From a virus, in IMG/VR virus record IMGVR_UViG_3300022562_000051, positions 44,581 to 108,580 of that record: a stretch of DNA of 64,000 nucleotides. One strand, 5' to 3'. Below the pieces are notes generated by a model that searched no databases, had not been told where the DNA came from, and saw only the letters and a program-made list of their open reading frames with translations. Positions 1 to 64,000 of the stretch are shown in pieces. A program made the translations under genes and the position numbers. The first letter of the stretch is position 1. Each line of letters begins with the position of its first letter.

Positions 1-2433
1 CAAAATGTAGATTATAACTACATCAAGTACGTTGAGGGACTTGTTGGGTCTACCTCTGCTGGTAATACCACCTTTGTTCACAACTTCGATGCAGATGAGT
101 CCATTCCTTGGTCTGGTACCAACAGCAACCTTGAAGATAATCTCATTATTGTTGTAGCTGCTAATACCGGTTCCGGTCCTGCCAATGGTACAATTTATCC
201 AATCACCGTCAACGAGGGTGTGTCTATCGTCGGTGGTCTTGGTGGCTCACTAACATTCAATACAGCATCAACCATTACCAAGACGGACATTTATGTGATG
301 ACCAAGGTGAATGATGCAGAGGATAGCCGCAGAACCAAGACGTTCCGCAGTAACACCAACCTGTCTGTTTCACCTTATAATTATCCAGCAAACACGGCAG
401 TAAATATTGATCATACCGTGACCATTGATTCGGTAAATCGTGTTGAAATGAACGTTGAACATGGTCTAATCTACGTGGTTGATCCAAATGTGACCGCAAT
501 TTATCCCGGTGATAGCATCAATCTGTATGTTCCTGATGTAGTCAAAATTCGTAAGGTTCTGGCTGGAACCTACGCTGATAATCCAGATTCTACGAATTAT
601 CAGGATATCACTGATAACTTCGTTGTTGACTATGGACAGTCTGATGAGCTATACGATCACTGCAAGCTCATTCTCAAGCAGGGGTATCCATCACCTAATG
701 CAAAGATGCTTGTCCACGTTGACTTCTTTGAGCATGATGGCGTTGGAACAAGCTACTTCTCTGTTGAGTCATATGAAGCGGATGTATATGAAGATGGTAA
801 CATTCCGGTATACTACTCAAATGATGGCTACGTATACTTCCTGCGCGACTGTCTGGACTTCCGTCCAGTACGCCAGATTGGTAGCCCAACTGCACTGGAT
901 ATTCCAAGAATTCCCGCGCCAGATTCGTCTTGCGAGTTAAGTTTCAGCTACTATCTACCTCGTATTGACAAACTGGTACTGTCGAAGAACAAGGAATTCC
1001 GTATTCTTAAGGGTGTCTCGGCTCCACAGCCGGTCCCACCAGATGATACGGATGACGCAATGACTCTGTATACGATCTATCTGCCGCCATTCGTTGCGCG
1101 TGTGGATGACATTCGTATGCGCTACAATGAGACTAAGCGTTATACCATGAAGGATATCGCTCGCATTGACAAGCGCGTTCAGGCTATCGAATACTACACT
1201 GCTCTGAACAACATTGAATCTATGGCAATGTATGATGATACCAAGTATGATGATGGTAAGACTGAAAAGGAAAAGTTCGGTATCATTGGCGAAGGTTTCA
1301 AGAATTTCAACATTGCTGATTATCAAGACCCCGACTTCAATGTGACGATGGAAGAGGGTGAAATGCGCCCTTACATCAAGAACAGTTCATTTGGTCTTAA
1401 TTTGGTGAGTGGTTCTAACGTCAATCGTCGCAATAAGACTTTGACTCTGAATTACACCGAGGAAGAAATGGTGTCACAGCCAGTTACAAGCAACAAGCTC
1501 ATTTCTGTGCAGCCATTCCTGTTTGCACAGTTTGTGGGTGATGTTCGCTTGAATCCTGACATTGATTATTGGGTATCAGAAACTCTCAAGCCAGACGTAC
1601 TCCGTGCGCCTGAGATTGATGGTCGCGTTCGTGAAATCTTCAATGCCGAGCGCATTGCGAACCAGATTGCGGAGCCTGCTCCACAGGTCACGGTTCCAGT
1701 ACCTTCTACCAATGCAGCTAACCAGATTATCACTACGCCTGCAACTGATCCGCCAGCACAGAACACTTGGTTCACGCTGCCGGTCATTATACCAACTCCG
1801 ACTCCGGTCATTGCTCCGCAGCCTGCTCCTACGACCACGCGCAGCAGGACGATCTTCGATGTTCTGCGTACACTGATCACAGTCAAGGAGCCTGCACCGC
1901 AGCCAACAGTCACCCCACTACCAACAGTTACTACCTCTACTGTTAGGGCTACGAGATTTAGTGGCGGTGGTGGTTGCGTTGCTCTGGAATCCTACATTCC
2001 GTGGGTTGATGGACAGGTATGGAACAACAGTGAAATTCGTCAAGCTTATCAGCTACAGGATGGGTTCAAGATTTGGCTGGCTAATGAGACTAATCTTGCA
2101 GTATTCGTTGGTGAAGTGCGTAAGGGTGCAATCGAACTGCAACCATGCGTTCGTGTGGTCACGGAAGATGGCACTTCGCTGGTCTGCTCGACTACGGCTC
2201 CATTGCCAACCCTACAGGGACTACATCTTGCACCAGATGTTCTTGGTAAGGCAGTTGCAGTGTTCAAGGATGGTATGACTTACTGGAATAAGGTTGTTAG
2301 CGTGGAAGATGCTGGTGTCAAGTTCGTTCGTGTCATTGACGCACATAACAACAGTTTTTGGGCGGGTGAGAAGGAAGGTGCCTACATACTGCACCACAAC
2401 ATGGCAGCACTGAGTACAGTGGAAAAGTTTTAA
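1..2433 (+). CDS. DUF4815-type virion structural protein with C-terminal Hint-like domain (5' partial)
   Basis: The reading frame is open from base 1, so the start lies outside the window; the GTG at 220 is internal. The middle region carries features I associate with the DUF4815 family of large T4-type virion proteins: a YFLRDCLDFRP segment, a SYYLPRID segment, and a long stretch ending KRYTMKDIARIDKR. A proline-rich linker (about 1675-1950) leads to a GGGG stretch. From Cys at 1975-1977 to the end, about 150 residues resemble a Hint domain: an initial Cys, a V..EDGTSLVCSTTAP block, and a final FWAGEKEGAYILHHN block. Hint domains (inteins, hedgehog) catalyse self-cleavage or splicing; the usual TxxH histidine is not evident here, so activity is uncertain. 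The baseplate or fibre-attachment role is inferred from family and position. Confidence 0.75.
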   Translation, partial: QNVDYNYIKYVEGLVGSTSAGNTTFVHNFDADESIPWSGTNSNLEDNLIIVVAANTGSGPANGTIYPITVNEGVSIVGGLGGSLTFNTASTITKTDIYVMTKVNDAEDSRRTKTFRSNTNLSVSPYNYPANTAVNIDHTVTIDSVNRVEMNVEHGLIYVVDPNVTAIYPGDSINLYVPDVVKIRKVLAGTYADNPDSTNYQDITDNFVVDYGQSDELYDHCKLILKQGYPSPNAKMLVHVDFFEHDGVGTSYFSVESYEADVYEDGNIPVYYSNDGYVYFLRDCLDFRPVRQIGSPTALDIPRIPAPDSSCELSFSYYLPRIDKLVLSKNKEFRILKGVSAPQPVPPDDTDDAMTLYTIYLPPFVARVDDIRMRYNETKRYTMKDIARIDKRVQAIEYYTALNNIESMAMYDDTKYDDGKTEKEKFGIIGEGFKNFNIADYQDPDFNVTMEEGEMRPYIKNSSFGLNLVSGSNVNRRNKTLTLNYTEEEMVSQPVTSNKLISVQPFLFAQFVGDVRLNPDIDYWVSETLKPDVLRAPEIDGRVREIFNAERIANQIAEPAPQVTVPVPSTNAANQIITTPATDPPAQNTWFTLPVIIPTPTPVIAPQPAPTTTRSRTIFDVLRTLITVKEPAPQPTVTPLPTVTTSTVRATRFSGGGGCVALESYIPWVDGQVWNNSEIRQAYQLQDGFKIWLANETNLAVFVGEVRKGAIELQPCVRVVTEDGTSLVCSTTAPLPTLQGLHLAPDVLGKAVAVFKDGMTYWNKVVSVEDAGVKFVRVIDAHNNSFWAGEKEGAYILHHNMAALSTVEKF

Positions 2434-2444
2434 GGTAAAATAAC

Positions 2445-5400
2445 ATGGCAGACATTACCCAAGGTAAGCTCATTTCAGAATCAACGCTGATTCCGTATAT
2501 TCGTCGGCAGGACGTTATGTTCGACGCCGACAATCTGCGTCCAAACAGGTTGGCAAGAATCTGGTTTGATGACGTTGCTATGAACCTGTTTACTCAGAAG
2601 GGTAACAGGATTGTACTCAACTCTAAGAAGGTACTGACTGTAACGCCAAATACGGGGGCAAGTCCACCGGTTGCTGGTGACATTCTATATCAGGGTTCCT
2701 CTAACCTGTCGCCAACTTTCTCAGCCGTTGTTGATACGTATACGTCAGCTAATACCACCTTGCTCGTCAAGAGCATGTCTGGTAACTTCGATGAAGATGC
2801 CAACGTTTATATTGAGGCTGCGAGCGTTCATGGAAATGTCAGTGCGGTTGGTCAGACATTCATGTACGCAAACATCAGCCGCGTTGTCAACCAGAATACC
2901 TCTGATATCTTTGAGCAGAATGAAGGACTCTTCTGCCTATCTACCAACAATTTCGTTCGCGTAATCGGTAATTCCGGCGAGAACATCCTGTACGTTAATG
3001 AGAATTACATTCAGGCTAATATCTCCGGTAACGTGACCGCATCTTCATTTGCTAATGGCGACATGATCTTCCAGTCTTCGGACGGAACTCGCAACTTCGA
3101 ACGCGCAACATTCGTCGGTAAGGTTGAATATTACTCTACTGCTGGTGGACCCTCTACTGGATTGCTTGTTATCAGTCCAGTAAGAGGTAAGATGAATGTC
3201 AATACCACTACCACAAACGTTCAGTCTCGTATCTGGAACTCTTCCAATTCGGCTGCTCTGATGACCGTGGGTACTGGATATCGTTATTACAACTTTGCCA
3301 ATGGCGACATTCTGGTTTCCACTGCCAACACTGCAAAGCGCGTTTCCATCGTATCGCATGAACATTCCTCTGGTTTGTTCTCTAATGTGGCTAACACTTC
3401 TGGAACAGGTACTACATTGTACCTCAGTTCTACTGCAAACGTAACCACCGCAGTTGGAAACCTGATTTACTTCACGGCAGGAACAGGCTTGGGGCAGTTC
3501 CGTCGTATTACCGCAGTTACCGGAAATACTGTCACTATCGCGGATGCGCTACTTGTCGCCCCAACGTGTAATACCAAGTACAGCATTGGCAACCACTACG
3601 TTGATGAGAATGGTACTCTGTGTGGTATTCTGAACATTCCAGAAGAACCAAACTTCAAGTTCAAGACTGGTGAGCGTGTATTCACAATCACGGACACCAA
3701 CGTTCTTGAGGACAGCGACTATACAATGAAGGCAGCAGCTAAGTTCACCACGGCTGGTTTGCAGAATGCATTGCAGAACTTGAATCTACAATTTCCAACT
3801 ACGCCAATTGTAATTCCAGTTCCACCGGTTCCACCGGACAATCCAGTTAAGCCGCCGCCACCAACCGAAGAGCCAATCTCTCCAACTCCGGTTACGCCAC
3901 CTATCATCACGCCAACTCCGCGTGTTCGACCAAGAGTTGTGCCGCGTTTCCGCTCGGGCGACCCAATCGCACAGACGTTCTTTACGCCTAAGCCAAAGAG
4001 CAACAAGGTCAGCTACGGTGTGTTCGTAACATCCGTTGACCTGTTCTTCGGTGCGAAGCCATCCTTGGCTCGCGGCTCCATGCAGCTACCGGTGTCGGTC
4101 AAGATCGCACGTTGCAGCAATGGATTCCCAACCAAGGACTACCTAGCCGTTTCTACGGTCAAGGCTAAGGATGTTAAGGTTTCGACCTCGCCATCTATTG
4201 ACGATCCAGATACGATTACGAACTTCCCATTTAGTGATCCGGTCTACCTACAGCCAGATACCGAATACGCACTGATCGTGTACTCCGATTCGCCAGAATA
4301 TGAGTGCTACATTGCAGAACTCGGTGGTTCGGTGCTTGGTGCTGATCCGCCTCGTCGTATCTCCGAGCAGCCATACTCTGGTTCGTTCTTCCGTTCGCAG
4401 AATGCAACGACATGGACACCGTACCAGAATGAAGACCTGATGTTCCGCATCAACAAGGCAACTTTCCAGAGCAGCGGTTCTGCCCTGTTCAACCTCAAGG
4501 ATGCACCACTTGCTAACATGAATGTGGATCGCCTGCTTCTGAACACCAACAAGCTGACTTTCCCTGTCGGCAGCATTGATTTCAAGGTGAAGGGCGTCTA
4601 CAAGTCGAACAGCAATTACGATAACTACACTTATATTTCGCCACAGGAAATCTTCGAATACGGCAAGTTGCTCGACGCATCCACCAAGGAATCGTCAGCA
4701 AACTTCCTGAACACTCGTAAGATCATTCTTGGAAATGTAAACAGCCTCAATGTATTGGTGGAGTTCGCATCTTCTGATACCGACGTTTCACCAATTTTCA
4801 ATAAGGATTCGTTCTCAATTATCGTTGGCGAACATGATGTAAACAATGGTGGTGTTTCCAATAACATTATTTCTATCACCAATCGCGGTGCTGGATACAA
4901 TGCGACAGCAACATTGGCTAGCCCATCAAATGTTGTCATCGGCTCTTCCAATAACACACTGAATGCGGCTGCGCATCTGTTTAGACAGACTTATTACGCA
5001 TATGAGGATGGTAGTCTGAACTGGAATATCGGTTTCTACAACGTCACTATAACGGGTGGACAGGGAACCGGTGCTGATGGCTTTGCGGTAGCTAACACGG
5101 ATGGATCGGAAAGTGTCAACTACATCGTGGTCAACTCTTCGGGTAGCGGCTATGTCGAGACTCCGTTAGTATCTATCGCAAGTGGTAACGCTACGAGCGG
5201 ACTCGTTACAGCTACCGCAGTTGCGCAGGGTGAAACTGGAAAGCGTGGTGGTAACATTCGTGCCAAGTACGTCACTCGCCAAATTACGCTGGAAGAAGGT
5301 TTCGAATCGGGCGACTTGAGAGTATTCATGGATTGTGTCCGTCCAATTAATACGGACATTCAGGTATATTACAAGGTTCTTGGTAATGAAGACCCCGAAA

Positions 5401-5654
5401 GGTTCTCGGACAAGTCTTGGGTACGTATGCTAAGACCAGTTGAAAAGTATTCGAAGGATGCTAATCAATTGGTCGAAATGGTATTCCGTCCAGACCTGTT
5501 GGAGAATACACTCAAGTACACCGAAAATGGTACTCAGTACCCAATCGGCGGTAAGTTCAAGTCATTTGCTATCAAGGTATGTCTGTTAACCGCAGACTCC
5601 ACCGTGGTTCCAGTTGTGACTAATCTGAGAATCATTGCTACACCGGATGGATAA
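2445..5654 (+). CDS. Large virion structural protein (baseplate/tail-associated), 1069 aa
   Basis: The gene starts 11 nt after the previous one. The N-terminal 450 residues are Asn/Thr/Ser-rich and look like beta-rich repeats. A proline linker (about residues 455-505, PVPPVPPD and following) leads to a domain starting DPIAQTFF with a TSVDLFFGAKP segment and a later FSDPVYLQPDTEYAL segment. I recognise this arrangement from large structural proteins of T4-type phages, where it sits next to the DUF4815 protein, but I cannot give it a gp number. The C-terminal part contains a glycine-containing NRGAGYNATATL module typical of YDG/beta-helix-like phage fibres. No late-promoter octamer is visible before it, so it is probably co-transcribed with the upstream gene. 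Confidence 0.7.
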   Translation: MADITQGKLISESTLIPYIRRQDVMFDADNLRPNRLARIWFDDVAMNLFTQKGNRIVLNSKKVLTVTPNTGASPPVAGDILYQGSSNLSPTFSAVVDTYTSANTTLLVKSMSGNFDEDANVYIEAASVHGNVSAVGQTFMYANISRVVNQNTSDIFEQNEGLFCLSTNNFVRVIGNSGENILYVNENYIQANISGNVTASSFANGDMIFQSSDGTRNFERATFVGKVEYYSTAGGPSTGLLVISPVRGKMNVNTTTTNVQSRIWNSSNSAALMTVGTGYRYYNFANGDILVSTANTAKRVSIVSHEHSSGLFSNVANTSGTGTTLYLSSTANVTTAVGNLIYFTAGTGLGQFRRITAVTGNTVTIADALLVAPTCNTKYSIGNHYVDENGTLCGILNIPEEPNFKFKTGERVFTITDTNVLEDSDYTMKAAAKFTTAGLQNALQNLNLQFPTTPIVIPVPPVPPDNPVKPPPPTEEPISPTPVTPPIITPTPRVRPRVVPRFRSGDPIAQTFFTPKPKSNKVSYGVFVTSVDLFFGAKPSLARGSMQLPVSVKIARCSNGFPTKDYLAVSTVKAKDVKVSTSPSIDDPDTITNFPFSDPVYLQPDTEYALIVYSDSPEYECYIAELGGSVLGADPPRRISEQPYSGSFFRSQNATTWTPYQNEDLMFRINKATFQSSGSALFNLKDAPLANMNVDRLLLNTNKLTFPVGSIDFKVKGVYKSNSNYDNYTYISPQEIFEYGKLLDASTKESSANFLNTRKIILGNVNSLNVLVEFASSDTDVSPIFNKDSFSIIVGEHDVNNGGVSNNIISITNRGAGYNATATLASPSNVVIGSSNNTLNAAAHLFRQTYYAYEDGSLNWNIGFYNVTITGGQGTGADGFAVANTDGSESVNYIVVNSSGSGYVETPLVSIASGNATSGLVTATAVAQGETGKRGGNIRAKYVTRQITLEEGFESGDLRVFMDCVRPINTDIQVYYKVLGNEDPERFSDKSWVRMLRPVEKYSKDANQLVEMVFRPDLLENTLKYTENGTQYPIGGKFKSFAIKVCLLTADSTVVPVVTNLRIIATPDG

Positions 5655-5656
5655 AA

Positions 5657-5866
5657 ATGAAAGTTCAAGTTAAAGATAACAATAGGTTTGTGCGGGATAC
5701 CCGTAATTTTGCCATTCTCAACACGGATCGCAGTGTTATTGCTGAACATGAACGCAAGCTGGCTAGGATTCAACGGGAAAAACAGCAGCAGGAAGAAATA
5801 AATAACATCAAGAGTGATGTTGCTGAGATAAAGGCAATGATTGCCCAACTACTACAGAGTAAATAA
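5657..5866 (+). CDS. Small conserved coiled-coil virion-region protein, 69 aa
   Basis: A short protein between two large structural genes, with 2- and 3-nt gaps on either side, so it is translationally linked to both. The N-terminus contains FVRDTRNFAILNTD, a pattern I have seen in small proteins beside fibre and baseplate genes of T4-type phages. The second half is a charged, Gln-rich heptad-like helix (KLARIQREKQQQEEINNIKS) consistent with a coiled coil. Function unknown; an oligomerising or assembly role is only inferred from context. Confidence 0.65.
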   Translation: MKVQVKDNNRFVRDTRNFAILNTDRSVIAEHERKLARIQREKQQQEEINNIKSDVAEIKAMIAQLLQSK

Positions 5867-5869
5867 CCA

Positions 5870-8767
5870 ATGACAGACACAGTTAATATTGGTGCGGTTC
5901 AAACCACCAACACGTTTGGTGAGTGGGTAATACAGACCAACCTAGCTAAAGATGACCTCAATGAGATTGCTCGCGGCAACTTCATTAAGCCTACCGGAAA
6001 CGTTCGTATTAACGTTGGTCCGCTTCTTTTGGCTTGCACAAGTGGAACCTCGCTCGACGTTACTGCTAATGCCAAGATTGCTGGACAGTTGCAAGTCAAG
6101 AACATCCAGCAGGACGGTGGTGGATCATTCTTCTATTCTGACTCTCCTGACATTCAGTTCCGCGAAAGGACTGGAAGTTTCCATGCCAACGGCAATACCA
6201 GCACGGTCTATTTCCGCAATAATGTCTTTATCTCAGCCGCAAACATAAACGCCAACGGTTTCATTGAAACGACTGGCGTATATTCCAACAATGATCTGTT
6301 GCTGAATGTAGCTAATGTCCTGACTGTGGGCAACTCTAATACCAATTATGCGGTCAATGTAACCTCTAATCTGGTTGTCACGCAGAACAGCACCACTGGA
6401 AATCTGGTGGTTTCGGAATTGGCTAACATTGCAACTGGCAACATCGTTGTCGCAAATGTAGCTACATTGAATGTCAATGCTGTCGGCGCAATTGCTACGG
6501 TTGCTAACGCGACCATCTACAACGCAGCCGCTCAGAACGTTCAGACAGTGATGTTGAATGTTACCACTCGCGCCAATGCTGTACTGGCTAACATCGTCAC
6601 CGCAAATGTCGGTAGCTTGAATGTAGCCGCAACGGGTGGCGTAGCCAACTTTGCCAACGTATCCATTGCTAACAGTGTGACTACCAATGCTGCCGCTGGC
6701 ATATTGAATGTTACCACTCGCGCTAATGCGGTTCTTGCTAACATTACCACAGCCAACGTTGCAACACTGAATGTCAATGCTTCGGGTGCGCAAGCCGTTG
6801 TTGCTAATCTGACTGTAAGCAACGTAGCCGCAGCCAACGTTCAGAGTGGCGTTCTGCGCGTGACCGGTCAGGCTAACGCAGCTACACTGAATGTGTCATC
6901 CACAGCCAACATTGCTGTGGGTAACATTGCGAATGTTTACTCAGCTAACGCAGAAGTTTATGTGGCGAACGTCAAGACGCGCCTCAACGCAACAACAGCT
7001 AACATCGGAACGCTTGAACTAAGTGACATTAACATTCTCACTGGTAATGTTACTACTCGCCTGAATGCCGCCCTGATCAACGTAACAACTGCAAATGTCG
7101 CTACGTTGAATGTTCGTGCGGCTGGTGCTGTAGCTAACATTGCCAATGCAAATATTGCAAATGCTGCAATAGCGAATGCGCAGATTGATGTGGGTAACTT
7201 CGCCACTCGTATGAATGCGGCGACGGCTAACATCACAAATCTGTTGGTCACTGACCTGACAGTAAGTGGTTCTCTTTCGGCTCCCGCTGAATCTAACGAA
7301 GTTTCTTATCGTCTTCGTGCCGCTTCCAGCGGAAAGGGTGATGGTTGGTTTGGTGTAAATCAGGGTGGTGCTAATGGTAATGCACAAATCCTGTTTGATT
7401 CTGCTGCGTGGGCATGGAAACTAAGTGCTAACAATCTGGCTGATCCAACTGGTAATACCATTCTCAGCTTGGCAAATGTTAAGACGGCTTATGCTACGGA
7501 TTCCGGCAACGTTGCAACTCTGACTCTCACTAAGGGTGCAAACGATAACGCGGTAGCTGCATACGCTAAAGCCAACGGCGCTGCTAACACAGTGCGCGTT
7601 TCGGCAAATGGTACGGCTACGATTTCACAGGTTCAGTTGAACTTTGTTAACTCAGCATCCATTAACGTTGCTGTGTCGGCAGGCGCGGGTGGTGCGGCGG
7701 GTAATGCTAACATTACTTTCACTGCAAACTCTTCGAATCCTGAACTGTTGGGACCACAAGGAACCACTGGCGCACAAGGCACAACTGGTGTTCAGGGTGT
7801 ACAGGGTACTGCGGGTTATATTGGTTCTGACGGTGCGCAAGGTATTCAGGGTTTGCAAGGTACCACTGGTACACAAGGTGCAACGGGTACGCAGGGTGCA
7901 ACCGGCACTCAAGGTACTACGGGTACTACGGGTACGCAAGGCGCAACAGGCGCACAGGGTACTCAAGGTATTCAGGGTCGCCAAGGAACAACCGGTTCGC
8001 AAGGCGCAACGGGTACACAAGGTGTGCAAGGTACTGCTGGCACGATTGGTGTTGACGGTGCGCAGGGTGCAACCGGTGCGCAGGGTGTGCAAGGTATTCA
8101 GGGTCGGCAGGGTGCAACAGGCGCACAAGGTACGACTGGTGCGCAAGGTACGACTGGCGCAACAGGTATTCAAGGTGCAACCGGTACACAGGGTGCAACT
8201 GGTACGACTGGTTCACAGGGTACAACCGGTGCGCAGGGTACAACTGGTACAACCGGTTCGACTGGTGCGCAAGGTGCAACCGGTGTACAGGGTATTCAGG
8301 GTATCACTGGTCCGTCTACCGCTATTCTTGCTTCGGCATATTCCAGCGGTTCGTACTATCCAGTCATGGTTGCAACCACCGGTTCCAACCAGACGCCACG
8401 TTGCTGTACCTCTATTCTGATTTACAGTTCTGGTACTCTGAGTGCGACGGACTTCTCCGCAACTTCGGACGCTCGACTCAAGAGTGTTGAGGGTACGGTT
8501 GAAGAAGCAACCTTCAAGCTATGCACCATGAGTGGCGTCTACTACAGGTGGAATGAACACGCAAAGGATATTGGTATCATTGATCGTGAACGTCCTGACC
8601 GCTTGGAGATTGGATTGCTCGCACAAGAAGTTCAAAATGTTCTTCCAGAGGCTATCTACACGGATGACAGAGGATATCTACGAATCACTTATGATCGTCT
8701 GGTTCCGGTACTCATCGAAGCAATCAAGGAATTGAACGAAAGAGTCAAGAAGCTAGAGGGGAATTAA
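5870..8767 (+). CDS. Collagen-like tail fibre with C-terminal S74 intramolecular chaperone, 965 aa
   Basis: Residues about 140-470 form long Asn/Ala/Val repeats ([14 protein letters not shown] and variants), probably a beta-structured shaft. A short module (VRVSANG..., [11 protein letters not shown]) precedes a Gly-X-Gln block encoded at 7751-8315. The last ~100 residues are a peptidase S74 domain: SDARLK with candidate catalytic Ser866 and Lys871, [13 protein letters not shown], and a terminal helix [19 protein letters not shown]. In known family members (endosialidase, T5 L-shaped fibre) this domain drives trimerisation and then cuts itself off. The protein is therefore very likely a trimeric fibre. 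No late octamer is seen directly before the gene. Confidence 0.88.
7751..8315 (+). repeat. Collagen-like Gly-X-Gln coding repeat of the 965-aa fibre
   Basis: About 188 residues of uninterrupted Gly-X-Y triplets, mostly G-A/T/V/I-Q and G-T/A-T, with occasional Arg (GRQG) or Asp. Codons for the same residue vary between units (GGT/GGA/GGC, CAA/CAG, ACT/ACC/ACA/ACG), so the DNA repeat is much less perfect than the protein repeat. Confidence 0.9.
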
Positions 8768-8768
8768 T

Positions 8769-10109
8769 ATGCCTCGCGTGGCTAATTCATATCCAATCAA
8801 GCTTACTGATGTTATCAATGCGTACACTTATGATTCTTCATCTATCGTAAGAACTGATACTTTCACGACAGTTGCCAATGGCTCGGTTACTGCACCATCC
8901 ACTGCTGCTTGGTGTAAGATTGAGCTTTGGGGTGGTGGTGGCGGTGGTCGCGGGTACAATTCCATTGGCTCACAATACGGTGGTGGTGGCGGTGGCTACG
9001 TATCATATATTGTTCCAGTAGAAGGTGGTGTCACCACCATGGGATATCGCGTTGGTAATGGTGGAGCGGGTGGTGCGGCTGTCACTGGTTCTGGTGGTAT
9101 AGGTTCGACGGGTGGATTTAGTCACGCTAATGGTGTTCCCGGTTTAGATGATACTTTTGTAGGCACACTATATGCATACGGTGGTAAACCGGGATATAAC
9201 GTTGCTCCATCAACCGGTGGATTTTATTCACTCGGCGGCGCACCAGATCAAAATATTACTACTATAGATTCGGATGGTGGTAGTGCCGTATTGGTGCCAA
9301 ATTGTACTGGTCAAGCGGGAGCTAATGGAACAACAACCACAGGTGGAACTGGTGCAAATGGTGGTGCTGGTGGTTCATCCAGCGGCGCGGCTGGTACCGC
9401 ACCGGGGGGCGGCGGCGCACCGGGATATTCCAGTGGTGTCGTTGGTGGTGCTGGCGCACAAGGTAAGGTTGTATTCACTTGGTATGGTAAAAGGACAAGT
9501 GGAGTAACACTTCGTTCATTCTTGTCAGGTGGCTCCTATGTTCCACCAAGTGCTGTTGGTGACAGTGGAAAGATTCCTACCAGTGGTACGTTAAAGATTA
9601 GTGATTTTAAGGGTGCGGATGCAATAGGCTATTATGCCAACAACGTGCCAAATGGCATTTATGATTACAACGCATTCTTGTTCTATGGTAGTGCCGAAAA
9701 CAGCGCAGGCGGGAGTGCAACAGCATATTCTAGCATAAACATCGCTGCAAACGGCATATTCTACGCGGGTTTGACCGATGGAAGCCCTAGCAATGATGTG
9801 CAACGTTGGATGGAAAGATTTAAAACTATTGCCTATTCAACCCTAACTGATGACTTTGACGTTCTATGGAATCCTGTAATTAAATTTGGAACTACTATGA
9901 CGGCTGGTAGTTCATCTGCAAATACATGGATACAAGCCAGCACAAATCCAAAATGGTTGCTTTACGCAGACCAATTCGGTAATGGTACCACAACTTCTTA
10001 CATGAAAGGATATCTGGCATTTCGCAGAAGAAGCGATAACGTCACGGTGGCGAATGTGTATTGTAATGTTTATGCGTATGCTTTAGTTTGGACGGAAGAC
10101 ACAAAATGA
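8769..10109 (+). CDS. Glycine-rich adhesin-like virion protein, 446 aa
   Basis: The start codon is 1 nt after the S74 fibre stop. Residues about 50-235 hold a glycine-rich domain opening with CKIELWGGGGGGRGY and continuing with many GGxG turns, like polyglycine-sandwich receptor-binding domains of T4-type adhesins. Next comes a module (SYVPPSAVGDSGKIPTSG, then LKISDFKG) that recurs as IPTSGTIAFSNFSG in the product at 25377. The C-terminal ~170 residues have no recognised fold. Its place directly after a self-trimming fibre, where T4-type phages often encode the tip adhesin or its assembly factor, supports a receptor-binding role; this is inference. Confidence 0.7.
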   Translation: MPRVANSYPIKLTDVINAYTYDSSSIVRTDTFTTVANGSVTAPSTAAWCKIELWGGGGGGRGYNSIGSQYGGGGGGYVSYIVPVEGGVTTMGYRVGNGGAGGAAVTGSGGIGSTGGFSHANGVPGLDDTFVGTLYAYGGKPGYNVAPSTGGFYSLGGAPDQNITTIDSDGGSAVLVPNCTGQAGANGTTTTGGTGANGGAGGSSSGAAGTAPGGGGAPGYSSGVVGGAGAQGKVVFTWYGKRTSGVTLRSFLSGGSYVPPSAVGDSGKIPTSGTLKISDFKGADAIGYYANNVPNGIYDYNAFLFYGSAENSAGGSATAYSSINIAANGIFYAGLTDGSPSNDVQRWMERFKTIAYSTLTDDFDVLWNPVIKFGTTMTAGSSSANTWIQASTNPKWLLYADQFGNGTTTSYMKGYLAFRRRSDNVTVANVYCNVYAYALVWTEDTK

Positions 10110-10441
10110 TTCTAATACATCACGTAAATGTCTTGTTTGACAAGTCCACATGGCATTTTGATCCTTCGTTGCAGGACAAGGTGTGGGATAAGATCGTCTA
10201 TATGATCGTGACTCGCGACATAGACATGAATCTTCCAAGAACACCAGTTCAATCATCGGTACACGAATTGATTCTGCCAGCACCGACGCCGGGAAACTTC
10301 ATTCCATTTGACGAGGTTGATGAGGGGGTTGTGATTGGTTGGATTGATCAGCACGATAACACGCTTCTCGACAGTCAGGATGAAAATACTAAGGCACTGG
10401 TAGGTAGGAATAAAAAGCTTTATAGGTTTAATGTGTCATGA
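10106..10441 (+). CDS. Hypothetical fibre-locus protein, 111 aa
   Basis: The ATG at 10106 overlaps the previous stop codon (ATGA), which favours it over an upstream GTG/TTG reading at 10088. The sequence has a compact N-terminal domain and a C-terminal charged segment VIGWIDQHDNTLLDSQDENT. I do not recognise the family. The tight overlap with both the adhesin and the sulfotransferase-like gene suggests co-translation. A small assembly-chaperone role is possible but not shown. Confidence 0.6.
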   Translation: MILIHHVNVLFDKSTWHFDPSLQDKVWDKIVYMIVTRDIDMNLPRTPVQSSVHELILPAPTPGNFIPFDEVDEGVVIGWIDQHDNTLLDSQDENTKALVGRNKKLYRFNVS

Positions 10442-11142
10442 TCGTATCCATACCTAAAAGAATAATTGTACTTGATGTTCCGCGCACAGGAACTCATACT
10501 CGCTACGAGGTTTTTCGTCAGGCGGGAGTTTCGGCTGACGTTCGTAACATCAATCACTTCACGATGAATGATGTGACCAAGTTTGCTCAAGCTGGTGATG
10601 ACCATCCCATGTTTCGTGGAAAGGGAGTAAACGCTCAGAATTTGTCCACGTTCAAGGTCTTTGCGTTCTATCGTGATCCTTTTGACAGAGTGATTTCGTG
10701 CGTCAATCACCTTCGCCGTGGTCGCCTACACGCTCGCTTCTTTCATGCGTTTTGGGGTAATGACGTAAGGATCAAGTGTACCTCTCGTCTAGCCTATGAG
10801 GACTGGACGCCAGAAATGAAGCAGCTACACGATGAGATTCCGCTTATTGAGGTTTTCCGAAAATTCCGCTACTTCTTTGAGAGGGGCGTGTTCGCGAAGA
10901 CACACAAGCCGTGGCTGACTGATGGAGTAATACCACTTAATTACCATAACTTTAATACTGAAATGGCGACGTTATTGGCTGAGTTCGATGTGGATAGCAG
11001 TACAGTGACCATTCCACAGTTGAATGGCGTGACGCTTGATCCGCAACTCGACAGCCTATCGCCAAGCGAGGAGTCGGAGATTCGGGCATACTGTCAGGAA
11101 GACTATACTTTCCTCGCCAGCAAGGGCATAACTTTCTCCTAA
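10438..11142 (+). CDS. Sulfotransferase-like protein (copy 1), 234 aa
   Basis: The ATG overlaps the preceding TGA. Sulfotransferases use PAPS and are recognised by a 5'-phosphosulfate loop near the N-terminus and a 3'-phosphate loop. Here VPRTGTHT (residues 14-21) fits the first and FYRDPFDRVIS (about 77-87, with Arg79, Pro81, Arg84 and Ser87) fits the second. A C-terminal YCQEDYTFLASKGI segment is shared with the second copy at 25946 (YAPDYAFFASKNI). The length is normal for a minimal single-domain member. The gene sits inside the fibre operon, so its target may be a virion fibre or a host surface sugar; neither is shown. A glycosyltransferase or kinase with similar loops is less likely. Confidence 0.7.
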   Translation: MIVSIPKRIIVLDVPRTGTHTRYEVFRQAGVSADVRNINHFTMNDVTKFAQAGDDHPMFRGKGVNAQNLSTFKVFAFYRDPFDRVISCVNHLRRGRLHARFFHAFWGNDVRIKCTSRLAYEDWTPEMKQLHDEIPLIEVFRKFRYFFERGVFAKTHKPWLTDGVIPLNYHNFNTEMATLLAEFDVDSSTVTIPQLNGVTLDPQLDSLSPSEESEIRAYCQEDYTFLASKGITFS

Positions 11143-11145
11143 ATA
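11138..11145 (+). promoter_or_regulatory. T4-like late promoter octamer
   Basis: CCTAAATA matches the T4 late -10 octamer TATAAATA at 6 of 8 positions and ends 26 nt before the ATG of the gene at 11171. It overlaps the end of the sulfotransferase-like gene. No -35 box is expected for this promoter class. Confidence 0.5.
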
Positions 11146-11170
11146 ATCAATAAATCACCGGAAGACCGCC

Positions 11171-11506
11171 ATGGCACTATACGTAGAACTTACAATGGAT
11201 CAGGGAACCACGTTTTCAAGTAGCGTGGACTTGACCAACGATGACGCCACGCCGATTGACGTTACCGGTTATTCCTTTGTCTGCCAGATTCGTAAGTCTT
11301 ATTACTCTTCCAACGCAACAGCTAATCTGACTGTTACTGTGGCTGATGCTGCGAATGGCAACGTTACACTAGGACTGGATGCTGCTAATACAGCCAACAT
11401 TCGTGCTGGACGCTATTTGTATGATCTTAAGATGACCACGGATGATGATCGCACCATTCGCGTTCTTGAAGGCATCATTACCATTACGCCACAGGTCAGT
11501 CAATGA
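11171..11506 (+). CDS. Small beta-sandwich-like virion protein, 111 aa
   Basis: The sequence [19 protein letters not shown] followed by [14 protein letters not shown] and a final [15 protein letters not shown] resembles the small BppU-N/Ig-like domains common beside fibre genes in tailed phages. It is the first gene after a late octamer and overlaps the collagen fibre gene by ATGA, so the two are coupled. A likely role is a fibre attachment or accessory virion domain. Family recognition is from pattern only. Confidence 0.65.
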
Positions 11507-14424
11507 AAGTAACTGTTACAGAACAGAATGCAGTTGGTAGAGTAGGGCTATCGGCTGGCGCACCGGGAGCGCAAGGCTTAACGGGACCGCAGGGTGCCGA
11601 TGGCATTCAGGGTTCCTCTGGCTATATTGGCGCGGATGGTGCGCAAGGTGCAACCGGTGCGCAGGGTGTTCAGGGACTTGATGGACTGTATGCCGCGCAG
11701 GGTATTCAGGGTGTTCAGGGAACAACTGGTACACAGGGTGCGACGGGTACACAGGGAACCGATGGCATACAAGGCACTACTGGCACACAAGGTGCAACAG
11801 GAACGCAAGGTACTACGGGTGCGCAAGGCGTACAGGGTTCGACTGGCTCGCAAGGTGTGCAGGGAACGACTGGTGTGCAAGGCGCAACCGGCGTTCAGGG
11901 TACACAGGGTATTCAGGGATTGCAGGGTGTTCTCGGACAACCCGGCGACCAATACGTAACGACCTCTTCAAATTCGATTACGATTGAAAACTATCCTGCT
12001 GCAAATCCTCTTAATATCACGATTGGAACTGGACTTGCTTACTCGGCTGGTCAGCTAATCATCGTTGCAAATGATGCGACACATTCTCTGGAAGGTACAA
12101 TCACATCGTATGACTCTGGTACTGGCGCAATCGTAATTGAAGTTACTACGATTACTGGTACTGGTACGTTTTCATCGTGGGACGTAAACCTTGGTGGTGT
12201 TCCCGGCGCGGACGGACCACAAGGTATTCAGGGTCTACAAGGAACTACTGGAACGCAAGGTGCGACTGGTACACAAGGCGTACAAGGCACTACCGGCACT
12301 CAGGGTGTTCAAGGCACCACAGGTACGCAGGGAACTACCGGTTCGCAAGGTGTACAGGGAACTACCGGAGCGCAAGGCGCACAGGGTACTACTGGTACAC
12401 AAGGCGCAACAGGCGCACAAGGCGTTCAAGGAACTACTGGCACTCAAGGTGTTCAGGGAACTACCGGAACACAAGGTGTTCAAGGAACTACAGGAACGCA
12501 GGGTGCAACTGGCGCACAAGGTGTTCAAGGCACTACTGGTTCGCAGGGTATTCAGGGAACGACTGGTACACAGGGCGCAACGGGTACACAAGGTGTTCAA
12601 GGAACTACAGGTGCGCAAGGTGTTCAAGGCACTACCGGAACTCAAGGTGCAACTGGCACTCAGGGCGTACAGGGATCAACTGGCGCACAAGGTATTCAGG
12701 GATTGCAAGGTGTTCTCGGTTCTCCCGGCGATATCTATGCAACCACATCTGTTACCTCAATTACAATTGAAAATTATCCAGCGGGTAATCCTCTCAATCT
12801 AACCGTTGGTACTGGACTCGCATATTCGGCTGGTCAGACTGTTGTTATCGCTAATGATGCGACACACTCTCTGGAAGGTCTGGTTATCTCCTATGTAACT
12901 GGCACAGGCGCAATGTCTGTTCAGGTTTCCAGCGTCACTGGTACTGGCACGTTCGCATCGTGGGATGTAAACCTCGGCGGTACTCCCGGTGCAGATGGTC
13001 CGCAGGGTATTCAGGGATTGCAGGGAACGACTGGTACACAAGGTGCAACTGGTACGCAGGGTATTCAGGGAACCACTGGCTCGCAAGGTATTCAGGGTGT
13101 TCAAGGCACCACTGGAACACAGGGTGCAACTGGATCGCAAGGCGTACAGGGTACTACCGGCACACAAGGTGCAACCGGTACGCAAGGTATTCAGGGAACG
13201 ACAGGCGCACAAGGTGTCCAAGGCACTACTGGTACGCAAGGCGCAACCGGTACACAAGGCGTACAAGGTGCAACTGGTACACAGGGTGCTACTGGCGCAC
13301 AGGGTGTGCAGGGAACGACTGGTACACAAGGCGCAACAGGCACACAGGGTGTACAGGGTGCAACAGGTGCGCAAGGTGTGCAGGGGACTACCGGCACTCA
13401 AGGCGCAACAGGCACACAAGGTATTCAGGGTACTACTGGAACACAAGGCGTACAAGGTACCACTGGCACACAGGGTGCAACAGGAACACAAGGTGTTCAA
13501 GGTGCAACCGGAACACAGGGTACAACTGGCGCACAAGGTGTACAGGGAACCACTGGTACTCAGGGTGCTACCGGTACGCAGGGTATTCAGGGTACAACAG
13601 GCGCACAAGGCGTACAAGGTACTACCGGCATTCAAGGTGCGACAGGAACGCAGGGTGTTCAAGGCGTACAAGGTACTACTGGCGCACAGGGTGTACAGGG
13701 TACCACAGGAATTCAGGGTGCAACTGGTGTGCAAGGCGTTCAAGGAACCACTGGCGCACAAGGCATTCAGGGTCTACAGGGAACAACTGGTGTACAGGGT
13801 CTACAGGGTACCACTGGTTCGCAGGGTATTCAAGGTGTTCAGGGTACCACTGGTTCGCAGGGTGTTCAGGGTACTACTGGCGTACAGGGTATTCAAGGTG
13901 TTCAGGGTACCACTGGTTCGCAGGGTATTCAAGGTGTTCAGGGTACCACTGGCGTACAGGGTGTTCAGGGAACTACTGGTGTACAGGGCGTACAGGGAAC
14001 TACTGGTTCGCAAGGTGTACAGGGTATTCAAGGTACTGCCGGTCCTCGCGTACTCAACTATATCATTGATGGTGGTGGAACTACCATCACTACAGGTGCT
14101 ACCGAAGCTGCACAATCCAAGGGATACATAATGGTAGCTAACTCGGCTGTCATTAGTGGCTGGCAAGCTTTTGGTAACACTTCTGGTTCGATCAACGTTG
14201 ATATCTACACTGCGAGCTACACCAACTTCCCAACCATGACTAAGATTAGTGGTGGTGCGCAGACTCCAAGACTGGCAACTGCGCAGAAGGGTTCTGGCGA
14301 CAATACTGGATGGAGTTCAGCCGTCATTGCTGCTGGTAACATCATTCAGTTCCGCGTCAACAGCAACCCAACAGTAACGGTGGATCGTGTCACGGTATCT
14401 CTGAATCTGATTATAACGAGTTAA
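11503..14424 (+). CDS. Collagen-like tail fibre, 973 aa
   Basis: A short N-terminal leader is followed by three Gly-X-Gln blocks (about 11560-11946, 12197-12730 and 12976-14046) separated by two copies of an ~80-residue globular module (11951-12195 and 12731-12975). Both inserts share [29 protein letters not shown] and WDVNLGG. The last ~125 residues (from [11 protein letters not shown]) form an unrecognised globular head ending [11 protein letters not shown]. No S74 domain is present. Collagen-like phage fibres form trimeric rods; the inserts would be knobs along the rod. No host receptor can be predicted. Confidence 0.85.
11560..14046 (+). repeat. Three collagen-like coding blocks with two knob inserts
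   Basis: The triplets are mostly [12 protein letters not shown] and GIQG combinations. Some DNA copies are exact: a 36-bp unit beginning GGTACCACTGGTTCGCAG occurs at 13807-13842 and again at 13906-13941. Other units differ at silent positions. These are coding repeats, not a CRISPR array: there are no unique spacers and the reading frame is unbroken. Confidence 0.9.
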
Positions 14425-14447
14425 TTATGTCTGGAAGGAAATACGAT

Positions 14448-14723
14448 ATGCTACCAATCAAGGCATGGCGTATCTATTACGCCGATGGCTCTACATTTGA
14501 TTCTACTCAAGGAACATGGGCAGACGCACCACCGTTTGGTGTTCAGTGCATCGTGTGGTATCATACTCCACCATTTAAGACTGTTCACACGGAAGCATTC
14601 GATGATTCTGTTTATGTGTGGCAGGGTGAAGGTGAGAAAGAAGGAATCAAGATGGGACTCTGGATGGATGATGAGGGATACTATCGCATTCTTGATATCG
14701 CTAGAAAGAGCAGTGAACCGTAA
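14448..14723 (+). CDS. Conserved small phage protein, 91 aa
   Basis: The N-terminal KAWRIYYADGSTFDS pattern occurs in many small phage proteins of unknown function. I chose the ATG at 14448 because a GGAAGGAA Shine-Dalgarno stretch lies 8-9 nt upstream; the in-frame ATG at 14427 (98 aa) has only a weak GAG-containing leader and is the alternative. The protein overlaps the next gene at its stop codon. Its fibre-locus position suggests a virion or assembly role, not demonstrable here. Confidence 0.65.
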   Translation: MLPIKAWRIYYADGSTFDSTQGTWADAPPFGVQCIVWYHTPPFKTVHTEAFDDSVYVWQGEGEKEGIKMGLWMDDEGYYRILDIARKSSEP

Positions 14724-15247
14724 TGGCACAGACTTATTATCAAAGAGATACCGCATCTGATCTTAGTGTCGCTGGTGCTAATGCCAATAACCAGTTGTTG
14801 ACTTCAACAACGACACCAAACACGCTTGCTATTGGTATGGGTAAAGGTGGAACGTCCTTTATCTATTTTTGGACGGAACCGGCAGTTCCCGGTGCTGCGG
14901 GGTCTACTGGAAATTATACTGTTACGTGTAATGTCACAGTTGGTGCAACATCAGCAAATATCTCTGCTCAACTTTTTCGCGTATCTTCTTCTGGTACTGT
15001 ACAATCCACCGGAACACTTTCTGCTGAACAAGCACTAACCGCAGGAATCAAGACATTTAACTTTACTGCTTTAAGTCTAGGAACTTGGACTGCTGGTGAT
15101 AGATTAAGAGCGTTAATCAACTTTATTAACCTCTCGGCTCACCAGACCGACTCCTGTACAATTGGTTTGAATAGTGCCGATGAATACGTATTAACTCCAT
15201 GGACAATTGCGGGTCCAAAACCCTTCGCTCAAGCAGTTTTAATTTAA
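14723..15247 (+). CDS. Hypothetical virion protein, 174 aa
   Basis: Ser/Thr/Ala-rich and of beta-rich character with almost no charged residues after residue 20, typical of a phage capsid-decoration or fibre-tip domain. Segments such as YFWTEPAVPGAAGSTGNYTV and GTWTAGDRLRALINF suggest a jelly-roll-like fold, but I do not recognise a named family. The ATG overlaps the previous stop (TAATG). The gene ends just before a late octamer and is followed by the giant fibre gene. Confidence 0.6.
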   Translation: MAQTYYQRDTASDLSVAGANANNQLLTSTTTPNTLAIGMGKGGTSFIYFWTEPAVPGAAGSTGNYTVTCNVTVGATSANISAQLFRVSSSGTVQSTGTLSAEQALTAGIKTFNFTALSLGTWTAGDRLRALINFINLSAHQTDSCTIGLNSADEYVLTPWTIAGPKPFAQAVLI

Positions 15248-15251
15248 CTGC

Positions 15252-15259
15252 CATAAATA
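15252..15259 (+). promoter_or_regulatory. T4-like late promoter octamer
   Basis: CATAAATA (7 of 8 to TATAAATA) ends 27 nt before the ATG of the 1821-aa fibre. The leader just downstream contains a 5-bp inverted repeat (AGACG...CGTCT) that could form a small hairpin. Confidence 0.7.
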
Positions 15260-15285
15260 GACGGATGAACGTCTAAGAGAACAAA

Positions 15286-18200
15286 ATGGCAGATTTCCCC
15301 ATCAATCCTAATCCCGGCGACACCTTCGTAGCTCCTGACGGCACAGTTTGGGAGTGGGATGGTTATTCGTGGAAAACCGAAGGATCATTCGGAAGTGGTG
15401 GTATATCTGAAATTCTTGTCTCTGCTAACTCTGAATCCACCATTAATGCCAATGGCGTAAACTTTGTCAATACAGCCGACATTACCGTGGCTGTCACCGC
15501 AGGAGAAGGTGGAAATGCGAACGTAGAACTATACGTAGCGGGTACCATTGCAGGACCGCAGGGTATTCAGGGTATACAAGGTATTCAGGGTGATTTTGGT
15601 GTTCAGGGTACTCAGGGTATTGCTAATCAGGGTATTCAGGGAACCACAGGAACTCAAGGCGCAACCGGCACACAAGGTCTGCAAGGTGCGCTCGGTCCAC
15701 AGGGTATTCAGGGTATCACAGGATCGCAAGGTGCAACTGGCACACAAGGCGCAACGGGTGTTCAGGGTATTCAGGGTATTCAAGGTCGGCAAGGTACTAC
15801 TGGTACTCAGGGTGCAACAGGCACTCAGGGTGCAACTGGCGCACAAGGAACACAGGGATTACAGGGAACTACCGGTACTCAAGGCGCAACGGGAACGCAG
15901 GGTGCTACGGGCGCACAAGGTACGCAAGGTATTCAGGGTCGGCAGGGAACCACTGGCTCGCAGGGTGCAACTGGTACGCAAGGTATTCAAGGCACACAGG
16001 GACTACAAGGCACTACTGGATCGCAGGGTGCAACAGGTTCACAGGGTACCACTGGCGCACAAGGTATTCAAGGTACCACAGGCGTTCAAGGTATAACTGG
16101 TACCACTGGCGCACAAGGCGTTCAGGGTACAACTGGCTTTCAGGGTATTCAGGGATTACAGGGAACTACCGGTACTCAAGGTGCAACTGGAACACAAGGT
16201 TCTACGGGCGCACAAGGCATTCAAGGACTACAAGGCACTACTGGTACTCAGGGTGCAACAGGCACTCAGGGTGCAACTGGCGCACAAGGCGTACAGGGAA
16301 CGACAGGCGCACAAGGCGTACAGGGAACGACTGGTACACAAGGTGCGACGGGTACACAAGGTACGCAAGGTGCAACAGGCGCACAGGGAACAACTGGTTC
16401 GCAGGGTGTGCAAGGAACAACGGGTACACAGGGACTACAAGGCACCACTGGTACTCAAGGCGTACAGGGTATTCAGGGTCGGCAAGGAACAACCGGTACA
16501 CAGGGTGCAACTGGATCGCAAGGCGTACAGGGAACCACTGGTACGCAGGGTGTGCAAGGACTACAAGGTACTACCGGTACGCAAGGTGCAACTGGCACTC
16601 AAGGCACAACAGGCACTCAAGGTGTTCAGGGATTACAAGGAACTCAAGGACTACAAGGCTTTGCTGGTGATCGTTACGCAACTACTTCTGCGACCTCTCT
16701 TACGATTGGTACTGGCACAAAGAGCCTGACTGTTGCAAGTGGTCTTTCATATTCTGCTGGTCAGTCTGTTGTTATTGCTAATAGTGCCTCTGCCTTTATG
16801 GAAGGTACGGTTTCGTCCTATGATAGTGGTACTGGTGCGATGCAAGCAGAAATTGCTTCTACCACCGGTTCTGGTACGTTTAATGTTTGGGATGTAAACC
16901 TCGGTGGTGCTGCGGGTGCCGATGGTGCGCAAGGTATTCAGGGTATTCAGGGACTACAAGGCACCACTGGTACACAAGGTGCAACAGGCACACAAGGTAT
17001 TCAGGGTACGACGGGTAGCCAAGGTGTACAGGGTATTCAAGGTCGGCAGGGAACGACGGGTAGCCAAGGTACAACAGGTGCGCAAGGCGTACAGGGAACG
17101 ACAGGTACTCAGGGTGCGACAGGAACGCAAGGTGTTCAAGGCACCACTGGTACACAAGGTGCAACCGGAACTCAAGGCGTACAGGGAACGACAGGTACTC
17201 AGGGTGCGACTGGCACTCAGGGTGTACAGGGAACGACGGGTACTCAGGGTGCGACAGGCGCACAAGGCACACAAGGCATTCAAGGTCGGCAGGGAACAAC
17301 AGGCACTCAGGGTGCTACCGGTACGCAAGGTGTTCAGGGTATTCAGGGCGCTATTCTCTCCACCTCTCCCGGTGCGGATGAGCAAGTATCTTACAACGAC
17401 GGTGGCGTATTTGGTGCGTCGGCTAATCTCAAGTTCTCAACAGCCAATGGCAATGTTCTCATCGTTGGTGCTAATACAATTCGTATTAATGCCGAGAGTA
17501 ATACCGTCGAAGCCAACATTATCACTGCTAATGTAATCAACACCACCAATCTCTATATCGGCGGTGCGAACGTAGCAAATACTTTCGTAGCTAAGAAGAG
17601 TCGCCTCGGTTTCCCATATCATCCAGATACAGGATATCAGGTCACGCTTGGATATAACGATGCTGCTCGACAGGTATCCATTTATCCGGTTGCCGACGAT
17701 TTCGAAATTTACACGTTCAATAATGGACGCATGATTTTCACTGGTACACAAGCTGTTAGTCATGCTGACGTAAGCGACGAATACTTTGTTTACTTCGATG
17801 CAGATGGTGTTTTGACATGCGTAGCTTCTCCGTGGGATTTGTTGAAGCACTGTCCTGTTGCTACGATTTCGTATAATGCGGATACTAAGGAATCTGCTGC
17901 AACCCTGATGGAGTTGCACACGGCTGATCGTGATCCAGAGTTGCACTATCGTCTGCACTTTGGCGACGGAACGAAGGTCGCATCGAAGCCGGGATTGCCA
18001 ACGTATGCAGGTTATACTCTTAATGTGTCTAACACCGATGCGGTGACGTTCTCCGCGACTTCGATTCGTATCATGGACGAAGACATTCAGTTGGATACTG
18101 GTGTTCTTTCGGATGGTGGTACTTATCGTGTCATGTGGCGCAGTAATACGTCAGGTGGTCCGACTATTCAGACCTCTACGTTTGCTGTTGACTCCAAGGG

Positions 18201-20751
18201 TGTTCCATTCCTGACTGATGGTACTACGATTTGCTACAACCAGTATACGGGTGCAACGTGGCAGAAGACCGCACTTAGCACTGGTGGTCAAGGTCAGTGG
18301 GTCAACATGTATCTGTGTGCAACGACAGAAATTCAACAGTCTCGTCGTTACTTCCTCATGGCTGGTCAGAATGTTCACAATTCTCTGGCATCGGCAGTAT
18401 CCGAATCACCAAGTACAATTAGTTGGGGTGACGTAACACCAGAAGAGTTGGTCATTGTTGGTAAGTTCACATACAACGGACGATCTAGCGCAAACTCTCA
18501 GTGTCACTACGCGGAACTTCAATATGTCGAAGTCATTGACACGTACACTCGCGCTTCTATACAAACGGGCGGCGGCGGCTCGACTCAGCCGGGGGGTTCG
18601 AATACTCACATTCAGTATAATGACGATACAACATTCGGTGGTTCCGCTAATCTGACTTTTGACAAGGGTGCGGGAACTCTGGCTGTTGGTGGTGCTAAGG
18701 CAACACTGATCGCGAACTCGACAGCGAATACAGTCAATGTCGCCAATCTGTTTATCGGTACAACCAACGTCAAGTTCGAACTCGCGAATGTTGCAAATAC
18801 CGTGCGCGTGTCTGCAAACGGTGGTTCGACACTATCTGCGCGTCAACTGAATTTCGTCAACACTCAGAACGTATCTGTTGTTGTCACGGATGGAGCAGGC
18901 GCAGCCGCAGGCAATGCCAACGTTGCTTTCAGTGTAGCTACGGTTCAGGGTGCTACGGGTGCGCAAGGCATACAGGGATTGCAGGGAACCACAGGCACAC
19001 AGGGTGCAACTGGCACTCAGGGCGCAACCGGCGCACAAGGTGTTCAGGGTATTCAGGGACGGCAGGGAACCACAGGTACTCAAGGCGCAACGGGTACTCA
19101 AGGTGTGCAAGGAACAACTGGAACACAGGGTGCTACCGGTACTCAAGGTGTGCAAGGAACAACTGGAACACAGGGTGCAACCGGATCACAAGGCGTACAG
19201 GGTACTACCGGATCGCAGGGTGCTACGGGTGCGCAAGGCGTCCAAGGCACTACTGGCTCGCAAGGTGCAACTGGATCACAAGGTATTCAGGGAACTACTG
19301 GTACGCAAGGTGCGACAGGAACTCAAGGTGCAACTGGCACTCAGGGTGCAACGGGCGCACAAGGTGCAACTGGCACTCAGGGTGCAACAGGCGCACAAGG
19401 TGTTCAGGGCATTCAGGGTCGGCAGGGAACCACTGGTTCGCAGGGTGCAACCGGTACACAAGGTGCAACCGGTACACAAGGTGCGACAGGAACTCAAGGT
19501 GCAACCGGCACTCAGGGTGCTACGGGTGCGCAGGGCATTCAGGGTATTCAAGGTCGCCAAGGTACTACCGGCTCGCAAGGCGCAACGGGTACGCAAGGCA
19601 CCACTGGCGCACAAGGTGCAACAGGATCACAAGGCGCGACGGGTACACAAGGTGCAACAGGCGCACAAGGTATTCAGGGTATTCAAGGTCGCCAAGGAAC
19701 AACTGGCTCACAAGGTGCAACGGGTACACAGGGTACACAGGGTATTCAGGGAACGAGCGGTCCATCAACCACGATTACTGCAACAGAAGAATCGGCTGAC
19801 ACTACAACATATCCTGTTCTAGTCGGTGCAGTTGGTTCTGCTCAGACAGCTAGAGCAAATTCAGCTAACCTGACATTCAATGCTGCAACTGGTCAGATGA
19901 AGGTAGGTGCGATATACTTTGGAGCAGAACTTGGTGACAAGATATCCCTGTATGACAATCGTCTAAATCAAGCCAGTGGTTATAATTTCGGTGTTGAGGG
20001 TAGCTATACCTATTTCAAGGGTAATGGTGGACACCGCTTTTATATTGCGACAAATGCTGATAGTGGCGCTAGCGACTATATGGAGTTGAATACAACAACT
20101 CTAACTATCAGTCCAAACGTATATGTAACTGGTAATGTCATTACGACAGGAAACCTGTCCGTATCTAATGCTACAAGCGTCAATGTAAGAATTGGTGGAT
20201 GGAGTAGTGGTCACACAAATTGGGTGATTATCGGTAAAGGATTTGATGTTTCTAGCGGCATTCTATTCAGCCGTGGTGGAAATATTGATGCTGCGATTCA
20301 TGTAGATGGTAGTGAGAATCTAAATCTTGAAATGGGGTATGGCATTGATCCTTTAGGAAACGTTCGCTTTAGGGCAAACGGAACCACTGTTGCACAAATC
20401 ACTAATGAGGGAGCGTTTACTGCCGTAAGCAAGTCCTTCTTGATTGACCATCCAACCAAGCCGGGAATGAAGCTGCAATATGGTTCGTTGGAAGGACCGG
20501 AGAATGGTGTCTATGTTCGCGGACGTTCTTCTACTGGAATCATCACGCTTCCCGATTACTGGTGGGCGCTGGTGGATGAGGGTACGATCACTGTAAACCT
20601 AACACCAATTGCATTCTATCAGAAGTTGTTTGTCTCCATGATAAGCAATCATACGATCTATGTCATCAACGAAGATGGCGGTGGGTATGATTATTTCTTC
20701 ACCGTTTATGCGGAACGTAAGGATGTGCCGAAGCTGACCGTGGAGAGTTGA
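15286..20751 (+). CDS. Giant collagen-like tail fibre, 1821 aa
   Basis: The N-terminus [17 protein letters not shown], then [10 protein letters not shown], is a motif common at the start of phage structural proteins. Three Gly-X-Gln blocks follow (15553-16668, 16908-17349, 18945-19764). The first two are separated by a third copy of the knob module seen in the 973-aa fibre (16669-16905). Residues ~690-1090 (17350-18560) form a non-repetitive domain of unknown fold, joined by a GGGGS-like linker to a second leader module ([12 protein letters not shown]..., [11 protein letters not shown]). The C-terminal ~330 residues form a globular head ending in a [20 protein letters not shown] segment, which resembles tail-fibre C-terminal domains of T4-type phages. 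A late octamer precedes the gene. Confidence 0.87.
15553..17349 (+). repeat. Collagen-like coding blocks 1 and 2 of the giant fibre
   Basis: Block 1 is about 370 residues and block 2 about 147 residues, both Gly-X-Y with Gln or Thr in Y. The phrase [10 protein letters not shown] recurs and places the only frequent charged residue. The knob insert lies at 16669-16905. Confidence 0.9.
18945..19764 (+). repeat. Collagen-like coding block 3 of the giant fibre
   Basis: About 273 residues of Gly-X-Y. It includes a recent-looking tandem duplication: a 41-bp identical segment beginning GGTACTCAAGGTGTGCAAGG at 19093 and again at 19138, a 45-bp (15-codon) period. Confidence 0.9.
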
Positions 20752-20752
20752 C

Positions 20753-21499
20753 ATGGCTGTAGCATATAACAGTGATGTAGTCAAAGAGGGATTGATCTTC
20801 TGCATAGACGCGGGAAACCCTAAGTGTTATCCCGGTAGCGGTAGCACGGTTTACAATATCGCGCCGAAGCACAATCGTCCGTCTGCTAATGGCGATTCAG
20901 CTACGATGCCTTCCGGCATGACGTATTCTGCCGGTCCACCCGCATCGTTTGCTTTCGATGGAACATCGAACTGCTATCAGACATGGGGCGTTGGTGCGGA
21001 TTGGTTTAACAACGATCCTAATGGTGGTAAGTATGAACTTACGCTTGAGGCGTGGGCGAAGTCTCCCGGCATGGGTACTAGCCAGACGCTCGGCGGAATT
21101 TTCGGATGGACGTATGGAGTTCGTCTATACTTTTCAACCGGTGGAAATATTACGGGTGGACATGATGTAGGTAGCACCATCACATCAATGGCTAGTGGGT
21201 TTTCTGGTCAGGATAATGTTTGGCATCATATTGTATATACTTTCGGAACTGCCGGTGCAAAGATTTATGTAGATGGAGTCTTCAAGAATTTGTCTACGAG
21301 TATGCGCTGGTTGGGAGTAACTCGTTGGTCAACCAATACGTGTAGTCTTGGAAGGGATAACAACAATAGCATTTATAACCTGTATGGTAATATTGCGATT
21401 GCTCGTATCTACAACAGATACTTTACTGGTGGAAATGAGGGAACCGGAAGCGACATACTCAGGAATTTTAATGCAGATCGTAAGAGGTTTGGTGTCTAA
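20753..21499 (+). CDS. LamG/concanavalin-like virion protein 1, 248 aa
   Basis: Begins VVKEGLIFCIDAGNPKCY and contains ELTLEAWAKS, WHHIVYTF and AKIYVDG, then GNIAIARIYNR and a terminal RNFNADRKRFGV. This is the usual order of a laminin-G/concanavalin-A-like jelly roll, a fold used by phages and bacteria to bind carbohydrates. It starts 1 nt after the giant fibre stop and ends overlapping the next gene (TAATG). Two longer relatives follow directly. Likely a receptor-binding or fibre-tip lectin; binding specificity unknown. Confidence 0.75.
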   Translation: MAVAYNSDVVKEGLIFCIDAGNPKCYPGSGSTVYNIAPKHNRPSANGDSATMPSGMTYSAGPPASFAFDGTSNCYQTWGVGADWFNNDPNGGKYELTLEAWAKSPGMGTSQTLGGIFGWTYGVRLYFSTGGNITGGHDVGSTITSMASGFSGQDNVWHHIVYTFGTAGAKIYVDGVFKNLSTSMRWLGVTRWSTNTCSLGRDNNNSIYNLYGNIAIARIYNRYFTGGNEGTGSDILRNFNADRKRFGV

Positions 21500-22854
21500 T
21501 GGCAACGGGCGTAAATCCAGCAACGGTTCGTGAGGGACTTGTTTTCCACTATGACATGGGAAACGAGAAGTCCTTCATTGGTGCGCCTACCGTAAACTAC
21601 ATGAATGTGTGGCATCCTCGCAAGGATTCTTCATATACTCCATACGTAGCCAACACTCTGCCGTATCTGTGGCAGAACAATCATCCTAATGCAATTTACG
21701 TAAATAGTTTTATGACTGGTGGCGATATCACCGGTTTTGTCAATAGTGGTGTGGGCGATTGGGGCAATACATTCCACGCCATATGGACATATGATCCTCT
21801 AATTGGTGAACCAGTTATCACTATGAATGATTACGATGGCGGTAACTGGAAGGCATTCAATGGAAACCATGCATTAAATCTAGCTGCGTTAGGACTGACC
21901 ACAGGAGATTATTACACCTACTCATATGATCAGTGGGTTTCCAATACGTCCATTAGAGTAAATCCCGGCATGTACACGATGAATGCCACTAGCGTTACCG
22001 CATTTTGGGATGGACAGGGTGGATCACAAGAGACTGCTATCAATACAAAAGCTGGTGAGTGGCAGCGGCGTTGGTGTACGTTTCAGATCAGTGCAAGTCA
22101 TGATGTTAACAAGGCTTATACTAGATTCTACTGGTATGGTTACTATTATACGCACAACGAAATAGTCAAGATTCGCCGTCCGCAGTTGGAGTTGGGTAAG
22201 AACTATGCAAGTGCCTTCACGCTTGCGCCACGTACCGACAGCAATTCTCTGATTGATATTACAGGACACCACTCTATCAATGTTGCTAACTGTGCCTTTG
22301 GAAACAATCAGGTGTTCTCGTTTACTGGCAGCGCGGGTGCTAACGGAATTTATGTGGACATTTCACCGTCGTACTATCCGGTATCCAACGCAATTCCTAG
22401 ATCGTGGGAAGTTGTTGCATACCCAACGGCAGCACACACAACCGCAGGAATTTTTGGCAATCAGGCGGGAGCCGGTTGCTCGTACATGTGCAATGGTGGA
22501 GTTGCAATATACAGTAGTAATTATGCCGCAAGCTGGTATGACAACACCAGTTATCAGTTTTTAGACAGTACCGTTGCGGCAACAAATGGTGTATATAATC
22601 ACATCATAGTAACGTATGATGCTTCCGATTTCAAGGTAAGAATTTATGTCAATGGCACATTACGCGCCACTTCGTCAGCTACTAATATGAGTTACAATAG
22701 TAATCAGGTTCTTTTTATCATAGGATTCTTGGGTGCCAACGGATTACCATTCACAGGGCAGATACCAATTGCCAAGTATTACTACGGGAAGTGCCTCAAT
22801 GCCAATGAGGTCGCACGTAATTTCAACGCAATTCGCGGAAGGTTTGGACTATAA
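21499..22854 (+). CDS. LamG/concanavalin-like virion protein 2, 451 aa
   Basis: A paralogue of its neighbours: the N-terminal TVREGLVFHYDMGNEKSF and C-terminal ARNFNAIRGRFGL motifs are shared, and a lectin-like core (IIVTYDASDFKVRIYVNG) lies near residues 370-400. An extra ~180-residue N-terminal domain (about residues 30-225) contains YTRFYWYGYYYTH and resembles a carbohydrate-binding jelly roll. It overlaps both flanking genes by the TAATG arrangement, so the three lectin-like genes are translationally coupled. Confidence 0.72.
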   Translation: MATGVNPATVREGLVFHYDMGNEKSFIGAPTVNYMNVWHPRKDSSYTPYVANTLPYLWQNNHPNAIYVNSFMTGGDITGFVNSGVGDWGNTFHAIWTYDPLIGEPVITMNDYDGGNWKAFNGNHALNLAALGLTTGDYYTYSYDQWVSNTSIRVNPGMYTMNATSVTAFWDGQGGSQETAINTKAGEWQRRWCTFQISASHDVNKAYTRFYWYGYYYTHNEIVKIRRPQLELGKNYASAFTLAPRTDSNSLIDITGHHSINVANCAFGNNQVFSFTGSAGANGIYVDISPSYYPVSNAIPRSWEVVAYPTAAHTTAGIFGNQAGAGCSYMCNGGVAIYSSNYAASWYDNTSYQFLDSTVAATNGVYNHIIVTYDASDFKVRIYVNGTLRATSSATNMSYNSNQVLFIIGFLGANGLPFTGQIPIAKYYYGKCLNANEVARNFNAIRGRFGL

Positions 22855-24185
22855 TGGGATCATATAGCGGTCCAGAAATTGCCAGTGATGGTCTAGTGCT
22901 TTCCCTTGACATGGGAAACATCAAGAGTTTTCGTGGGTTGTATAATACCGCGAATCTCTCCACATGGAATTATGGAACCGGCAGCGTTACCAATTGGAGC
23001 ATCAATGGTGAGTCTGCCGCGAACCAGAGAATCGCAAACACCAATCCATTAGGCGTCATGAGTTGTATTTGGGATACACCATCCAATGACGTTGGTTCGG
23101 ACGCGGACGGTGGTTTCAACAGTGGCTATTGGGCGATTGATCCGGCTTACTACTATCGTTTCTCTGTCTGGATCAAGCGTTACGTTTTAGGTAATGGCAG
23201 CTACTACTTTGGACTGTATGGCATAAATGATGTGAATGCGAACATGGGTGTTAATTATAGGAGTTCGGGAGCCAACACCACCAATCCGTATTTTCAAGCG
23301 GCTGGTTGGACTTTGAATACTAATGATTGGTATCTATTTGTAGCGCATGTACATCCGGCTGGATCGGGTACGGGAAGCAATCATCCAGATACCGGAACCT
23401 ACAACATTGCGGCTGGACAAGTTAACAGTAGCGGTTCGGACTATACGTGGATTGAGGGAACCGCAAAGACCATGATTCGCTCGTATCTCTACTACTCCAC
23501 GGACACCACCACCGCACAAGCTTGGTGGCAACCGCGCATTGACAAGATGGACGGCACGGAGCCAAGCATTGGGGAACTCATCAATGGTGTGGGTGGAAGG
23601 TTAATTGATCTTAGCAGAAGTGGTGCTACGGTAGCCATGGCAAACGGCGCGGAGAATGGATATACGACCACTGGCATTCCTGCGCTGAAATTCAATGGCA
23701 CCAATAGTCATATCATCATATCGGACCTTTACAACTTCTCTGGCACCAACAAGCTGACTGCTGCCATTTGGGTCAAGTCGAATCAGGCTAACTGGAACGA
23801 CACCGGCATGATCTTCTCTCGGCGCAACCAGTTCATCATGCATCCGGCAGTGTCTTCAAAGGTCATCAACTTCTATGTCTACACAACCTCATGGGAGCAG
23901 ATTACAGGAACACCGGACGATATTACTAAGTGGAATCATATAGCCATGACCTATGATGCGGGTGCGTTGAAAGCCTACATCAATGGCGTTCAGGTCAATA
24001 GCGGCAGCGTCGGCGCAACACTAGCCTCTTCTACCTCACCGACACATATCGGTTGGGATGACGCGGGTGTAGCCGGAAGGTATCTTGACGGTGATGTTAC
24101 TTTAGCACAGGCTTGGAATCGTGCGTTGTCGGCTGACGAAATAGCGAAACTCTACAACGCGCAACGGGCAAGGCATGGCGTCTAA
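22854..24185 (+). CDS. LamG/concanavalin-like virion protein 3, 443 aa
   Basis: Third tandem member: GLVLSLDMGNIKSFRG at the start, an internal FNGTNSHIIISDLYNFSGTN, then KWNHIAMTYDAGALKAYINGV and a terminal KLYNAQRARHGV. The LamG core is clear in the C-terminal half. The N-terminal insertion domain resembles that of protein 2. The gene ends at a late octamer that drives the next fibre. Different copies may bind different glycans, which is inference. Confidence 0.75.
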   Translation: MGSYSGPEIASDGLVLSLDMGNIKSFRGLYNTANLSTWNYGTGSVTNWSINGESAANQRIANTNPLGVMSCIWDTPSNDVGSDADGGFNSGYWAIDPAYYYRFSVWIKRYVLGNGSYYFGLYGINDVNANMGVNYRSSGANTTNPYFQAAGWTLNTNDWYLFVAHVHPAGSGTGSNHPDTGTYNIAAGQVNSSGSDYTWIEGTAKTMIRSYLYYSTDTTTAQAWWQPRIDKMDGTEPSIGELINGVGGRLIDLSRSGATVAMANGAENGYTTTGIPALKFNGTNSHIIISDLYNFSGTNKLTAAIWVKSNQANWNDTGMIFSRRNQFIMHPAVSSKVINFYVYTTSWEQITGTPDDITKWNHIAMTYDAGALKAYINGVQVNSGSVGATLASSTSPTHIGWDDAGVAGRYLDGDVTLAQAWNRALSADEIAKLYNAQRARHGV

Positions 24186-24188
24186 ATA
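24181..24188 (+). promoter_or_regulatory. T4-like late promoter octamer
   Basis: TCTAAATA (7 of 8 to TATAAATA) overlaps the stop codon of LamG protein 3 and ends 23 nt before the ATG at 24211. Confidence 0.65.
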
Positions 24189-24210
24189 TTAGACACATCA
24201 GGACAGCAAC

Positions 24211-25374
24211 ATGGCAAACACATACAAAGATATCGTAATTACGCCTAGCCGCTCTTCGGATACCTATAATCCGAATATAGAGTTTCGTGGCGCAAATTCC
24301 GGTTCTAATACACTAATTACCCTGACTGTCCTACCAGACAGTAACGGCACTCTGTCCTTTGATGGAGCTAATACGGGGCAGCTATTCTCCATCAGCAATG
24401 ACATGGATGGAGTTATCTTCTCTGTTAATGACAAGTCGGGTATTCCTTCCATTGAAGTCAACGCAAACGGACAAATTGACTTGGCACCATTTGGTGGGTC
24501 TGTTGTACTTGGTGCGAATGCAACTGTCACCGACATGCCGGTAATTACTACGACTGCCAGCACTCACTATGGAGATAACGCCGCTGGCAAGATTATTTTC
24601 GTTGATTCGGCGTCTGCCGTCACCATCACTCTAGGTGCAGCAGCGACCAGTGGCTTTGGAATTGTTGTTGTTCGTAAAGGTGCTGGTAATGTTACCATTG
24701 CAAACAGTACGGCAGTTGTTCGTTCTAACGTTGCTGCGACTTCTCTGAATATTGCTTCACAAAATTCGGCAGTAACAGCCGTCTATTCTGCTACCAATGC
24801 GGTTTACGTTTTTGGTGATCTTGTTGGGTCTGGCGAGGCTGGTCCCGCAGGACCGCAAGGCACCACAGGAGCCACAGGAACGCAAGGTGCAACAGGTACA
24901 CAAGGTGTTCAGGGTAGACAGGGTACGGCTGGCACAACCTACACCACATCGTCTTCGGTGCAGTTGGGATCACTCGGTATCGGCACAGCCGCGTCGGGAA
25001 CCACTGGTGAAATTAGAGCAACGAATAACATCACCGCATACTACTCCGACATGCGCCTCAAGAAATACTTGGGTAAGATTGAGGAAGCATTGGCGAAGTT
25101 GCGTTCAGTACAGGGATTCTACTACACCGGTAACGAGAAGGCAAAGGAACTTGGATATGTTTCAGACGAGAGTCAACCAGAGGTCGGTGTTTCCGCGCAG
25201 GAATTCAAGGAAATCATGCCGGAAATTATTCGTCCAGCACCAATTGATTCACAGTATATGACGCTTGACTATGCTAAGATTGTTCCCCTGTTGATTGAGG
25301 CAGTCAAGGAACTCGACGCAAAGGTAACATCACAGGGCGAGCGCATAGAAGAACTTGAACGATGGAGTGATTGA
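24211..25374 (+). CDS. Tail fibre with S74 intramolecular chaperone, 387 aa
   Basis: The N-terminal region (LFSISNDMDGVIFSVNDKSG, then IPSIEVNANG) is a virion-attachment module I know from T4-type fibres. A short collagen-like stretch ([13 protein letters not shown]...) precedes an S74 domain: SDMRLK with candidate Ser279 and Lys284, VGVSAQEFKEIMPE, and the terminal helix LDYAKIVPLLIEAVKEL. Family knowledge predicts trimer assembly followed by self-removal of the last ~110 residues. This is the second S74 fibre in the window; the short shaft contrasts with the 965-aa one. Confidence 0.85.
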   Translation: MANTYKDIVITPSRSSDTYNPNIEFRGANSGSNTLITLTVLPDSNGTLSFDGANTGQLFSISNDMDGVIFSVNDKSGIPSIEVNANGQIDLAPFGGSVVLGANATVTDMPVITTTASTHYGDNAAGKIIFVDSASAVTITLGAAATSGFGIVVVRKGAGNVTIANSTAVVRSNVAATSLNIASQNSAVTAVYSATNAVYVFGDLVGSGEAGPAGPQGTTGATGTQGATGTQGVQGRQGTAGTTYTTSSSVQLGSLGIGTAASGTTGEIRATNNITAYYSDMRLKKYLGKIEEALAKLRSVQGFYYTGNEKAKELGYVSDESQPEVGVSAQEFKEIMPEIIRPAPIDSQYMTLDYAKIVPLLIEAVKELDAKVTSQGERIEELERWSD

Positions 25375-25376
25375 TT

Positions 25377-25949
25377 ATGGCAGTTCCAACTATTCCTAGC
25401 TCCATTTCTCTGACAAATATTCAGACTGAATTTGGTGGCAGCAATCCTATTGCCATCAACGAATACTATGCGGGTGGAACCTATGTCGCATCAGGTACGG
25501 CTAATGCAACGTCGGTATCTATCCCCACTAGCGGTACTATTGCATTCTCTAATTTTTCTGGTGCGTCGGCAATATTAAACGGATTGGTTAAAGCTTTTTG
25601 GGTTGATGATGTTGACTTTGGAACTTCTACGGCTGGATGCTATTTTAGTGGAATTAATAATATTTGGAGTGGTTATAGTGCGCCTAATATCGCATCATAC
25701 CAATTCCAGACTTCCAATTCCTCGCCGCTATTGGACGTTAGGTTTCAGAGAACGAGCGGAACCGTACTTTCGGGCGTAGCTAATAACGTCTGGCTTCCAT
25801 TGAATGTGTTAAGACATGCATACCTTACTGCTTCTGCGCCGCAGGCGAGGGAAGGATTTGCTAACGTTGCCATAAAGTACAATGCAAACGCTACCATAAT
25901 TTCTTCTAATATTTGTCGTTGGACATGTTGGGCAGAGGGAATAACATGA
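25377..25949 (+). CDS. Small virion/adhesin protein, 190 aa
   Basis: The ATG at 25377 is preceded by a TGGAG ribosome site at a 9-nt distance; the upstream TTG at 25371 is less likely. The N-terminal module IPSSISLTNIQTEFGG, then IPTSGTIAFSNFSG, is frequent in T4-type fibre proteins and also occurs in the glycine-rich adhesin at 8769. The C-terminal domain ends FANVAIKYNANATIISSN, similar to the product at 26554. It overlaps the second sulfotransferase-like gene by ATGA. Confidence 0.65.
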   Translation: MAVPTIPSSISLTNIQTEFGGSNPIAINEYYAGGTYVASGTANATSVSIPTSGTIAFSNFSGASAILNGLVKAFWVDDVDFGTSTAGCYFSGINNIWSGYSAPNIASYQFQTSNSSPLLDVRFQRTSGTVLSGVANNVWLPLNVLRHAYLTASAPQAREGFANVAIKYNANATIISSNICRWTCWAEGIT

Positions 25950-26557
25950 TTATTCACAATCAGTTAAGATTGATCGTGCTATTCAATGCCAAGACTGGAT
26001 CAAAGTCATTGCGAGAAACGATGATTCCGCGTGGTGGATTTAGTGTTGGTGATGGGCTTCATCACAACTCACCATTATGGAGATTGCCGGTTCTGTATCC
26101 AGACTTTGATGTGGAGAATCAGTTAACGGAATATCGTGTTATTGCTTTCTATCGTGATCCTGTTGATCGTTTTCTGTCTGGTATGGCGTGGTATCTGGAT
26201 CATTACCAACTTGATCCAAGCATGAGTGTGGATCAGTTTATAGATGAACATGGATGTATCGGTTGGCAATATTGCTGGTTGGCAAACGTCCTTCCCGGCA
26301 GACCGTGGGATTCCGCGCCATGGCATCCAGTACCAATCGAACTCTATAATTTCCACGATTTCGCAAATGAAGTGGTAAGAATTGCTGATTCCTTGGGATT
26401 TACTCTGAGGGCAAATCAGGTTCCGCATGTCAATGAGAGTACCAATCGTAAATATATTGAGGACTTGACTCAAGCAGAGATTGATAGAATCAAGGAGTTC
26501 TACGCACCAGATTATGCGTTCTTTGCTTCCAAGAATATACAGGTGTCGTCAGCATGA
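25946..26557 (+). CDS. Sulfotransferase-like protein (copy 2), 203 aa
   Basis: The ATG overlaps the previous stop codon. The candidate 5'-phosphosulfate loop is FNAKTGSKSLRE (about 13-24, with Ala in place of the usual Pro) and the 3'-phosphate loop is FYRDPVDRFLSG (about 68-79, with Arg70, Pro72, Arg75 and Ser78). It shares the C-terminal Y..DY.F.ASK.I pattern with copy 1 at 10438, but the two are strongly diverged overall. It is embedded between two small virion genes. The altered first loop means PAPS binding is less certain than for copy 1. Confidence 0.65.
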   Translation: MIIHNQLRLIVLFNAKTGSKSLRETMIPRGGFSVGDGLHHNSPLWRLPVLYPDFDVENQLTEYRVIAFYRDPVDRFLSGMAWYLDHYQLDPSMSVDQFIDEHGCIGWQYCWLANVLPGRPWDSAPWHPVPIELYNFHDFANEVVRIADSLGFTLRANQVPHVNESTNRKYIEDLTQAEIDRIKEFYAPDYAFFASKNIQVSSA

Positions 26558-26988
26558 GCAGAATCATAAGAATGTTTGTACAATTGAATCGTAGTCCAGA
26601 AGCGCCGCCAGTCATTCTTATCAAGGGCGGTACCTATGGGGATGAAGATGAGCCGAGTGCCGAAGCGTGGTTGCAATTCAACACATCAGGAGTAACCACC
26701 CATCTAGGTCCGTGGGCGTCTATTCCAGATTATACGTGGTTACTTAGTGGCTCCGCAAGCCAATACGATCTTCGTTACGTAAAGACGGCTGGAACACATG
26801 ATTTATCCAGCTATGGGCTGGCAAATAACACTTGGTATAACCTGAATACGGATAGAAAGATAGGGCTTTATATTGCTGACAGTGCGGGGACGATGAACGA
26901 CTGTACCGCAAATGTGTCCATAAAATGGAACGCAAATAGCACCATTTGTCATTCTAATACCATCACTTTCTACGCTGACGGATATTGA
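26554..26988 (+). CDS. Small virion protein, 144 aa
   Basis: Overlaps the sulfotransferase-like gene by ATGA. The C-terminal half (LSSYGLANNTWYNLNTDRKI, then CTANVSIKWNANSTICHSN) is related to the C-terminal domain encoded at 25377, pointing to a duplicated tip domain. The N-terminal 50 residues have no recognised fold. A virion location is inferred from the neighbours. It is the last gene of the fibre locus before a late octamer. Confidence 0.6.
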   Translation: MSRIIRMFVQLNRSPEAPPVILIKGGTYGDEDEPSAEAWLQFNTSGVTTHLGPWASIPDYTWLLSGSASQYDLRYVKTAGTHDLSSYGLANNTWYNLNTDRKIGLYIADSAGTMNDCTANVSIKWNANSTICHSNTITFYADGY

Positions 26989-26994
26989 TAAATA
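26987..26994 (+). promoter_or_regulatory. T4-like late promoter octamer
   Basis: GATAAATA (7 of 8) overlaps the stop of the gene at 26554 and ends 25 nt before the ATG at 27019, first gene of the neck module. Confidence 0.65.
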
Positions 26995-27018
26995 CTTAAT
27001 CAGACGGAGTATGCCCAA

Positions 27019-27336
27019 ATGACACCAAAGTTCCGCTACAAGCACTGGTATCTCAACAACTGGCTGACCAACCGAAATCGGCGCTGGCTTGGGATTACGT
27101 TATACCCCTATATACTGTTTAGGGATGAGAAGGAATTGGTATCAGACAGGCTCTTTAAGCACGAACTCTGTCATATCTATCAGGTTCAGAGGATCGGCTG
27201 GATCAAGTATTACCTGACTTGGCTGTATTACAACATTCGCTATGGCTATTCTGGCAACCCGTTCGAAGAGGAAGCCAGACTCTATGACAACGATCCGCTG
27301 ACAGAACAAGAACGTAAGTGGAAGGAAGAAAGCTAA
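27019..27336 (+). CDS. Small HExxH-motif protein (putative metallopeptidase-like), 105 aa
   Basis: A basic, aromatic-rich protein with a single HELCH motif (about residues 50-54) in FKHELCHIYQVQRIGW and a downstream NPFEEEA segment whose Glu could be the third zinc ligand. HExxH is the signature of zincin metallopeptidases. The protein is too short for a classical protease domain but matches small phage and bacterial proteins of this pattern. It is first in the late transcript leading into the neck genes and abuts the next gene (TAATG). A structural zinc-binding role is the alternative. Confidence 0.6.
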   Translation: MTPKFRYKHWYLNNWLTNRNRRWLGITLYPYILFRDEKELVSDRLFKHELCHIYQVQRIGWIKYYLTWLYYNIRYGYSGNPFEEEARLYDNDPLTEQERKWKEES

Positions 27337-28124
27337 TGCGTCCAGCAAGTAGAACAGAACTCAAGGACTATTGCCTGCGCAAGCTAGGCTTTCCGGTCAT
27401 TGATATCAACGTGGATGAGGATCAGGTAGAGGATCGCATTGACGATGCTCTGCAACGCTTCGCTGAGTTCAGCTATGACTCGGGGCATCATGACTATCTT
27501 GCCATTCAAATGACTGCGGAAATGCTCGCGAACGGCAGCAACGTCGGGTCGAACACCTTCGGCTGGATTCCAATGCCAGCGGATGTAATTGGTGTTAGAA
27601 GAATTTTCCCGTTGTCGAGCAGCACTGTTAGCAACGGTTCCGGTTCTAGTTTTAATATCTTCGACCTGAATTATCAGTTACGACTCAATGAGTTGTACGA
27701 ATTCACCAGTTCCTCTTATCAGTATTACTGGATTGCCAGAACGCACATTCGTATGCTGGAACTAATTCTAGTTGGTCAGAACCCGATTAGATGGAGCAAG
27801 CATCAGAACCGACTCTACATTGACATGAATTGGAGCGGTCAGGAAATCGCGGCAGGAACGTGGTTCATTGTCGAGTGTGATCGCGTCCTTGATCCAGAAG
27901 AGTTCACGGATGTTTACGACGATGTGTGGCTCAAGGAATACACCACTCAGTTGATCAAGCGGCAGTGGGGCGAGAACCTCAAGAAGTATGGTAACTACAC
28001 ACTTCCCGGTGGTATGGTCATTCAGGGAGACAAGATTTGGCTGGAAGCCGTTTCCGAGATTGCGCGTCTTGAGGATGTGCAGAGAAAGACTTGGGAAGAG
28101 CCACCGATGTTTGAGGTCGGATAA
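27336..28124 (+). CDS. gp13: Neck protein gp13-like, 262 aa
   Basis: The ATG at 27336 overlaps the preceding stop; an in-frame ATG at 27318 lies inside the upstream gene. The opening SRTELKDYCLRKLGFPV, then DINVDEDQVEDRIDDAL, is typical of T4-type gp13 neck proteins. Gp13 with gp14 closes the head after packaging and provides the tail-docking surface. Order (13-14-15-16-17) is exactly T4-like. Length is close to that of other non-enteric T4 relatives. Confidence 0.85.
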   Translation: MRPASRTELKDYCLRKLGFPVIDINVDEDQVEDRIDDALQRFAEFSYDSGHHDYLAIQMTAEMLANGSNVGSNTFGWIPMPADVIGVRRIFPLSSSTVSNGSGSSFNIFDLNYQLRLNELYEFTSSSYQYYWIARTHIRMLELILVGQNPIRWSKHQNRLYIDMNWSGQEIAAGTWFIVECDRVLDPEEFTDVYDDVWLKEYTTQLIKRQWGENLKKYGNYTLPGGMVIQGDKIWLEAVSEIARLEDVQRKTWEEPPMFEVG

Positions 28125-29002
28125 TGCCTACCTCAGTATACTTCAATAATCAGGAAGCTTCCAGAGAGCAGATGCTTCTGGAAGACATGGTTATCGAATC
28201 CATTCGTAACCACGGCATAGACATTTTCTACATGCCGCGTACCTCACAGGGAGCCTTGGACTTTCTGTTTGGTGACGATCCTGTGAAGTATTATGAGTCA
28301 GCCTACAAGATTGACATGTATCTGGAAACCTTCAACGACTTCGGTGGGCAGCAGGAATTCTTCTCCAAGTTCGGCTTGCAGATTGAAAAGACGGCTCGCG
28401 TAGCTGTCGCTCGCCGCACCTTTGAAAAGTACGTTCCGAAGTCATTGCGTAACATGCCGAAGGAAGGCGACCTGATCTATCTGCCAGCGCAGCGCAAGCT
28501 AATGGAAATTAGGTTCGTAGAGAAGGACGTTTCGTTCTATCAGTTGGGCAAGCGTCTGCCGTACATGTATGCGCTGTCGCTTGAAACCTTCAAGTACAAT
28601 GGCGAGTGGATAAATACTGGTATTGAAGAGATTGACTTCGTATGTGATGATACAGCATTGTCTACTAATCTAGCAGTTTCCAGCGTAGTCACCGTTGGTG
28701 CGGAATCCTTCCGTCGCGGAGAGATTGCCTATCAGGGTGCGGATGTGGATACTGCAACAGCCAAGGGTGTAGTGGTCGAATTCAGCCTGCCAGCCGGTAT
28801 TCTGAGAGTGCGTAACATCAAGGGCGCGTTCGCGGTTAATACCACCATTACCGGTAGTATTACCGGAACTACCTGTAATCTGGATTCCTACAACATCCTT
28901 GAGACTGCCACCGAAGGCGAAATCGTGGATAACCAACTCATTGAGCAGGAAGCGGACACGATTCTGGACTTCTCGGAATCCAACCCGTTCGGTGAACCAT
29001 AA
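28124..29002 (+). CDS. gp14: Neck protein gp14-like, 292 aa
   Basis: Recognised by the N-terminal ESIRNHGIDIFYMPRTS, DFLFGDDPVKYYESAYKI and KEGDLIYLP segments, which parallel T4 gp14. The C-terminal ~90 residues contain a small repeat-like domain (GEIAYQGADVDTATAKG, then TTITGSITGTTCNL) that also appears at the end of the gp15-like product, suggesting a mobile decoration module. Partner of gp13 in the neck. Overlaps both neighbours by one base of the stop and start codons. Confidence 0.87.
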   Translation: MPTSVYFNNQEASREQMLLEDMVIESIRNHGIDIFYMPRTSQGALDFLFGDDPVKYYESAYKIDMYLETFNDFGGQQEFFSKFGLQIEKTARVAVARRTFEKYVPKSLRNMPKEGDLIYLPAQRKLMEIRFVEKDVSFYQLGKRLPYMYALSLETFKYNGEWINTGIEEIDFVCDDTALSTNLAVSSVVTVGAESFRRGEIAYQGADVDTATAKGVVVEFSLPAGILRVRNIKGAFAVNTTITGSITGTTCNLDSYNILETATEGEIVDNQLIEQEADTILDFSESNPFGEP

Positions 29003-29997
29003 TGTTGTCTGGTCAGCACTATTATCATCGTATTATTCGCAAGCTGGTAGTTGCGTTCGGAACCATGTTCAATAACATGCGTCTGGTGCGCTACGATAAT
29101 ACCACAAATCCATCAGTTGAAGTCGAGCGCATCAATGTGCCGCTGATGTATGCGTCGAAGGAAAAGTTCTTTCAGAGAATTCAGGCTGCGCCGGATCAGT
29201 ACAATCCTGTGAACCTGACGCTGCCGCGCATGGCATTCGAAATGAATGGTATTGCTTACGATCCGCTGCGCAAGATCAGCAACTTCACGGATCAGTTTGC
29301 CGAAGGACTTCCACTTGGCTTGAAGAAAGTCAAGATGACTCCGTACAACTTCGATTTCAATCTGTACATCTTTGTCCGTAACACGGAAGATGGTGCGCAG
29401 ATTGTCGAGCAGATTCTTCCCTACTTTACACCAGACTACACAGTGACTCTGGACTTCGTAGGTATCGAAGACTTCAAGATGGATGTGCCAATTGTGTTCA
29501 ACTCCATCACCTACGACGATTCGCATGAGGGTGATCCAGAATCCACTCGTTCGATTATCTGGACACTGAACTTCACTGCTAAGGGATATTTGTTTGGACC
29601 GGTTGCGAACATTTCCATCATTCGCAAAGCCACCGCAAACATCTACGACAATACGTTTGAGAGCAATCCTCTCAAGCAGATGACGCTGGATACTGGCAGC
29701 GGAACGTATAAGATAGATGAGCTTGTCTATCAGGGTTCCACCATTGGTTCTGCCGTCGCATCCGGTTATGTGCGTTCTTGGAACGCCACTTCGAATACTA
29801 TTGTAGTCTATGACACCAACGGCACGTTCCGAATTGGAACTCAGTTGGTCGGTGCTGTTACTGGTGCTAGATACAATGTAGCAAGCTATGGAATTGATTC
29901 GAATCAATTGGTCAGCATTTCTGTCGAGCCAACTCCTAACACGGCTAACAGCGAAGCAGAAGCTTTTGGATTCAGCACCACGATAACGGAATACTAA
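29002..29997 (+). CDS. gp15: Tail terminator / sheath stabiliser gp15-like, 331 aa
   Basis: T4 gp15 forms a hexamer at the top of the tail and joins tail to neck. Here INVPLMYASKEKF, LPRMAFEMNGIAYDP, NFDFNLYIFVRNTEDGAQIV and EQILPYFTPDYTVTL match the family order. The last ~110 residues add an extension (KIDELVYQGSTIGSAVASGY...) related to the gp14 C-terminal module. Coupled to the gp14-like gene by an overlapping stop/start. Confidence 0.87.
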   Translation: MLSGQHYYHRIIRKLVVAFGTMFNNMRLVRYDNTTNPSVEVERINVPLMYASKEKFFQRIQAAPDQYNPVNLTLPRMAFEMNGIAYDPLRKISNFTDQFAEGLPLGLKKVKMTPYNFDFNLYIFVRNTEDGAQIVEQILPYFTPDYTVTLDFVGIEDFKMDVPIVFNSITYDDSHEGDPESTRSIIWTLNFTAKGYLFGPVANISIIRKATANIYDNTFESNPLKQMTLDTGSGTYKIDELVYQGSTIGSAVASGYVRSWNATSNTIVVYDTNGTFRIGTQLVGAVTGARYNVASYGIDSNQLVSISVEPTPNTANSEAEAFGFSTTITEY

Positions 29998-30473
29998 TGA
30001 ATGAAGTTGACAAACACCTAGACACACTTCTTGGAATTCAGTCGGAGACAATCACGGAAGCGGAAACGTTGGAAGACGTTACCACCGATGTTGTAACCAT
30101 CAAGGAAGGCGACTTGCTTCCTGTTCCAGTAGAGGCGGTAGAAGAACCGAGTTCAGATAACGATCTGGAATACGACTACGAGCTATCGCGTGAAACACAC
30201 CGTGATCTGATTGATCAGGGTAAGGATGCGCTTGACAAATTGCTCAAGGTAGCTGACGAGTCTCAGCACCCTCGCGCCTATGAAGTGGCGGGGCAGCTAC
30301 TCAAAAATCTTTCAGATATGACAGATAAGTTGATGAATTTACACGAAAAAAAGCGAAAGATTGAAGGCGAAGGTAAGCCTAAATCCATTGGTAATGTTAA
30401 TGTAGATAAGGCAGTTTTCGTGGGAACCACAACTGATCTTTTGAAAAGGATAAAGGATGAGTCTGAACACTGA
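29997..30473 (+). CDS. gp16: Small terminase subunit gp16-like, 158 aa
   Basis: Assigned from position directly before the large terminase and from composition: an acidic N-terminus and a predicted helical central part (DQGKDALDKLLKVADESQHP, then YEVAGQLLKNLSDMTDKLM) similar to gp16 subunits, which form rings and regulate packaging initiation. The coding region overlaps the gp17-like gene by 17 nt. Length is near T4 gp16 (164 aa). Confidence 0.8.
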   Translation: MNEVDKHLDTLLGIQSETITEAETLEDVTTDVVTIKEGDLLPVPVEAVEEPSSDNDLEYDYELSRETHRDLIDQGKDALDKLLKVADESQHPRAYEVAGQLLKNLSDMTDKLMNLHEKKRKIEGEGKPKSIGNVNVDKAVFVGTTTDLLKRIKDESEH

Positions 30474-32082
30474 TCAGGCATATCTTCGTAATCCCAAACT
30501 AAAGCGAGCGGGTGTCTCAGTTGCTCTGACACAAGAGCAAGTTGACGAGTACAATCGCTGCCGGGATGACGCGGAGTATTTCATTGAACACTATGTCAAG
30601 ATCATCACTCTTGACCATGGTCTGGTGGGTATTAATCTGTACCCTTACCAGAAGGAAGCCGTGCCTAAGATCGTCAACAGCAATCGTGTGATCATCAAGG
30701 CGGGTCGCCAGATCGGTAAGACCACACTGACCGTTGGTATCGTCCTCTGGTACATTCTGTTCAACGTCGAAAAGACCGTGGCTATTCTGGCTAACAAGGC
30801 TAAGACGGCTCGCGAAATTCTGTCTCGCGTTCAGCTAGCGTATGAGGAAGTTCCCGTCTGGATGCAGCAGGGCATTCTCGGCTGGAACAAGGGTGACATT
30901 GAGTTGGAGAACAAGTGCCGCGTACTGGCTGACTCCACCGGCTCTAGCGCGATTCGTGGATTCTCTATTAACTTCCTGTACCTTGACGAATTCGCGTTCG
31001 TTCCAAACAACATTGCGGAAGACTTCTTTACCTCGACCTATCCAACTATCACTTCTGGTAAGACCGCAAAGATTCTGATTAGCTCGACACCAAACGGCAT
31101 GAACCACTTCTACAAGATGTGGACGGATGCCGTGGAAGGTCGCAATGGTTTCGAACACATCGAAGCTAACTGGCGTTCTGTGCCGGGACGCGACCAAGCG
31201 TGGGCAGATGACCAGAAGCGCGTCCTTGGCGAAGAGAAGTATCTACAGGAAATGGAGTGCGAGTTCCACGGATCGTCCGGTACCCTCATTTCCGGTTACG
31301 TCCTCAAGAATCTGGCTTTCGTCACTCCAAACACCTTTGAAGGGGTCATGGGATTGTGCTGGTACGAGAAGCCGCAGCAGGGTCACAAGTATGTCATGAC
31401 CGTGGACACTAGCCGAGGCAAGGGGTTGGACTATTCAGCCTTTGTGGTCTTTGACGTTACGGAAGTCCCATATCGGGTGGTCTGTACTTACCGAGATAAC
31501 GATATCACTCCACCCCTCTATCCCGGCATCATCAAGAAGATGGCGCAGTGGTACAACCAAGCCTTCGTTCTAATTGAAATAAACGATGTGGGCGCACAGG
31601 TGTCGGACAGCCTGTTCCACGAATACGAGTACGAGAATATCCTTTCCACCAATATCATCAAGAAGCGCACCATCCTGACTTGGAACTATACCGGCAAGAA
31701 GGCTGACCGGGGTATTCGTACCACCAAGTCGGTCAAGATGCAGGGCTGCGCCAAGATGAAGAACCTGATTGAGACATACAAGCTTGTTTTTCAAGACTTT
31801 CACATTATTTCTGAACTTTCTACTTTCATAAATAAGCGTAGTAGTTATGAGGCTGATGAGGGTTCGCATGACGATTTGGTAATGTGTCTTGTGTTGTTTT
31901 CTTGGATGACTAACCAGCAATTTTTCGCTGACCTTGTTCAGATGAACATCAGGGAGAAGTTGTATAGGGAGCAGATGAAACAACTTGAAGCAGAAGAGTT
32001 GCCTCTGCCGGTGCTAGCCGATGGATCGGACAGTGACCGGTTTGTGGCAGACGGTAGTGTATGGGAAATCGTCAAACACTAG
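30457..32082 (+). CDS. gp17: Large terminase subunit gp17-like, 541 aa
   Basis: The packaging motor ATPase and nuclease. Walker A is IIKAGRQIGKTT (about residues 79-90), Walker B is FLYLDEFAF (about 173-181), followed by ISSTPNG as the coupling motif. The nuclease domain shows TVDTSRGKGLDYSAF (first Asp), LIEINDVGAQ (Glu) and GSHDDLVMC (final Asp). It is shorter than T4 gp17 (610 aa), mainly at the termini, but all catalytic motifs are intact and there is no intein or intron. Confidence 0.95.
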   Translation: MSLNTDQAYLRNPKLKRAGVSVALTQEQVDEYNRCRDDAEYFIEHYVKIITLDHGLVGINLYPYQKEAVPKIVNSNRVIIKAGRQIGKTTLTVGIVLWYILFNVEKTVAILANKAKTAREILSRVQLAYEEVPVWMQQGILGWNKGDIELENKCRVLADSTGSSAIRGFSINFLYLDEFAFVPNNIAEDFFTSTYPTITSGKTAKILISSTPNGMNHFYKMWTDAVEGRNGFEHIEANWRSVPGRDQAWADDQKRVLGEEKYLQEMECEFHGSSGTLISGYVLKNLAFVTPNTFEGVMGLCWYEKPQQGHKYVMTVDTSRGKGLDYSAFVVFDVTEVPYRVVCTYRDNDITPPLYPGIIKKMAQWYNQAFVLIEINDVGAQVSDSLFHEYEYENILSTNIIKKRTILTWNYTGKKADRGIRTTKSVKMQGCAKMKNLIETYKLVFQDFHIISELSTFINKRSSYEADEGSHDDLVMCLVLFSWMTNQQFFADLVQMNIREKLYREQMKQLEAEELPLPVLADGSDSDRFVADGSVWEIVKH

Positions 32083-32086
32083 AAAA

Positions 32087-32094
32087 CCTAAATA
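32087..32094 (+). promoter_or_regulatory. T4-like late promoter octamer
   Basis: CCTAAATA (6 of 8) lies just after the terminase stop and 42 nt before the sheath ATG. A strong AACAGGAG ribosome site follows, close to the start codon. Confidence 0.55.
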
Positions 32095-32135
32095 ATTGAT
32101 ACAGTTCCTAAGTTCCTTTTAACAGGAGTAGACAA

Positions 32136-33872
32136 ATGGCATTTCAAGTATCTCCCGGCGTGAACGTATCCGAGATTGATCTTACCACGGTGATTCCTGC
32201 CGTCGCTACCTCTACGGGAGCCGTTGCTGGACCGTATGAGTGGGGTCCAGTCGAAGAAGTTCGCCAAGTTTCGAACGAAAACGAGCTAGTAACCGTTTTC
32301 GGTAAGCCAAAGACTAACAGCTTTGCTTCATTCTTCACCGCAGCGAACTTCCTAGCGTATGCAGATGACCTACGTGTTGCTCGCGCAGCAAATACGGCAT
32401 CTAACACTGCATTTGCTCTGGTACCATCCGTTGCGGGTGTTATTGCTGCAAATACGCAGATCAAGAATGATGCTGCATACGAGGCTCTGAGCCTGCCTAT
32501 TAGCTCCACTTGGCTCGCATCGCGTTGTCCCGGTGAAGTTGGTAACTCGCTCAAGGTTGGCGTTTGGGCAAACACCACGGCTACCTTCTCCGATTGGGCA
32601 TATGCTAACCTGTTTGACAAGGCACCGGGAACCAGCTACTTCCTGTCCAGCAATTGGAGCAACTCCACAGCAAATGACGAACTCCATCTTGTCGTTGTTG
32701 ACGAGGATGGTCTGATTACCGGTACGCCGGGAACTGTCCTTGAGAAGTTCGCTAACCTCTCTAAGTGTTCAACGGCTAAGAACGAATCGGGCGAGTCCAT
32801 CTACTACAAGGATGTGCTGTTCCGTAAGTCCAAGTATGTTTACTGGACGGGTCATCCAGAAGACGTTAATGGTACGACTGGTGATCAGGCTGGTAATTGG
32901 GGCGCAGCAGCAAATGCTACGGTCACGTTCAGCGAACTCAAGTCCAGCGAAAATGTGTACTCGTTCACTTATGGTACGAGTCTGGCAGTCAATGATGCCG
33001 ATATCATTCGCGCATATGACACCTTCAAGAATGGTGACACCACCGACCTGTCGCTGGTCATGACTGCAAACCACTCTCAGACTGTTGTTCTGGATGCAAT
33101 CAACAACATCGCAGAAACTCGCAAGGACTGCGTTGTGTTCCTGTCGCCAGCACTGGCTAACGTACAGGCAGCAGATGCAACGACTGCGGTTGTCAACTAT
33201 CGCAAGAATGCGCTGGCGAATGTCTCTTCGTCCTACGCAGTCATGGATAGCGGCTGGAAGTATCAGTACGACAAGTACAACGATGTGTACCGTTGGGTAC
33301 CGCTGAATGGTGACATTGCTGGTCTGTGCGCTCGCACCGACTCGGATCGTGACCCATGGTTCTCGCCAGCAGGCTTGATTCGTGGTCAGATCAAGAACGT
33401 CATTAAGTTGGCTTACAACCCAAGCAAGGCAAATCGTGACGAGCTTTACAAGAATGGCGTCAACCCTGTTGTCAGTTTCTCTGGCGAAGGTACGATGTTG
33501 TTCGGTGACAAGACTCTGCTCGGACGCCCATCGGCATTTGACCGCATCAACGTCCGTCGCTTGTTCATCGTTCTTGAAAAGGCAATCTCCAAGGCAGCAC
33601 GTTCTAGCCTGTTTGAGTTCAACGATGAATTCACTCGCGCACAGTTTGTCAATCTGGTTGAGCCATTCCTGAGAACTGTTCAGGGTCGTCGTGGTATCTA
33701 CGATTACCGCGTGGTCTGTGACGAAACCAATAACACGGCAGAAGTCATTGACCGTAACGAGTTCATTGGTGATATCTACGTCAAGCCTGCTAAGAGCATC
33801 AACTTCATCCAGTTGAACTTCGTAGCGGTGAGAACGGGTGTCTCCTTCGAAGAAGTTGTGGGCAAGTTCTAA
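32136..33872 (+). CDS. gp18: Tail sheath protein gp18-like, 578 aa
   Basis: The start MAFQVSPGVNVSEIDLTTVI is the characteristic N-terminus of contractile-tail sheath proteins, and the C-terminal GRRGIYDYRVVCDETNNTAE, then IYVKPAKSINFIQLNFVAV, is the conserved sheath domain whose strands interlock between subunits. The central part is the variable surface domain. Preceded by a late octamer and a good ribosome site, as expected for an abundant protein. Length is somewhat below T4 gp18 (659 aa). Confidence 0.95.
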   Translation: MAFQVSPGVNVSEIDLTTVIPAVATSTGAVAGPYEWGPVEEVRQVSNENELVTVFGKPKTNSFASFFTAANFLAYADDLRVARAANTASNTAFALVPSVAGVIAANTQIKNDAAYEALSLPISSTWLASRCPGEVGNSLKVGVWANTTATFSDWAYANLFDKAPGTSYFLSSNWSNSTANDELHLVVVDEDGLITGTPGTVLEKFANLSKCSTAKNESGESIYYKDVLFRKSKYVYWTGHPEDVNGTTGDQAGNWGAAANATVTFSELKSSENVYSFTYGTSLAVNDADIIRAYDTFKNGDTTDLSLVMTANHSQTVVLDAINNIAETRKDCVVFLSPALANVQAADATTAVVNYRKNALANVSSSYAVMDSGWKYQYDKYNDVYRWVPLNGDIAGLCARTDSDRDPWFSPAGLIRGQIKNVIKLAYNPSKANRDELYKNGVNPVVSFSGEGTMLFGDKTLLGRPSAFDRINVRRLFIVLEKAISKAARSSLFEFNDEFTRAQFVNLVEPFLRTVQGRRGIYDYRVVCDETNNTAEVIDRNEFIGDIYVKPAKSINFIQLNFVAVRTGVSFEEVVGKF

Positions 33873-33878
33873 TAAATA
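33871..33878 (+). promoter_or_regulatory. T4-like late promoter octamer
   Basis: AATAAATA (7 of 8) overlaps the sheath stop region and ends 28 nt before the tube ATG at 33906; a CAGGAG ribosome site follows. Confidence 0.65.
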
Positions 33879-33905
33879 GCTAACAGGCTACAGGAGTAAA
33901 TCAAA

Positions 33906-34487
33906 ATGGCTTTCAATGTAGATGCATTCAGAACTGCAATGAAGAATGATGGAGCGCGTCCGAATCTCTTTGAGGTTTCGCTCGTATTTCCTTCGTTCGT
34001 AGAACTTGGTGGTCTGGCTGGCTCACAGTCCCGTTTCTTCGTGAAGACTGCACAGTTGCCGGGATCAACGATTGGTACCGTAACGGTTCCATACTTTGGT
34101 CGTGAAGTAAAGGCTGCTGGAAACCGCACCTTTGCTGATTGGTCAGTAACGGTACTTAACGATGAAGACTTTGCTCTGCGCAATGCCTTCGAACGTTGGC
34201 ACCGTGGTATCAATGGCAACGTAACCAACCTTCGCGAGCTAGGTGCAATTAGCACTTCGCCGCAGTCGCCGGGAACGAGCTATGCTGTTGATGCAGAAGT
34301 TTACCAGTATGCGAAAATCGGTGGTCAACCAATCAAGAAGTACAAGCTGGTCGGAATGTTCCCAAATGACATTTCACCAATTGATCTGGATTGGGGTTCG
34401 AACGACACGATTGAAGAGTACACGATTACTCTGTCGTATCAATACTGGACTTCGCTTGACACTAGCGCAGCTAACCCAAGCGCGTAA
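33906..34487 (+). CDS. gp19: Tail tube protein gp19-like, 193 aa
   Basis: Begins MAFNVDAFRTAMKNDGARPN followed by FEVSLVFP and FVKTAQLPGSTIGTV, the usual N-terminal half of T4-type tube proteins, then FADWSVTVLNDEDFALRNAF and a C-terminal IEEYTITLSYQYWTS. Gp19 hexamers stack into the inner tail tube. Size is close to T4 gp19 (163 aa) with modest insertions. Followed by a terminator hairpin, so sheath-tube expression is separated from the portal. Confidence 0.93.
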   Translation: MAFNVDAFRTAMKNDGARPNLFEVSLVFPSFVELGGLAGSQSRFFVKTAQLPGSTIGTVTVPYFGREVKAAGNRTFADWSVTVLNDEDFALRNAFERWHRGINGNVTNLRELGAISTSPQSPGTSYAVDAEVYQYAKIGGQPIKKYKLVGMFPNDISPIDLDWGSNDTIEEYTITLSYQYWTSLDTSAANPSA

Positions 34488-34497
34488 TTGAATGGTC

Positions 34498-34523
34498 GGG
34501 GGAAAGGAATTCGCCTTTCCCCC
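34498..34523 (+). terminator. Terminator-like hairpin after the tail tube gene
   Basis: A perfect 10-bp GC-rich stem (GGGGGAAAGG pairing with CCTTTCCCCC) with a 6-nt loop, starting 11 nt after the tube stop. The following bases ATCTTTG are a weak U-tract, so termination may be partial. Confidence 0.75.
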
Positions 34524-34544
34524 ATCTTTGACATGGAGTGATTA

Positions 34545-36179
34545 ATGGCAACTATTAGACTTTTCGGTTGGGAGATTAATCGGGTATCTGATCAAGAAAC
34601 TCCCGCTCCCACAGTTCAGCCGAGCATTGCGCCGCCGCTGACGGATGATGGCGCGTATGTAATTAACTCGGCTGCGCTAGGTGGTTACTATGGTACCTAT
34701 CTCAATCTTGAGGCTGCATTCAAGAACGAGAACGAACTCATTTCACGCTATCGCACGATGGCAATGCAGCCAGAAGTCGAATCCGCGATTGATGATATCG
34801 TCAATGAAGCAATCGTCCATGATGACGAGGGCAAGTCGGTAGAGATTTCGCTCGACCTTCTGGAACAACCGGATAATGTCAAGAACATTCTGCGTGAGGA
34901 ATTCAAGCAGCTTCTTCGCATGTTGGACTTCGACAATTCTGGACAGGATATCTTCAAGCGTTGGTACGTTGATGGACGCCTGTTTTACCAGATTCGTATT
35001 GATGAAGCTAATCCGAATTTAGGTATTCAATCTATCTCATACCTTGATCCGCGCAAGATTCGAAAGGTGCGCACGGTCATGCGGCGCAAAGACCCACGTA
35101 CTGGCGTTGAGATTGTGGCTGGTAGTGAGGATTTCTACGTTTACAATGACAAGGCACTGACCGCAGGAAACATGGTCATGTCTTCGCCCGTTGACGCATC
35201 TATGAAGATTGCCGAGGACGCCGTTGTAAACATTAACTCTGGTTTGATGGACGTAACCCGTAATCTGGTTCTGTCTTATCTTCACAAAGCCATCAAGCCT
35301 CTGAACCAGTTGCGCATGATTGAGGACGCAGTAGTTATCTACCGTCTGTCTCGCGCACCAGAACGCCGTGTATTCTACATTGACGTTGGTAATCTGCCGA
35401 AGGTCAAGGCTGACCAGTATCTACACGATATCATGACCAAGTTCCGCAACAAGATCGTTTACGATGCGGGAACCGGCGAGGTCAAGGATGATCGTCGCTT
35501 CATGTCCATGATCGAAGACTTCTGGATTCCTCGTCGCGGCGAAGGCAAGGCTACTGAGATTCAGACGCTACAAGGTGGACAGAATCTTGGTGAACTCACC
35601 GACGTTAAGTATTTCCAGCAACAGCTTTATCGCTCGCTCAATGTGCCTATTTCGCGCCTTGAGCCGCAGCAGGGATTCTCGCTAGGTCGCGCATCCGAGA
35701 TTACTCGCGATGAGCTTAAGTTCAATAAGTTTGTTGAGCGTCTACGTGCGAAGTTCTCATTGCTGTTCGATGAACTGATGAAGCGGCAGCTAGCCCTAAA
35801 GGGTATCGCATCCTATGAAGAATGGGATCAGTTGAAGGAATACATCTACTACGATTTCATTGAAGATAACAACTTCTCTGAATTGAAGGAAGCGGAGTTG
35901 ATGACAAACCGCGTCCAGTTGCTCAATCAGATGGTTCCTTATGTCGGCACATACTACTCCATGAATTGGGTTCGCAAGAATGTCCTTAAGCTTTCTGAGG
36001 AAGAAATTGAGGAAATGGCGGTAGAACTTGAACAGGAGCAGGAAGAAATGATGCGTATTGCTGAAATGGAAGCAGCAAAGCAGCAATATTCAATGGGTAC
36101 GCAAGTTCCATCTTCTATAAATACAGGTGGGCAACCACAATCGCAACAGAAACCACCGGCTAACGGGGGACAAAAGTAA
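34545..36179 (+). CDS. gp20: Portal protein gp20-like, 544 aa
   Basis: The dodecameric portal that initiates head assembly and through which DNA is packed. Family features: RYRTMAMQPEVESAIDDIVN, FDNSGQDIFKRWYVDGRLFY, SYLDPRKIRKVR, VEDFWIP-like IEDFWIPRRGEG and EIQTLQGGQNLGELTDVKYF. Length matches T4 gp20 (524 aa). The Gln/Pro-rich C-terminus is variable. A perfect late octamer sits inside its last codons and would serve the next gene. A GGAG ribosome site precedes the ATG. Confidence 0.95.
   Translation: MATIRLFGWEINRVSDQETPAPTVQPSIAPPLTDDGAYVINSAALGGYYGTYLNLEAAFKNENELISRYRTMAMQPEVESAIDDIVNEAIVHDDEGKSVEISLDLLEQPDNVKNILREEFKQLLRMLDFDNSGQDIFKRWYVDGRLFYQIRIDEANPNLGIQSISYLDPRKIRKVRTVMRRKDPRTGVEIVAGSEDFYVYNDKALTAGNMVMSSPVDASMKIAEDAVVNINSGLMDVTRNLVLSYLHKAIKPLNQLRMIEDAVVIYRLSRAPERRVFYIDVGNLPKVKADQYLHDIMTKFRNKIVYDAGTGEVKDDRRFMSMIEDFWIPRRGEGKATEIQTLQGGQNLGELTDVKYFQQQLYRSLNVPISRLEPQQGFSLGRASEITRDELKFNKFVERLRAKFSLLFDELMKRQLALKGIASYEEWDQLKEYIYYDFIEDNNFSELKEAELMTNRVQLLNQMVPYVGTYYSMNWVRKNVLKLSEEEIEEMAVELEQEQEEMMRIAEMEAAKQQYSMGTQVPSSINTGGQPQSQQKPPANGGQK
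36116..36123 (+). promoter_or_regulatory. T4-like late promoter octamer inside the portal gene
   Basis: A perfect TATAAATA lies in the portal C-terminal coding region, 56 nt before the start of the head-core gene at 36179. The other octamers stand closer to their genes, so this one could be coincidental, but it is one of only three exact matches I found. Confidence 0.5.
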
Positions 36180-37201
36180 TGTATTCCAAGCAATTCCTAG
36201 AAGCACTGGCATCCGACGATAAGGATCAGGCAAGTGCAGCATTTCAAGCTACTCTGAATGACAAGATTTCAGATGCTCTGGAAGTACGCAAGGTTGAGAT
36301 TGCATCTTCTATCATTTCTGGTGATACCGAAATGGTAGAGGAAGAAGTGCAGCTTGACGAAGTTTCTGCTCCCGGTCAGGAAGACTGGATCAAGGCTAAT
36401 AAGCAGCGTTTCATCAAGCAGTATGGCAAAGAAAAGGGAACGAGAATTCTCTATGCCAAGGCATGGAAGATGGCAAAGGAAGAAGTTGAGTTGACCGAAG
36501 GCGGTCCTACTCGCAAGCACTTTCGCCAGACAGCCGAATTGATTAAGGCTATTGAGCATCCTGAGAAGCGCAAGGAAATGGCTAATCACCACGCTTCCCT
36601 GTATGCGCAGCAGAATCCACGTTTTGATCGCGCTAAGTTCATGGCAGCAGCCGGTGTTAACGAGTCTGATCTTAATGTAGATTATGACAGGCACGAACTC
36701 AAGACGATGATGAAGAAGGCTCGCGAAGGCATGAAGCCTTTCCATCCAACGCCGCAGGCTACCGAATACATGCAGCATGTGCAGACTCACGTTGCACATC
36801 TAGCTAAGAAACATGGCAAGAAAGAAGCTGATATTTGGAGTTGGGTTAACGAAGAGTTGACCGATGAAGAACTCAGCGCATTGAATGAAGTTGCACAGGG
36901 TGGTGCTGTAACGAACGCGCAGCTTAATCGCAACGTTATTACTAATCTGCGCAAGGCTACGCAAACGCTAGGAATCAAGGGTGTTAACCCACAGATGGCA
37001 GCAGCAGCACATCGTGATTTTGGCAAGCTAGTAGCCAAGAATCCAAAGGCTCCCGGTTACATGCTACTTCGCAAGCTTGCTGCAAACAAGGCTGCACAGG
37101 TTCAGAGTTTGACGCAGGCGGGTGTTCCAATGGGACAGTCCTTGGAAGCACATCCAAATGACTTCAATCAGGCTCTACAGAGAATCAAGAGATTCAAGTA
37201 A
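36179..37201 (+). CDS. Prohead core-region protein, 340 aa
   Basis: Takes the map position of the T4 core genes 67/68 between portal and protease. The N-terminus (FLEALASDDKDQASAAFQAT, then LNDKISDALEVRKVEIA) resembles core proteins that line the assembling head. Residues ~60-100 (DWIKANKQRFIKQYGKEKG) and a helical C-terminus are shared with other large-phage core proteins. It is far longer than T4 gp67 (80 aa), so it is probably a fusion or an elaborated core protein likely to be cut by the gp21-like protease. Starts on the portal stop (TAATG). Confidence 0.65.
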   Translation: MYSKQFLEALASDDKDQASAAFQATLNDKISDALEVRKVEIASSIISGDTEMVEEEVQLDEVSAPGQEDWIKANKQRFIKQYGKEKGTRILYAKAWKMAKEEVELTEGGPTRKHFRQTAELIKAIEHPEKRKEMANHHASLYAQQNPRFDRAKFMAAAGVNESDLNVDYDRHELKTMMKKAREGMKPFHPTPQATEYMQHVQTHVAHLAKKHGKKEADIWSWVNEELTDEELSALNEVAQGGAVTNAQLNRNVITNLRKATQTLGIKGVNPQMAAAAHRDFGKLVAKNPKAPGYMLLRKLAANKAAQVQSLTQAGVPMGQSLEAHPNDFNQALQRIKRFK

Positions 37202-37425
37202 TGCGATTCAAGGAATTCCGCAATCAGTTGAATGAGTCCGGTATGTCTACCGAAACCATTCCTGCACCAATGTTGGTGTTGCGCCGCAGGGGAGTTCGTA
37301 TTTTCCCTGATGGACGCAAGGTTGCACTTTATACAAATGATAAATATAATATGGTATTCACTGTCCCTTATGGTGGTAACTCGCCGGAAGAGGACACACC
37401 AATCGTAGGATATCCTAATGGATGA
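37201..37425 (+). CDS. Small head-module protein, 74 aa
   Basis: Start overlaps the previous stop (TAATG) and the end overlaps the gp68-like gene by 8 nt. The sequence has VLRRRGVRIFPDGRKVALYT, giving a basic N-terminal half. Similar short proteins occur at this position in other T4-type phages, but I cannot name it. Possibly a prohead core component by context only. Confidence 0.6.
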   Translation: MRFKEFRNQLNESGMSTETIPAPMLVLRRRGVRIFPDGRKVALYTNDKYNMVFTVPYGGNSPEEDTPIVGYPNG

Positions 37426-37747
37426 AATCTACGAGAGACTGAATCAGATTACCGAAGAGAAACTACAGTTTCTCAAGACGTTAATTGAGGTTGAGCTAAA
37501 CGAAGCCAACGTCAAGATCGTCAGGGCAAGAATTCGCGGCGGCAAGGTGCAGCGTAGAAGAAAGGTTGCAACTCGCCCCGGTTATACTATTCGCGGTGGA
37601 AAGCTTGTTCGTATGTCGGCTGCGGAGCGCCAGAAGCGCAAGAGGGCTGCACGTAAGGGCAAGGCAAAGCGCAAGGCTAAAATGGCTCGCGCATTAATGA
37701 AGCGTAGGCGTTCACTAAGACGCAGGAAATCATTAGGGGCAAAGTAA
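37418..37747 (+). CDS. gp68-like basic prohead core protein, 109 aa
   Basis: The N-terminal 35 residues are acidic and helical (IYERLNQITEEKLQFLKTLI), while the C-terminal 60 are extremely Lys/Arg/Ala-rich (AAERQKRKRAARKGKAKRKA). T4 gp68, a core protein, has the same position before the protease and a comparable basic tail; assignment is by synteny and composition. The basic tail may bind the acidic scaffold or DNA. Confidence 0.65.
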   Translation: MDEIYERLNQITEEKLQFLKTLIEVELNEANVKIVRARIRGGKVQRRRKVATRPGYTIRGGKLVRMSAAERQKRKRAARKGKAKRKAKMARALMKRRRSLRRRKSLGAK

Positions 37748-37748
37748 G

Positions 37749-38393
37749 ATGAAACTTATTACGGAAATGATTCAGGATGTAAAGGTAATCACCGAAGAAA
37801 AGAACGGTGTTACATCACTTTACATTACAGGTCCGTTCCTCGTTGGGGAACAGAAGAACCGTAATGGGCGCGTATATCCACAGCATATTCTGGAAAAGGA
37901 AGTCAAGCGTTATAACGAAGAGTACGTGACGAGAAACCGTGCCTTTGGCGAGCTTGGTCATCCAGATAGCCCATCAATTAATTTGGACCGTGTTTCACAC
38001 CTGATCACTAACCTCAAGCAAGAGGGTGCCACTTTCATCGGCAAAGCCAAGATTCTTGAAACCCCTATGGGCAAGATTGCTAGGTCGTTATTGGAAGGTG
38101 GTGCAACCCTTGGCGTATCCAGCCGTGGCATGGGTTCGCTTAAGGAGCAGGACGGTGTAAACTTGGTTCAGGACGATTATTATCTCGCTACAGCGGCGGA
38201 TATCGTAGCCGACCCTTCGGCTCCCGGTGCCTTTGTTCAAGGAATAATGGAAGGCAAGGAGTGGGTGTGGGACAATGGCACCATCAAGGAAGTTGATGTT
38301 GTCGAAATGTACGATGAAATCAAGAAGGCACGGCGAAATCAGATCGAAGAAATCTCGTTGAGAATCTTCGAAAACTTTCTGTCAAAACTTTGA
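37749..38393 (+). CDS. gp21: Prohead protease gp21-like, 214 aa
   Basis: A serine protease that removes the scaffold and trims head proteins after assembly. Catalytic elements visible are FGELGHPDSPSI (His) and LGVSSRGMGSL (Ser), the order expected of the herpes-type prohead protease fold, plus the N-terminal ITGPFLVGEQKNRNGRVYP. Length is nearly that of T4 gp21 (212 aa). Lies 1 nt after the gp68-like gene and before the scaffold, as in T4. Confidence 0.93.
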   Translation: MKLITEMIQDVKVITEEKNGVTSLYITGPFLVGEQKNRNGRVYPQHILEKEVKRYNEEYVTRNRAFGELGHPDSPSINLDRVSHLITNLKQEGATFIGKAKILETPMGKIARSLLEGGATLGVSSRGMGSLKEQDGVNLVQDDYYLATAADIVADPSAPGAFVQGIMEGKEWVWDNGTIKEVDVVEMYDEIKKARRNQIEEISLRIFENFLSKL

Positions 38394-38397
38394 GTTT

Positions 38398-38405
38398 TAT
38401 AAATA
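38398..38405 (+). promoter_or_regulatory. T4-like late promoter octamer (perfect)
   Basis: An exact TATAAATA, 26 nt before the scaffold ATG, followed by a TAAGGAG ribosome site. Matches the T4 arrangement in which scaffold and capsid genes have strong late promoters. Confidence 0.85.
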
Positions 38406-38430
38406 GATTTATCCAGTTAAGGAGTTTAAA

Positions 38431-39738
38431 ATGAGCAAGTCACTTTCTGAATCTGCTGCTGAAATCCTGAATGCTTCCCTAAAGGGCGCAGTCAAGGAGC
38501 CTATGCAGGCTGGCGGCGCACAGGTCACGGACCTTGGTGGCTCTGACAATCAGAGCAAGCCAGAGGGCGATGCTGTTGGTAAGGCTGCGGCTGCAAAGCA
38601 AGCCGAGGCACCTAAGCCGGGAACGGCAGGCGCACCATCTGAGCCAGTAGTTGATCCCGTCAAGAAGAAGGGCGAGCAGAATTCTGTTGGTTCCGTAGAA
38701 GCTATGCCGGGAACCACCCTTGTCAAGAATCCTAAGATGGCGGAAGAAACCGAGACTGATGAGGTCGAGCTAACTGAGGAAGAGATTGAAGAGTATCTGA
38801 ACTCTCTGACCGAAGAGGAGCTTGAGGCTCTGGCTGCGGAAGCAGATCAGCTTGACGAAGCCAAGAAGGAAGACGAGGAAGAGGATAAGGAAGACGAGGA
38901 CGAGGAAGACGATAAGGATTGCAAGTGCGAAGAGACTGAGGTCGAAGCTCCTGCATTGACCGAGGAAGAAATCGTTGAAGCTCGCAAGTCTGCCCTCAAG
39001 TCCATGGTTGCAGAGAACATGGGTTCCTGCAAGGAAGATATTGATGCACTGTTCTCTGGTGAGGAACTTTCCGAAGAGTTCAAGACCAAGGCAACGACCA
39101 TTTTCGAAGCAGCCGTTCGCGCTCGCGTTGAAGCTATCGTTGAGAAGGTTGTAACTGAGAACGAGCAGATCATGTCCGAAGCTGCCGAAGAGTTCCAGAC
39201 TCAAATGACTGAACAAGTTGATGAGTATCTGAACTATGTTGTCGAGCAGTGGATGGAAGAGAACAAGCTGGCTGTCGAGTCTGGTCTGCGCGTAGAAATC
39301 GCAGAAGAGTTTATCGGCGGCTTGAAGAACCTGTTCATGGAACACTACATCGAAGTTCCAGAAGACAAGGCTGACCTCGTTGAGCAGATGGCATCGTCCG
39401 TCGCTGACATGGAAGCTAAGTTGAATGAACAGGTCGAAGAGAACAAGAAGCTACAGAAGTCGCTTAACGAGTCCAAGGCTAAGGAAGTTCTTAGCAAGAT
39501 CGTTGAAGGGCTGACTACTGTTCAGGCTGAAAAGATTAGGACTCTCGCAGAGGGAGTTGAATTCACCACAGAGGGTGAGTATTCGCAGAAGCTCGCAGTG
39601 ATTCGCGAGAATTACTTCCCAAGTAAGAAGACGAAGGGTGAGGCTCCGCAGGCTCTTGTTGAGACTGAACAGCCAAAGGAAGTAACCGATACTATGGATT
39701 GGTATGTAAAAACACTTTCGAAGCAGCTACCTAAGTAA
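38431..39738 (+). CDS. gp22: Prohead scaffold protein gp22-like, 435 aa
   Basis: Position between protease and capsid gene, a very acidic central tract (about residues 145-165, runs of Glu/Asp/Lys) and long helical heptads (MEAKLNEQVEENKKLQKSLN) identify the core scaffold. Its C-terminal YSQKLAVIRENYFPSKK, then TMDWYVKTLSKQ, is typical of T4-type scaffolds. It is larger than T4 gp22 (269 aa), the extra length being the N-terminal 110 and acidic regions. Expected to be degraded by the gp21-like protease. Confidence 0.9.
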   Translation: MSKSLSESAAEILNASLKGAVKEPMQAGGAQVTDLGGSDNQSKPEGDAVGKAAAAKQAEAPKPGTAGAPSEPVVDPVKKKGEQNSVGSVEAMPGTTLVKNPKMAEETETDEVELTEEEIEEYLNSLTEEELEALAAEADQLDEAKKEDEEEDKEDEDEEDDKDCKCEETEVEAPALTEEEIVEARKSALKSMVAENMGSCKEDIDALFSGEELSEEFKTKATTIFEAAVRARVEAIVEKVVTENEQIMSEAAEEFQTQMTEQVDEYLNYVVEQWMEENKLAVESGLRVEIAEEFIGGLKNLFMEHYIEVPEDKADLVEQMASSVADMEAKLNEQVEENKKLQKSLNESKAKEVLSKIVEGLTTVQAEKIRTLAEGVEFTTEGEYSQKLAVIRENYFPSKKTKGEAPQALVETEQPKEVTDTMDWYVKTLSKQLPK

Positions 39739-39765
39739 CTGCAAACCTCTAACGGAGAAACTACA

Positions 39766-41109
39766 ATGTATCTATCAGAAACTTTTAGCAAGAAGTGGGA
39801 GCCGATGCTTGATCATCCTGAACTCCCTAAGATTGCTGACCCTTACAAGCGAGCAGTCACCGCTCTGGTTCTTGAGAATCAGGAAAAGGCAATGCGCGAA
39901 GAAGCGGCAGCATATGGCAACCTGTTCGAAGCAGTGCCTAACGCAGTTGGCGGCGGCATGTCGCCTGTCGTTGGTGGCGAAGGCAACATCAAGGGCTTTG
40001 ACCCTATCCTGATTGGTCTGGTACGCCGTGCGCTGCCTAACCTGATGGCGTATGATGTTTGCGGCGTTCAGCCAATGACCGGTCCTACGGGACTGATCTT
40101 CGCAATGCAGGCTAAGTATGCAAATACTCAGGCATCGTCCAACACTGACCTGATTGGTCGTCCAGAGGCTCTGTACAACGAAGCTAACACTGCATGGGCA
40201 GGCACCGGAACTCATAACGACGTTCTCGGCAGCAACATTGCTAACGTTGTGCTGGCTAACACCGGTACGGGTATGGCAACGTCTGCGGCAGAAGCACTTG
40301 GCACCACCATGGCGGAAATGGGATTCACCATCAGCCGCGTATCGGTTGTTGCTAAGAGCCGTGCGTTGAAGGCACAGTACACCCTTGAGCTTGCACAAGA
40401 CCTCAAGGCAATCCATGGTCTGGACGCGGAAGCCGAGCTTTCCAACATCCTGTCCACGGAAATTCTGGCTGAAATCAACCGCGAAGTCGTTCGCACGATC
40501 TATGCATCTTCGAACGTCGGCGTAACTGGTCTGGCAACGGCACAGTTCAACCTACTCAGCACTGCTGATACCAGTGGTCGTTGGGCGGTTGAGCGTTTCA
40601 AGGGTCTTCTGTTCGCAGTCGAAAAGGCTTGCAACAAGATCGCGAAGGACACGCGCCGTGGTAAGGGCAACATTCTGATCGTCAGCACCGACGTAGCATC
40701 TGCACTTGCTATGACCGGTCTGCTCGACTATCAGGGCGCTCTGACCAACAACACCAACCTGACTGTTGACGATACGGGCAACACCTTCGCGGGTACCCTG
40801 TTCGGACGCATCAAGGTCTACGTTGATCCATACTCGGTAACGGGTGCGGATTTCGTTATCGTCGGCTACAAGGGCAACACGCCTTATGACGCCGGTCTGT
40901 TCTACTGCCCATACGTCCCATTGCAGATGGTACGTGCAATTGACCCTGACACCTTCCAGCCAAAGATTGGCTTCAAGACTCGTTACGGTCTGGTTCAGAA
41001 CCCATTTGCGAACTCGCAGCAGGGCGCTGACACCGCAGTAAGCGGAACGATTGGCAACGGCACGAACACCTACTACCGTAGGTTCCAAGTTGTCGGTCTG
41101 ATCGGATAA
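39766..41109 (+). CDS. gp23: Major capsid protein gp23-like, 447 aa
   Basis: Typical T4-type capsid features: KRAVTALVLENQEKAMRE near the N-terminus, FDPILIGLVRRALPNLMAYD and GVQPMTGPTGLIFAM (capsid-specific), then AEAELSNILSTEILAEINRE-like and a C-terminal FQPKIGFKTRYGLVQNPFA. A candidate gp21 cleavage site is LFE at residues 53-55 followed by Ala, fitting the T4 (I/L)xE rule. A CGGAG ribosome site precedes the ATG. Followed by a strong terminator. Confidence 0.97.
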   Translation: MYLSETFSKKWEPMLDHPELPKIADPYKRAVTALVLENQEKAMREEAAAYGNLFEAVPNAVGGGMSPVVGGEGNIKGFDPILIGLVRRALPNLMAYDVCGVQPMTGPTGLIFAMQAKYANTQASSNTDLIGRPEALYNEANTAWAGTGTHNDVLGSNIANVVLANTGTGMATSAAEALGTTMAEMGFTISRVSVVAKSRALKAQYTLELAQDLKAIHGLDAEAELSNILSTEILAEINREVVRTIYASSNVGVTGLATAQFNLLSTADTSGRWAVERFKGLLFAVEKACNKIAKDTRRGKGNILIVSTDVASALAMTGLLDYQGALTNNTNLTVDDTGNTFAGTLFGRIKVYVDPYSVTGADFVIVGYKGNTPYDAGLFYCPYVPLQMVRAIDPDTFQPKIGFKTRYGLVQNPFANSQQGADTAVSGTIGNGTNTYYRRFQVVGLIG

Positions 41110-41151
41110 TAACGATAACTACACAATAACGATAACAATCGTAACTGAACC

Positions 41152-41179
41152 GGGGGAGCCGCAAGGCTCCCCCTTTTTT
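41152..41179 (+). terminator. Rho-independent terminator after the capsid gene
   Basis: Perfect 9-bp stem (GGGGGAGCC with GGCTCCCCC), GCAA tetraloop and a following run of six T. It ends the head-gene transcript. Confidence 0.92.
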
Positions 41180-41183
41180 ATTA

Positions 41184-41191
41184 CCTAAATA
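41184..41191 (+). promoter_or_regulatory. T4-like late promoter octamer
   Basis: CCTAAATA (6 of 8) stands right behind the capsid terminator and 27 nt before the ATG at 41218, so this gene has its own late promoter. Confidence 0.6.
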
Positions 41192-41217
41192 AAGCATAGG
41201 TCTATTTGGAGCAACCA

Positions 41218-41760
41218 ATGGCAGCAATCACCCGTAATCCTACTAATCGCGACCTGTTGCAAACTACCAAGTTTCGATTGAATTTCAGTCGCCTGCCGGG
41301 AGTCACGTACTTCTGTCAGACTGCCAACCTTCCCGGTATTAGCCTAACGGAAGTTACTTACCCTACGCCGTTCATTGACCTGTTTGTTCCCGGCGAGAAA
41401 GCCATTTATGATACCTTCAATGTCACCTTCATGATCAATGAGGATATGGAAGACTGGATTCAGATTCATGATTGGATTCGGGCTATGACGTTTCCAACCG
41501 ATTTTAAGGAATATGGCGACCTGAAAAGATTGTCTCAAATGTCTTTCAATCAGGCTCGCAATAAGATGCCGCCACAATATGCTGACGGTATTCTGACCAT
41601 ATATTCGAATAAGAACAATCCACGCTTCCGCATTCAGTTTAAAGACTTGTTCCCGACCACCCTAAGTTCAATTCAATTCTCAGCCCTCGACTCAGCCGAA
41701 AACATTCCAACGGCTGACTGTACTTTTAGGTACTCTTATTATAACATCGAAAAGCTTTGA
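41218..41760 (+). CDS. Tube-like virion protein (gp19/baseplate-tube superfamily), 180 aa
   Basis: The ATG at 41218 has a TTGGAG ribosome site 7 nt upstream and is preferred over TTG at 41206. The pattern LLQTTKFRLNFSRLPGVTYF, CQTANLPGISLTEV, then FNVTFMINEDMEDWIQIHDW and FPTTLSSIQFSALDSAE is the tail-tube-like fold used by T4-type tube and baseplate-tube proteins. It is a relative of, not a copy of, the gp19-like protein at 33906. Its location beyond the capsid gene is seen in other T4-type genomes. Probably a tube-end or baseplate-hub protein. Confidence 0.75.
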   Translation: MAAITRNPTNRDLLQTTKFRLNFSRLPGVTYFCQTANLPGISLTEVTYPTPFIDLFVPGEKAIYDTFNVTFMINEDMEDWIQIHDWIRAMTFPTDFKEYGDLKRLSQMSFNQARNKMPPQYADGILTIYSNKNNPRFRIQFKDLFPTTLSSIQFSALDSAENIPTADCTFRYSYYNIEKL

Positions 41761-41785
41761 TTTTTCACACAAACTCTGGTATAAT
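41757..41785 (+). promoter_or_regulatory. Sigma70-like promoter for uvsY-uvsW
   Basis: TTGATT at 41757-41762, a 17-nt spacer, then TATAAT at 41780-41785. It overlaps the stop codon of the preceding virion gene and leads into the recombination genes, so this is where late and early/middle transcription meet. Confidence 0.8.
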
Positions 41786-41813
41786 ACTACTTGAATGACC
41801 ACGGAGATTTGCT

Positions 41814-42254
41814 ATGATTCCGACACTTGAAGACTTGATGGATAATTGGGAACGTGATTCGAAGGTGGATTCCACCGAGCCGGGAAAGGAAGTCCTGCGC
41901 GTACCCGTACTTCACAACAAGTATAACAAGTTCCTCTCTCAACACAACCTTGCCTTGAAGAAGTGCGTCATGGACGTAGCCAAGATGCGCAAGCTCAAGT
42001 GGATGTACTACAATGGCAAGCTGACTCAGGAAGAACTTGAGAAGTTTGGTTGGGAGCCGTTTCCATTCACGCTAAAGGCTGACCTCAACATCTATATGGA
42101 TGCTGACGATGATCTTCAACGTCTTAATGCCAAGAAAGCATTGCATGAAGAGTGCGTTTCCTTCTGTACCAATGTCATGAAGGAACTGAACAACCGCACT
42201 TGGCAGCTACGCTCGTTCATGGATTGGGAAAAGTTCATCATGGGTCAGAACTAA
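41814..42254 (+). CDS. uvsY: UvsY-like recombination mediator, 146 aa
   Basis: T4 UvsY loads the UvsX recombinase onto SSB-coated DNA. This protein starts MIPTLEDLMDNWERDSKVDS and has KYNKFLSQHNLALKKCVMDV, MYYNGKLTQEELEKFGWEPF, then a C-terminal NRTWQLRSFMDWEKFIMGQ, following the UvsY pattern. Length is close to T4 (137 aa). It is directly followed by uvsW, as in T4. UvsX is not in the window. Confidence 0.88.
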   Translation: MIPTLEDLMDNWERDSKVDSTEPGKEVLRVPVLHNKYNKFLSQHNLALKKCVMDVAKMRKLKWMYYNGKLTQEELEKFGWEPFPFTLKADLNIYMDADDDLQRLNAKKALHEECVSFCTNVMKELNNRTWQLRSFMDWEKFIMGQN

Positions 42255-42257
42255 TGA

Positions 42258-43712
42258 ATGGTAACAATAGAACAGGTTAACAACGTATGGGCTAAAGTCC
42301 ACTGTGAACCGTCCGTAGCACAGGAGCTATCGGACTTTTTCACCTTTTCTGTTCCTAACGCTCACCACTCTAAGAGAAATAACGAGCGCCTGAAATATTG
42401 GGACGGAAAGATTCGCCTGTTCTCCGTTCGAACTCATCAAATCTACGCTGGTCTAATTGACTACGTAGTAGAATTCTGCAAGATCAATGACTATGAGTGT
42501 ACCGTCACTCGGCTGGTATCCGACTTGCAGGATAACCTAAAATTCGCACTACCGAAAAGCCTAAAGATCGAACCGCGTGACTACCAGTTGAATGCAGTCG
42601 CGTATGCTCTATTGAAAGGTAGGGGAATCATTGTTTCTCCTACCGCATCAGGCAAGTCTCTGATCATCTACCTTATTGCTCGTAATCTGTTGGGGCAGGG
42701 TAAGAAGCAGGGACTCCTAATCGTACCGACCACTTCTCTTGTCGAGCAGATGTATACCGACTTCAAGGAATACGGATGGAACGTAGAGAAGCACTGCCAG
42801 CGAGTTTACTATGACTCGGGTGACTCCCGCCAGCCGGATCGCCCACTGGTAATCAGTACATGGCAGTCTATCTATGCCATGCCAAAGGGATACTTCAAGC
42901 AGTTCGACTTTGTGATTGGTGACGAGGCTCATCAGTTCAAGGCTGACTCGCTCAAGAAGATCATGACTAATCTCGTTAATTGTGATTTAAGAATTGGTAC
43001 TACCGGTACTCTTAACTCTGAAAAGGTTAACAAGCTGGTTCTTGAGGGGCTATTCGGTACTGCGAAGAAATTCATCAGCACCAAGGAACTAATTGATAGA
43101 AAACAACTAGCCGATTTCAGTGTAGAGTGTGTTGTTCTCAAGCATCCCGAAGAGGTTTGCAAGAAGATGCGCGGTGCTGAGTATAAGGATGAGATTGACT
43201 ACCTGATCGGCTGTCAGAGCAGGAACTATTTCCTGAGAAACTTAGCAATAAAACTTGACGGTAACTCTCTGTTCCTATATACTTATGTAGATAAGCACGG
43301 AAAGATATTGTATGATCTTTTCCGTGATACGATAGATCACCAGAGAAAGATTTTCTTCGTCTGTGGAAACACAGACGTTGATGACCGGGAACAAGTTCGT
43401 AAATTGACGGAGCAAGAATCCAATGCCATCATCATCGCAAGCTACGGAACATTTTCTACCGGTATCAATATTCGCAACCTTCATAATGTGGTGTTTACTA
43501 GCCCAACTAAAAGCAGAATACGAACGTTACAGTCTATCGGAAGAGGACTTAGGTTGGGAGATAACAAGGAAAAAGCCACCCTTTACGATATCGCGGATGA
43601 CTTGAGATACAAGTCTTACGTGAATTACACCCTGCAACATTATGAAGAACGTGTCAAGATGTATAGTGAAGAACGATTCCCATTCAGAATTCACAACATA
43701 GGAATACGCTAA
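42258..43712 (+). CDS. uvsW: UvsW-like DNA/RNA helicase, 484 aa
   Basis: A superfamily 2 helicase that unwinds branched DNA and R-loops and helps the early-to-late replication switch in T4. Motif I is SPTASGKS, motif II DEAH (VIGDEAHQF), motif III GTTGT, and motif VI SIGRGLRLG. The N-terminal ~90 residues form the UvsW-specific domain. I use ATG 42258; an ATG at 42254 is in another frame. Overlaps the next gene (TAATG). Confidence 0.93.
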   Translation: MVTIEQVNNVWAKVHCEPSVAQELSDFFTFSVPNAHHSKRNNERLKYWDGKIRLFSVRTHQIYAGLIDYVVEFCKINDYECTVTRLVSDLQDNLKFALPKSLKIEPRDYQLNAVAYALLKGRGIIVSPTASGKSLIIYLIARNLLGQGKKQGLLIVPTTSLVEQMYTDFKEYGWNVEKHCQRVYYDSGDSRQPDRPLVISTWQSIYAMPKGYFKQFDFVIGDEAHQFKADSLKKIMTNLVNCDLRIGTTGTLNSEKVNKLVLEGLFGTAKKFISTKELIDRKQLADFSVECVVLKHPEEVCKKMRGAEYKDEIDYLIGCQSRNYFLRNLAIKLDGNSLFLYTYVDKHGKILYDLFRDTIDHQRKIFFVCGNTDVDDREQVRKLTEQESNAIIIASYGTFSTGINIRNLHNVVFTSPTKSRIRTLQSIGRGLRLGDNKEKATLYDIADDLRYKSYVNYTLQHYEERVKMYSEERFPFRIHNIGIR

Positions 43713-44116
43713 TGCATCAGCCAACGGATACTCTAGTCCCAAAGTTCTATAAGCTCACCACTGGTGAGGACATTGTTGCATACGAACTTGAAGACACAGA
43801 AACACACATTCTAATCAAGCAACCCATGGCAATTGTCATTGAAAATAATTTCATGGCTGCAAAGCAACTCCTGAACGTGCGTGAATGGATTCCACCCATC
43901 GTTGCCAAGAACGATCAGGTTAATCTGCCTAAGACTTTAATTATGTTCTCGTTGGAAGTGAACGACGAGTTCAAGCATGAGTTCGCAACTGTCGTTAGCT
44001 ATTTTTATGGCGTTGCGCCAGTTAAGAAAAGACCGAAGAGAGAACGGGTTGGTAGTGAGGATAAGAACGTAATTCCGTTTACGGTTGTAAAGGATGACAG
44101 TGGTAAGGTTCATTAA
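43712..44116 (+). CDS. Hypothetical Sm-like-fold candidate protein, 134 aa
   Basis: Pattern FYKLTTGEDIVAYELEDTET, then ILIKQPMAIVIENN, and later LPKTLIMFSLEVNDEF resembles small phage proteins with an Sm-like beta barrel (a TGE-D segment followed by a P-containing strand). The basic tail (KKRPKRERV) could contact nucleic acid. Located between uvsW and the late sigma gene and coupled to uvsW by TAATG. Family assignment is tentative. Confidence 0.55.
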   Translation: MHQPTDTLVPKFYKLTTGEDIVAYELEDTETHILIKQPMAIVIENNFMAAKQLLNVREWIPPIVAKNDQVNLPKTLIMFSLEVNDEFKHEFATVVSYFYGVAPVKKRPKRERVGSEDKNVIPFTVVKDDSGKVH

Positions 44117-44203
44117 TCCTTTACTAAATGATTACATCTATTCATTCATTCGCTACACGCTCATTATACAAACCAAACGAGGGCTTGTCAAGTTTAAATC
44201 ATT

Positions 44204-44731
44204 ATGGCTAAAACAAATTATATTGATAACAAGAAATTCCTAAAGGAAATGGTGACTTACAGAAGAGCCGTCCGCAAGGCGAAACGCGAGGGACTGCCGA
44301 AACCGCGCATCCCCGAATACGTGGGCGAGTGCTTCATGAAGATCGCGGAGAACCTGTCACATAAACCTAATTTCTTGTCCTACACCTTTCGCGAGGAAAT
44401 GATAAGTGATGCTATAGAGAACTGCGTCATGTACGCGGATAACTTTAATCCAGCGAAATCCAAGAATCCATTTGCCTATTTTACTCAGATCGTGTATTAT
44501 GCTTTCTTGAGGCGCATTCAACGCGAGAAAAAGCAGTTGTATGTGAAGTATAAGTCTACTGAGATACATGGAGTCTTAGACGAGTTTGACCAGTTGGACG
44601 ATGGCGACGGAAATAATCGGCAGTTCGAAATGTACGAGAACATCAGTGAGTTCATTCAGAACTTCGAAGATGCCAAGGCTCGCAAGAAAGCGAAGCAGAA
44701 GTTGAACCTCGACAAGTTTATAGATGACTAA
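44204..44731 (+). CDS. gp55: gp55-like late sigma factor, 175 aa
   Basis: T4 gp55 is a minimal sigma that directs host RNA polymerase to TATAAATA promoters, with the sliding clamp as activator. The N-terminal helix-rich region, the SYTFREEMISDAIENCVMYA and FNPAKSKNPFAYFTQIVYYA segments (sigma region-2-like), then RRIQREKKQLYVKYKS match T4-type gp55. Size agrees with T4 gp55 (185 aa). No obvious Shine-Dalgarno precedes the ATG. Position between uvsW and gp47 fits, as do the late octamers throughout the window. Confidence 0.9.
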   Translation: MAKTNYIDNKKFLKEMVTYRRAVRKAKREGLPKPRIPEYVGECFMKIAENLSHKPNFLSYTFREEMISDAIENCVMYADNFNPAKSKNPFAYFTQIVYYAFLRRIQREKKQLYVKYKSTEIHGVLDEFDQLDDGDGNNRQFEMYENISEFIQNFEDAKARKKAKQKLNLDKFIDD

Positions 44732-44867
44732 ATCCATTCGCAAGAAACAGAAGACACTTCGCAGACACGCCAAGCCGGGAGATTACCATGCACAGTCTCC
44801 CGGCTACTGGCGTCGGGAATTACGCAGACGAGACAGGATGAACGATGAAAATAGCCATACTCGGTGA
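44724..44867 (+). CDS. Small basic protein, 47 aa
   Basis: Starts at an ATG overlapping the end of the gp55-like gene and ends inside the gp47-like gene. The product is very basic (MTKSIRKKQKTLRRHAKPGD at the start). Overlaps at both ends suggest real translational coupling rather than chance. Family unknown; a nucleic-acid-binding role is only composition-based. Confidence 0.55.
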   Translation: MTKSIRKKQKTLRRHAKPGDYHAQSPGYWRRELRRRDRMNDENSHTR

Positions 44868-45909
44868 TACACACTTTGGCATGAGGAATGACAATCAGGC
44901 ATTCCATGACCTATACAAACGGTTCTATACGGAGACATTCTTTCCCTATCTGAAAGAGCATGGCATCGGACATGTGATTCAGCTAGGCGACCTGTTTGAT
45001 CGTCGCAAGTACATCAATTTCAATACGCTCAAGCAGGCGCGGGATTACTTCTTTAATCCCCTCAAGGAACAGGGTATCGTCATGGACACGATCCTTGGCA
45101 ATCACGATATCTACTACAAGAACACACTGGAAGTGAATTCCACCACGATGCTGCTCGCTGAGTACGACAATGTTCATGTCTGCCGCGAACCAGTACAGGT
45201 TGACTTCGGTAATGGTGCGGTGTTCGATTACATTCCATGGATATGCGAAGAGAATGAAGCGCAGATCAAGGAATACATCAAGAATTCCAAGAGTCCGTAT
45301 TGCGTCGGTCACTTCGAACTGACTGGCTTCGAAATGGATCGTGGCAACATCTGCTATGGTGGATGGGATGCGCACTATCTCTCCAACTATGATGCGGTCC
45401 TGAGTGGTCACTTTCACCATCGTTCGCAGATTGGTAACATCCTGTATTGTGGTAGTCCCGGTGAGATTACGTGGGCAGACTATGATGATCCGCGTGGATT
45501 CCACACCTTCGATACCAAGACGCATGAAGTGGAGTTCATTCGCAATCCACATACGATCTTCCGCAAGATTGTCTATAACGACGATGAATTGTATTTCGAT
45601 GATGTGGCTAAGAAAGATTTCAGTGAGTACACAGGCAAGTATCTCAAGGTGGTCGTTTCGAAGAAAACCAATACATTCCTCTTTGAGACATTCGTTGATC
45701 GGCTGAATTCGTTTAATCCGCTGGATGTTACCATCGTTGAGAATTTCAATGAGGAACTTGGTGCAGATGGCGAGGAATTAGACGAAGCCGAGGATACCAT
45801 GTCAATTATTGACAAAGTGGTAGATGGGCTGGAAATGGACTTGCAAAAGCCGCGCTTAAAGAGTATACTAAGGGAAGTGTATACGGAAGCACTCGCGATT
45901 GAATCATGA
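44845..45909 (+). CDS. gp47: gp47-like recombination nuclease subunit, 354 aa
   Basis: The Mre11/SbcD-type phosphoesterase that works with gp46 in double-strand-end resection and origin-independent replication. Metal-binding motifs in order: GDTHFG, GDLFDRR, GNHDIYY, GHFE, then GHFHHRS. Length is close to T4 gp47 (339 aa). Overlaps the gp46-like gene by 4 nt (ATGA). Confidence 0.95.
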   Translation: MKIAILGDTHFGMRNDNQAFHDLYKRFYTETFFPYLKEHGIGHVIQLGDLFDRRKYINFNTLKQARDYFFNPLKEQGIVMDTILGNHDIYYKNTLEVNSTTMLLAEYDNVHVCREPVQVDFGNGAVFDYIPWICEENEAQIKEYIKNSKSPYCVGHFELTGFEMDRGNICYGGWDAHYLSNYDAVLSGHFHHRSQIGNILYCGSPGEITWADYDDPRGFHTFDTKTHEVEFIRNPHTIFRKIVYNDDELYFDDVAKKDFSEYTGKYLKVVVSKKTNTFLFETFVDRLNSFNPLDVTIVENFNEELGADGEELDEAEDTMSIIDKVVDGLEMDLQKPRLKSILREVYTEALAIES

Positions 45910-47618
45910 TTGTATTTAAAAAGGTCCGGTGGAAGAACTTTCTCTCCACCGGAAATAATTTCATTGAGATTGATCTTAATCTCCACCCCAATACTCTAAT
46001 TGTGGGCGAGAATGGTGCGGGTAAGTCTACCGTATTAGACGCACTGACCTTCGGCTTGTTCAATAAGCCATTCCGTAATATCAATAAGCCTCAGATCGTC
46101 AACTCCATCAACAGCAAGGACTGTCTGGTTGAAGTTGAATTTGACGTTGGCTCCAAGAGATATCTGCTGCGCCGTGGAATCAAGCCTAATATCTTTGAGA
46201 TTCACTGCGACGATAAGTTGGTCAATCAGGATTCCAAGGCGCGTGACTATCAGGATATGCTGGAACGCATGATCCTCAAGATGAACTACAAGTCATTCAC
46301 GCAGATCGTGATCCTTGGTAGTGCATCGTTCACACCATTCATGCAGTTGCCAGCCGCAGATCGTAGGGCTGTTATCGAAGACCTTCTCGACATTCAGATT
46401 TTCTCCAAGATGAATGTGATCGTCAAGGATCGGCTTGCTGAAATCAAGAACGAGCTTAATGAAATCAAGATTCGACTTGAAGCAGTCAAGGAAAAGATCG
46501 CTCTACACAAGAAGCATATTGAAGACCTCAAGCGCAACAATCAGGAAATGATTGACGCGAAGAGAAAACAGATTGAGGAAGCCAAGCACCAGATCATTGC
46601 GCTGGAAACCGAGGCTATTCAACTGAACTCAAAAGTAGTTCAATTGACCTCTAAAATAGGTCATGAAGGTGGGTTGCTTGCCAAGCAGAAAAAGCTGCTG
46701 ACCTACGAGACTCGCATCGAATCCAACAAGCGCAAGGTTGAGAAGGAAATTGAATTCTACCACGATAATGATTCCTGCCCGACATGCAAGCAATCTATAG
46801 ATGCTGACTATAAAGCTGATAGAATCAAGTCATGCTCAGAATCGGTCAAGGAATTCGATGCCGGTCTAAATAAATTAAGTGGTGAAATGTATGCCGTCGC
46901 GGAAGAACTCAAAGCAATCTCCAAAATCACAGCCGAAATACAGTCTGTGGGAAGGGATATTGCTAACACCAATAGTTCTATTGTTCACAATAGACGGTAC
47001 GTTGATATACTTGAACAAGAAATTAGGGGACTTAGCGGCAACAAGCTTGTCTCTGGTGACACCGAAGACCAGTCCCAAAAACTCTTCGATGAACTCACCG
47101 GATACATCGAAAGGCGCAAGAAAGTCTCGGACGAAAAAGAGTACCTAGATATTGCAGCGCAGCTATTGAAGGATGGTGGTATCAAGACCCGTATCATTCG
47201 GCAGTATCTACCTATCATCAATAAGCTGGTAAACAAGTACCTCGCAGCCATGGATTTCTTTGTCAATTTCCATATGGACGAGGAATTCAAGGAAGTGATT
47301 AAGTCGAGGCATCGTGATGATTTCTCGTACAGTAATTTCTCCGAGGGAGAGAAGCAGAAGATTGACCTTGCGTTGATGTTGACTTGGCGAGCTATTGCAC
47401 GTATCAAGAATAGCGTGAACACGAACCTGTTGATTCTGGACGAGACATTTGACTCAAGTCTGGACACTAAGGGAACTGACGCGCTGCTGGATATTCTGCA
47501 TCAGATGCCAGAGAACACTAATATCTTTGTAATTAGTCACAAGGATCAGTTGCACGATAAGTTTAACCAGTCTCTCAGGTTTGAGAAGAAACAAAACTTT
47601 AGCAGGATAGTACAATGA
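45906..47618 (+). CDS. gp46: gp46-like recombination nuclease ATPase subunit, 570 aa
   Basis: Rad50/SbcC-type ABC ATPase. Walker A GENGAGKST (about residues 34-42), Q-loop region after FTQIVILGS, a zinc-hook CPTC at residues 291-294 between two coiled-coil arms, the signature SEGEKQKIDLALM, and Walker B NLLILDETFDSSLD. All motifs are intact and the length matches T4 gp46 (560 aa). Partner of the gp47-like product, translationally coupled to it and to the deformylase. Confidence 0.95.
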   Translation: MIVFKKVRWKNFLSTGNNFIEIDLNLHPNTLIVGENGAGKSTVLDALTFGLFNKPFRNINKPQIVNSINSKDCLVEVEFDVGSKRYLLRRGIKPNIFEIHCDDKLVNQDSKARDYQDMLERMILKMNYKSFTQIVILGSASFTPFMQLPAADRRAVIEDLLDIQIFSKMNVIVKDRLAEIKNELNEIKIRLEAVKEKIALHKKHIEDLKRNNQEMIDAKRKQIEEAKHQIIALETEAIQLNSKVVQLTSKIGHEGGLLAKQKKLLTYETRIESNKRKVEKEIEFYHDNDSCPTCKQSIDADYKADRIKSCSESVKEFDAGLNKLSGEMYAVAEELKAISKITAEIQSVGRDIANTNSSIVHNRRYVDILEQEIRGLSGNKLVSGDTEDQSQKLFDELTGYIERRKKVSDEKEYLDIAAQLLKDGGIKTRIIRQYLPIINKLVNKYLAAMDFFVNFHMDEEFKEVIKSRHRDDFSYSNFSEGEKQKIDLALMLTWRAIARIKNSVNTNLLILDETFDSSLDTKGTDALLDILHQMPENTNIFVISHKDQLHDKFNQSLRFEKKQNFSRIVQ

Positions 47619-48196
47619 GCAAAAAGATTAAGTTCGTAGATGGCAACATGGTCGAGTACGAAATCCTCAATCTGGTGGATCAGTACAATTCCATTTTGCG
47701 TGAGCCGACCAAGGAAGTAGACTTTGATCAGGTGCCGGGGCAACAGGTGGCTTACCTAGCCATGTCTCTGATGGAATCGCTCAAGCATCATCAGGGCATG
47801 GGATTGTCCGCGAATCAGGTTGGACTCGCCGTGCGCATGTGTGCAATTGATGTGGGTGATGAAGGCAAGATTTACTGCCTGATCAATCCTCGCATTCTTG
47901 CACAGTCCGAGACAATGCAGAAAGTCAACGAGGGATGCCTGTCGTTCCCCGGTTTGTTCCTCACCATCGAAAGACCTGATTGGGTTGAGATTGAGTTTCA
48001 GGCGGCGAACGGTGACAAACTGACCAAGCGATTCGAAGGTATCTACGCAACGTGCGTTTTGCATGAGTTGGATCACCTTGACGGGATCACATTCACTACT
48101 CGCGTGTCGAGCGTCAAGCTGGACATGGCACGGCGCAAAGTCAAGCAAAACCTTAAGAAAATGAAGAAGATAAGAGAGCATCTCGCAAGTGCTTGA
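47615..48196 (+). CDS. def: Peptide deformylase, 193 aa
   Basis: Removes the N-formyl group from new proteins using a metal ion. All three family motifs are present: GLSANQVG (residues 63-70, motif 1), EGCLSFPG (106-113, with metal-ligand Cys108) and HELDH (150-154). Phage deformylases are known in some T4-type marine phages. Overlaps the gp46-like gene by ATGA, so it belongs to the recombination operon. Its stop codon lies inside the upstream promoter element of the next gene. Confidence 0.95.
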   Translation: MSKKIKFVDGNMVEYEILNLVDQYNSILREPTKEVDFDQVPGQQVAYLAMSLMESLKHHQGMGLSANQVGLAVRMCAIDVGDEGKIYCLINPRILAQSETMQKVNEGCLSFPGLFLTIERPDWVEIEFQAANGDKLTKRFEGIYATCVLHELDHLDGITFTTRVSSVKLDMARRKVKQNLKKMKKIREHLASA

Positions 48197-48245
48197 TTCT
48201 TAAAGGCTTTTGGGGGTTGCTTTTTGCTTGTAAATACCCCATACT
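48185..48245 (+). promoter_or_regulatory. Sigma70-like promoter with upstream GTAAGTnnTTGATT-type element (VWA gene)
   Basis: Upstream element GCAAGTGCTTGATT at 48185-48198, an 18-nt gap, -35 TTGCTT at 48217-48222, a 17-nt spacer, and -10 CATACT at 48240-48245. The start region reads GGTAATACAGTA. The same element and gap occur at two other promoters, 50793 and 62162. Confidence 0.7.
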
Positions 48246-48266
48246 GGTAATACAGTAGAGGGTACT

Positions 48267-50606
48267 ATGTCGAACACGCTCATTCAAACGAAGTCAATGC
48301 TCGCGAAGCTACTCGCGGGTGAAAACATCAATGTCGTTCATCAAAGCGGCATTTCCACGGCATCGTTCGACCTGACTGCGCGGACCATGTATCTCCCGAT
48401 ATGGGAAGACATGGACGGCGACATTTACGATATGCTGACCGGTCATGAAGTCGGTCATGCCAAGTGGACCCCGCAAGAGGGTTGGCACAATGCGATTGAC
48501 GAGCGCGGCAGGAAATTCAAGTCCTGCATGAACGTCATCGAAGATGCGCGAATCGAAAAACTAATCAAGCGCAAGTATCCCGGTCTAGCTAAGTCCTTCG
48601 CGAATGCCTATCGCACTCTGTACGAGCGCGATTTCTTCGGCATCAAGAAACTCAAAGACCTTTCCAAGCTGAATCTCATTGACCGAATCAACATTCACTG
48701 CAAGGTGGGTGCGCATGTTATCGTCCCGTTTACGGATGACGAGCGCAACATCGTGCGCGAGGTTGAAAAGGCTGAGACTTGGGAACAGGTCATGGACATT
48801 TCCGTTCGCGTGTTCGATTATGCGAAGAAGGAAGATTCCAGCAAGATCAATTCGCTGGATGATCTGACCGAAAAGTTGCTCAAGGAATACGCCGAAAAGC
48901 TGAACGAAGAGTTCGAAGACTCTGATGAAGAGTCGGATGGTGGCGATTTCGATTTCGATGATGAAGAGTCGGAAGACCTTTCGATTGACGGTAATGCGCA
49001 GTCGGAGTCTGACGATTCTGAAAAGACCGAAGACGAGGAAGGAAACACCGAAACCAAGTCTAAGGGTGGCAATGCGTCCGACGATTCCGAGGAAGACAAG
49101 GAAGAGGAAGACGAGGACAATGCTGAATCCGGCAAGGCTGGCGGCAATAACGGTCCTGCGGCTGACCTTCCTGATGAAGAGAAGGCAGAAGAGGAAGAGC
49201 CTGAGTCTATTACGGATCGCATTTTCCGTGATCGCGAACAGGAACTTTGCGTAGGCAACGTTGAAGTCTACACGTACACGCTTCCCGAGCCGATTCTGGA
49301 AAATATCGTCGTTCCCGGCGAAGCGGTTGTGAAGCAGTTCCACATTGCTTACGATGCTTCGAATCGTCGCGGACTGCCGATTGCGCAGAATTGCATCAAG
49401 ACGTTCGAACAGAATAATGGCAAGTTCATTAACATGCTTGTCAAGGAATTCGAAATGCGCAAGAATGCCTCGCAGTATGCGCGGCAGCAGACAGCGCGGA
49501 CTGGTGAGTTGGACATGTCCAAGCTGCACCTTTATCGGTTCAGCAATGACCTGTTCAAGAAAGTGACTGTTGTCCCGAAGGGCAAGAGCCACGGTCTGAT
49601 CATGTACGTGGATATGTCCGGTTCCATGAGCAACGTGTTTGGTGCGACGATGGAACAGGCTCTTATTCTTGCGGTCTTCTGTCGCAAGGTTGGCATTCCG
49701 TTTGACGTTTACGGCTTTTCGGATGGTGCTGAGAATATCCACGTTATGGTTGCGGACGGCACACTGCCGAATAACTTTGGTCTTGGTGGCAAGTTCAAGA
49801 AATTTGGACAGGCTGACTACACGATCCATGACAAGGGTTTCCATCTGCGGCACCTGATTGGTTCCAAGATGAATAAGCAGACTTATCGCAAGGCTATGGA
49901 AATGCTCGCGGTTGTCTCTTACAACTATTCGTACAATCGTTACGCTACAAACTACCTTGATTGGGAACGTGCTGGTTTCAATCTGCACGGTACTCCGTTC
50001 TCGCAGACGTTGCTGGCTTCGCGCCCGATGATCGAACGGTTCAAGTCGCAGAATCATCTTGATATCGTCAACGTTATCTACCTGACCGATGGCGAAGGTG
50101 GCGGCTGCTTCTCGTTTGATAAGATTGAGCGCATTCCCTATTACATGCAGCCGGTCAGCAAGAAGGATCGCAAGATTCGCAAGGTCTGGATGACTGATTC
50201 CAAGACCAAGAGGCGGCTTGAGTTTAATCCTGACGAGTGGGATCAGCAGTCGCGCATCACGCAGTTTGTTGGTGAAGTGACTGGTTGCAAGCACATTGCT
50301 TATTACATCTGCTCTTCGCGTGAGTGCAAGCAGGCGTTGAATGCATACGGCACCAATGCGGCGGGTTCGGTGGTTCTTGAGGCTGAGAAGTCTTACAAGA
50401 ATTACAAGTATTTCGCGGTCCCGCATCTTGGCTATCACAAGTATTTCTACATTGCGATGCCTAGCCAGAACGTGTCAGATGACGATTACGAACTGGATGA
50501 CAAAATGACTGCGAAGCGCATGGCGCGTATTTTCAGCAATGCGCAGGATGCGAAGCGCAAGAATCGAATGCTCATTACAGAGTTTACACAGGAGATTGCA
50601 GCGTGA
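48267..50606 (+). CDS. CobT-like protein: HExxH metallopeptidase-like domain plus VWA domain, 779 aa
   Basis: An N-terminal zincin-like domain has HEVGH (residues 60-64) and an NVIEDARIE helix (89-97) whose Glu could complete zinc binding. A long acidic low-complexity linker follows (about 205-320). The C-terminal VWA domain has the MIDAS motif DMSGSMS (449-455) and later LTDGEGGG. Cobaltochelatase CobT and other VWA partners of MoxR ATPases share this layout. Phages usually annotate such genes as cobT, but no other cobalamin genes are nearby, so a chelatase role is doubtful; target remodelling with the AAA+ partner at 50888 is more plausible. The gene has its own promoter. Confidence 0.82.
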   Translation: MSNTLIQTKSMLAKLLAGENINVVHQSGISTASFDLTARTMYLPIWEDMDGDIYDMLTGHEVGHAKWTPQEGWHNAIDERGRKFKSCMNVIEDARIEKLIKRKYPGLAKSFANAYRTLYERDFFGIKKLKDLSKLNLIDRINIHCKVGAHVIVPFTDDERNIVREVEKAETWEQVMDISVRVFDYAKKEDSSKINSLDDLTEKLLKEYAEKLNEEFEDSDEESDGGDFDFDDEESEDLSIDGNAQSESDDSEKTEDEEGNTETKSKGGNASDDSEEDKEEEDEDNAESGKAGGNNGPAADLPDEEKAEEEEPESITDRIFRDREQELCVGNVEVYTYTLPEPILENIVVPGEAVVKQFHIAYDASNRRGLPIAQNCIKTFEQNNGKFINMLVKEFEMRKNASQYARQQTARTGELDMSKLHLYRFSNDLFKKVTVVPKGKSHGLIMYVDMSGSMSNVFGATMEQALILAVFCRKVGIPFDVYGFSDGAENIHVMVADGTLPNNFGLGGKFKKFGQADYTIHDKGFHLRHLIGSKMNKQTYRKAMEMLAVVSYNYSYNRYATNYLDWERAGFNLHGTPFSQTLLASRPMIERFKSQNHLDIVNVIYLTDGEGGGCFSFDKIERIPYYMQPVSKKDRKIRKVWMTDSKTKRRLEFNPDEWDQQSRITQFVGEVTGCKHIAYYICSSRECKQALNAYGTNAAGSVVLEAEKSYKNYKYFAVPHLGYHKYFYIAMPSQNVSDDDYELDDKMTAKRMARIFSNAQDAKRKNRMLITEFTQEIAA

Positions 50607-50800
50607 AGTTGTTTAGTTTGAATCGCAATCAGAATTGGCACAATTGGTTCGCGTGGCGTCCAATTTTTGTTGACTCTTATTCTAAGTATGGTTTTGAATG
50701 CAAGGAACTGGTCTGGCTGGAAACAATCGAACGGCGAGCCTGTTTCTCCGGTATGGACGGTAGTTTTATCTGCTATTTGTACGCCAAAAAGCCTAAGTGA
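50603..50800 (+). CDS. Small hypothetical protein, 65 aa
   Basis: GTG start overlapping the VWA gene stop, with an AGGAG ribosome site 9 nt upstream. Trp/Phe-rich N-terminus (FSLNRNQNWHNWFAWRPIF) and C-terminal CYLYAKKPK. No family recognised. Lies between the VWA gene and the AAA+ gene, on the VWA transcript, so it may act with them. Confidence 0.6.
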   Translation: MKLFSLNRNQNWHNWFAWRPIFVDSYSKYGFECKELVWLETIERRACFSGMDGSFICYLYAKKPK

Positions 50801-50853
50801 TTGATTTTGTTGGGTTTCGGGATATTGCTTTTTGCCGAAACATCCTTTACAAT
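50793..50853 (+). promoter_or_regulatory. Sigma70-like promoter with upstream element (AAA+ gene)
   Basis: Element CTAAGTGATTGATT at 50793-50806, an 18-nt gap, -35 TTGCTT at 50825-50830, a 17-nt spacer, -10 TACAAT at 50848-50853. Same architecture as the VWA gene promoter. A dyad at 50855-50876 follows directly. Confidence 0.72.
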
Positions 50854-50854
50854 G

Positions 50855-50876
50855 ACAGTATAGTTGGATATACTGT
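50855..50876 (+). promoter_or_regulatory. Perfect 8-bp inverted repeat at the transcription start of the AAA+ gene
   Basis: Arms ACAGTATA and TATACTGT separated by GTTGGA. It lies immediately downstream of the -10 box and ends 11 nt before the ATG at 50888. It could be an operator or a 5' RNA hairpin that affects ribosome access. Confidence 0.6.
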
Positions 50877-50887
50877 GAGAAGTGACT

Positions 50888-52282
50888 ATGGCACGTAGAC
50901 CTAATTTCGATATGGAAGATCAGAAGACGTTCATTCAGGACTTGATTGACGAGTATGGTGATACCGTCACTTCGAAGCAAATCCTTGACTTCGCGGAAGC
51001 GAAGGGTTTGCCGGTTCCGTATTTCCTCTTGCGCGACGAGCGGAAGAAGATCGGACGCGGCAAGTATCGCTTGTGTTCCCGCGCTTCGCTCTTGAAGCGT
51101 GGCACGATTTCCCATTCGATTGCCGACGCGCTTGATCAGCAAGACGCGCAGGAAGTCGCACCGCAGAATGCCATGCCGCAGACTGCGCAAGTTATCAATC
51201 TGGCTTCCCGTCGCGCCATGAACGTGACCGAGAGTTTCGTTCCCGACAAGCTGGATACATACGTTCCTTTTGGTTTCTACAAAGACCTTAAGAACATTCT
51301 CAATTCCAAGGCGTTCTATCCTATCTACATCACCGGTCTGTCGGGCAACGGCAAGACGCTGATGGTCGAACAGGTTTGCGCCGCGCTTGGTCGCGAGCTA
51401 ATTCGCGTTAACATCACCAAGCTTACGGATGAAACGGACCTGATCGGTTCGTATGAACTCATTGACGGCAACACGGTTCGCCGCGAGGGTCCGGTCATTA
51501 CAGCAATGCGGCGCGGTGCCGTACTGTTGCTGGATGAAACCGACTACGGTACCGAAACCCTGTTGTGCCTCAATTCCATTCTGGAAGGCAAGCCGTACTT
51601 CGACAAGAAAACTGGCGAAGTCATTCACGCTGCACCGGGATTCACGGTCATTGCGACTGCGAACACCAAGGGTAAGGGTGACGCGGAAGGTCGCTTCATT
51701 GGCGCGAACGTGCTGAACGAAGCTTTCCTTGAGCGGTTTGCCGTGACGGTTGAACAGGAATATCCTGATACCAAGGTTGAGCGTAGCATTCTGTCGAAGA
51801 ACTTCGACAAGTTTGGTTGCGCCGACGATCAGTTTGTGGATCGTCTGGTCACTTGGGCAGACGTTATTCGCAAGTCCTTTACCGAGGGTGCGGTGGATGA
51901 ACTGATTTCCACGCGCCGCCTTGTTCACATTGCGAAAGCTTTCAGCATCTTCAAGGATCGCATGAAGGCAATCGAACTGTGCTTGAATCGGTTTGACTCC
52001 GAAACCAAGATCGCGTTTGTTGACCTGTACACCAAGGTTGACTCGGATGCGCTTGGCAAGTCGGAACTGCCGGAAGATGCGTCACTGTCGGATGTTGCCA
52101 AGGCTCTTTCCGAAGAATACGGGCAGGACGTTAAGATTTACCAGAATCCCGAAAAGGGCGTGATCGTGGTTTCTTCGCATGGTCGCGATACCGAAATCAC
52201 TCAGGTTCAAGTGAAGCAGGCTGCTAATGTCAATTCACTTCTGCGCGATACGGTTGATCGTCACAACTTCTTGGCACCGTAA
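50888..52282 (+). CDS. CobS/MoxR-type AAA+ ATPase, 464 aa
   Basis: The ATG at 50888 is preferred over GTG at 50882. The N-terminal ~65 residues (IQDLIDEYGDTVTSKQILDF) look like a small helical DNA- or partner-binding domain. The AAA+ core has Walker A GLSGNGKT (about 149-156), Walker B VLLLDETD (about 211-218), sensor-1 ATANT and a FLERF arginine-finger region. MoxR/CobS ATPases act on or through VWA-domain partners; the VWA/HExxH protein encoded just upstream is the obvious partner. Cyanophage-type 'CobS' genes are relatives. Confidence 0.85.
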   Translation: MARRPNFDMEDQKTFIQDLIDEYGDTVTSKQILDFAEAKGLPVPYFLLRDERKKIGRGKYRLCSRASLLKRGTISHSIADALDQQDAQEVAPQNAMPQTAQVINLASRRAMNVTESFVPDKLDTYVPFGFYKDLKNILNSKAFYPIYITGLSGNGKTLMVEQVCAALGRELIRVNITKLTDETDLIGSYELIDGNTVRREGPVITAMRRGAVLLLDETDYGTETLLCLNSILEGKPYFDKKTGEVIHAAPGFTVIATANTKGKGDAEGRFIGANVLNEAFLERFAVTVEQEYPDTKVERSILSKNFDKFGCADDQFVDRLVTWADVIRKSFTEGAVDELISTRRLVHIAKAFSIFKDRMKAIELCLNRFDSETKIAFVDLYTKVDSDALGKSELPEDASLSDVAKALSEEYGQDVKIYQNPEKGVIVVSSHGRDTEITQVQVKQAANVNSLLRDTVDRHNFLAP

Positions 52283-52307
52283 TACTAATAAGAAAATAAG
52301 AAAGCAC

Positions 52308-52336
52308 TAGACTTTCTATCAATTAGTTGGTATAAT
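52308..52336 (+). promoter_or_regulatory. Sigma70-like promoter for the winged-helix gene
   Basis: TAGACT at 52308-52313, 17-nt spacer, TATAAT at 52331-52336. A perfect -10 compensates for the 4-of-6 -35. Confidence 0.7.
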
Positions 52337-52337
52337 G

Positions 52338-52367
52338 AACCGTGTGGGCTAAGAACCCCACGGTTCG
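52338..52367 (+). promoter_or_regulatory. Leader dyad before the winged-helix gene
   Basis: AACCGTG pairs with CACGGTT, extended by TGGG with CCC, around a CTAAGAA loop. It overlaps the predicted start point of the promoter at 52308. It may be an operator, possibly for the downstream winged-helix protein itself, or a leader hairpin. Confidence 0.5.
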
Positions 52368-52391
52368 TTTGTTTGTTTTAGTGAGGTAACT

Positions 52392-52682
52392 ATGTCTAAT
52401 GTCACTTTGAAGGAAAAGCTGCTCGCCAGCTTCGATAATCCGGTGTATAACACCTTTACGACTGCACAGGCTGCGGCTCGCTATCAGGTGTCCCCGGCGA
52501 CAGTGACCCGTACCATTCGCGCTCTGCGTCTGGAAGGTCACGCTATCTATCGTAACCAGAAGACCTATGAGGGTCGCACGATCAACGTGTATCGTCTTGG
52601 CAAGCCGTCGAAGCGGTTCAAGAGGAACATGAAGGCGGGGCGCACTCAGATCGCTCTGGCTGCTCTGGATGGTCAGGTCTAA
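52392..52682 (+). CDS. Winged-helix DNA-binding protein, 96 aa
   Basis: A helix-turn-helix pattern FTTAQAAARYQVSPATVTRT followed by IRALRLEGHAIYRNQ (recognition helix, then wing) and a basic C-terminus (KPSKRFKRNMKAGR). Such small proteins are usually transcription regulators. It has its own promoter and terminator, so it is a monocistronic unit. The nearby dyads and the phage-wide upstream promoter element are candidate binding sites, untested. A GAGG ribosome site precedes the ATG. Confidence 0.7.
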   Translation: MSNVTLKEKLLASFDNPVYNTFTTAQAAARYQVSPATVTRTIRALRLEGHAIYRNQKTYEGRTINVYRLGKPSKRFKRNMKAGRTQIALAALDGQV

Positions 52683-52707
52683 AAAAGAAAGTCGCTAGAA
52701 GACTTCG

Positions 52708-52732
52708 AAAAGGGGGCGTTCTGCCCCCTTTT
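52708..52732 (+). terminator. Rho-independent terminator
   Basis: AAAAGGGGGC and GCCCCCTTTT form a perfect 10-bp stem with a GTTCT loop; the last T's serve as the U-tract. Confidence 0.93.
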
Positions 52733-52736
52733 CTAT

Positions 52737-52765
52737 TTGACTTTTTGTTGTCATTCGCGTAAAAT
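52737..52765 (+). promoter_or_regulatory. Sigma70-like promoter for the glycosyltransferase operon
   Basis: TTGACT at 52737-52742, 17-nt spacer, TAAAAT at 52760-52765, directly behind the terminator. Confidence 0.78.
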
Positions 52766-52821
52766 GGAAATGATCCAACCTATATACCTAGACCGTTATC
52801 ATTTTCTGAGTGGAGTCGCAC

Positions 52822-53643
52822 ATGCAATTAGAAATTAGCGTTGACGAATTGAGAAAAAATAGTATCTTCGTCGCAACCCCGATGTATGGTGGACAATGCC
52901 ATGGCATGTATGCTAAATCAGCATTAGATTTGCAAGCCTGTTGTTCACAGTACGGAATTCAAATCAAGTTTTCATTTATCTTTAACGAGTCGCTAATCAC
53001 CCGCGCTCGCAACTACCTAGTAGATGAATTTCTCAGGTCTGGCATGACCCATCTACTTTTCATTGATGCCGACATTCACTACGATCCACGCGATGTTATT
53101 GCTCTACTCGCATTGAGTATGCAGGGCAAGGATGTTATTGGTGGTCCGTATCCGAAGAAGTCCATCAAGTGGGGCGCAGTCAGGGATGCACTCAAGAAGA
53201 ATCCAGAGTTACCACAGACAGAACTAGAAAAGGTTGCTGGTGACTTTGTGTTTAATCCAGTTCCCGGCACCGAGAAGTTCTCGGTAGGTGAGCCGATTGA
53301 GGTTCTGGAAATCGGTACTGGTTTCATGTTGGTCAAGCGTGAAGTGTTCAAGGTTATGGAAGATGCGTATCCGCAGCTTCGCTACAAGCCGGATCATATT
53401 GGTCAGGCTAACTTTGATGGCTCGCGCTACATTCATGCGTATTTCGATACCGTGATTGACAGCAAGGAAAATGGTGGTAAGGGATCGGATCGTTACCTGT
53501 CAGAAGACTACATGTTCTGTCAGTGGTATCGTAATACCGGTGGAAAGATTTGGCTCTGCCCATGGATGAAGACGCATCACATTGGCACATATGCATTCAC
53601 AGGAGACATGGCGGCAGTAGCCAATCACGTAGGAAGTTTGTAA
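52822..53643 (+). CDS. GT-A fold glycosyltransferase-like protein, 273 aa
   Basis: The ATG at 52822 has a TGGAG ribosome site 7 nt away; GTG 52810 is the less likely alternative. Features: IFVATPMYGGQCHGMYAKSA, RNYLVDEFLRSGMTHLLFID, then the DAD metal-binding triad (IDADIHYDP) and a final YMFCQWYRNTGGKIWL acceptor-site segment. This is a known phage type of family-2-like glycosyltransferase. The sugar and acceptor are unknown; phage DNA, a virion protein or host surface are possible. It is translationally coupled to the dNMP kinase gene. Confidence 0.8.
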   Translation: MQLEISVDELRKNSIFVATPMYGGQCHGMYAKSALDLQACCSQYGIQIKFSFIFNESLITRARNYLVDEFLRSGMTHLLFIDADIHYDPRDVIALLALSMQGKDVIGGPYPKKSIKWGAVRDALKKNPELPQTELEKVAGDFVFNPVPGTEKFSVGEPIEVLEIGTGFMLVKREVFKVMEDAYPQLRYKPDHIGQANFDGSRYIHAYFDTVIDSKENGGKGSDRYLSEDYMFCQWYRNTGGKIWLCPWMKTHHIGTYAFTGDMAAVANHVGSL

Positions 53644-54263
53644 TGATTATTGGACTTGTGGGTTTTATCGGTTCAGGTAAGGGAACCGTAGCAGATATCC
53701 TTACGCGCAAGCATGGGTTCATCAAGGAAAGTTTTGCCAACGCAGTGAAAGATGCAATCGCTCCTATCTTCGGATGGGAGCGTAAGCTGCTGGAAGGCGA
53801 CACACCGGAGTCTCGCGAATGGCGTGAGACTCCTGATCCTTGGTGGAGTGAGAAGATCGGCAAACCATTCTCTCCCCGTTATGCTCTACAGCTAATGGGA
53901 ACAGAGTCGGGGCGCAATGTCTTTCATACCGATGTTTGGGTCTTATCTCTTCTAAGACGTACTGATCCAGCCAAGAATTACGTGCTGGCTGACGTTCGTT
54001 TCCCAAATGAAATTGACATGATTCGTTCGCATGGCGGCAAGGTCATTCGCGTCAAGCGCGGTGTCGAGCCTGAATGGTACTCGACTGCGGAAGCCTATAA
54101 TGTCACTACAAATTGGGACGGTTCCATGCAGAGAATGAAGCTTTATCCTGATATCCATTATAGTGAATGGGCATGGATTGGCAAGTCCTTCGATGAAGAA
54201 ATTAATAATTCCACTACGCTTGAGAGCCTTGAGAAAAAGGTTGCGAAGCTGATGGGGAAATGA
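53643..54263 (+). CDS. Deoxynucleoside monophosphate kinase-like, 206 aa
   Basis: The ATG overlaps the previous stop. P-loop GFIGSGKGT near residue 7, then the dNMP-kinase pattern FGWERKLLEGDTPESREWRE, YALQLMGTESGRNVFH and VLADVRFPNEIDMIRSHGG. T4 gene 1 kinase phosphorylates dTMP, dGMP and hydroxymethyl-dCMP; this looks like the same superfamily and would feed the phage dNTP pool with dut and dCMP deaminase. A link to base modification with the neighbouring glycosyltransferase is possible but unsupported, as no hydroxymethylase is visible. Confidence 0.85.
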   Translation: MIIGLVGFIGSGKGTVADILTRKHGFIKESFANAVKDAIAPIFGWERKLLEGDTPESREWRETPDPWWSEKIGKPFSPRYALQLMGTESGRNVFHTDVWVLSLLRRTDPAKNYVLADVRFPNEIDMIRSHGGKVIRVKRGVEPEWYSTAEAYNVTTNWDGSMQRMKLYPDIHYSEWAWIGKSFDEEINNSTTLESLEKKVAKLMGK

Positions 54264-54269
54264 TACAAT
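54241..54269 (+). promoter_or_regulatory. Sigma70-like promoter for the clamp gene
   Basis: TTGCGA at 54241-54246, 17-nt spacer, TACAAT at 54264-54269, inside the end of the dNMP-kinase gene. Confidence 0.6.
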
Positions 54270-54288
54270 AGGTGAAAGTGAGGTTGAT

Positions 54289-54960
54289 ATGAAACTAAGT
54301 GATGAAACAATTGAAATCCTGAAAAACTTCGCAACGATTAATCAGGGTTTAGTGGTCAAGCCGGGAAGCGTACTCAAGACGATTACGCCCTCTAGGTCGG
54401 TTCTAGCAATATCAAGAGTCGTAGAGTCCTTCCCGGTTTCTTTCGCACTGTATGATCTGAATAAGTTCCTTGCCAAGCTGTCCCTGTATCGGGATGCGGA
54501 GCTAGAGTTTGAAACGGATCGTATCGTGATCAAGAGTGATGACGGGAAGCGCACGGATTACATCAAGTATTCCTCTCCCGAAGTGGTCAAGGGACCACCC
54601 GACAAGGAACTTGTGATGGATAAGCCAGATTACGAGTTTACGCTCACGCAGGAAGACTTGATCTGGCAGCGTAAGAGTGCGGGTATCTCCGGTTCCGAAA
54701 ACTTTGTGTTCCGTGGCGATGGCAAGCACATTTATCTTCAATCGAATACTATCAAGGATGATTCTTCGGACTTGTCCTCGACAGTCATTGGCGATACGGA
54801 CGGCGTATTTTCATGCGTCCTACAGGTTGCCAATTTCAAGCTGTTGGATGGTGCGTACAACGTCAAACTCTCTAAAGCGGGGCTGACCAAGTTCGAACAC
54901 ACCACCAAGAACGTTCAATATTACGTAGCAGTAGAGTCTGGACTTTCCGAATGGAAGTGA
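54289..54960 (+). CDS. gp45: Sliding clamp gp45-like, 223 aa
   Basis: MKLSDETIEILKNFATINQG is nearly the T4 gp45 N-terminus (MKLSKDTTALLKNFATINSG), and VSFALYDLNKFLAKLSLYRD and the C-terminal YYVAVESGLSEW also align. Length equals the T4 protein (228 aa). The trimeric clamp tethers the polymerase and, in T4, activates late transcription with gp55 and gp33. The gene overlaps the small ORF at 54951. Confidence 0.95.
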   Translation: MKLSDETIEILKNFATINQGLVVKPGSVLKTITPSRSVLAISRVVESFPVSFALYDLNKFLAKLSLYRDAELEFETDRIVIKSDDGKRTDYIKYSSPEVVKGPPDKELVMDKPDYEFTLTQEDLIWQRKSAGISGSENFVFRGDGKHIYLQSNTIKDDSSDLSSTVIGDTDGVFSCVLQVANFKLLDGAYNVKLSKAGLTKFEHTTKNVQYYVAVESGLSEWK

Positions 54961-55109
54961 CAATCCTACAGTATTGTGACGGATGGGAAATCCGTATCGG
55001 AAATAGAACTTATCGTTATGATCATAACGATGAAGACTATGGGACAGAAGCGTTGAAGGTCTTGTTTGAAGACCTTGGGTATAAGGTAGAATTAGAGGAA
55101 TGTTATTAA
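54951..55109 (+). CDS. Small acidic protein, 52 aa
   Basis: Starts within the last codons of the clamp gene in another frame and ends on the start of the DsbA-like gene. Sequence begins MEVTILQYCDGWEIRIGNRT and ends DLGYKVELEECY, with a compact beta-rich character. Overlaps on both sides and the absence of any other frame support coding. Family not recognised. Confidence 0.6.
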   Translation: MEVTILQYCDGWEIRIGNRTYRYDHNDEDYGTEALKVLFEDLGYKVELEECY

Positions 55110-55357
55110 TGAAATTTTCAGCACAACAGAAAGCAGCCGTAAAGGGTTGTCTACAGGAGATTTCCAATTCGTTCACCCGCATCGAAGCCGAGCGGGATAA
55201 CATCAAGGAAATCGTGAAGCGCATGGCAGACGAGTTTGAGATTGCCAAGCCAATTTCGCGCAAGCTGGCTAAGATTTACCACAAGCGTAATCTTGAGGAA
55301 GAGCGCGGCAACTTCGAAGAGGTTGCGAACACCTATGATGAGGTTACGAAGCCATGA
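55109..55357 (+). CDS. dsbA: DsbA-like late-promoter DNA-binding protein, 82 aa
   Basis: The ATG at 55109 overlaps the previous stop; ATG at 55100 lies in the same frame but within the upstream gene. The order CLQEISNSFTRIEAERDNIK, EIVKRMADEFEI, then KLAKIYHKRNLEEERGNFEE and VANTYDEV parallels T4 DsbA (89 aa), a double-strand DNA-binding protein that modulates late promoters. Its presence next to gp45 and with gp55 in the window fits the late-promoter system. Confidence 0.8.
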   Translation: MKFSAQQKAAVKGCLQEISNSFTRIEAERDNIKEIVKRMADEFEIAKPISRKLAKIYHKRNLEEERGNFEEVANTYDEVTKP

Positions 55358-55677
55358 TGGACAAGATGTACAATCAGGGTTATAACACTACGGATGCCTG
55401 TGTTCCGCAGATGGAACCACTGACAACGCAGTTGGGAGCAAGGATTAATGAGTCCAATGCTATGACACAGGAACTCGCTGCCAGACTGTACAAGGTCACT
55501 GAAAAGTTGCTTGGACCGGAAGGCAAGCTGCGTGAAGTACCATCCGAAATGATTTCGAAGTCTCAGCTTGAAAGCGTACCACAGGGTATGATGGACAAGC
55601 TGTTGCGTGACAGCAAGGTTGTCAACATCAAGTTGATGGAAATCGAAAATTTGATTAGGCGGTTGGAAACTCTCTAA
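55354..55677 (+). CDS. Hypothetical helical protein, 107 aa
   Basis: The ATG overlaps the DsbA-like stop (ATGATGG). Mostly helical, with two possible coiled-coil stretches (INESNAMTQELAARLYKVTE and IKLMEIENLIRRLETL). No family recognised. In T4 the dsbA neighbour is gene 33, the late co-activator, but I see no convincing gp33 match here. It also overlaps the next gene (TAATG). Confidence 0.6.
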   Translation: MMDKMYNQGYNTTDACVPQMEPLTTQLGARINESNAMTQELAARLYKVTEKLLGPEGKLREVPSEMISKSQLESVPQGMMDKLLRDSKVVNIKLMEIENLIRRLETL

Positions 55678-56021
55678 TGGCTATCGCAGCACAACCTTCC
55701 AAGGAACAGAAGTTTCCTGATCGTTGTGTGGTTATTGGTGGCGCAGCGGATGGGCAGACTGTTGATGTTGATCCTAGCATCAGCAAGATGGCATTTGATC
55801 GCAAGCCAGACATGAATCCACAAACGATTACTAATCGGGAATGGGATTACTTTACCAATTCCCCGGCAGTTCCGTCGTTTAAGGATATCTACAGGAAAGA
55901 GTTTATCAAGGCATCTAACAAGGATGGAACCCATGTGGTTATTCCGTTTCTTGTAGTAGATGGAATGTCAACGGCTGACGCCATCAGGAAAGTGTTTTAT
56001 TCTTACCGGATACGAAAGTAG
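55677..56021 (+). CDS. Hypothetical protein, 114 aa
   Basis: Starts on the previous stop codon. N-terminal FPDRCVVIGGAADGQTVDVD suggests a small beta domain; the end is basic (VFYSYRIRK). No family recognised, although the 'GG-G-DGQ' turn occurs in other phage hypotheticals. It ends immediately before the structured element at 56021, so it closes the clamp transcript. Confidence 0.6.
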   Translation: MAIAAQPSKEQKFPDRCVVIGGAADGQTVDVDPSISKMAFDRKPDMNPQTITNREWDYFTNSPAVPSFKDIYRKEFIKASNKDGTHVVIPFLVVDGMSTADAIRKVFYSYRIRK

Positions 56022-56099
56022 GGGATGCGCGGAAACCGGCGCGGTGGGACTTTTGCCAGACTGCTCTCCACGGAAATTCACCCTTCCCATCCCCTTTTT
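56021..56099 (+). ncRNA. Structured element: 74-nt inverted-repeat-bounded RNA or complex terminator
   Basis: GGGGATG at 56021-56027 is exactly complementary to CATCCCC at 56088-56094, which is followed by TTTTTATT. Inside lie GC-rich inverted repeats (GCGCGGAAACCGGCGC; GGTGG with CCACG). It may be a large-loop rho-independent terminator or a small structured RNA. The length and 7-bp outer stem recall tRNA, but no valid anticodon arm or T-arm can be drawn. Confidence 0.45.
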
Positions 56100-56112
56100 A
56101 TTATGCTATACT
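56084..56112 (+). promoter_or_regulatory. Possible sigma70-like promoter before gene 44
   Basis: TTCCCA at 56084-56089, 17-nt spacer, TATACT at 56107-56112. It overlaps the 3' stem and T-run of the structured element. Confidence 0.4.
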
Positions 56113-56282
56113 TGAGCGACTATACTTATCGCATATTTGAAATGATTGAGGAACGAGGATTACAGTTCTGTCTTCCGCCAGAATGGAAGACGGTCTATAA
56201 AGACTACCTCAAACAAAAGAAGTTCAATAAGTTGATTGAACAGATTGAACGTTTAGCCATGGAGCGTCATAATGACCAGTGA
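56103..56282 (+). CDS. Small hypothetical protein upstream of gene 44, 59 aa
   Basis: Starts are uncertain: ATG 56025 (85 aa) lies in the structured element, ATG 56103 gives MLYLSDYTYRIFEMIEERGL, and ATG 56142 gives a shorter form consistent with the promoter at 56084. None has a good ribosome site. The C-terminus (KFNKLIEQIERLAMERHNDQ) is helical and overlaps the gp44-like gene by 11 nt. It occupies a place where T4-type phages sometimes carry gp33-like co-activators, but similarity is not evident. Confidence 0.5.
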   Translation: MLYLSDYTYRIFEMIEERGLQFCLPPEWKTVYKDYLKQKKFNKLIEQIERLAMERHNDQ

Positions 56283-57207
56283 AATGTTGTGGGTTGAAAA
56301 GTATCGTCCCCGCACGATTGAAGAGTGCATCCTGCCGGATCGCCTCAAAGAACCATTCCAGAAGTACGTAGATCGAAAGGAAATTCCGCACCTGTTGCTG
56401 TGTGGCAGTCCCGGCGTGGGTAAGACCACGGTGGCGAAGGCTCTGTGCAACGAGGTTGACTGTGACTTCCTGATGCTGAACGGCTCCGACGAATCGGGCA
56501 TTGACACGTTCCGCATGAAGATCAAGCAGTACGCCAGCACGATTTCGTTTCAGGGAACCAAAAAGGTTATCATCATTGATGAAGCTGACTACCTGAATCC
56601 TAATTCCACTCAGCCAGCGATGCGCGGTGCGATGGAAGAGTTTGCGCATAACTGCACGTTCATTCTTACGTGTAATTACAAGAACCGTATCATCGAACCG
56701 TTGCAGTCGCGCTGTGCGGTGGTAGACTTCACTCTCAAGTCTGATGAAAAGGCAAAGATGGGCGCTGGATTCCTGCATCGTGCTATGAGCATTCTGACGC
56801 AGGAAAAGATTCCATTCGACAAGCCGGTGCTGGTGGAAGTGGTCAAAAAGCACTTTCCCGACTATCGCCGCATTCTGAACGAGTTGCAGCGGTACTCTGT
56901 CGGCGGCACCATTGACGCGGGTATTCTTGCGATGGTCGTTGACGTAGAAATCAACGAGCTAGTCAAATCCATGCGCGAGAAGAACTTCCGCGACATGCGC
57001 AAGTGGTGCGCCCACCATGGGTTCGATTCGACTCAGGTATTTCGGCGCATATACGATTCCCTGTACGATATCATGAAGAAGGAAACCATTCCGAATGCGG
57101 TGGTGATTCTTGCTCGCTATCAGTATCAGGCTGCGTTCGTTGCGGATCAGGAGTTGAATCTGGTCGCTTGCCTTACGGAGATTATGGCAGAGTGTGAGTT
57201 TGTGTGA
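56272..57207 (+). CDS. gp44: Clamp-loader large subunit gp44-like, 311 aa
   Basis: AAA+ ATPase that opens and loads the gp45 clamp. Opening EMLWVEKYRPRTIEECILPD, Walker A GSPGVGKTT (about 45-53), Walker B VIIIDEADYL (about 98-107), and the SRC arginine-finger motif (PLQSRCAVVDF) are all intact. Length matches T4 gp44 (319 aa). The gp62 partner follows after a small endonuclease-like gene. Confidence 0.95.
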   Translation: MTSEMLWVEKYRPRTIEECILPDRLKEPFQKYVDRKEIPHLLLCGSPGVGKTTVAKALCNEVDCDFLMLNGSDESGIDTFRMKIKQYASTISFQGTKKVIIIDEADYLNPNSTQPAMRGAMEEFAHNCTFILTCNYKNRIIEPLQSRCAVVDFTLKSDEKAKMGAGFLHRAMSILTQEKIPFDKPVLVEVVKKHFPDYRRILNELQRYSVGGTIDAGILAMVVDVEINELVKSMREKNFRDMRKWCAHHGFDSTQVFRRIYDSLYDIMKKETIPNAVVILARYQYQAAFVADQELNLVACLTEIMAECEFV

Positions 57208-57590
57208 TGATTGTTCACACTGTTTATGGCGAAGAAGAGGTAGCCAGTAAAGTTTGTTTTGTTTGTATGGTTGAGAAACCATTATATGAATTTCCTCTTC
57301 ATCGTGGACATAAAGACGGTCATGATGGTAGATGTAAACAGTGTATTAAAGAAAGAGCAGACTTAGTTAAGAAGTTGAAAGATGATCCAAGCACCCCACC
57401 GAAACCGGAAGTTTGTGATTGTTGTGGTAAGATTCCCCGTCGTGGAGAATTTCATTTAGATCATGATCATAAAACTGGAAAATTTCGTGGATGGTTGTGT
57501 GGCGCTTGCAATAAGGCAATTGGACAATTGGGGGACAATATTGAGGGGCTGATGAAAGCCGTCCAATATTTGGAAAGATCAAATGGCTGA
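57207..57590 (+). CDS. Endonuclease VII-like (HNH/His-Me finger) protein, 127 aa
   Basis: Two zinc-ribbon pairs (CFVC and CKQC; CDCC and CGAC) and the core HLDHDHKTGKFRGWLCGACN, which matches the recombination endonuclease VII family (T4 gp49 fold): LDHDH supplies catalytic residues and C-x-x-C pairs hold zinc. It lacks the longer T4 C-terminal part. Its DNA is visibly richer in A and T and uses codons unlike its neighbours. It sits between the gp44- and gp62-like genes, an arrangement typical of a mobile or homing-type insertion. It overlaps both neighbours. Confidence 0.78.
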   Translation: MIVHTVYGEEEVASKVCFVCMVEKPLYEFPLHRGHKDGHDGRCKQCIKERADLVKKLKDDPSTPPKPEVCDCCGKIPRRGEFHLDHDHKTGKFRGWLCGACNKAIGQLGDNIEGLMKAVQYLERSNG

Positions 57591-57963
57591 CCTATTCAAA
57601 GAAATCATTCCGTCCATTCTGCAAACCAAGCAGAACTGTATGCTCACGGAGCAGGACGAGAAGCAGTATCCTCATTTCATGGTCAACCGCGCCCTGTCTT
57701 ACCACATTGACACGGTGCTGATGGCGAATGTCGTGAACATGCTTCCCCACGCCGACAACCGGCTCAAATATGACTTTTTGCTAAATATAGTCAAGCCCTA
57801 CAGAAGACCATTCCAGAAATGGGAGAAGAGGGTTGAGCCGGTTGATTTGGCAGTTGTTAAGGAATACTATGGATACTCAGATGCAAAGGCACTGGAAGTC
57901 TTATCCATTCTTAGCGATGAACAGATCAATCACCTGAAAGAAAAATTATATAAAGGTGACTGA
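57583..57963 (+). CDS. gp62: Clamp-loader small subunit gp62-like, 126 aa
   Basis: Non-ATPase loader subunit. The pattern YPHFMVNRALSYHIDTVLMA, DNRLKYDFLLNIVKPY and VKEYYGYSDAKALEVLSILS matches T4-type gp62. At 126 aa it is shorter than T4 gp62 (187 aa), as is usual in non-enteric relatives, so it is not obviously truncated. Overlaps the endonuclease gene by 8 nt and precedes regA, as in T4. Confidence 0.9.
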   Translation: MADLFKEIIPSILQTKQNCMLTEQDEKQYPHFMVNRALSYHIDTVLMANVVNMLPHADNRLKYDFLLNIVKPYRRPFQKWEKRVEPVDLAVVKEYYGYSDAKALEVLSILSDEQINHLKEKLYKGD

Positions 57964-57965
57964 AA

Positions 57966-58382
57966 ATGAGCATAGAAAAGCTGGTCGAAGTCGAGTTAGC
58001 TGAAAAGAACGACTTCCTCAAGGTGAGAGAAACCTTAACCCGTATTGGCGTAGCGGCTAAGAATCAGAACGTCCTGTACCAGTCTTGCCACATTCTGCAT
58101 AAGCAGGGCAAGTATTACATCGTCCATTTCAAGGAACTGTTTGAGCTTGACGGCAAGCCATCGAACATGTCCGAGAATGACGTTGCTCGCAGGAACACGA
58201 TTGCGAATCTGATGGAAGAGTGGGGATTGGTCAAGCTGGTGGACAAGAACAAGTCCCTGCAACCTGTCGCTCCTCTAAGTCAGATTAAGATTCTTCCTCA
58301 CAAGGAAAAGGCTGATTGGCAGCTTGTCGCAAAGTACAATATCGGTAAGAAGAAAGCTGTCGTAGATCATCATCCCGTTTAA
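57966..58382 (+). CDS. regA: RegA-like translational repressor, 138 aa
   Basis: FLKVRETLTRIGVAAKNQNV, LYQSCHILHKQGKYYIVHFK and WGLVKLV follow T4 RegA almost block by block. RegA binds start regions of early mRNAs and blocks their translation. An AAGGTG ribosome site precedes the ATG. Length is 138 aa against 122 in T4. Its target sites could be any of the AU-rich leaders in the replication cluster, including its own. The usual next gene, gp43 polymerase, is absent. Confidence 0.95.
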   Translation: MSIEKLVEVELAEKNDFLKVRETLTRIGVAAKNQNVLYQSCHILHKQGKYYIVHFKELFELDGKPSNMSENDVARRNTIANLMEEWGLVKLVDKNKSLQPVAPLSQIKILPHKEKADWQLVAKYNIGKKKAVVDHHPV

Positions 58383-58397
58383 TTGATTGGAGTTGTT

Positions 58398-58985
58398 ATG
58401 AACCAAGTGAAATTGAGCTTCCATCGGCTGAGTCCCGACGCACAGATACCCGTATTCGGTTCCGAGTACGCTACCTGTTTTGATCTGCGTTATTGCCCCG
58501 GTCCACAGCAAACGTGGGTAGACGGTTATAACCAATATAACACGCCTATCAGGGCATCAATCTATCATCCAGACAAGTCATTCTATATCTCTCCCGGCGA
58601 GAGAATGTTGGTGCCTACCAGTCTGATCATGCGCATTGATCCTATTCCGCACATCGTATCGGATAACGGAAAGGGTGAAGTGGTCGCGGTGGTAGACAAT
58701 AATCCAAAGAGATATTCCATTCGCGTTCATGCTCGTTCCGGCTTGTCTCTCAAGCAGGGATTGGTGCTAGCTAACGCCGAGGGCGTCATTGATTTGGATT
58801 ACCAGAAAGAAATCTTCGTCATTCTAACCAATATCTCCAACGTAGCCCAACAGATTCATCTGAATGATCGTATCGCGCAAGCCGAAGTGGTGCGCAACGA
58901 ACAGTTCCTATTGTGCGAGATTCCAGTAGCGCCCGAAGGTTGGGGTAATCGCGATGGGGGATTTGGTAGCACAGGAGTAAAGTAA
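58398..58985 (+). CDS. dut: dUTPase-like nucleotidohydrolase, 195 aa
   Basis: The ATG at 58398 has a TTGGAG ribosome site; TTG 58383 is unlikely. dUTPase motifs in order: SEYATCFDLRYC (1), RVHARSGLSLKQGLVLANAE (2), GVIDLDYQKEI (3), then RIAQAEVV (4) and GNRDGGFGSTG (5). Motif 1 and the insertion between motifs 1 and 2 are longer than in small dUTPases. It destroys dUTP and makes dUMP for thymidylate synthesis, in line with the dCMP deaminase and dNMP kinase nearby. Overlaps the next gene (TAATG). Confidence 0.9.
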   Translation: MNQVKLSFHRLSPDAQIPVFGSEYATCFDLRYCPGPQQTWVDGYNQYNTPIRASIYHPDKSFYISPGERMLVPTSLIMRIDPIPHIVSDNGKGEVVAVVDNNPKRYSIRVHARSGLSLKQGLVLANAEGVIDLDYQKEIFVILTNISNVAQQIHLNDRIAQAEVVRNEQFLLCEIPVAPEGWGNRDGGFGSTGVK

Positions 58986-59824
58986 TGCCAAAGGGTAGAA
59001 TTCCTGTAGTAAGTGGCGGCTTTGATCCGCTGCACTCCGGTCATATTGCTCTACTCAAGGGAGCGTTCGATGAGTGCAAGAAACCGGTAGTCGTTTTGCT
59101 TAATTCTGATGAGTGGCTGACTCGCAAGAAGGGTAAGCCGTTCATGCCATTCGAAGAGCGCAAGGCTGTCCTTGATACCAACGTTTATGTCGGCGCGGTC
59201 TATGCGTTCGATGATTCGGACGATAGCGCAGTCAAGGGACTGGAAATGCTCAACGAGAAGTATCCACACGCCCAATTGATTTTCTGTAATGGTGGGGATC
59301 GCACAGAGAAGAACATTCCAGAAATGTCCTGCAACTTCGCACAGTTTCGTTTCGGCATCGGCGGCAAGGACAAGAAGAACAGTTCAAGCTGGCTGCTGCG
59401 GGATGCAATCGCACAGCACAAGGAAGATCGGCAGTGGGGATCGTTTGTTGACCTGTATCAGACGCAGGGATGCAAGGTCAAGGAATTGATCATCAAGCCG
59501 GGAAAGAGCATTTCCTATCAGAGACACTTTCATCGTTCCGAGGTCTGGTATGTGCGTAGCGGCGCAGGAATCGTTCGCCGCAACATTCATGGTAACGCAC
59601 CTTACGTCTACACCGAAGCAAGACTCAATAAGGACGATGTTCACGTAGTCTACAAGGATCAGTGGCACAAGCTGACCAATCCATTTGAAGAAGACTTAGT
59701 TATAATTGAAATTCAATATGGTGAAAAGACTTCCGAGGATGATATTGAACGCATTCTGGATGAATCTGAATTAGTTGAAATTAGAAAGAAGATGTACGGC
59801 AATAAGTACGCAGAATCTACTTGA
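58985..59824 (+). CDS. Nucleotidyltransferase-cupin fusion protein, 279 aa
   Basis: N-terminal cytidylyltransferase-like half: GGFDPLHSGHI with the HxGH motif (His17, His20) typical of nucleotidyltransferases that make CDP- or NDP-linked compounds, and VLLNSDEWLTRKKGKPF. The C-terminal half, from about residue 160, is a cupin (RHFHRSEVWYV, with His180, His182 and Glu185) like the mannose-phosphate isomerase part of bifunctional sugar enzymes. A two-step sugar-nucleotide role is likely, possibly supplying the glycosyltransferase at 52822. The exact substrates cannot be deduced. Confidence 0.82.
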   Translation: MPKGRIPVVSGGFDPLHSGHIALLKGAFDECKKPVVVLLNSDEWLTRKKGKPFMPFEERKAVLDTNVYVGAVYAFDDSDDSAVKGLEMLNEKYPHAQLIFCNGGDRTEKNIPEMSCNFAQFRFGIGGKDKKNSSSWLLRDAIAQHKEDRQWGSFVDLYQTQGCKVKELIIKPGKSISYQRHFHRSEVWYVRSGAGIVRRNIHGNAPYVYTEARLNKDDVHVVYKDQWHKLTNPFEEDLVIIEIQYGEKTSEDDIERILDESELVEIRKKMYGNKYAEST

Positions 59825-59851
59825 CTTCATTTAGCGATTGTGGTATAAATA
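59821..59851 (+). promoter_or_regulatory. Composite sigma70-like and T4-late-like promoter of hsp20
   Basis: TTGACT at 59821-59826, a 17-nt spacer and TATAAA at 59844-59849 form a sigma70 promoter. The same bases form an exact late octamer TATAAATA at 59844-59851. The gene start is 60 nt further on; a leader hairpin lies at 59854-59874. Confidence 0.72.
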
Positions 59852-59853
59852 TA

Positions 59854-59874
59854 GGTGGACGCCCAATTGGGGTC
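59854..59874 (+). promoter_or_regulatory. Leader hairpin of hsp20
   Basis: GGAC-G-CCC and GGGGTCC pair around AATT with one bulged base, starting about 4 nt after the predicted transcription start. It could stabilise the mRNA or control translation. Confidence 0.5.
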
Positions 59875-59910
59875 CGCTAATGTTTAACTCGCTTAAGAAA
59901 GGAGTCTAAA

Positions 59911-60375
59911 ATGACAAACGCACTATCAGTATTTGATCGTTTTCTTCCCGCCACTCTCGGATTTGATCGGCTGTTTGATACGCTAGATCATGCTTCCGAT
60001 TTCATTGGCAATAATACCAACACATTCCCGCCTGTCAATATTGTGAAGGAAGGGGAGAATAAGTATGCCGTTGAAATGGCGGTTGCTGGTTATCGTGAAG
60101 ATGAAATTGAAATTCTTGCCGAGAGGAATAACCTCAAGATCACAGGTAAGAAGGTTGAAGAGAAGAGTGATGTTCAGAAGGCAGTAGATGGCGAACCAGT
60201 TCGTCAGTATATCGTAAAGGGTATTGCTGGACGTTCATTTGTTCGTTCATTTCTGTTAGCTGACACAGTGATCGTAAGGGAAGCCAAGCTCAAGGACGGT
60301 ATTCTTACCGTTTATCTTGAGAATGTGATTCCAGAAGAGCAGAAGGCAAGAAAAGTTCCTCTGCTGACCAAGTAA
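59911..60375 (+). CDS. hsp20: Hsp20-family small heat-shock protein, 154 aa
   Basis: An alpha-crystallin-type chaperone: N-terminal FDRLFDTLDHASDF, the core VNIVKEGENKYAVEMAVAGY, LKITGKKV, the AGRSFVRSFLL strand, and the ending LENVIPEEQKARKVPL with the conserved I-P-E region and Lys/Val tail. An AAAGGAG ribosome site precedes the ATG. Hsp20 occurs in other T4-type phages and probably guards phage proteins during morphogenesis. Promoter structure suggests expression both early and late. Confidence 0.93.
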   Translation: MTNALSVFDRFLPATLGFDRLFDTLDHASDFIGNNTNTFPPVNIVKEGENKYAVEMAVAGYREDEIEILAERNNLKITGKKVEEKSDVQKAVDGEPVRQYIVKGIAGRSFVRSFLLADTVIVREAKLKDGILTVYLENVIPEEQKARKVPLLTK

Positions 60376-60393
60376 TCAAATAGGGTCTTTGCT

Positions 60394-60912
60394 ATGAATT
60401 GGGATGAATTGTTTATTAGGCAGGCAATGCTGATTGCTCAGAAAAGCAAAGACCCGTCAACCAAGGTGGGCTGCGTTATTGTAGGAAACGATAACGCAGT
60501 CCTTTCCATGGGATTCAATGGATTTCCTCGCGGCGTTCGCGAAGAATTTAACTTCACCGAAAGGTATCCACAAGCTGATCCAGTCATGGCACTCACTATG
60601 CCAAAGCTGGACCCCGAACGATGGGACCGTCCCGCAAAGTATAGTTGGGTCGAACACGCTGAACGAAACGCCATTTATAATGCCGCTCGTAACGGTGTTC
60701 GTCTTGCGGGTGCGCGAGCATATCTCAATTGGGAGCCACAGCCATGTGCTGATTGCACTCGCGCATTGATTCAGGCTGGTATTGTCGAAATCATCGGTCC
60801 CACCATTCCCTTCCCCGGCAGTGGCAACGGAACACACTATCATACGAGTTATGCCACAATCATGTGTGGCGAAGCTGGCGTAACAATCAGGAGCGTACCG
60901 TGGCAAGACTAA
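60394..60912 (+). CDS. cd: dCMP deaminase, 172 aa
   Basis: Converts dCMP to dUMP. Zinc-binding HAERN motif (His88, Glu90) and PCADC (Cys118, Cys121) are intact; the N-terminal KSKDPSTKVGCVIVGNDNAV is characteristic. T4 Cd is a close family. With dut and the dNMP kinase this shifts nucleotide pools to thymidylate. Its end overlaps the GTG start of the next gene by 13 nt. Confidence 0.93.
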   Translation: MNWDELFIRQAMLIAQKSKDPSTKVGCVIVGNDNAVLSMGFNGFPRGVREEFNFTERYPQADPVMALTMPKLDPERWDRPAKYSWVEHAERNAIYNAARNGVRLAGARAYLNWEPQPCADCTRALIQAGIVEIIGPTIPFPGSGNGTHYHTSYATIMCGEAGVTIRSVPWQD

Positions 60913-61127
60913 GAGGTTATCACTATTGCATTGCTGAGACATATCCTGTCGAGCATGGCGATGGTTTCAAGATTCTTCTGCGCTATGATCGGCTGGAAGA
61001 CGCCGAGGAAGTGTTGAAGTGTCTGGAAGCGCACAATTACGATTTCACTTCTTTCATGATGGTCATGCAGCCAGTGTGGGAGAAGGAAGAACCTGTTCTA
61101 ACTCTTGTTGGTGATCCACCGTTCTAA
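60900..61127 (+). CDS. Hypothetical protein, 75 aa
   Basis: GTG at 60900 is chosen because AGGAG lies 6 nt upstream; a longer upstream reading is inside the deaminase gene. Sequence VARLRGYHYCIAETYPVEHG then YDRLEDAEEVLKCLEAHNYD suggests a small alpha/beta fold. Family not recognised. Next gene starts on its stop codon. Confidence 0.6.
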   Translation: MARLRGYHYCIAETYPVEHGDGFKILLRYDRLEDAEEVLKCLEAHNYDFTSFMMVMQPVWEKEEPVLTLVGDPPF

Positions 61128-61324
61128 TGGAATACAGTTGGGATTTGGACGAGAATGATCCAATGATCATTAACGTCTTTCATAATGGCAAGAAGGTCAT
61201 GTGCCTCTTCATTGGCGAAGCCATGGAGTCGGCGGGGCGCGAAGCAATCATGGAACATGTGCGAGTGTGTGATTCCACACCGTGGCTGAAAAATTGGCAT
61301 AGGCAGAAAGCATCATGCGTGTAA
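61127..61324 (+). CDS. Hypothetical protein, 65 aa
   Basis: Start overlaps the previous stop (TAATG); end overlaps the following gene by 10 nt. Beginning MEYSWDLDENDPMIINVFHN, ending LKNWHRQKASCV. Acidic N-terminus, no family recognised. Coupled gene set suggests a conserved accessory cluster. Confidence 0.55.
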   Translation: MEYSWDLDENDPMIINVFHNGKKVMCLFIGEAMESAGREAIMEHVRVCDSTPWLKNWHRQKASCV

Positions 61325-61959
61325 AAATTGGTCCCTACGTAAACTGGATTGGTCCGTATCAGATTGCGGAGAAGATTCTTTTCTGGATGGATAAGCACGA
61401 AGATCGTCGTGTTCACGAATTTGGTCGCTGGCTAGCCGAAGACAAGAATGGCGAATCTTCATGGTTGGCTAAGACTTGCCAGTGGATTCATGATAAGAGG
61501 AAGCGCAAGATCAGCATCAAGCTGGACTCATGGGATTCATGGAATGCGGATTACACTTTGGCACTTATTATTCTTCCTGTTCTAAAGCAACTAAAAGAAA
61601 GTAAGCACGGCGCACCCAACACCGAGGACGAGGACGTTCCCGAAGAACTCCGGTCTACCTCTGCGCCACCAAAAGAGAATGAATGGGATACAGATGAAAA
61701 CTGGTTCAAGCGTTGGGAATGGATCATGGATGAAATGATCTGGACGTTTGAACAACTCGCATCGGACGATGGCGAAAATCAATTCTTCCATCATGACATT
61801 CCGAAGGATGCCAAGGTTCCCGAAGGCTGGCAGTGGATTGACGGTATTCTGTCAACTAGGGGATTTTGGGTGGATCGTCCCGGCGAGGAAACCTACCACA
61901 AGCGCATTGAGAACGGTTTGCGCCTCTTTGGACGCTATTACAGAGGACTTTGGGACTGA
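61315..61959 (+). CDS. Conserved T4-type phage protein of unknown function, 214 aa
   Basis: The pattern KIGPYVNWIGPYQIAEKILF, KISIKLDSWDSWNADYTLAL, IILPVLKQLKESKHGAPN and the ending NGLRLFGRYYRGLWD belongs to a widespread family in large phages without a known function. The Trp- and Asp-rich central DENWFKRWEWIMDEMIWTFE region is diagnostic. It closes the 60-62 kb gene group. Good conservation across phages implies an important role, unidentified. Confidence 0.8.
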   Translation: MRVKIGPYVNWIGPYQIAEKILFWMDKHEDRRVHEFGRWLAEDKNGESSWLAKTCQWIHDKRKRKISIKLDSWDSWNADYTLALIILPVLKQLKESKHGAPNTEDEDVPEELRSTSAPPKENEWDTDENWFKRWEWIMDEMIWTFEQLASDDGENQFFHHDIPKDAKVPEGWQWIDGILSTRGFWVDRPGEETYHKRIENGLRLFGRYYRGLWD

Positions 61960-62262
61960 CCCTTGGCACCCCTAGCGGGTATCCCTAGAATCGCTTAAAA
62001 CGGCTCTCCGTGGCTTATACGGCATTTGTAAGCCCTTGATTCTACTAAAGAATTAAACGCACGTAAGTCATTGATTTTCTAATATGTCCATTCCCCGAAA
62101 AGCGACCATTTTAAATGGACAACGTAAGTCCTTGATTCTAAAGGGCTTTTAAATGGACAACGTAAGTGCCTGATATTCTTAAGTTTTTTAATATTGCAGA
62201 TTTCACCGATTTTGCTATACTGGTATTACAGGTTGAGATTACGGACAAACAAAGGAGTCCAT
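61960..62262 (+). repeat. Intergenic repeat region with four GTAAGTnnTTGATT elements
   Basis: A 303-nt non-coding stretch. Units: 62028-62044 (GTAAGCCCTTGATTCTA), 62063-62080, 62124-62140 (GTAAGTCCTTGATTCTA) and a diverged copy 62162-62181. A 21-bp exact repeat beginning TTTTAAATGG occurs at 62109-62129 and 62147-62167, a 38-nt period. Two short inverted repeats (ACGG...CCGT near 62000; ACCC...GGGT near 61970) also occur. No gene is seen here. Confidence 0.85.
62162..62221 (+). promoter_or_regulatory. Sigma70-like promoter with upstream element (small-gene cluster)
   Basis: Element GTAAGTGCCTGATA at 62162-62175, 18-nt gap, -35 TTGCAG at 62194-62199, 16-nt spacer, -10 TATACT at 62216-62221. 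The initial region GGTATTACAGG is almost the same as at the VWA gene promoter. An AAAGGAG ribosome site and the ATG at 62263 follow. Confidence 0.75.
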
Positions 62263-62586
62263 ATGTCTAAGTCGGTTGAGTTGGTTGCGGCGCGTGAGTC
62301 TGTGAAGGCTGCGAAGGCTGCTCTGGTGCAGGCGCGAGAGAATCTTGCTGCCCTGCGTGTTGCTGCGAAGGCTGAGAAGGCTGAGAAGGCTGCGGAACGC
62401 GCTGCGAAGCGTGAGGCGAAGCTGGCTGCGGCGGCTGCGAAGCGCAAGGCGCGTATCGCGAAGCTTGAGGCGAAGCTTGAGGCTGAGAAGGCGAAGCTTT
62501 ACTCCCCGAAGCGCATCAAGCGAGCCAATCGCAAGGCGTCGAAGGTCCGCGTGATCGTGCAGAACGGTCAGCCGGTTGCTGCCTAA
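62263..62586 (+). CDS. Lys/Ala-rich histone-H1-like or coiled-coil protein, 107 aa
   Basis: Start chosen at the ATG with the AAAGGAG site; an earlier in-frame start at 62194 overlaps the promoter. The middle is nearly all Ala, Lys, Glu and Arg (KAEKAEKAAERAAKREAKLA), with a basic C-terminus (KRIKRANRKASKVRVIV). This composition occurs in H1-like nucleoid proteins and in extended single helices. It is the first gene of the early-type cluster. Nucleic-acid binding is plausible but unproven. GC content is higher than upstream. Confidence 0.65.
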   Translation: MSKSVELVAARESVKAAKAALVQARENLAALRVAAKAEKAEKAAERAAKREAKLAAAAAKRKARIAKLEAKLEAEKAKLYSPKRIKRANRKASKVRVIVQNGQPVAA

Positions 62587-62596
62587 CAGGTGAATC

Positions 62597-62622
62597 GGGT
62601 GCCGGGAATCGTCCCGGCACCC
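62597..62622 (+). terminator. Terminator-like hairpin
   Basis: A perfect 11-bp stem (GGGTGCCGGGA with TCCCGGCACCC), ATCG loop, followed by TCTCTGCGTTT, a weak U-tract. Termination may be partial so that the gene at 62646 is also expressed. Confidence 0.75.
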
Positions 62623-62645
62623 TCTCTGCGTTTCAGGAAAAGATC

Positions 62646-62945
62646 ATGCGCGAACAGAATTTCAAGATCGTCTATGCCGACAATATGGTTGAGCCGTTCA
62701 ACATTCGGACTCGCTACGCTTCGCGCAAGTGTGCGCAGAATGCAGCGGATCGTCTGAACGCGAAGCTTGACCGGTATGATCGCGGCGGCAGTCGCTACGC
62801 GGTCTATTCGCTGGAAGAGTACGCGAAGGCTGTCAAGGGCAAGGGTGAGTGGAAGACCTCGCCGTTCACTGGTCGCAAGGTTTGGGTCGCGCTCGGCACC
62901 CCGGCTTGCTGTGATCCGACTACCGAAACTTACATGAGCATGTAA
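62646..62945 (+). CDS. Hypothetical protein, 99 aa
   Basis: Preceded by an AGGAAA ribosome site. A basic protein: FKIVYADNMVEPFNIRTRYA, RKCAQNAADRLNAKLDRYDR and WKTSPFTGRKVWVALGTP. No family recognised; mixed alpha/beta character. Codon use is GC-richer than in the fibre region. Belongs to the small early-type genes downstream of the repeat-region promoter. Confidence 0.6.
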   Translation: MREQNFKIVYADNMVEPFNIRTRYASRKCAQNAADRLNAKLDRYDRGGSRYAVYSLEEYAKAVKGKGEWKTSPFTGRKVWVALGTPACCDPTTETYMSM

Positions 62946-62947
62946 TC

Positions 62948-63145
62948 ATGGGGCGCATGTCAGAACTCCAAATGACGATTGATGAAATGCTGATTGACGG
63001 CATGACACCGCAAGCTATTTCTACGCGGCTCAATGTGCCGTTGCAGTGGGTGATCGCTTGCGAGGACGCGCTTTTCAACGATCCGTATCAGTATGCGGAC
63101 GAGTGCGCGGATGCTGATGCAATTGCTTACGGGGAAATGATGTAA
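62948..63145 (+). CDS. Small helix-turn-helix-like protein, 65 aa
   Basis: The segment MTIDEMLIDGMTPQAISTRL then NVPLQWVIACEDAL reads like a helix-turn-helix of the phage small-terminase or regulator type, and the tail is acidic. ATG 62948 or 62957 (better placed after GGGGCG) could start it. Ends on the next start (TAATG). Evidence is pattern only. Confidence 0.5.
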   Translation: MGRMSELQMTIDEMLIDGMTPQAISTRLNVPLQWVIACEDALFNDPYQYADECADADAIAYGEMM

Positions 63146-63441
63146 TGTCAGTCCGTGAAGAAATCCAGAATCAGATTTTGACCTACGTGCATGAACGTGG
63201 CGTCTTTTCCGCGCCTTACGGCATTCTGGACGGCAAGCATACGCATCCGAAGACCGGACGATCCTATCGTTCCGTGACATTCGGCAAGGCGCGGACGCTG
63301 GACGCTACCGTAAACATCTACGGTCCCAAGTATTTGCAGTTTCAGTTTTCGGGTTCCCTGTATGATCATGGGGCGCACCGGGATTCCATCGTGTTCAAGT
63401 CTGTGGACGAGTTGATAGCGTTCCTAGATAAGAATACGTAA
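63145..63441 (+). CDS. Hypothetical protein, 98 aa
   Basis: Start overlaps the previous stop (TAATG). SVREEIQNQILTYVHERGVF, then SYRSVTFGKARTLDATVNIY, suggests an alpha/beta fold with possible sugar or nucleic-acid contacts. Not recognised. Coupled with the HTH-like gene before it. Confidence 0.6.
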   Translation: MSVREEIQNQILTYVHERGVFSAPYGILDGKHTHPKTGRSYRSVTFGKARTLDATVNIYGPKYLQFQFSGSLYDHGAHRDSIVFKSVDELIAFLDKNT

Positions 63442-63461
63442 CACAGAAAGAGGTAGCTATC

Positions 63462-63677
63462 ATGGCTAAGTCATTTGCAGCGGAAGTGATCGCGGACGCT
63501 GGTGGACAGTGGGCAGGAAACGCTTTGCGTTTTGAGTCGCGGCAGGAAGCTGAGAGTTGGGTTGCTGATCTGGCTCTTCGCTGGATTTTGGTTCGTGGTA
63601 CTCGCGTTGTCGAGTCGAACGATCCCGTCAATTACAAGTGGGACGGCACTAATCTTACAGAGGTAACGCCGGAATGA
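63462..63677 (+). CDS. Conserved small phage protein, 71 aa
   Basis: AGAGGTAG ribosome site precedes the ATG. MAKSFAAEVIADAGGQWAGN, FESRQEAESWVADLALRWIL and VNYKWDGTNLTEV resemble small proteins in many phages with no known role. Overlaps the next gene by ATGA. Confidence 0.65.
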   Translation: MAKSFAAEVIADAGGQWAGNALRFESRQEAESWVADLALRWILVRGTRVVESNDPVNYKWDGTNLTEVTPE

Positions 63678-63796
63678 GCATTCTAGGTTGGATTCTGCTA
63701 TACTTTGCTGTAGCAATTCCCGTTTCAATTTTCGTCGGCACGATGTTTCGGCGCATGGGCGAGGATTATCCAGAGGTTCCCGATGAACGCGAGTAA
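63674..63796 (+). CDS. Small membrane protein, 40 aa
   Basis: Begins MSILGWILLYFAVAIPVSIF, a single hydrophobic transmembrane stretch, followed by a charged tail (RRMGEDYPEVPDERE). Overlaps both neighbours. It is too short for a family call; small inner-membrane proteins at such places may support lysis or defence, not shown here. Confidence 0.6.
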   Translation: MSILGWILLYFAVAIPVSIFVGTMFRRMGEDYPEVPDERE

Positions 63797-64000
63797 GCTG
63801 GTTGCGGCGGTAGCACTCATGCTGCCGCTTTTCGCATCTGCGGAAGAAATCGTTCCTTCCATGTATCGTTGCTTGGATAGCACCGATGCGGAACAGGGTA
63901 TGTTCATGGTGGTTATTGAAGAGGGGCGTAACGCACCGTTCATGCTCTTTGACCGTAGCGGTAGATTCATGAACCGTGGCGTTTTCTCTGTCGGCATGAC
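63783..64000 (+). CDS. Secreted protein with signal peptide (3' partial)
   Basis: MNASKLVAAVALMLPLFASA is a typical signal peptide with a predicted cleavage after ASA. The mature part (EEIVPSMYRCLDSTDAEQGM) is cut by the window end, so family cannot be assigned. It overlaps the membrane-protein gene by 14 nt. Together the two suggest an envelope-targeted pair. Confidence 0.65.
   Translation, partial: MNASKLVAAVALMLPLFASAEEIVPSMYRCLDSTDAEQGMFMVVIEEGRNAPFMLFDRSGRFMNRGVFSVGM

Follow-up and report, generated by a model that had tools for sequence, protein, structure and literature searches.

Viral metagenomic studies routinely place cobS and cobT among the auxiliary metabolic genes for vitamin B12. 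The two proteins considered here belong to known phage families and have already been recognised as a pair of core genes in cyanophages, found across the T4-like ones; the VWA protein family comprises 463 phage records, and its S-PM2 member carries the annotation "Peptidase, T4-LIKE GC 146". One study holds that the peptidase label is mistaken and proposes a CobN-assisted role for viral CobST (PMC8651126), and a boost of B12 has also been mentioned (PMC2984593). For NorQD, cryo-EM showed that the VWA protein binds the ATPase ring and is twisted (PMC13036017).

We analysed a stretch of 64,000 nucleotides (the window) from the contig of a T4-like phage. The initial annotation had described a VWA protein with HEVGH and MIDAS motifs adjoining a MoxR-type AAA+ ATPase, and both open reading frames and their motifs were found as described. 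The VWA gene has the following features:

48267–50606, + strand: open reading frame of the metallopeptidase-like/VWA protein, 779 aa (phrog_459 "peptidase", T4-GC146; distant CobT homologue)
48444–48458, + strand: HEVGH, residues 60–64, predicted metal-binding/catalytic motif (H60, E61 and H64 invariant in 70 relatives)
48531–48557, + strand: NVIEDARIE helix, residues 89–97 (N89 and D93 track HExxH)
48909–49190, + strand: acidic linker, approximately residues 215–308, predicted to be disordered from its sequence and a pLDDT below 50 over 215–308
49371–49568, + strand: long helix (369–412 in the model) and conserved segment N-terminal to the MIDAS, residues 369–434
49611–50090, + strand: VWA MIDAS, D449-x-S451-x-S453 (DMSGS, 449–453), T576 and D608, invariant columns

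The phrog_459 profile matched the VWA protein over its full length (residues 7–778, E = 1.5e-177). In the 70-sequence alignment, the HEVGH, NVIEDARIE and MIDAS positions were invariant or nearly so, and T576 and D608 are the likely further residues of a complete MIDAS. The same alignment revealed a conserved KEFEMRK...TG.LD..KLH.Y pattern within residues 369–434, a candidate ring-contacting part by analogy with NorD (PMC13036017). The best structural matches of the model were the Midasin MIDAS and the NorD VWA domain, with E-values no better than 2e-3 to 3e-3; a whole-chain fold search against the PDB gave VWA-type matches only, none below E = 1e-3. Searching the VWA profile against the sequences of solved structures gave no match, and a Pfam scan gave a sub-threshold CobT match only. 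The fold search matched the N-terminal domain to no solved metallopeptidase, so a "peptidase" assignment has only the motif behind it.

We compared this protein with 70 T4-like relatives, 84 relatives from a second phage lineage and 28 aligned genuine CobTs. Conservation of HExxH, which had been set as a test of the initial annotation, was borne out in 70/70 T4-like relatives and 73/84 relatives of the second lineage. None of the 28 genuine CobTs carried the motif at the aligned position, a single chance HEPAH occurring elsewhere in an over-long reading. D93 was kept in every HExxH carrier (70/70 and 73/73, respectively) and was replaced by Ser in 9 of the 11 second-lineage proteins scored as lacking HExxH; since Asp93 is kept with the motif and usually lost without it, a real metal site is suggested, with N89 and D93 as candidates for a third ligand or second shell. 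Of the residues first noted, HEVGH is conserved, but it is D93 and not the Glu of the later helix that tracks it: E92 is kept even without HExxH, and CobT proteins lacking the motif also have this Glu. E61 likewise persists where second-lineage proteins have lost the histidines. A nickie-like phage clade has lost HExxH and retained the MIDAS and the ATPase.

The second gene of the pair has the following features:

50888–52282, + strand: AAA+ ATPase of the MoxR/CobS clade, 464 aa (phrog_249, T4-GC150, E = 2.3e-107; AAA_5, E = 1.9e-20)
50912–51070, + strand: predicted winged-helix N-terminal domain, residues 9–61
51335–51358, + strand: Walker A, GLSGNGKT, columns invariant or nearly so
51446–51487, + strand: helix-2-insert beta-hairpin, residues 187–200 (model strands 187–192 and 195–200), a hallmark of the MoxR clade
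51524–51538, + strand: Walker B, LLLDE (D216 and E217 invariant)

The ATG at 50888 is a better start for this gene than the GTG two codons upstream at 50882. The protein is a MoxR AAA+ ATPase of the helix-2-insert clade, having its motifs, arginine finger, insert and fold; Walker A, Walker B, the sensor-1 Asn and the arginine residues were kept among 46 ATPase relatives. The top Foldseek matches of the model were CbbQ and NorQ (E down to 8.9e-20), and the best sequence matches among solved structures were Midasin and CobS. We infer the winged-helix name of the N-terminal domain from the helix-strand-helix-helix-strand-strand order of the model, whose pLDDT there is mostly above 90. The phrog_249 label reads "CobS/porphyrin biosynthesis".

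Upstream of the two genes, and between them, lie the following:

48187–48245, + strand: putative promoter of the VWA gene, with an element beginning AAGTGCTTGATT, TTGCTT (48217), a 17-nucleotide spacer and CATACT (48240), boxes assigned by eye
50603–50800, + strand: small open reading frame, 65 aa, GTG start, between the two genes (weak phrog_14828 match)
50795–50853, + strand: putative promoter of the ATPase gene, with an element beginning AAGTGATTGATT, TTGCTT (50825), a 17-nucleotide spacer and TACAAT (50848), boxes assigned by eye

An alternative promoter of the ATPase gene, TTTACA-17-TATACT, lies at 50846. The pair had been said to share an unusual promoter element, and the window indeed contains exactly two copies of AAGTGNTTGATT, at 48187 and 50795, upstream of the VWA and ATPase genes; in the nearest relatives, the element is conserved 5' of each gene. 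It is not, however, unique to the pair: AAGTNNTTGATT occurs eight times genome-wide, always on the + strand, against 0.5 expected from a mononucleotide shuffle, and the element therefore marks a promoter class. Action early in infection, the timing first proposed, is something we infer only from the sigma70-like promoter with its upstream element. A literature search on leaderless phage promoters found no papers, and HTVC008M is not among the phages treated in the pelagiphage transcriptome paper.

With its complete MIDAS and an adjacent MoxR gene, the VWA protein has the features of a MoxR partner. A CobS-like ATPase gene was close by in 87/87 second-lineage loci, and in T4-like loci with enough flank it lay close downstream of the VWA gene, with some exceptions. 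Many tailed phages have the pair next to genes for DNA replication, and in two divergent lineages it sits among replication or recombination genes: where the flank permits, T4-like loci contain gp46 and gp47 (29/33) and gp45 (27/33), while second-lineage neighbours include DnaE (79/87), ligase (60/87) and primase (46/87). Primase, helicase and polymerase lie near the pair in ICP2; in CRP-810 it adjoins a DNA-repair gene, and the 12 kb covered there contain no replication cassette. Phages cluster early genes, so this neighbourhood is weak evidence for the substrate. Staphylococcus Kayvirus homologues of the ATPase were rejected as instances of the same pair, the JA1 record having no CobT profile match, and a viral search with a Methylomicrobium homologue found no relative.

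That the pair is named cobT/cobS without being a cobaltochelatase agrees with the equivalog scores: 20.8 bits for the VWA protein against CobT (TIGR01651, cut-off 759), where genuine alphaproteobacterial CobTs reach up to 953, and 85.8 bits for the ATPase against CobS (TIGR01650, cut-off 558.55). By sequence, the two are homologues of cobaltochelatase CobT and CobS, not members. It nevertheless has to be asked whether they act alongside host CobN as genuine motor subunits of a cobaltochelatase and raise B12 for nucleotide synthesis, as their distant homology to CobS and CobT would allow. A CobN search (TIGR02257) of the 172,580-base phage contig returned no match, nor did one of HTVC008M; the E. 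coli control genome also gave none, yet a CobT-like gene occurs in Escherichia phages, Cyrano being an example. The phage proteins moreover keep the HExxH that genuine CobT lacks. The statement that no cobalamin genes are near is correct locally, but the contig has, approximately 50 kb downstream of the pair, a ribonucleotide reductase of the adenosylcobalamin-dependent RTPR type (330.3 bits against a cut-off of 340.05; PDB 1l1l, E = 2.9e-42). This contig and three relatives (G066, G068 and G071) encode a phrog_367 reductase, and a class I small subunit was not found in any of these four, so the B12 explanation is only weakened. Of the ten named phages checked, nine (all but ICP2) have the class I small subunit, and most therefore need no B12 for the ribonucleotide reduction step. 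Overall, we regard this explanation as improbable, and the assigned B12 function as probably wrong.

With moderate confidence, we favour a MoxR–VWA remodelling machine that would act in the DNA replication and recombination phase, possibly cutting its target where HExxH is intact. This reading is based on the invariant ATPase motifs and nearest matches that are ring motors with VWA partners or domains, as well as on the pairing, the shared promoter element, the co-loss of HExxH and D93 and the replication-gene neighbourhood. Made from its own sigma70-like, element-bearing promoters, the ATPase would assemble into a ring, the VWA protein would bind it through its VWA domain, and the MIDAS together with the N-terminal HExxH domain would hold a target protein, which ATP hydrolysis would pull or twist. 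The target would most likely be a protein of the replication/recombination machinery or a host protein obstructing it. Proteolysis by the VWA protein is plausible; the initial annotation suggested that the pair may remodel or cleave a protein, and loss of HExxH in the nickie-like clade indicates that cleavage may not be common to the family and that proteolysis is not universal. That clade, and the non-proteolytic nature of the nearest structural and sequence relatives (PMC13036017), would fit a chaperone of the NorQD, CbbQO or Midasin kind that only remodels its target or inserts a cofactor, with HExxH binding metal structurally or delivering it without any cleavage. E61, the general-base position, is invariant alongside both histidines in the T4-like set and would be superfluous in a purely structural site, although its retention in second-lineage proteins without the histidines weakens this argument; we consider such a chaperone rather unlikely. 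A host-takeover or counter-defence protease, which early in infection would destroy a host protein such as a factor of RNA polymerase, a nucleoid protein or a defence complex, would agree with sigma70-like promoters bearing a phage-specific upstream element, but it is very improbable: a defence-family search found nothing for the VWA protein and weak IetA matches for the ATPase, the genes lie among replication genes and not among small host-takeover genes, and the fact that they are core genes of cyanophages infecting many different hosts suggests that the target is conserved and internal to the phage.

Concrete grounds for doubting a B12 role lie in the co-loss of HExxH and Asp93, the missing CobN and the replication genes nearby, and the two residue positions offer a simple test for sorting phage "cobT" genes. 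The sequences do not fit such a role and point to a protein-reshaping, perhaps cutting, machine. If the remodelling reading is true, this gene pair, which nearly all T4-like cyanophages carry, encodes a machine of the replication phase, and the question is testable by point mutations. More broadly, and doubtfully, several tailed-phage lineages might couple an ATP-driven MoxR ring to a metalloprotease-VWA adaptor and so remodel or cut proteins that are bound to DNA or belong to the replisome, as a phage equivalent of Midasin or of the metalloprotease-unfoldase pairs by which DNA is cleared of proteins. On this view, bacterial CobT would be related to the family but have lost the active site and been co-opted for metal chelation.

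Compared with CobT/CobS (structures 9uka and 9ujv), the phage proteins have a homologous ATPase and the same CobT layout of N-terminal domain, acidic linker and C-terminal VWA domain, whereas CobT lacks D93 as well as HExxH. NorQ/NorD and CbbQ/CbbO share the MoxR ATPase fold, the helix-2 insert and a VWA partner (PMC13036017); HExxH is invariant in the T4-like phage set, and the NorQD papers searched do not mention it. We know of no nitric oxide reductase or Rubisco target for the phage pair. Midasin/Rea1, the top structural match of the MIDAS domain, likewise combines an AAA+ ring with a MIDAS, but is one giant eukaryotic chain that remodels pre-ribosomes, whereas the phage system consists of two proteins with an HExxH domain. 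The CobST-like pairs of Rhizobium, Pseudomonas and SSU5-type phages have the same VWA and MoxR components beside dnaE, mostly with HExxH, and differ in the ATPase N-terminus and in the loss of HExxH from nickie-like members. The closest counterparts are the cyanophage core genes "peptidase" (T4-GC146, phrog_459) and "cobS" (T4-GC150, phrog_249), which belong to the same families, in the same order and the same place between gp46 and gp45; their VWA protein is 29–34% identical in pairwise alignment, and the pair described here differs in its own promoter element and a C-terminal extension on the ATPase.

The virus contig comprises 172,580 bases, of which the window is one part, and carries T4-like replication genes. 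The genes for the VWA protein and the ATPase sit between those for peptide deformylase and the sliding clamp, in the following window order:

44204, late sigma factor
44845, SbcD/gp47
45906, SbcC/gp46
47615, peptide deformylase
48267-50606 (+), VWA protein
50888-52282 (+), ATPase
54289, sliding clamp
56272 and 57583, clamp loader subunits

In profile searches, phrog_459 ("peptidase") covered the VWA protein over its full length (E=1.5e-177), and the ATPase matched phrog_249 ("porphyrin biosynthesis", E=2.3e-107). Elsewhere in the window, a tail-fibre-like protein (15286-20751) is very large (1821 aa) and rich in repeats.

In the unverified record of Pseudoalteromonas phage XG4, the VWA and ATPase genes are seemingly split across frames, and Kayvirus (Staphylococcus) genomes have a related ATPase with no CobT-type partner detected. 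Outside recognised phages, a Methylomicrobium genome (loci L133, 1755-7710, and L135) encodes CobT-like VWA proteins with HEAAH in a region that looks mobile, and a MoxR gene lies upstream of one of them. Searching the collection of bacterial and archaeal genomes gave matches mostly on MAG contigs from a wide range of phyla, and phage genes flank some of them; the probable sources are phage contigs or prophages that were binned with unrelated genomes.

Across 70 aligned relatives, H60, E61, H64, N89, E92, D93, R95 and the MIDAS residues (VWA protein numbering) were invariant, although the conservation of N89, E92 and D93 is biased because part of this set was fetched by a pattern containing N-V-[IC]-E-D; HExxH and MIDAS lay outside the patterns. 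A second, sequence-divergent lineage (Rhizobium, Pseudomonas and SSU5-type phages) was fetched with patterns lacking both motifs. HExxH occurred in 73 of the 84 proteins of full length here, and MIDAS in 87/87, counts that include seven loci from named phages read by hand. Profile comparison of the two lineages aligned their N-terminal domains, HEVGH onto HEVGH (E=1.6e-18). Genuine CobT proteins (alphaproteobacterial TIGR01651 matches above cut-off) lacked HExxH at the equivalent position, where the profile alignment placed, e.g., "ADAYALR".

The initial annotation had singled out a Glu in the later helix; this was not borne out, since it is D93 that tracks HExxH, while E92 is nearly always kept, CobT included. 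All 143 proteins with HExxH in the T4-like and second-lineage sets combined also had D93, a position that in CobT is mostly Gln or Thr. Ser replaced it in 9 of the 11 second-lineage proteins scored without HExxH; the other two were the N-terminally truncated L395 and BUCTxx99, which retains D93. Such losses are few in evolutionary terms, that of the nickie-like clade probably being a single event. Joint loss of H60, H64 and D93 nonetheless fits the prediction of a shared metal site. The chances that the VWA protein is an active peptidase are about even. A Pseudomonas-type phage clade (nine loci) has HExxH and D93 replaced, with MIDAS and the ATPase retained, and offers a natural pseudo-peptidase control.

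It has been proposed that such proteins hijack CobN, a cobaltochelatase subunit (PMC8651126). Both proteins score far under the equivalog cut-offs, the VWA protein at 20.8 bits against CobT (cut-off 759) and the ATPase at 85.8 bits against CobS (cut-off 559). No CobN was found in the virus contig, HTVC008M or the E. coli control genome, yet Escherichia phages carry a CobT-like gene. Moreover, a class I ribonucleotide reductase small subunit occurs in 9 of 10 named pair-bearing phages checked (the exception being ICP2), and most are therefore not B12-dependent for that step. In contrast, the virus contig's own reductase (genome 144609-146504) is of the adenosylcobalamin-dependent RTPR type, at 330.3 bits, just under the cut-off of 340.05, and matched PDB 1l1l (E=2.9e-42). 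No class I small subunit was found in the contig, and phrog_367 ribonucleotide reductase also occurs in three relatives. CobN hijack is thus weakened as a general explanation, but may hold for this phage. A CobN match was also absent from 20 of 40 CobT-matching alphaproteobacterial genomes and from the Caulobacter control, in which CobT is present; some of the former genomes may be incomplete, and bacterial CobST may have a second role.

Both genes share an upstream element, followed by promoter boxes assigned by eye:

VWA gene: AAGTGNTTGATT, then TTGCTT-N17-CATACT
ATPase gene: AAGTGNTTGATT, then TTGCTT-N17-TACAAT

The element core has eight copies in the contig, every one on the + strand (window 48187, 50795, 62065 and 62126; genome 3979, 10700, 154965 and 167010). 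In relatives it takes the form AAGTTRTTGATTYTATTAGRGTTTTT, again upstream of both genes, with 9-11 copies on a single strand in larger relative contigs, where a reversed control pattern gave none. In DLP6, published promoters precede both the peptidase gene and the ORF that comes before cobS (PMC5349666); the inverted core AAATCAACGACTTA is present in that sequence. This recurrence, together with the DLP6 positions and inverted core, indicates that the element marks a small phage-specific promoter class to which the pair belongs; we infer that the class is early or middle. Among relatives L020-L029 and L167-L246, the conserved 26-bp element precedes a sigma70-like promoter, sometimes in tandem, and many of these phages have ~6 bases between the end of the -10 box (xATAAT) and the ATG, a spacing that would make the mRNAs leaderless.

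Where T4-like loci had sufficient flanking sequence, gp46 and gp47 lay near the pair in 29/33 and gp45 in 27/33. For the second lineage, 87/87 loci had a CobS-like ATPase gene nearby and 79/87 had dnaE. DLP6 has polymerase, UvsX and primase/helicase before the pair; in ICP2, the pair is followed by primase, helicase and polymerase. The surrounding genes hint at when and in which process the pair acts rather than at its substrate, and a role in the replication phase is moderately likely.

The ATPase model (mean pLDDT 84.8) contains the MoxR helix-2-insert hairpin and a confident winged-helix-like domain at the N-terminus; its C-terminal extension is missing from the few annotated phage homologues aligned. 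The closest folds were CbbQ and NorQ, and the best solved relatives by sequence were Midasin and CobS. The pair is likely a MoxR-VWA-type remodelling machine, and we consider our overall reading of it slightly favoured. By analogy it would work as NorQD does, in which cryo-EM places the VWA partner's finger inside the ring pore and its C-terminus on the post-sensor-1 loop, with a twisting mechanism (PMC13036017).

Annotated phages hold the pair at the equivalent place, labelled peptidase (T4-GC146) and CobS (T4-GC150) in S-PM2 and P-SSM2; in DSL-LC02 the labels are peptidase and ATPase. By organism name in the phage collection, counts of the two genes match (Synechococcus 365, "Cyanophage" 61, Prochlorococcus 24). 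Since families and place are the same and these counts agree, the VWA protein and ATPase are a new example of an already known pair.
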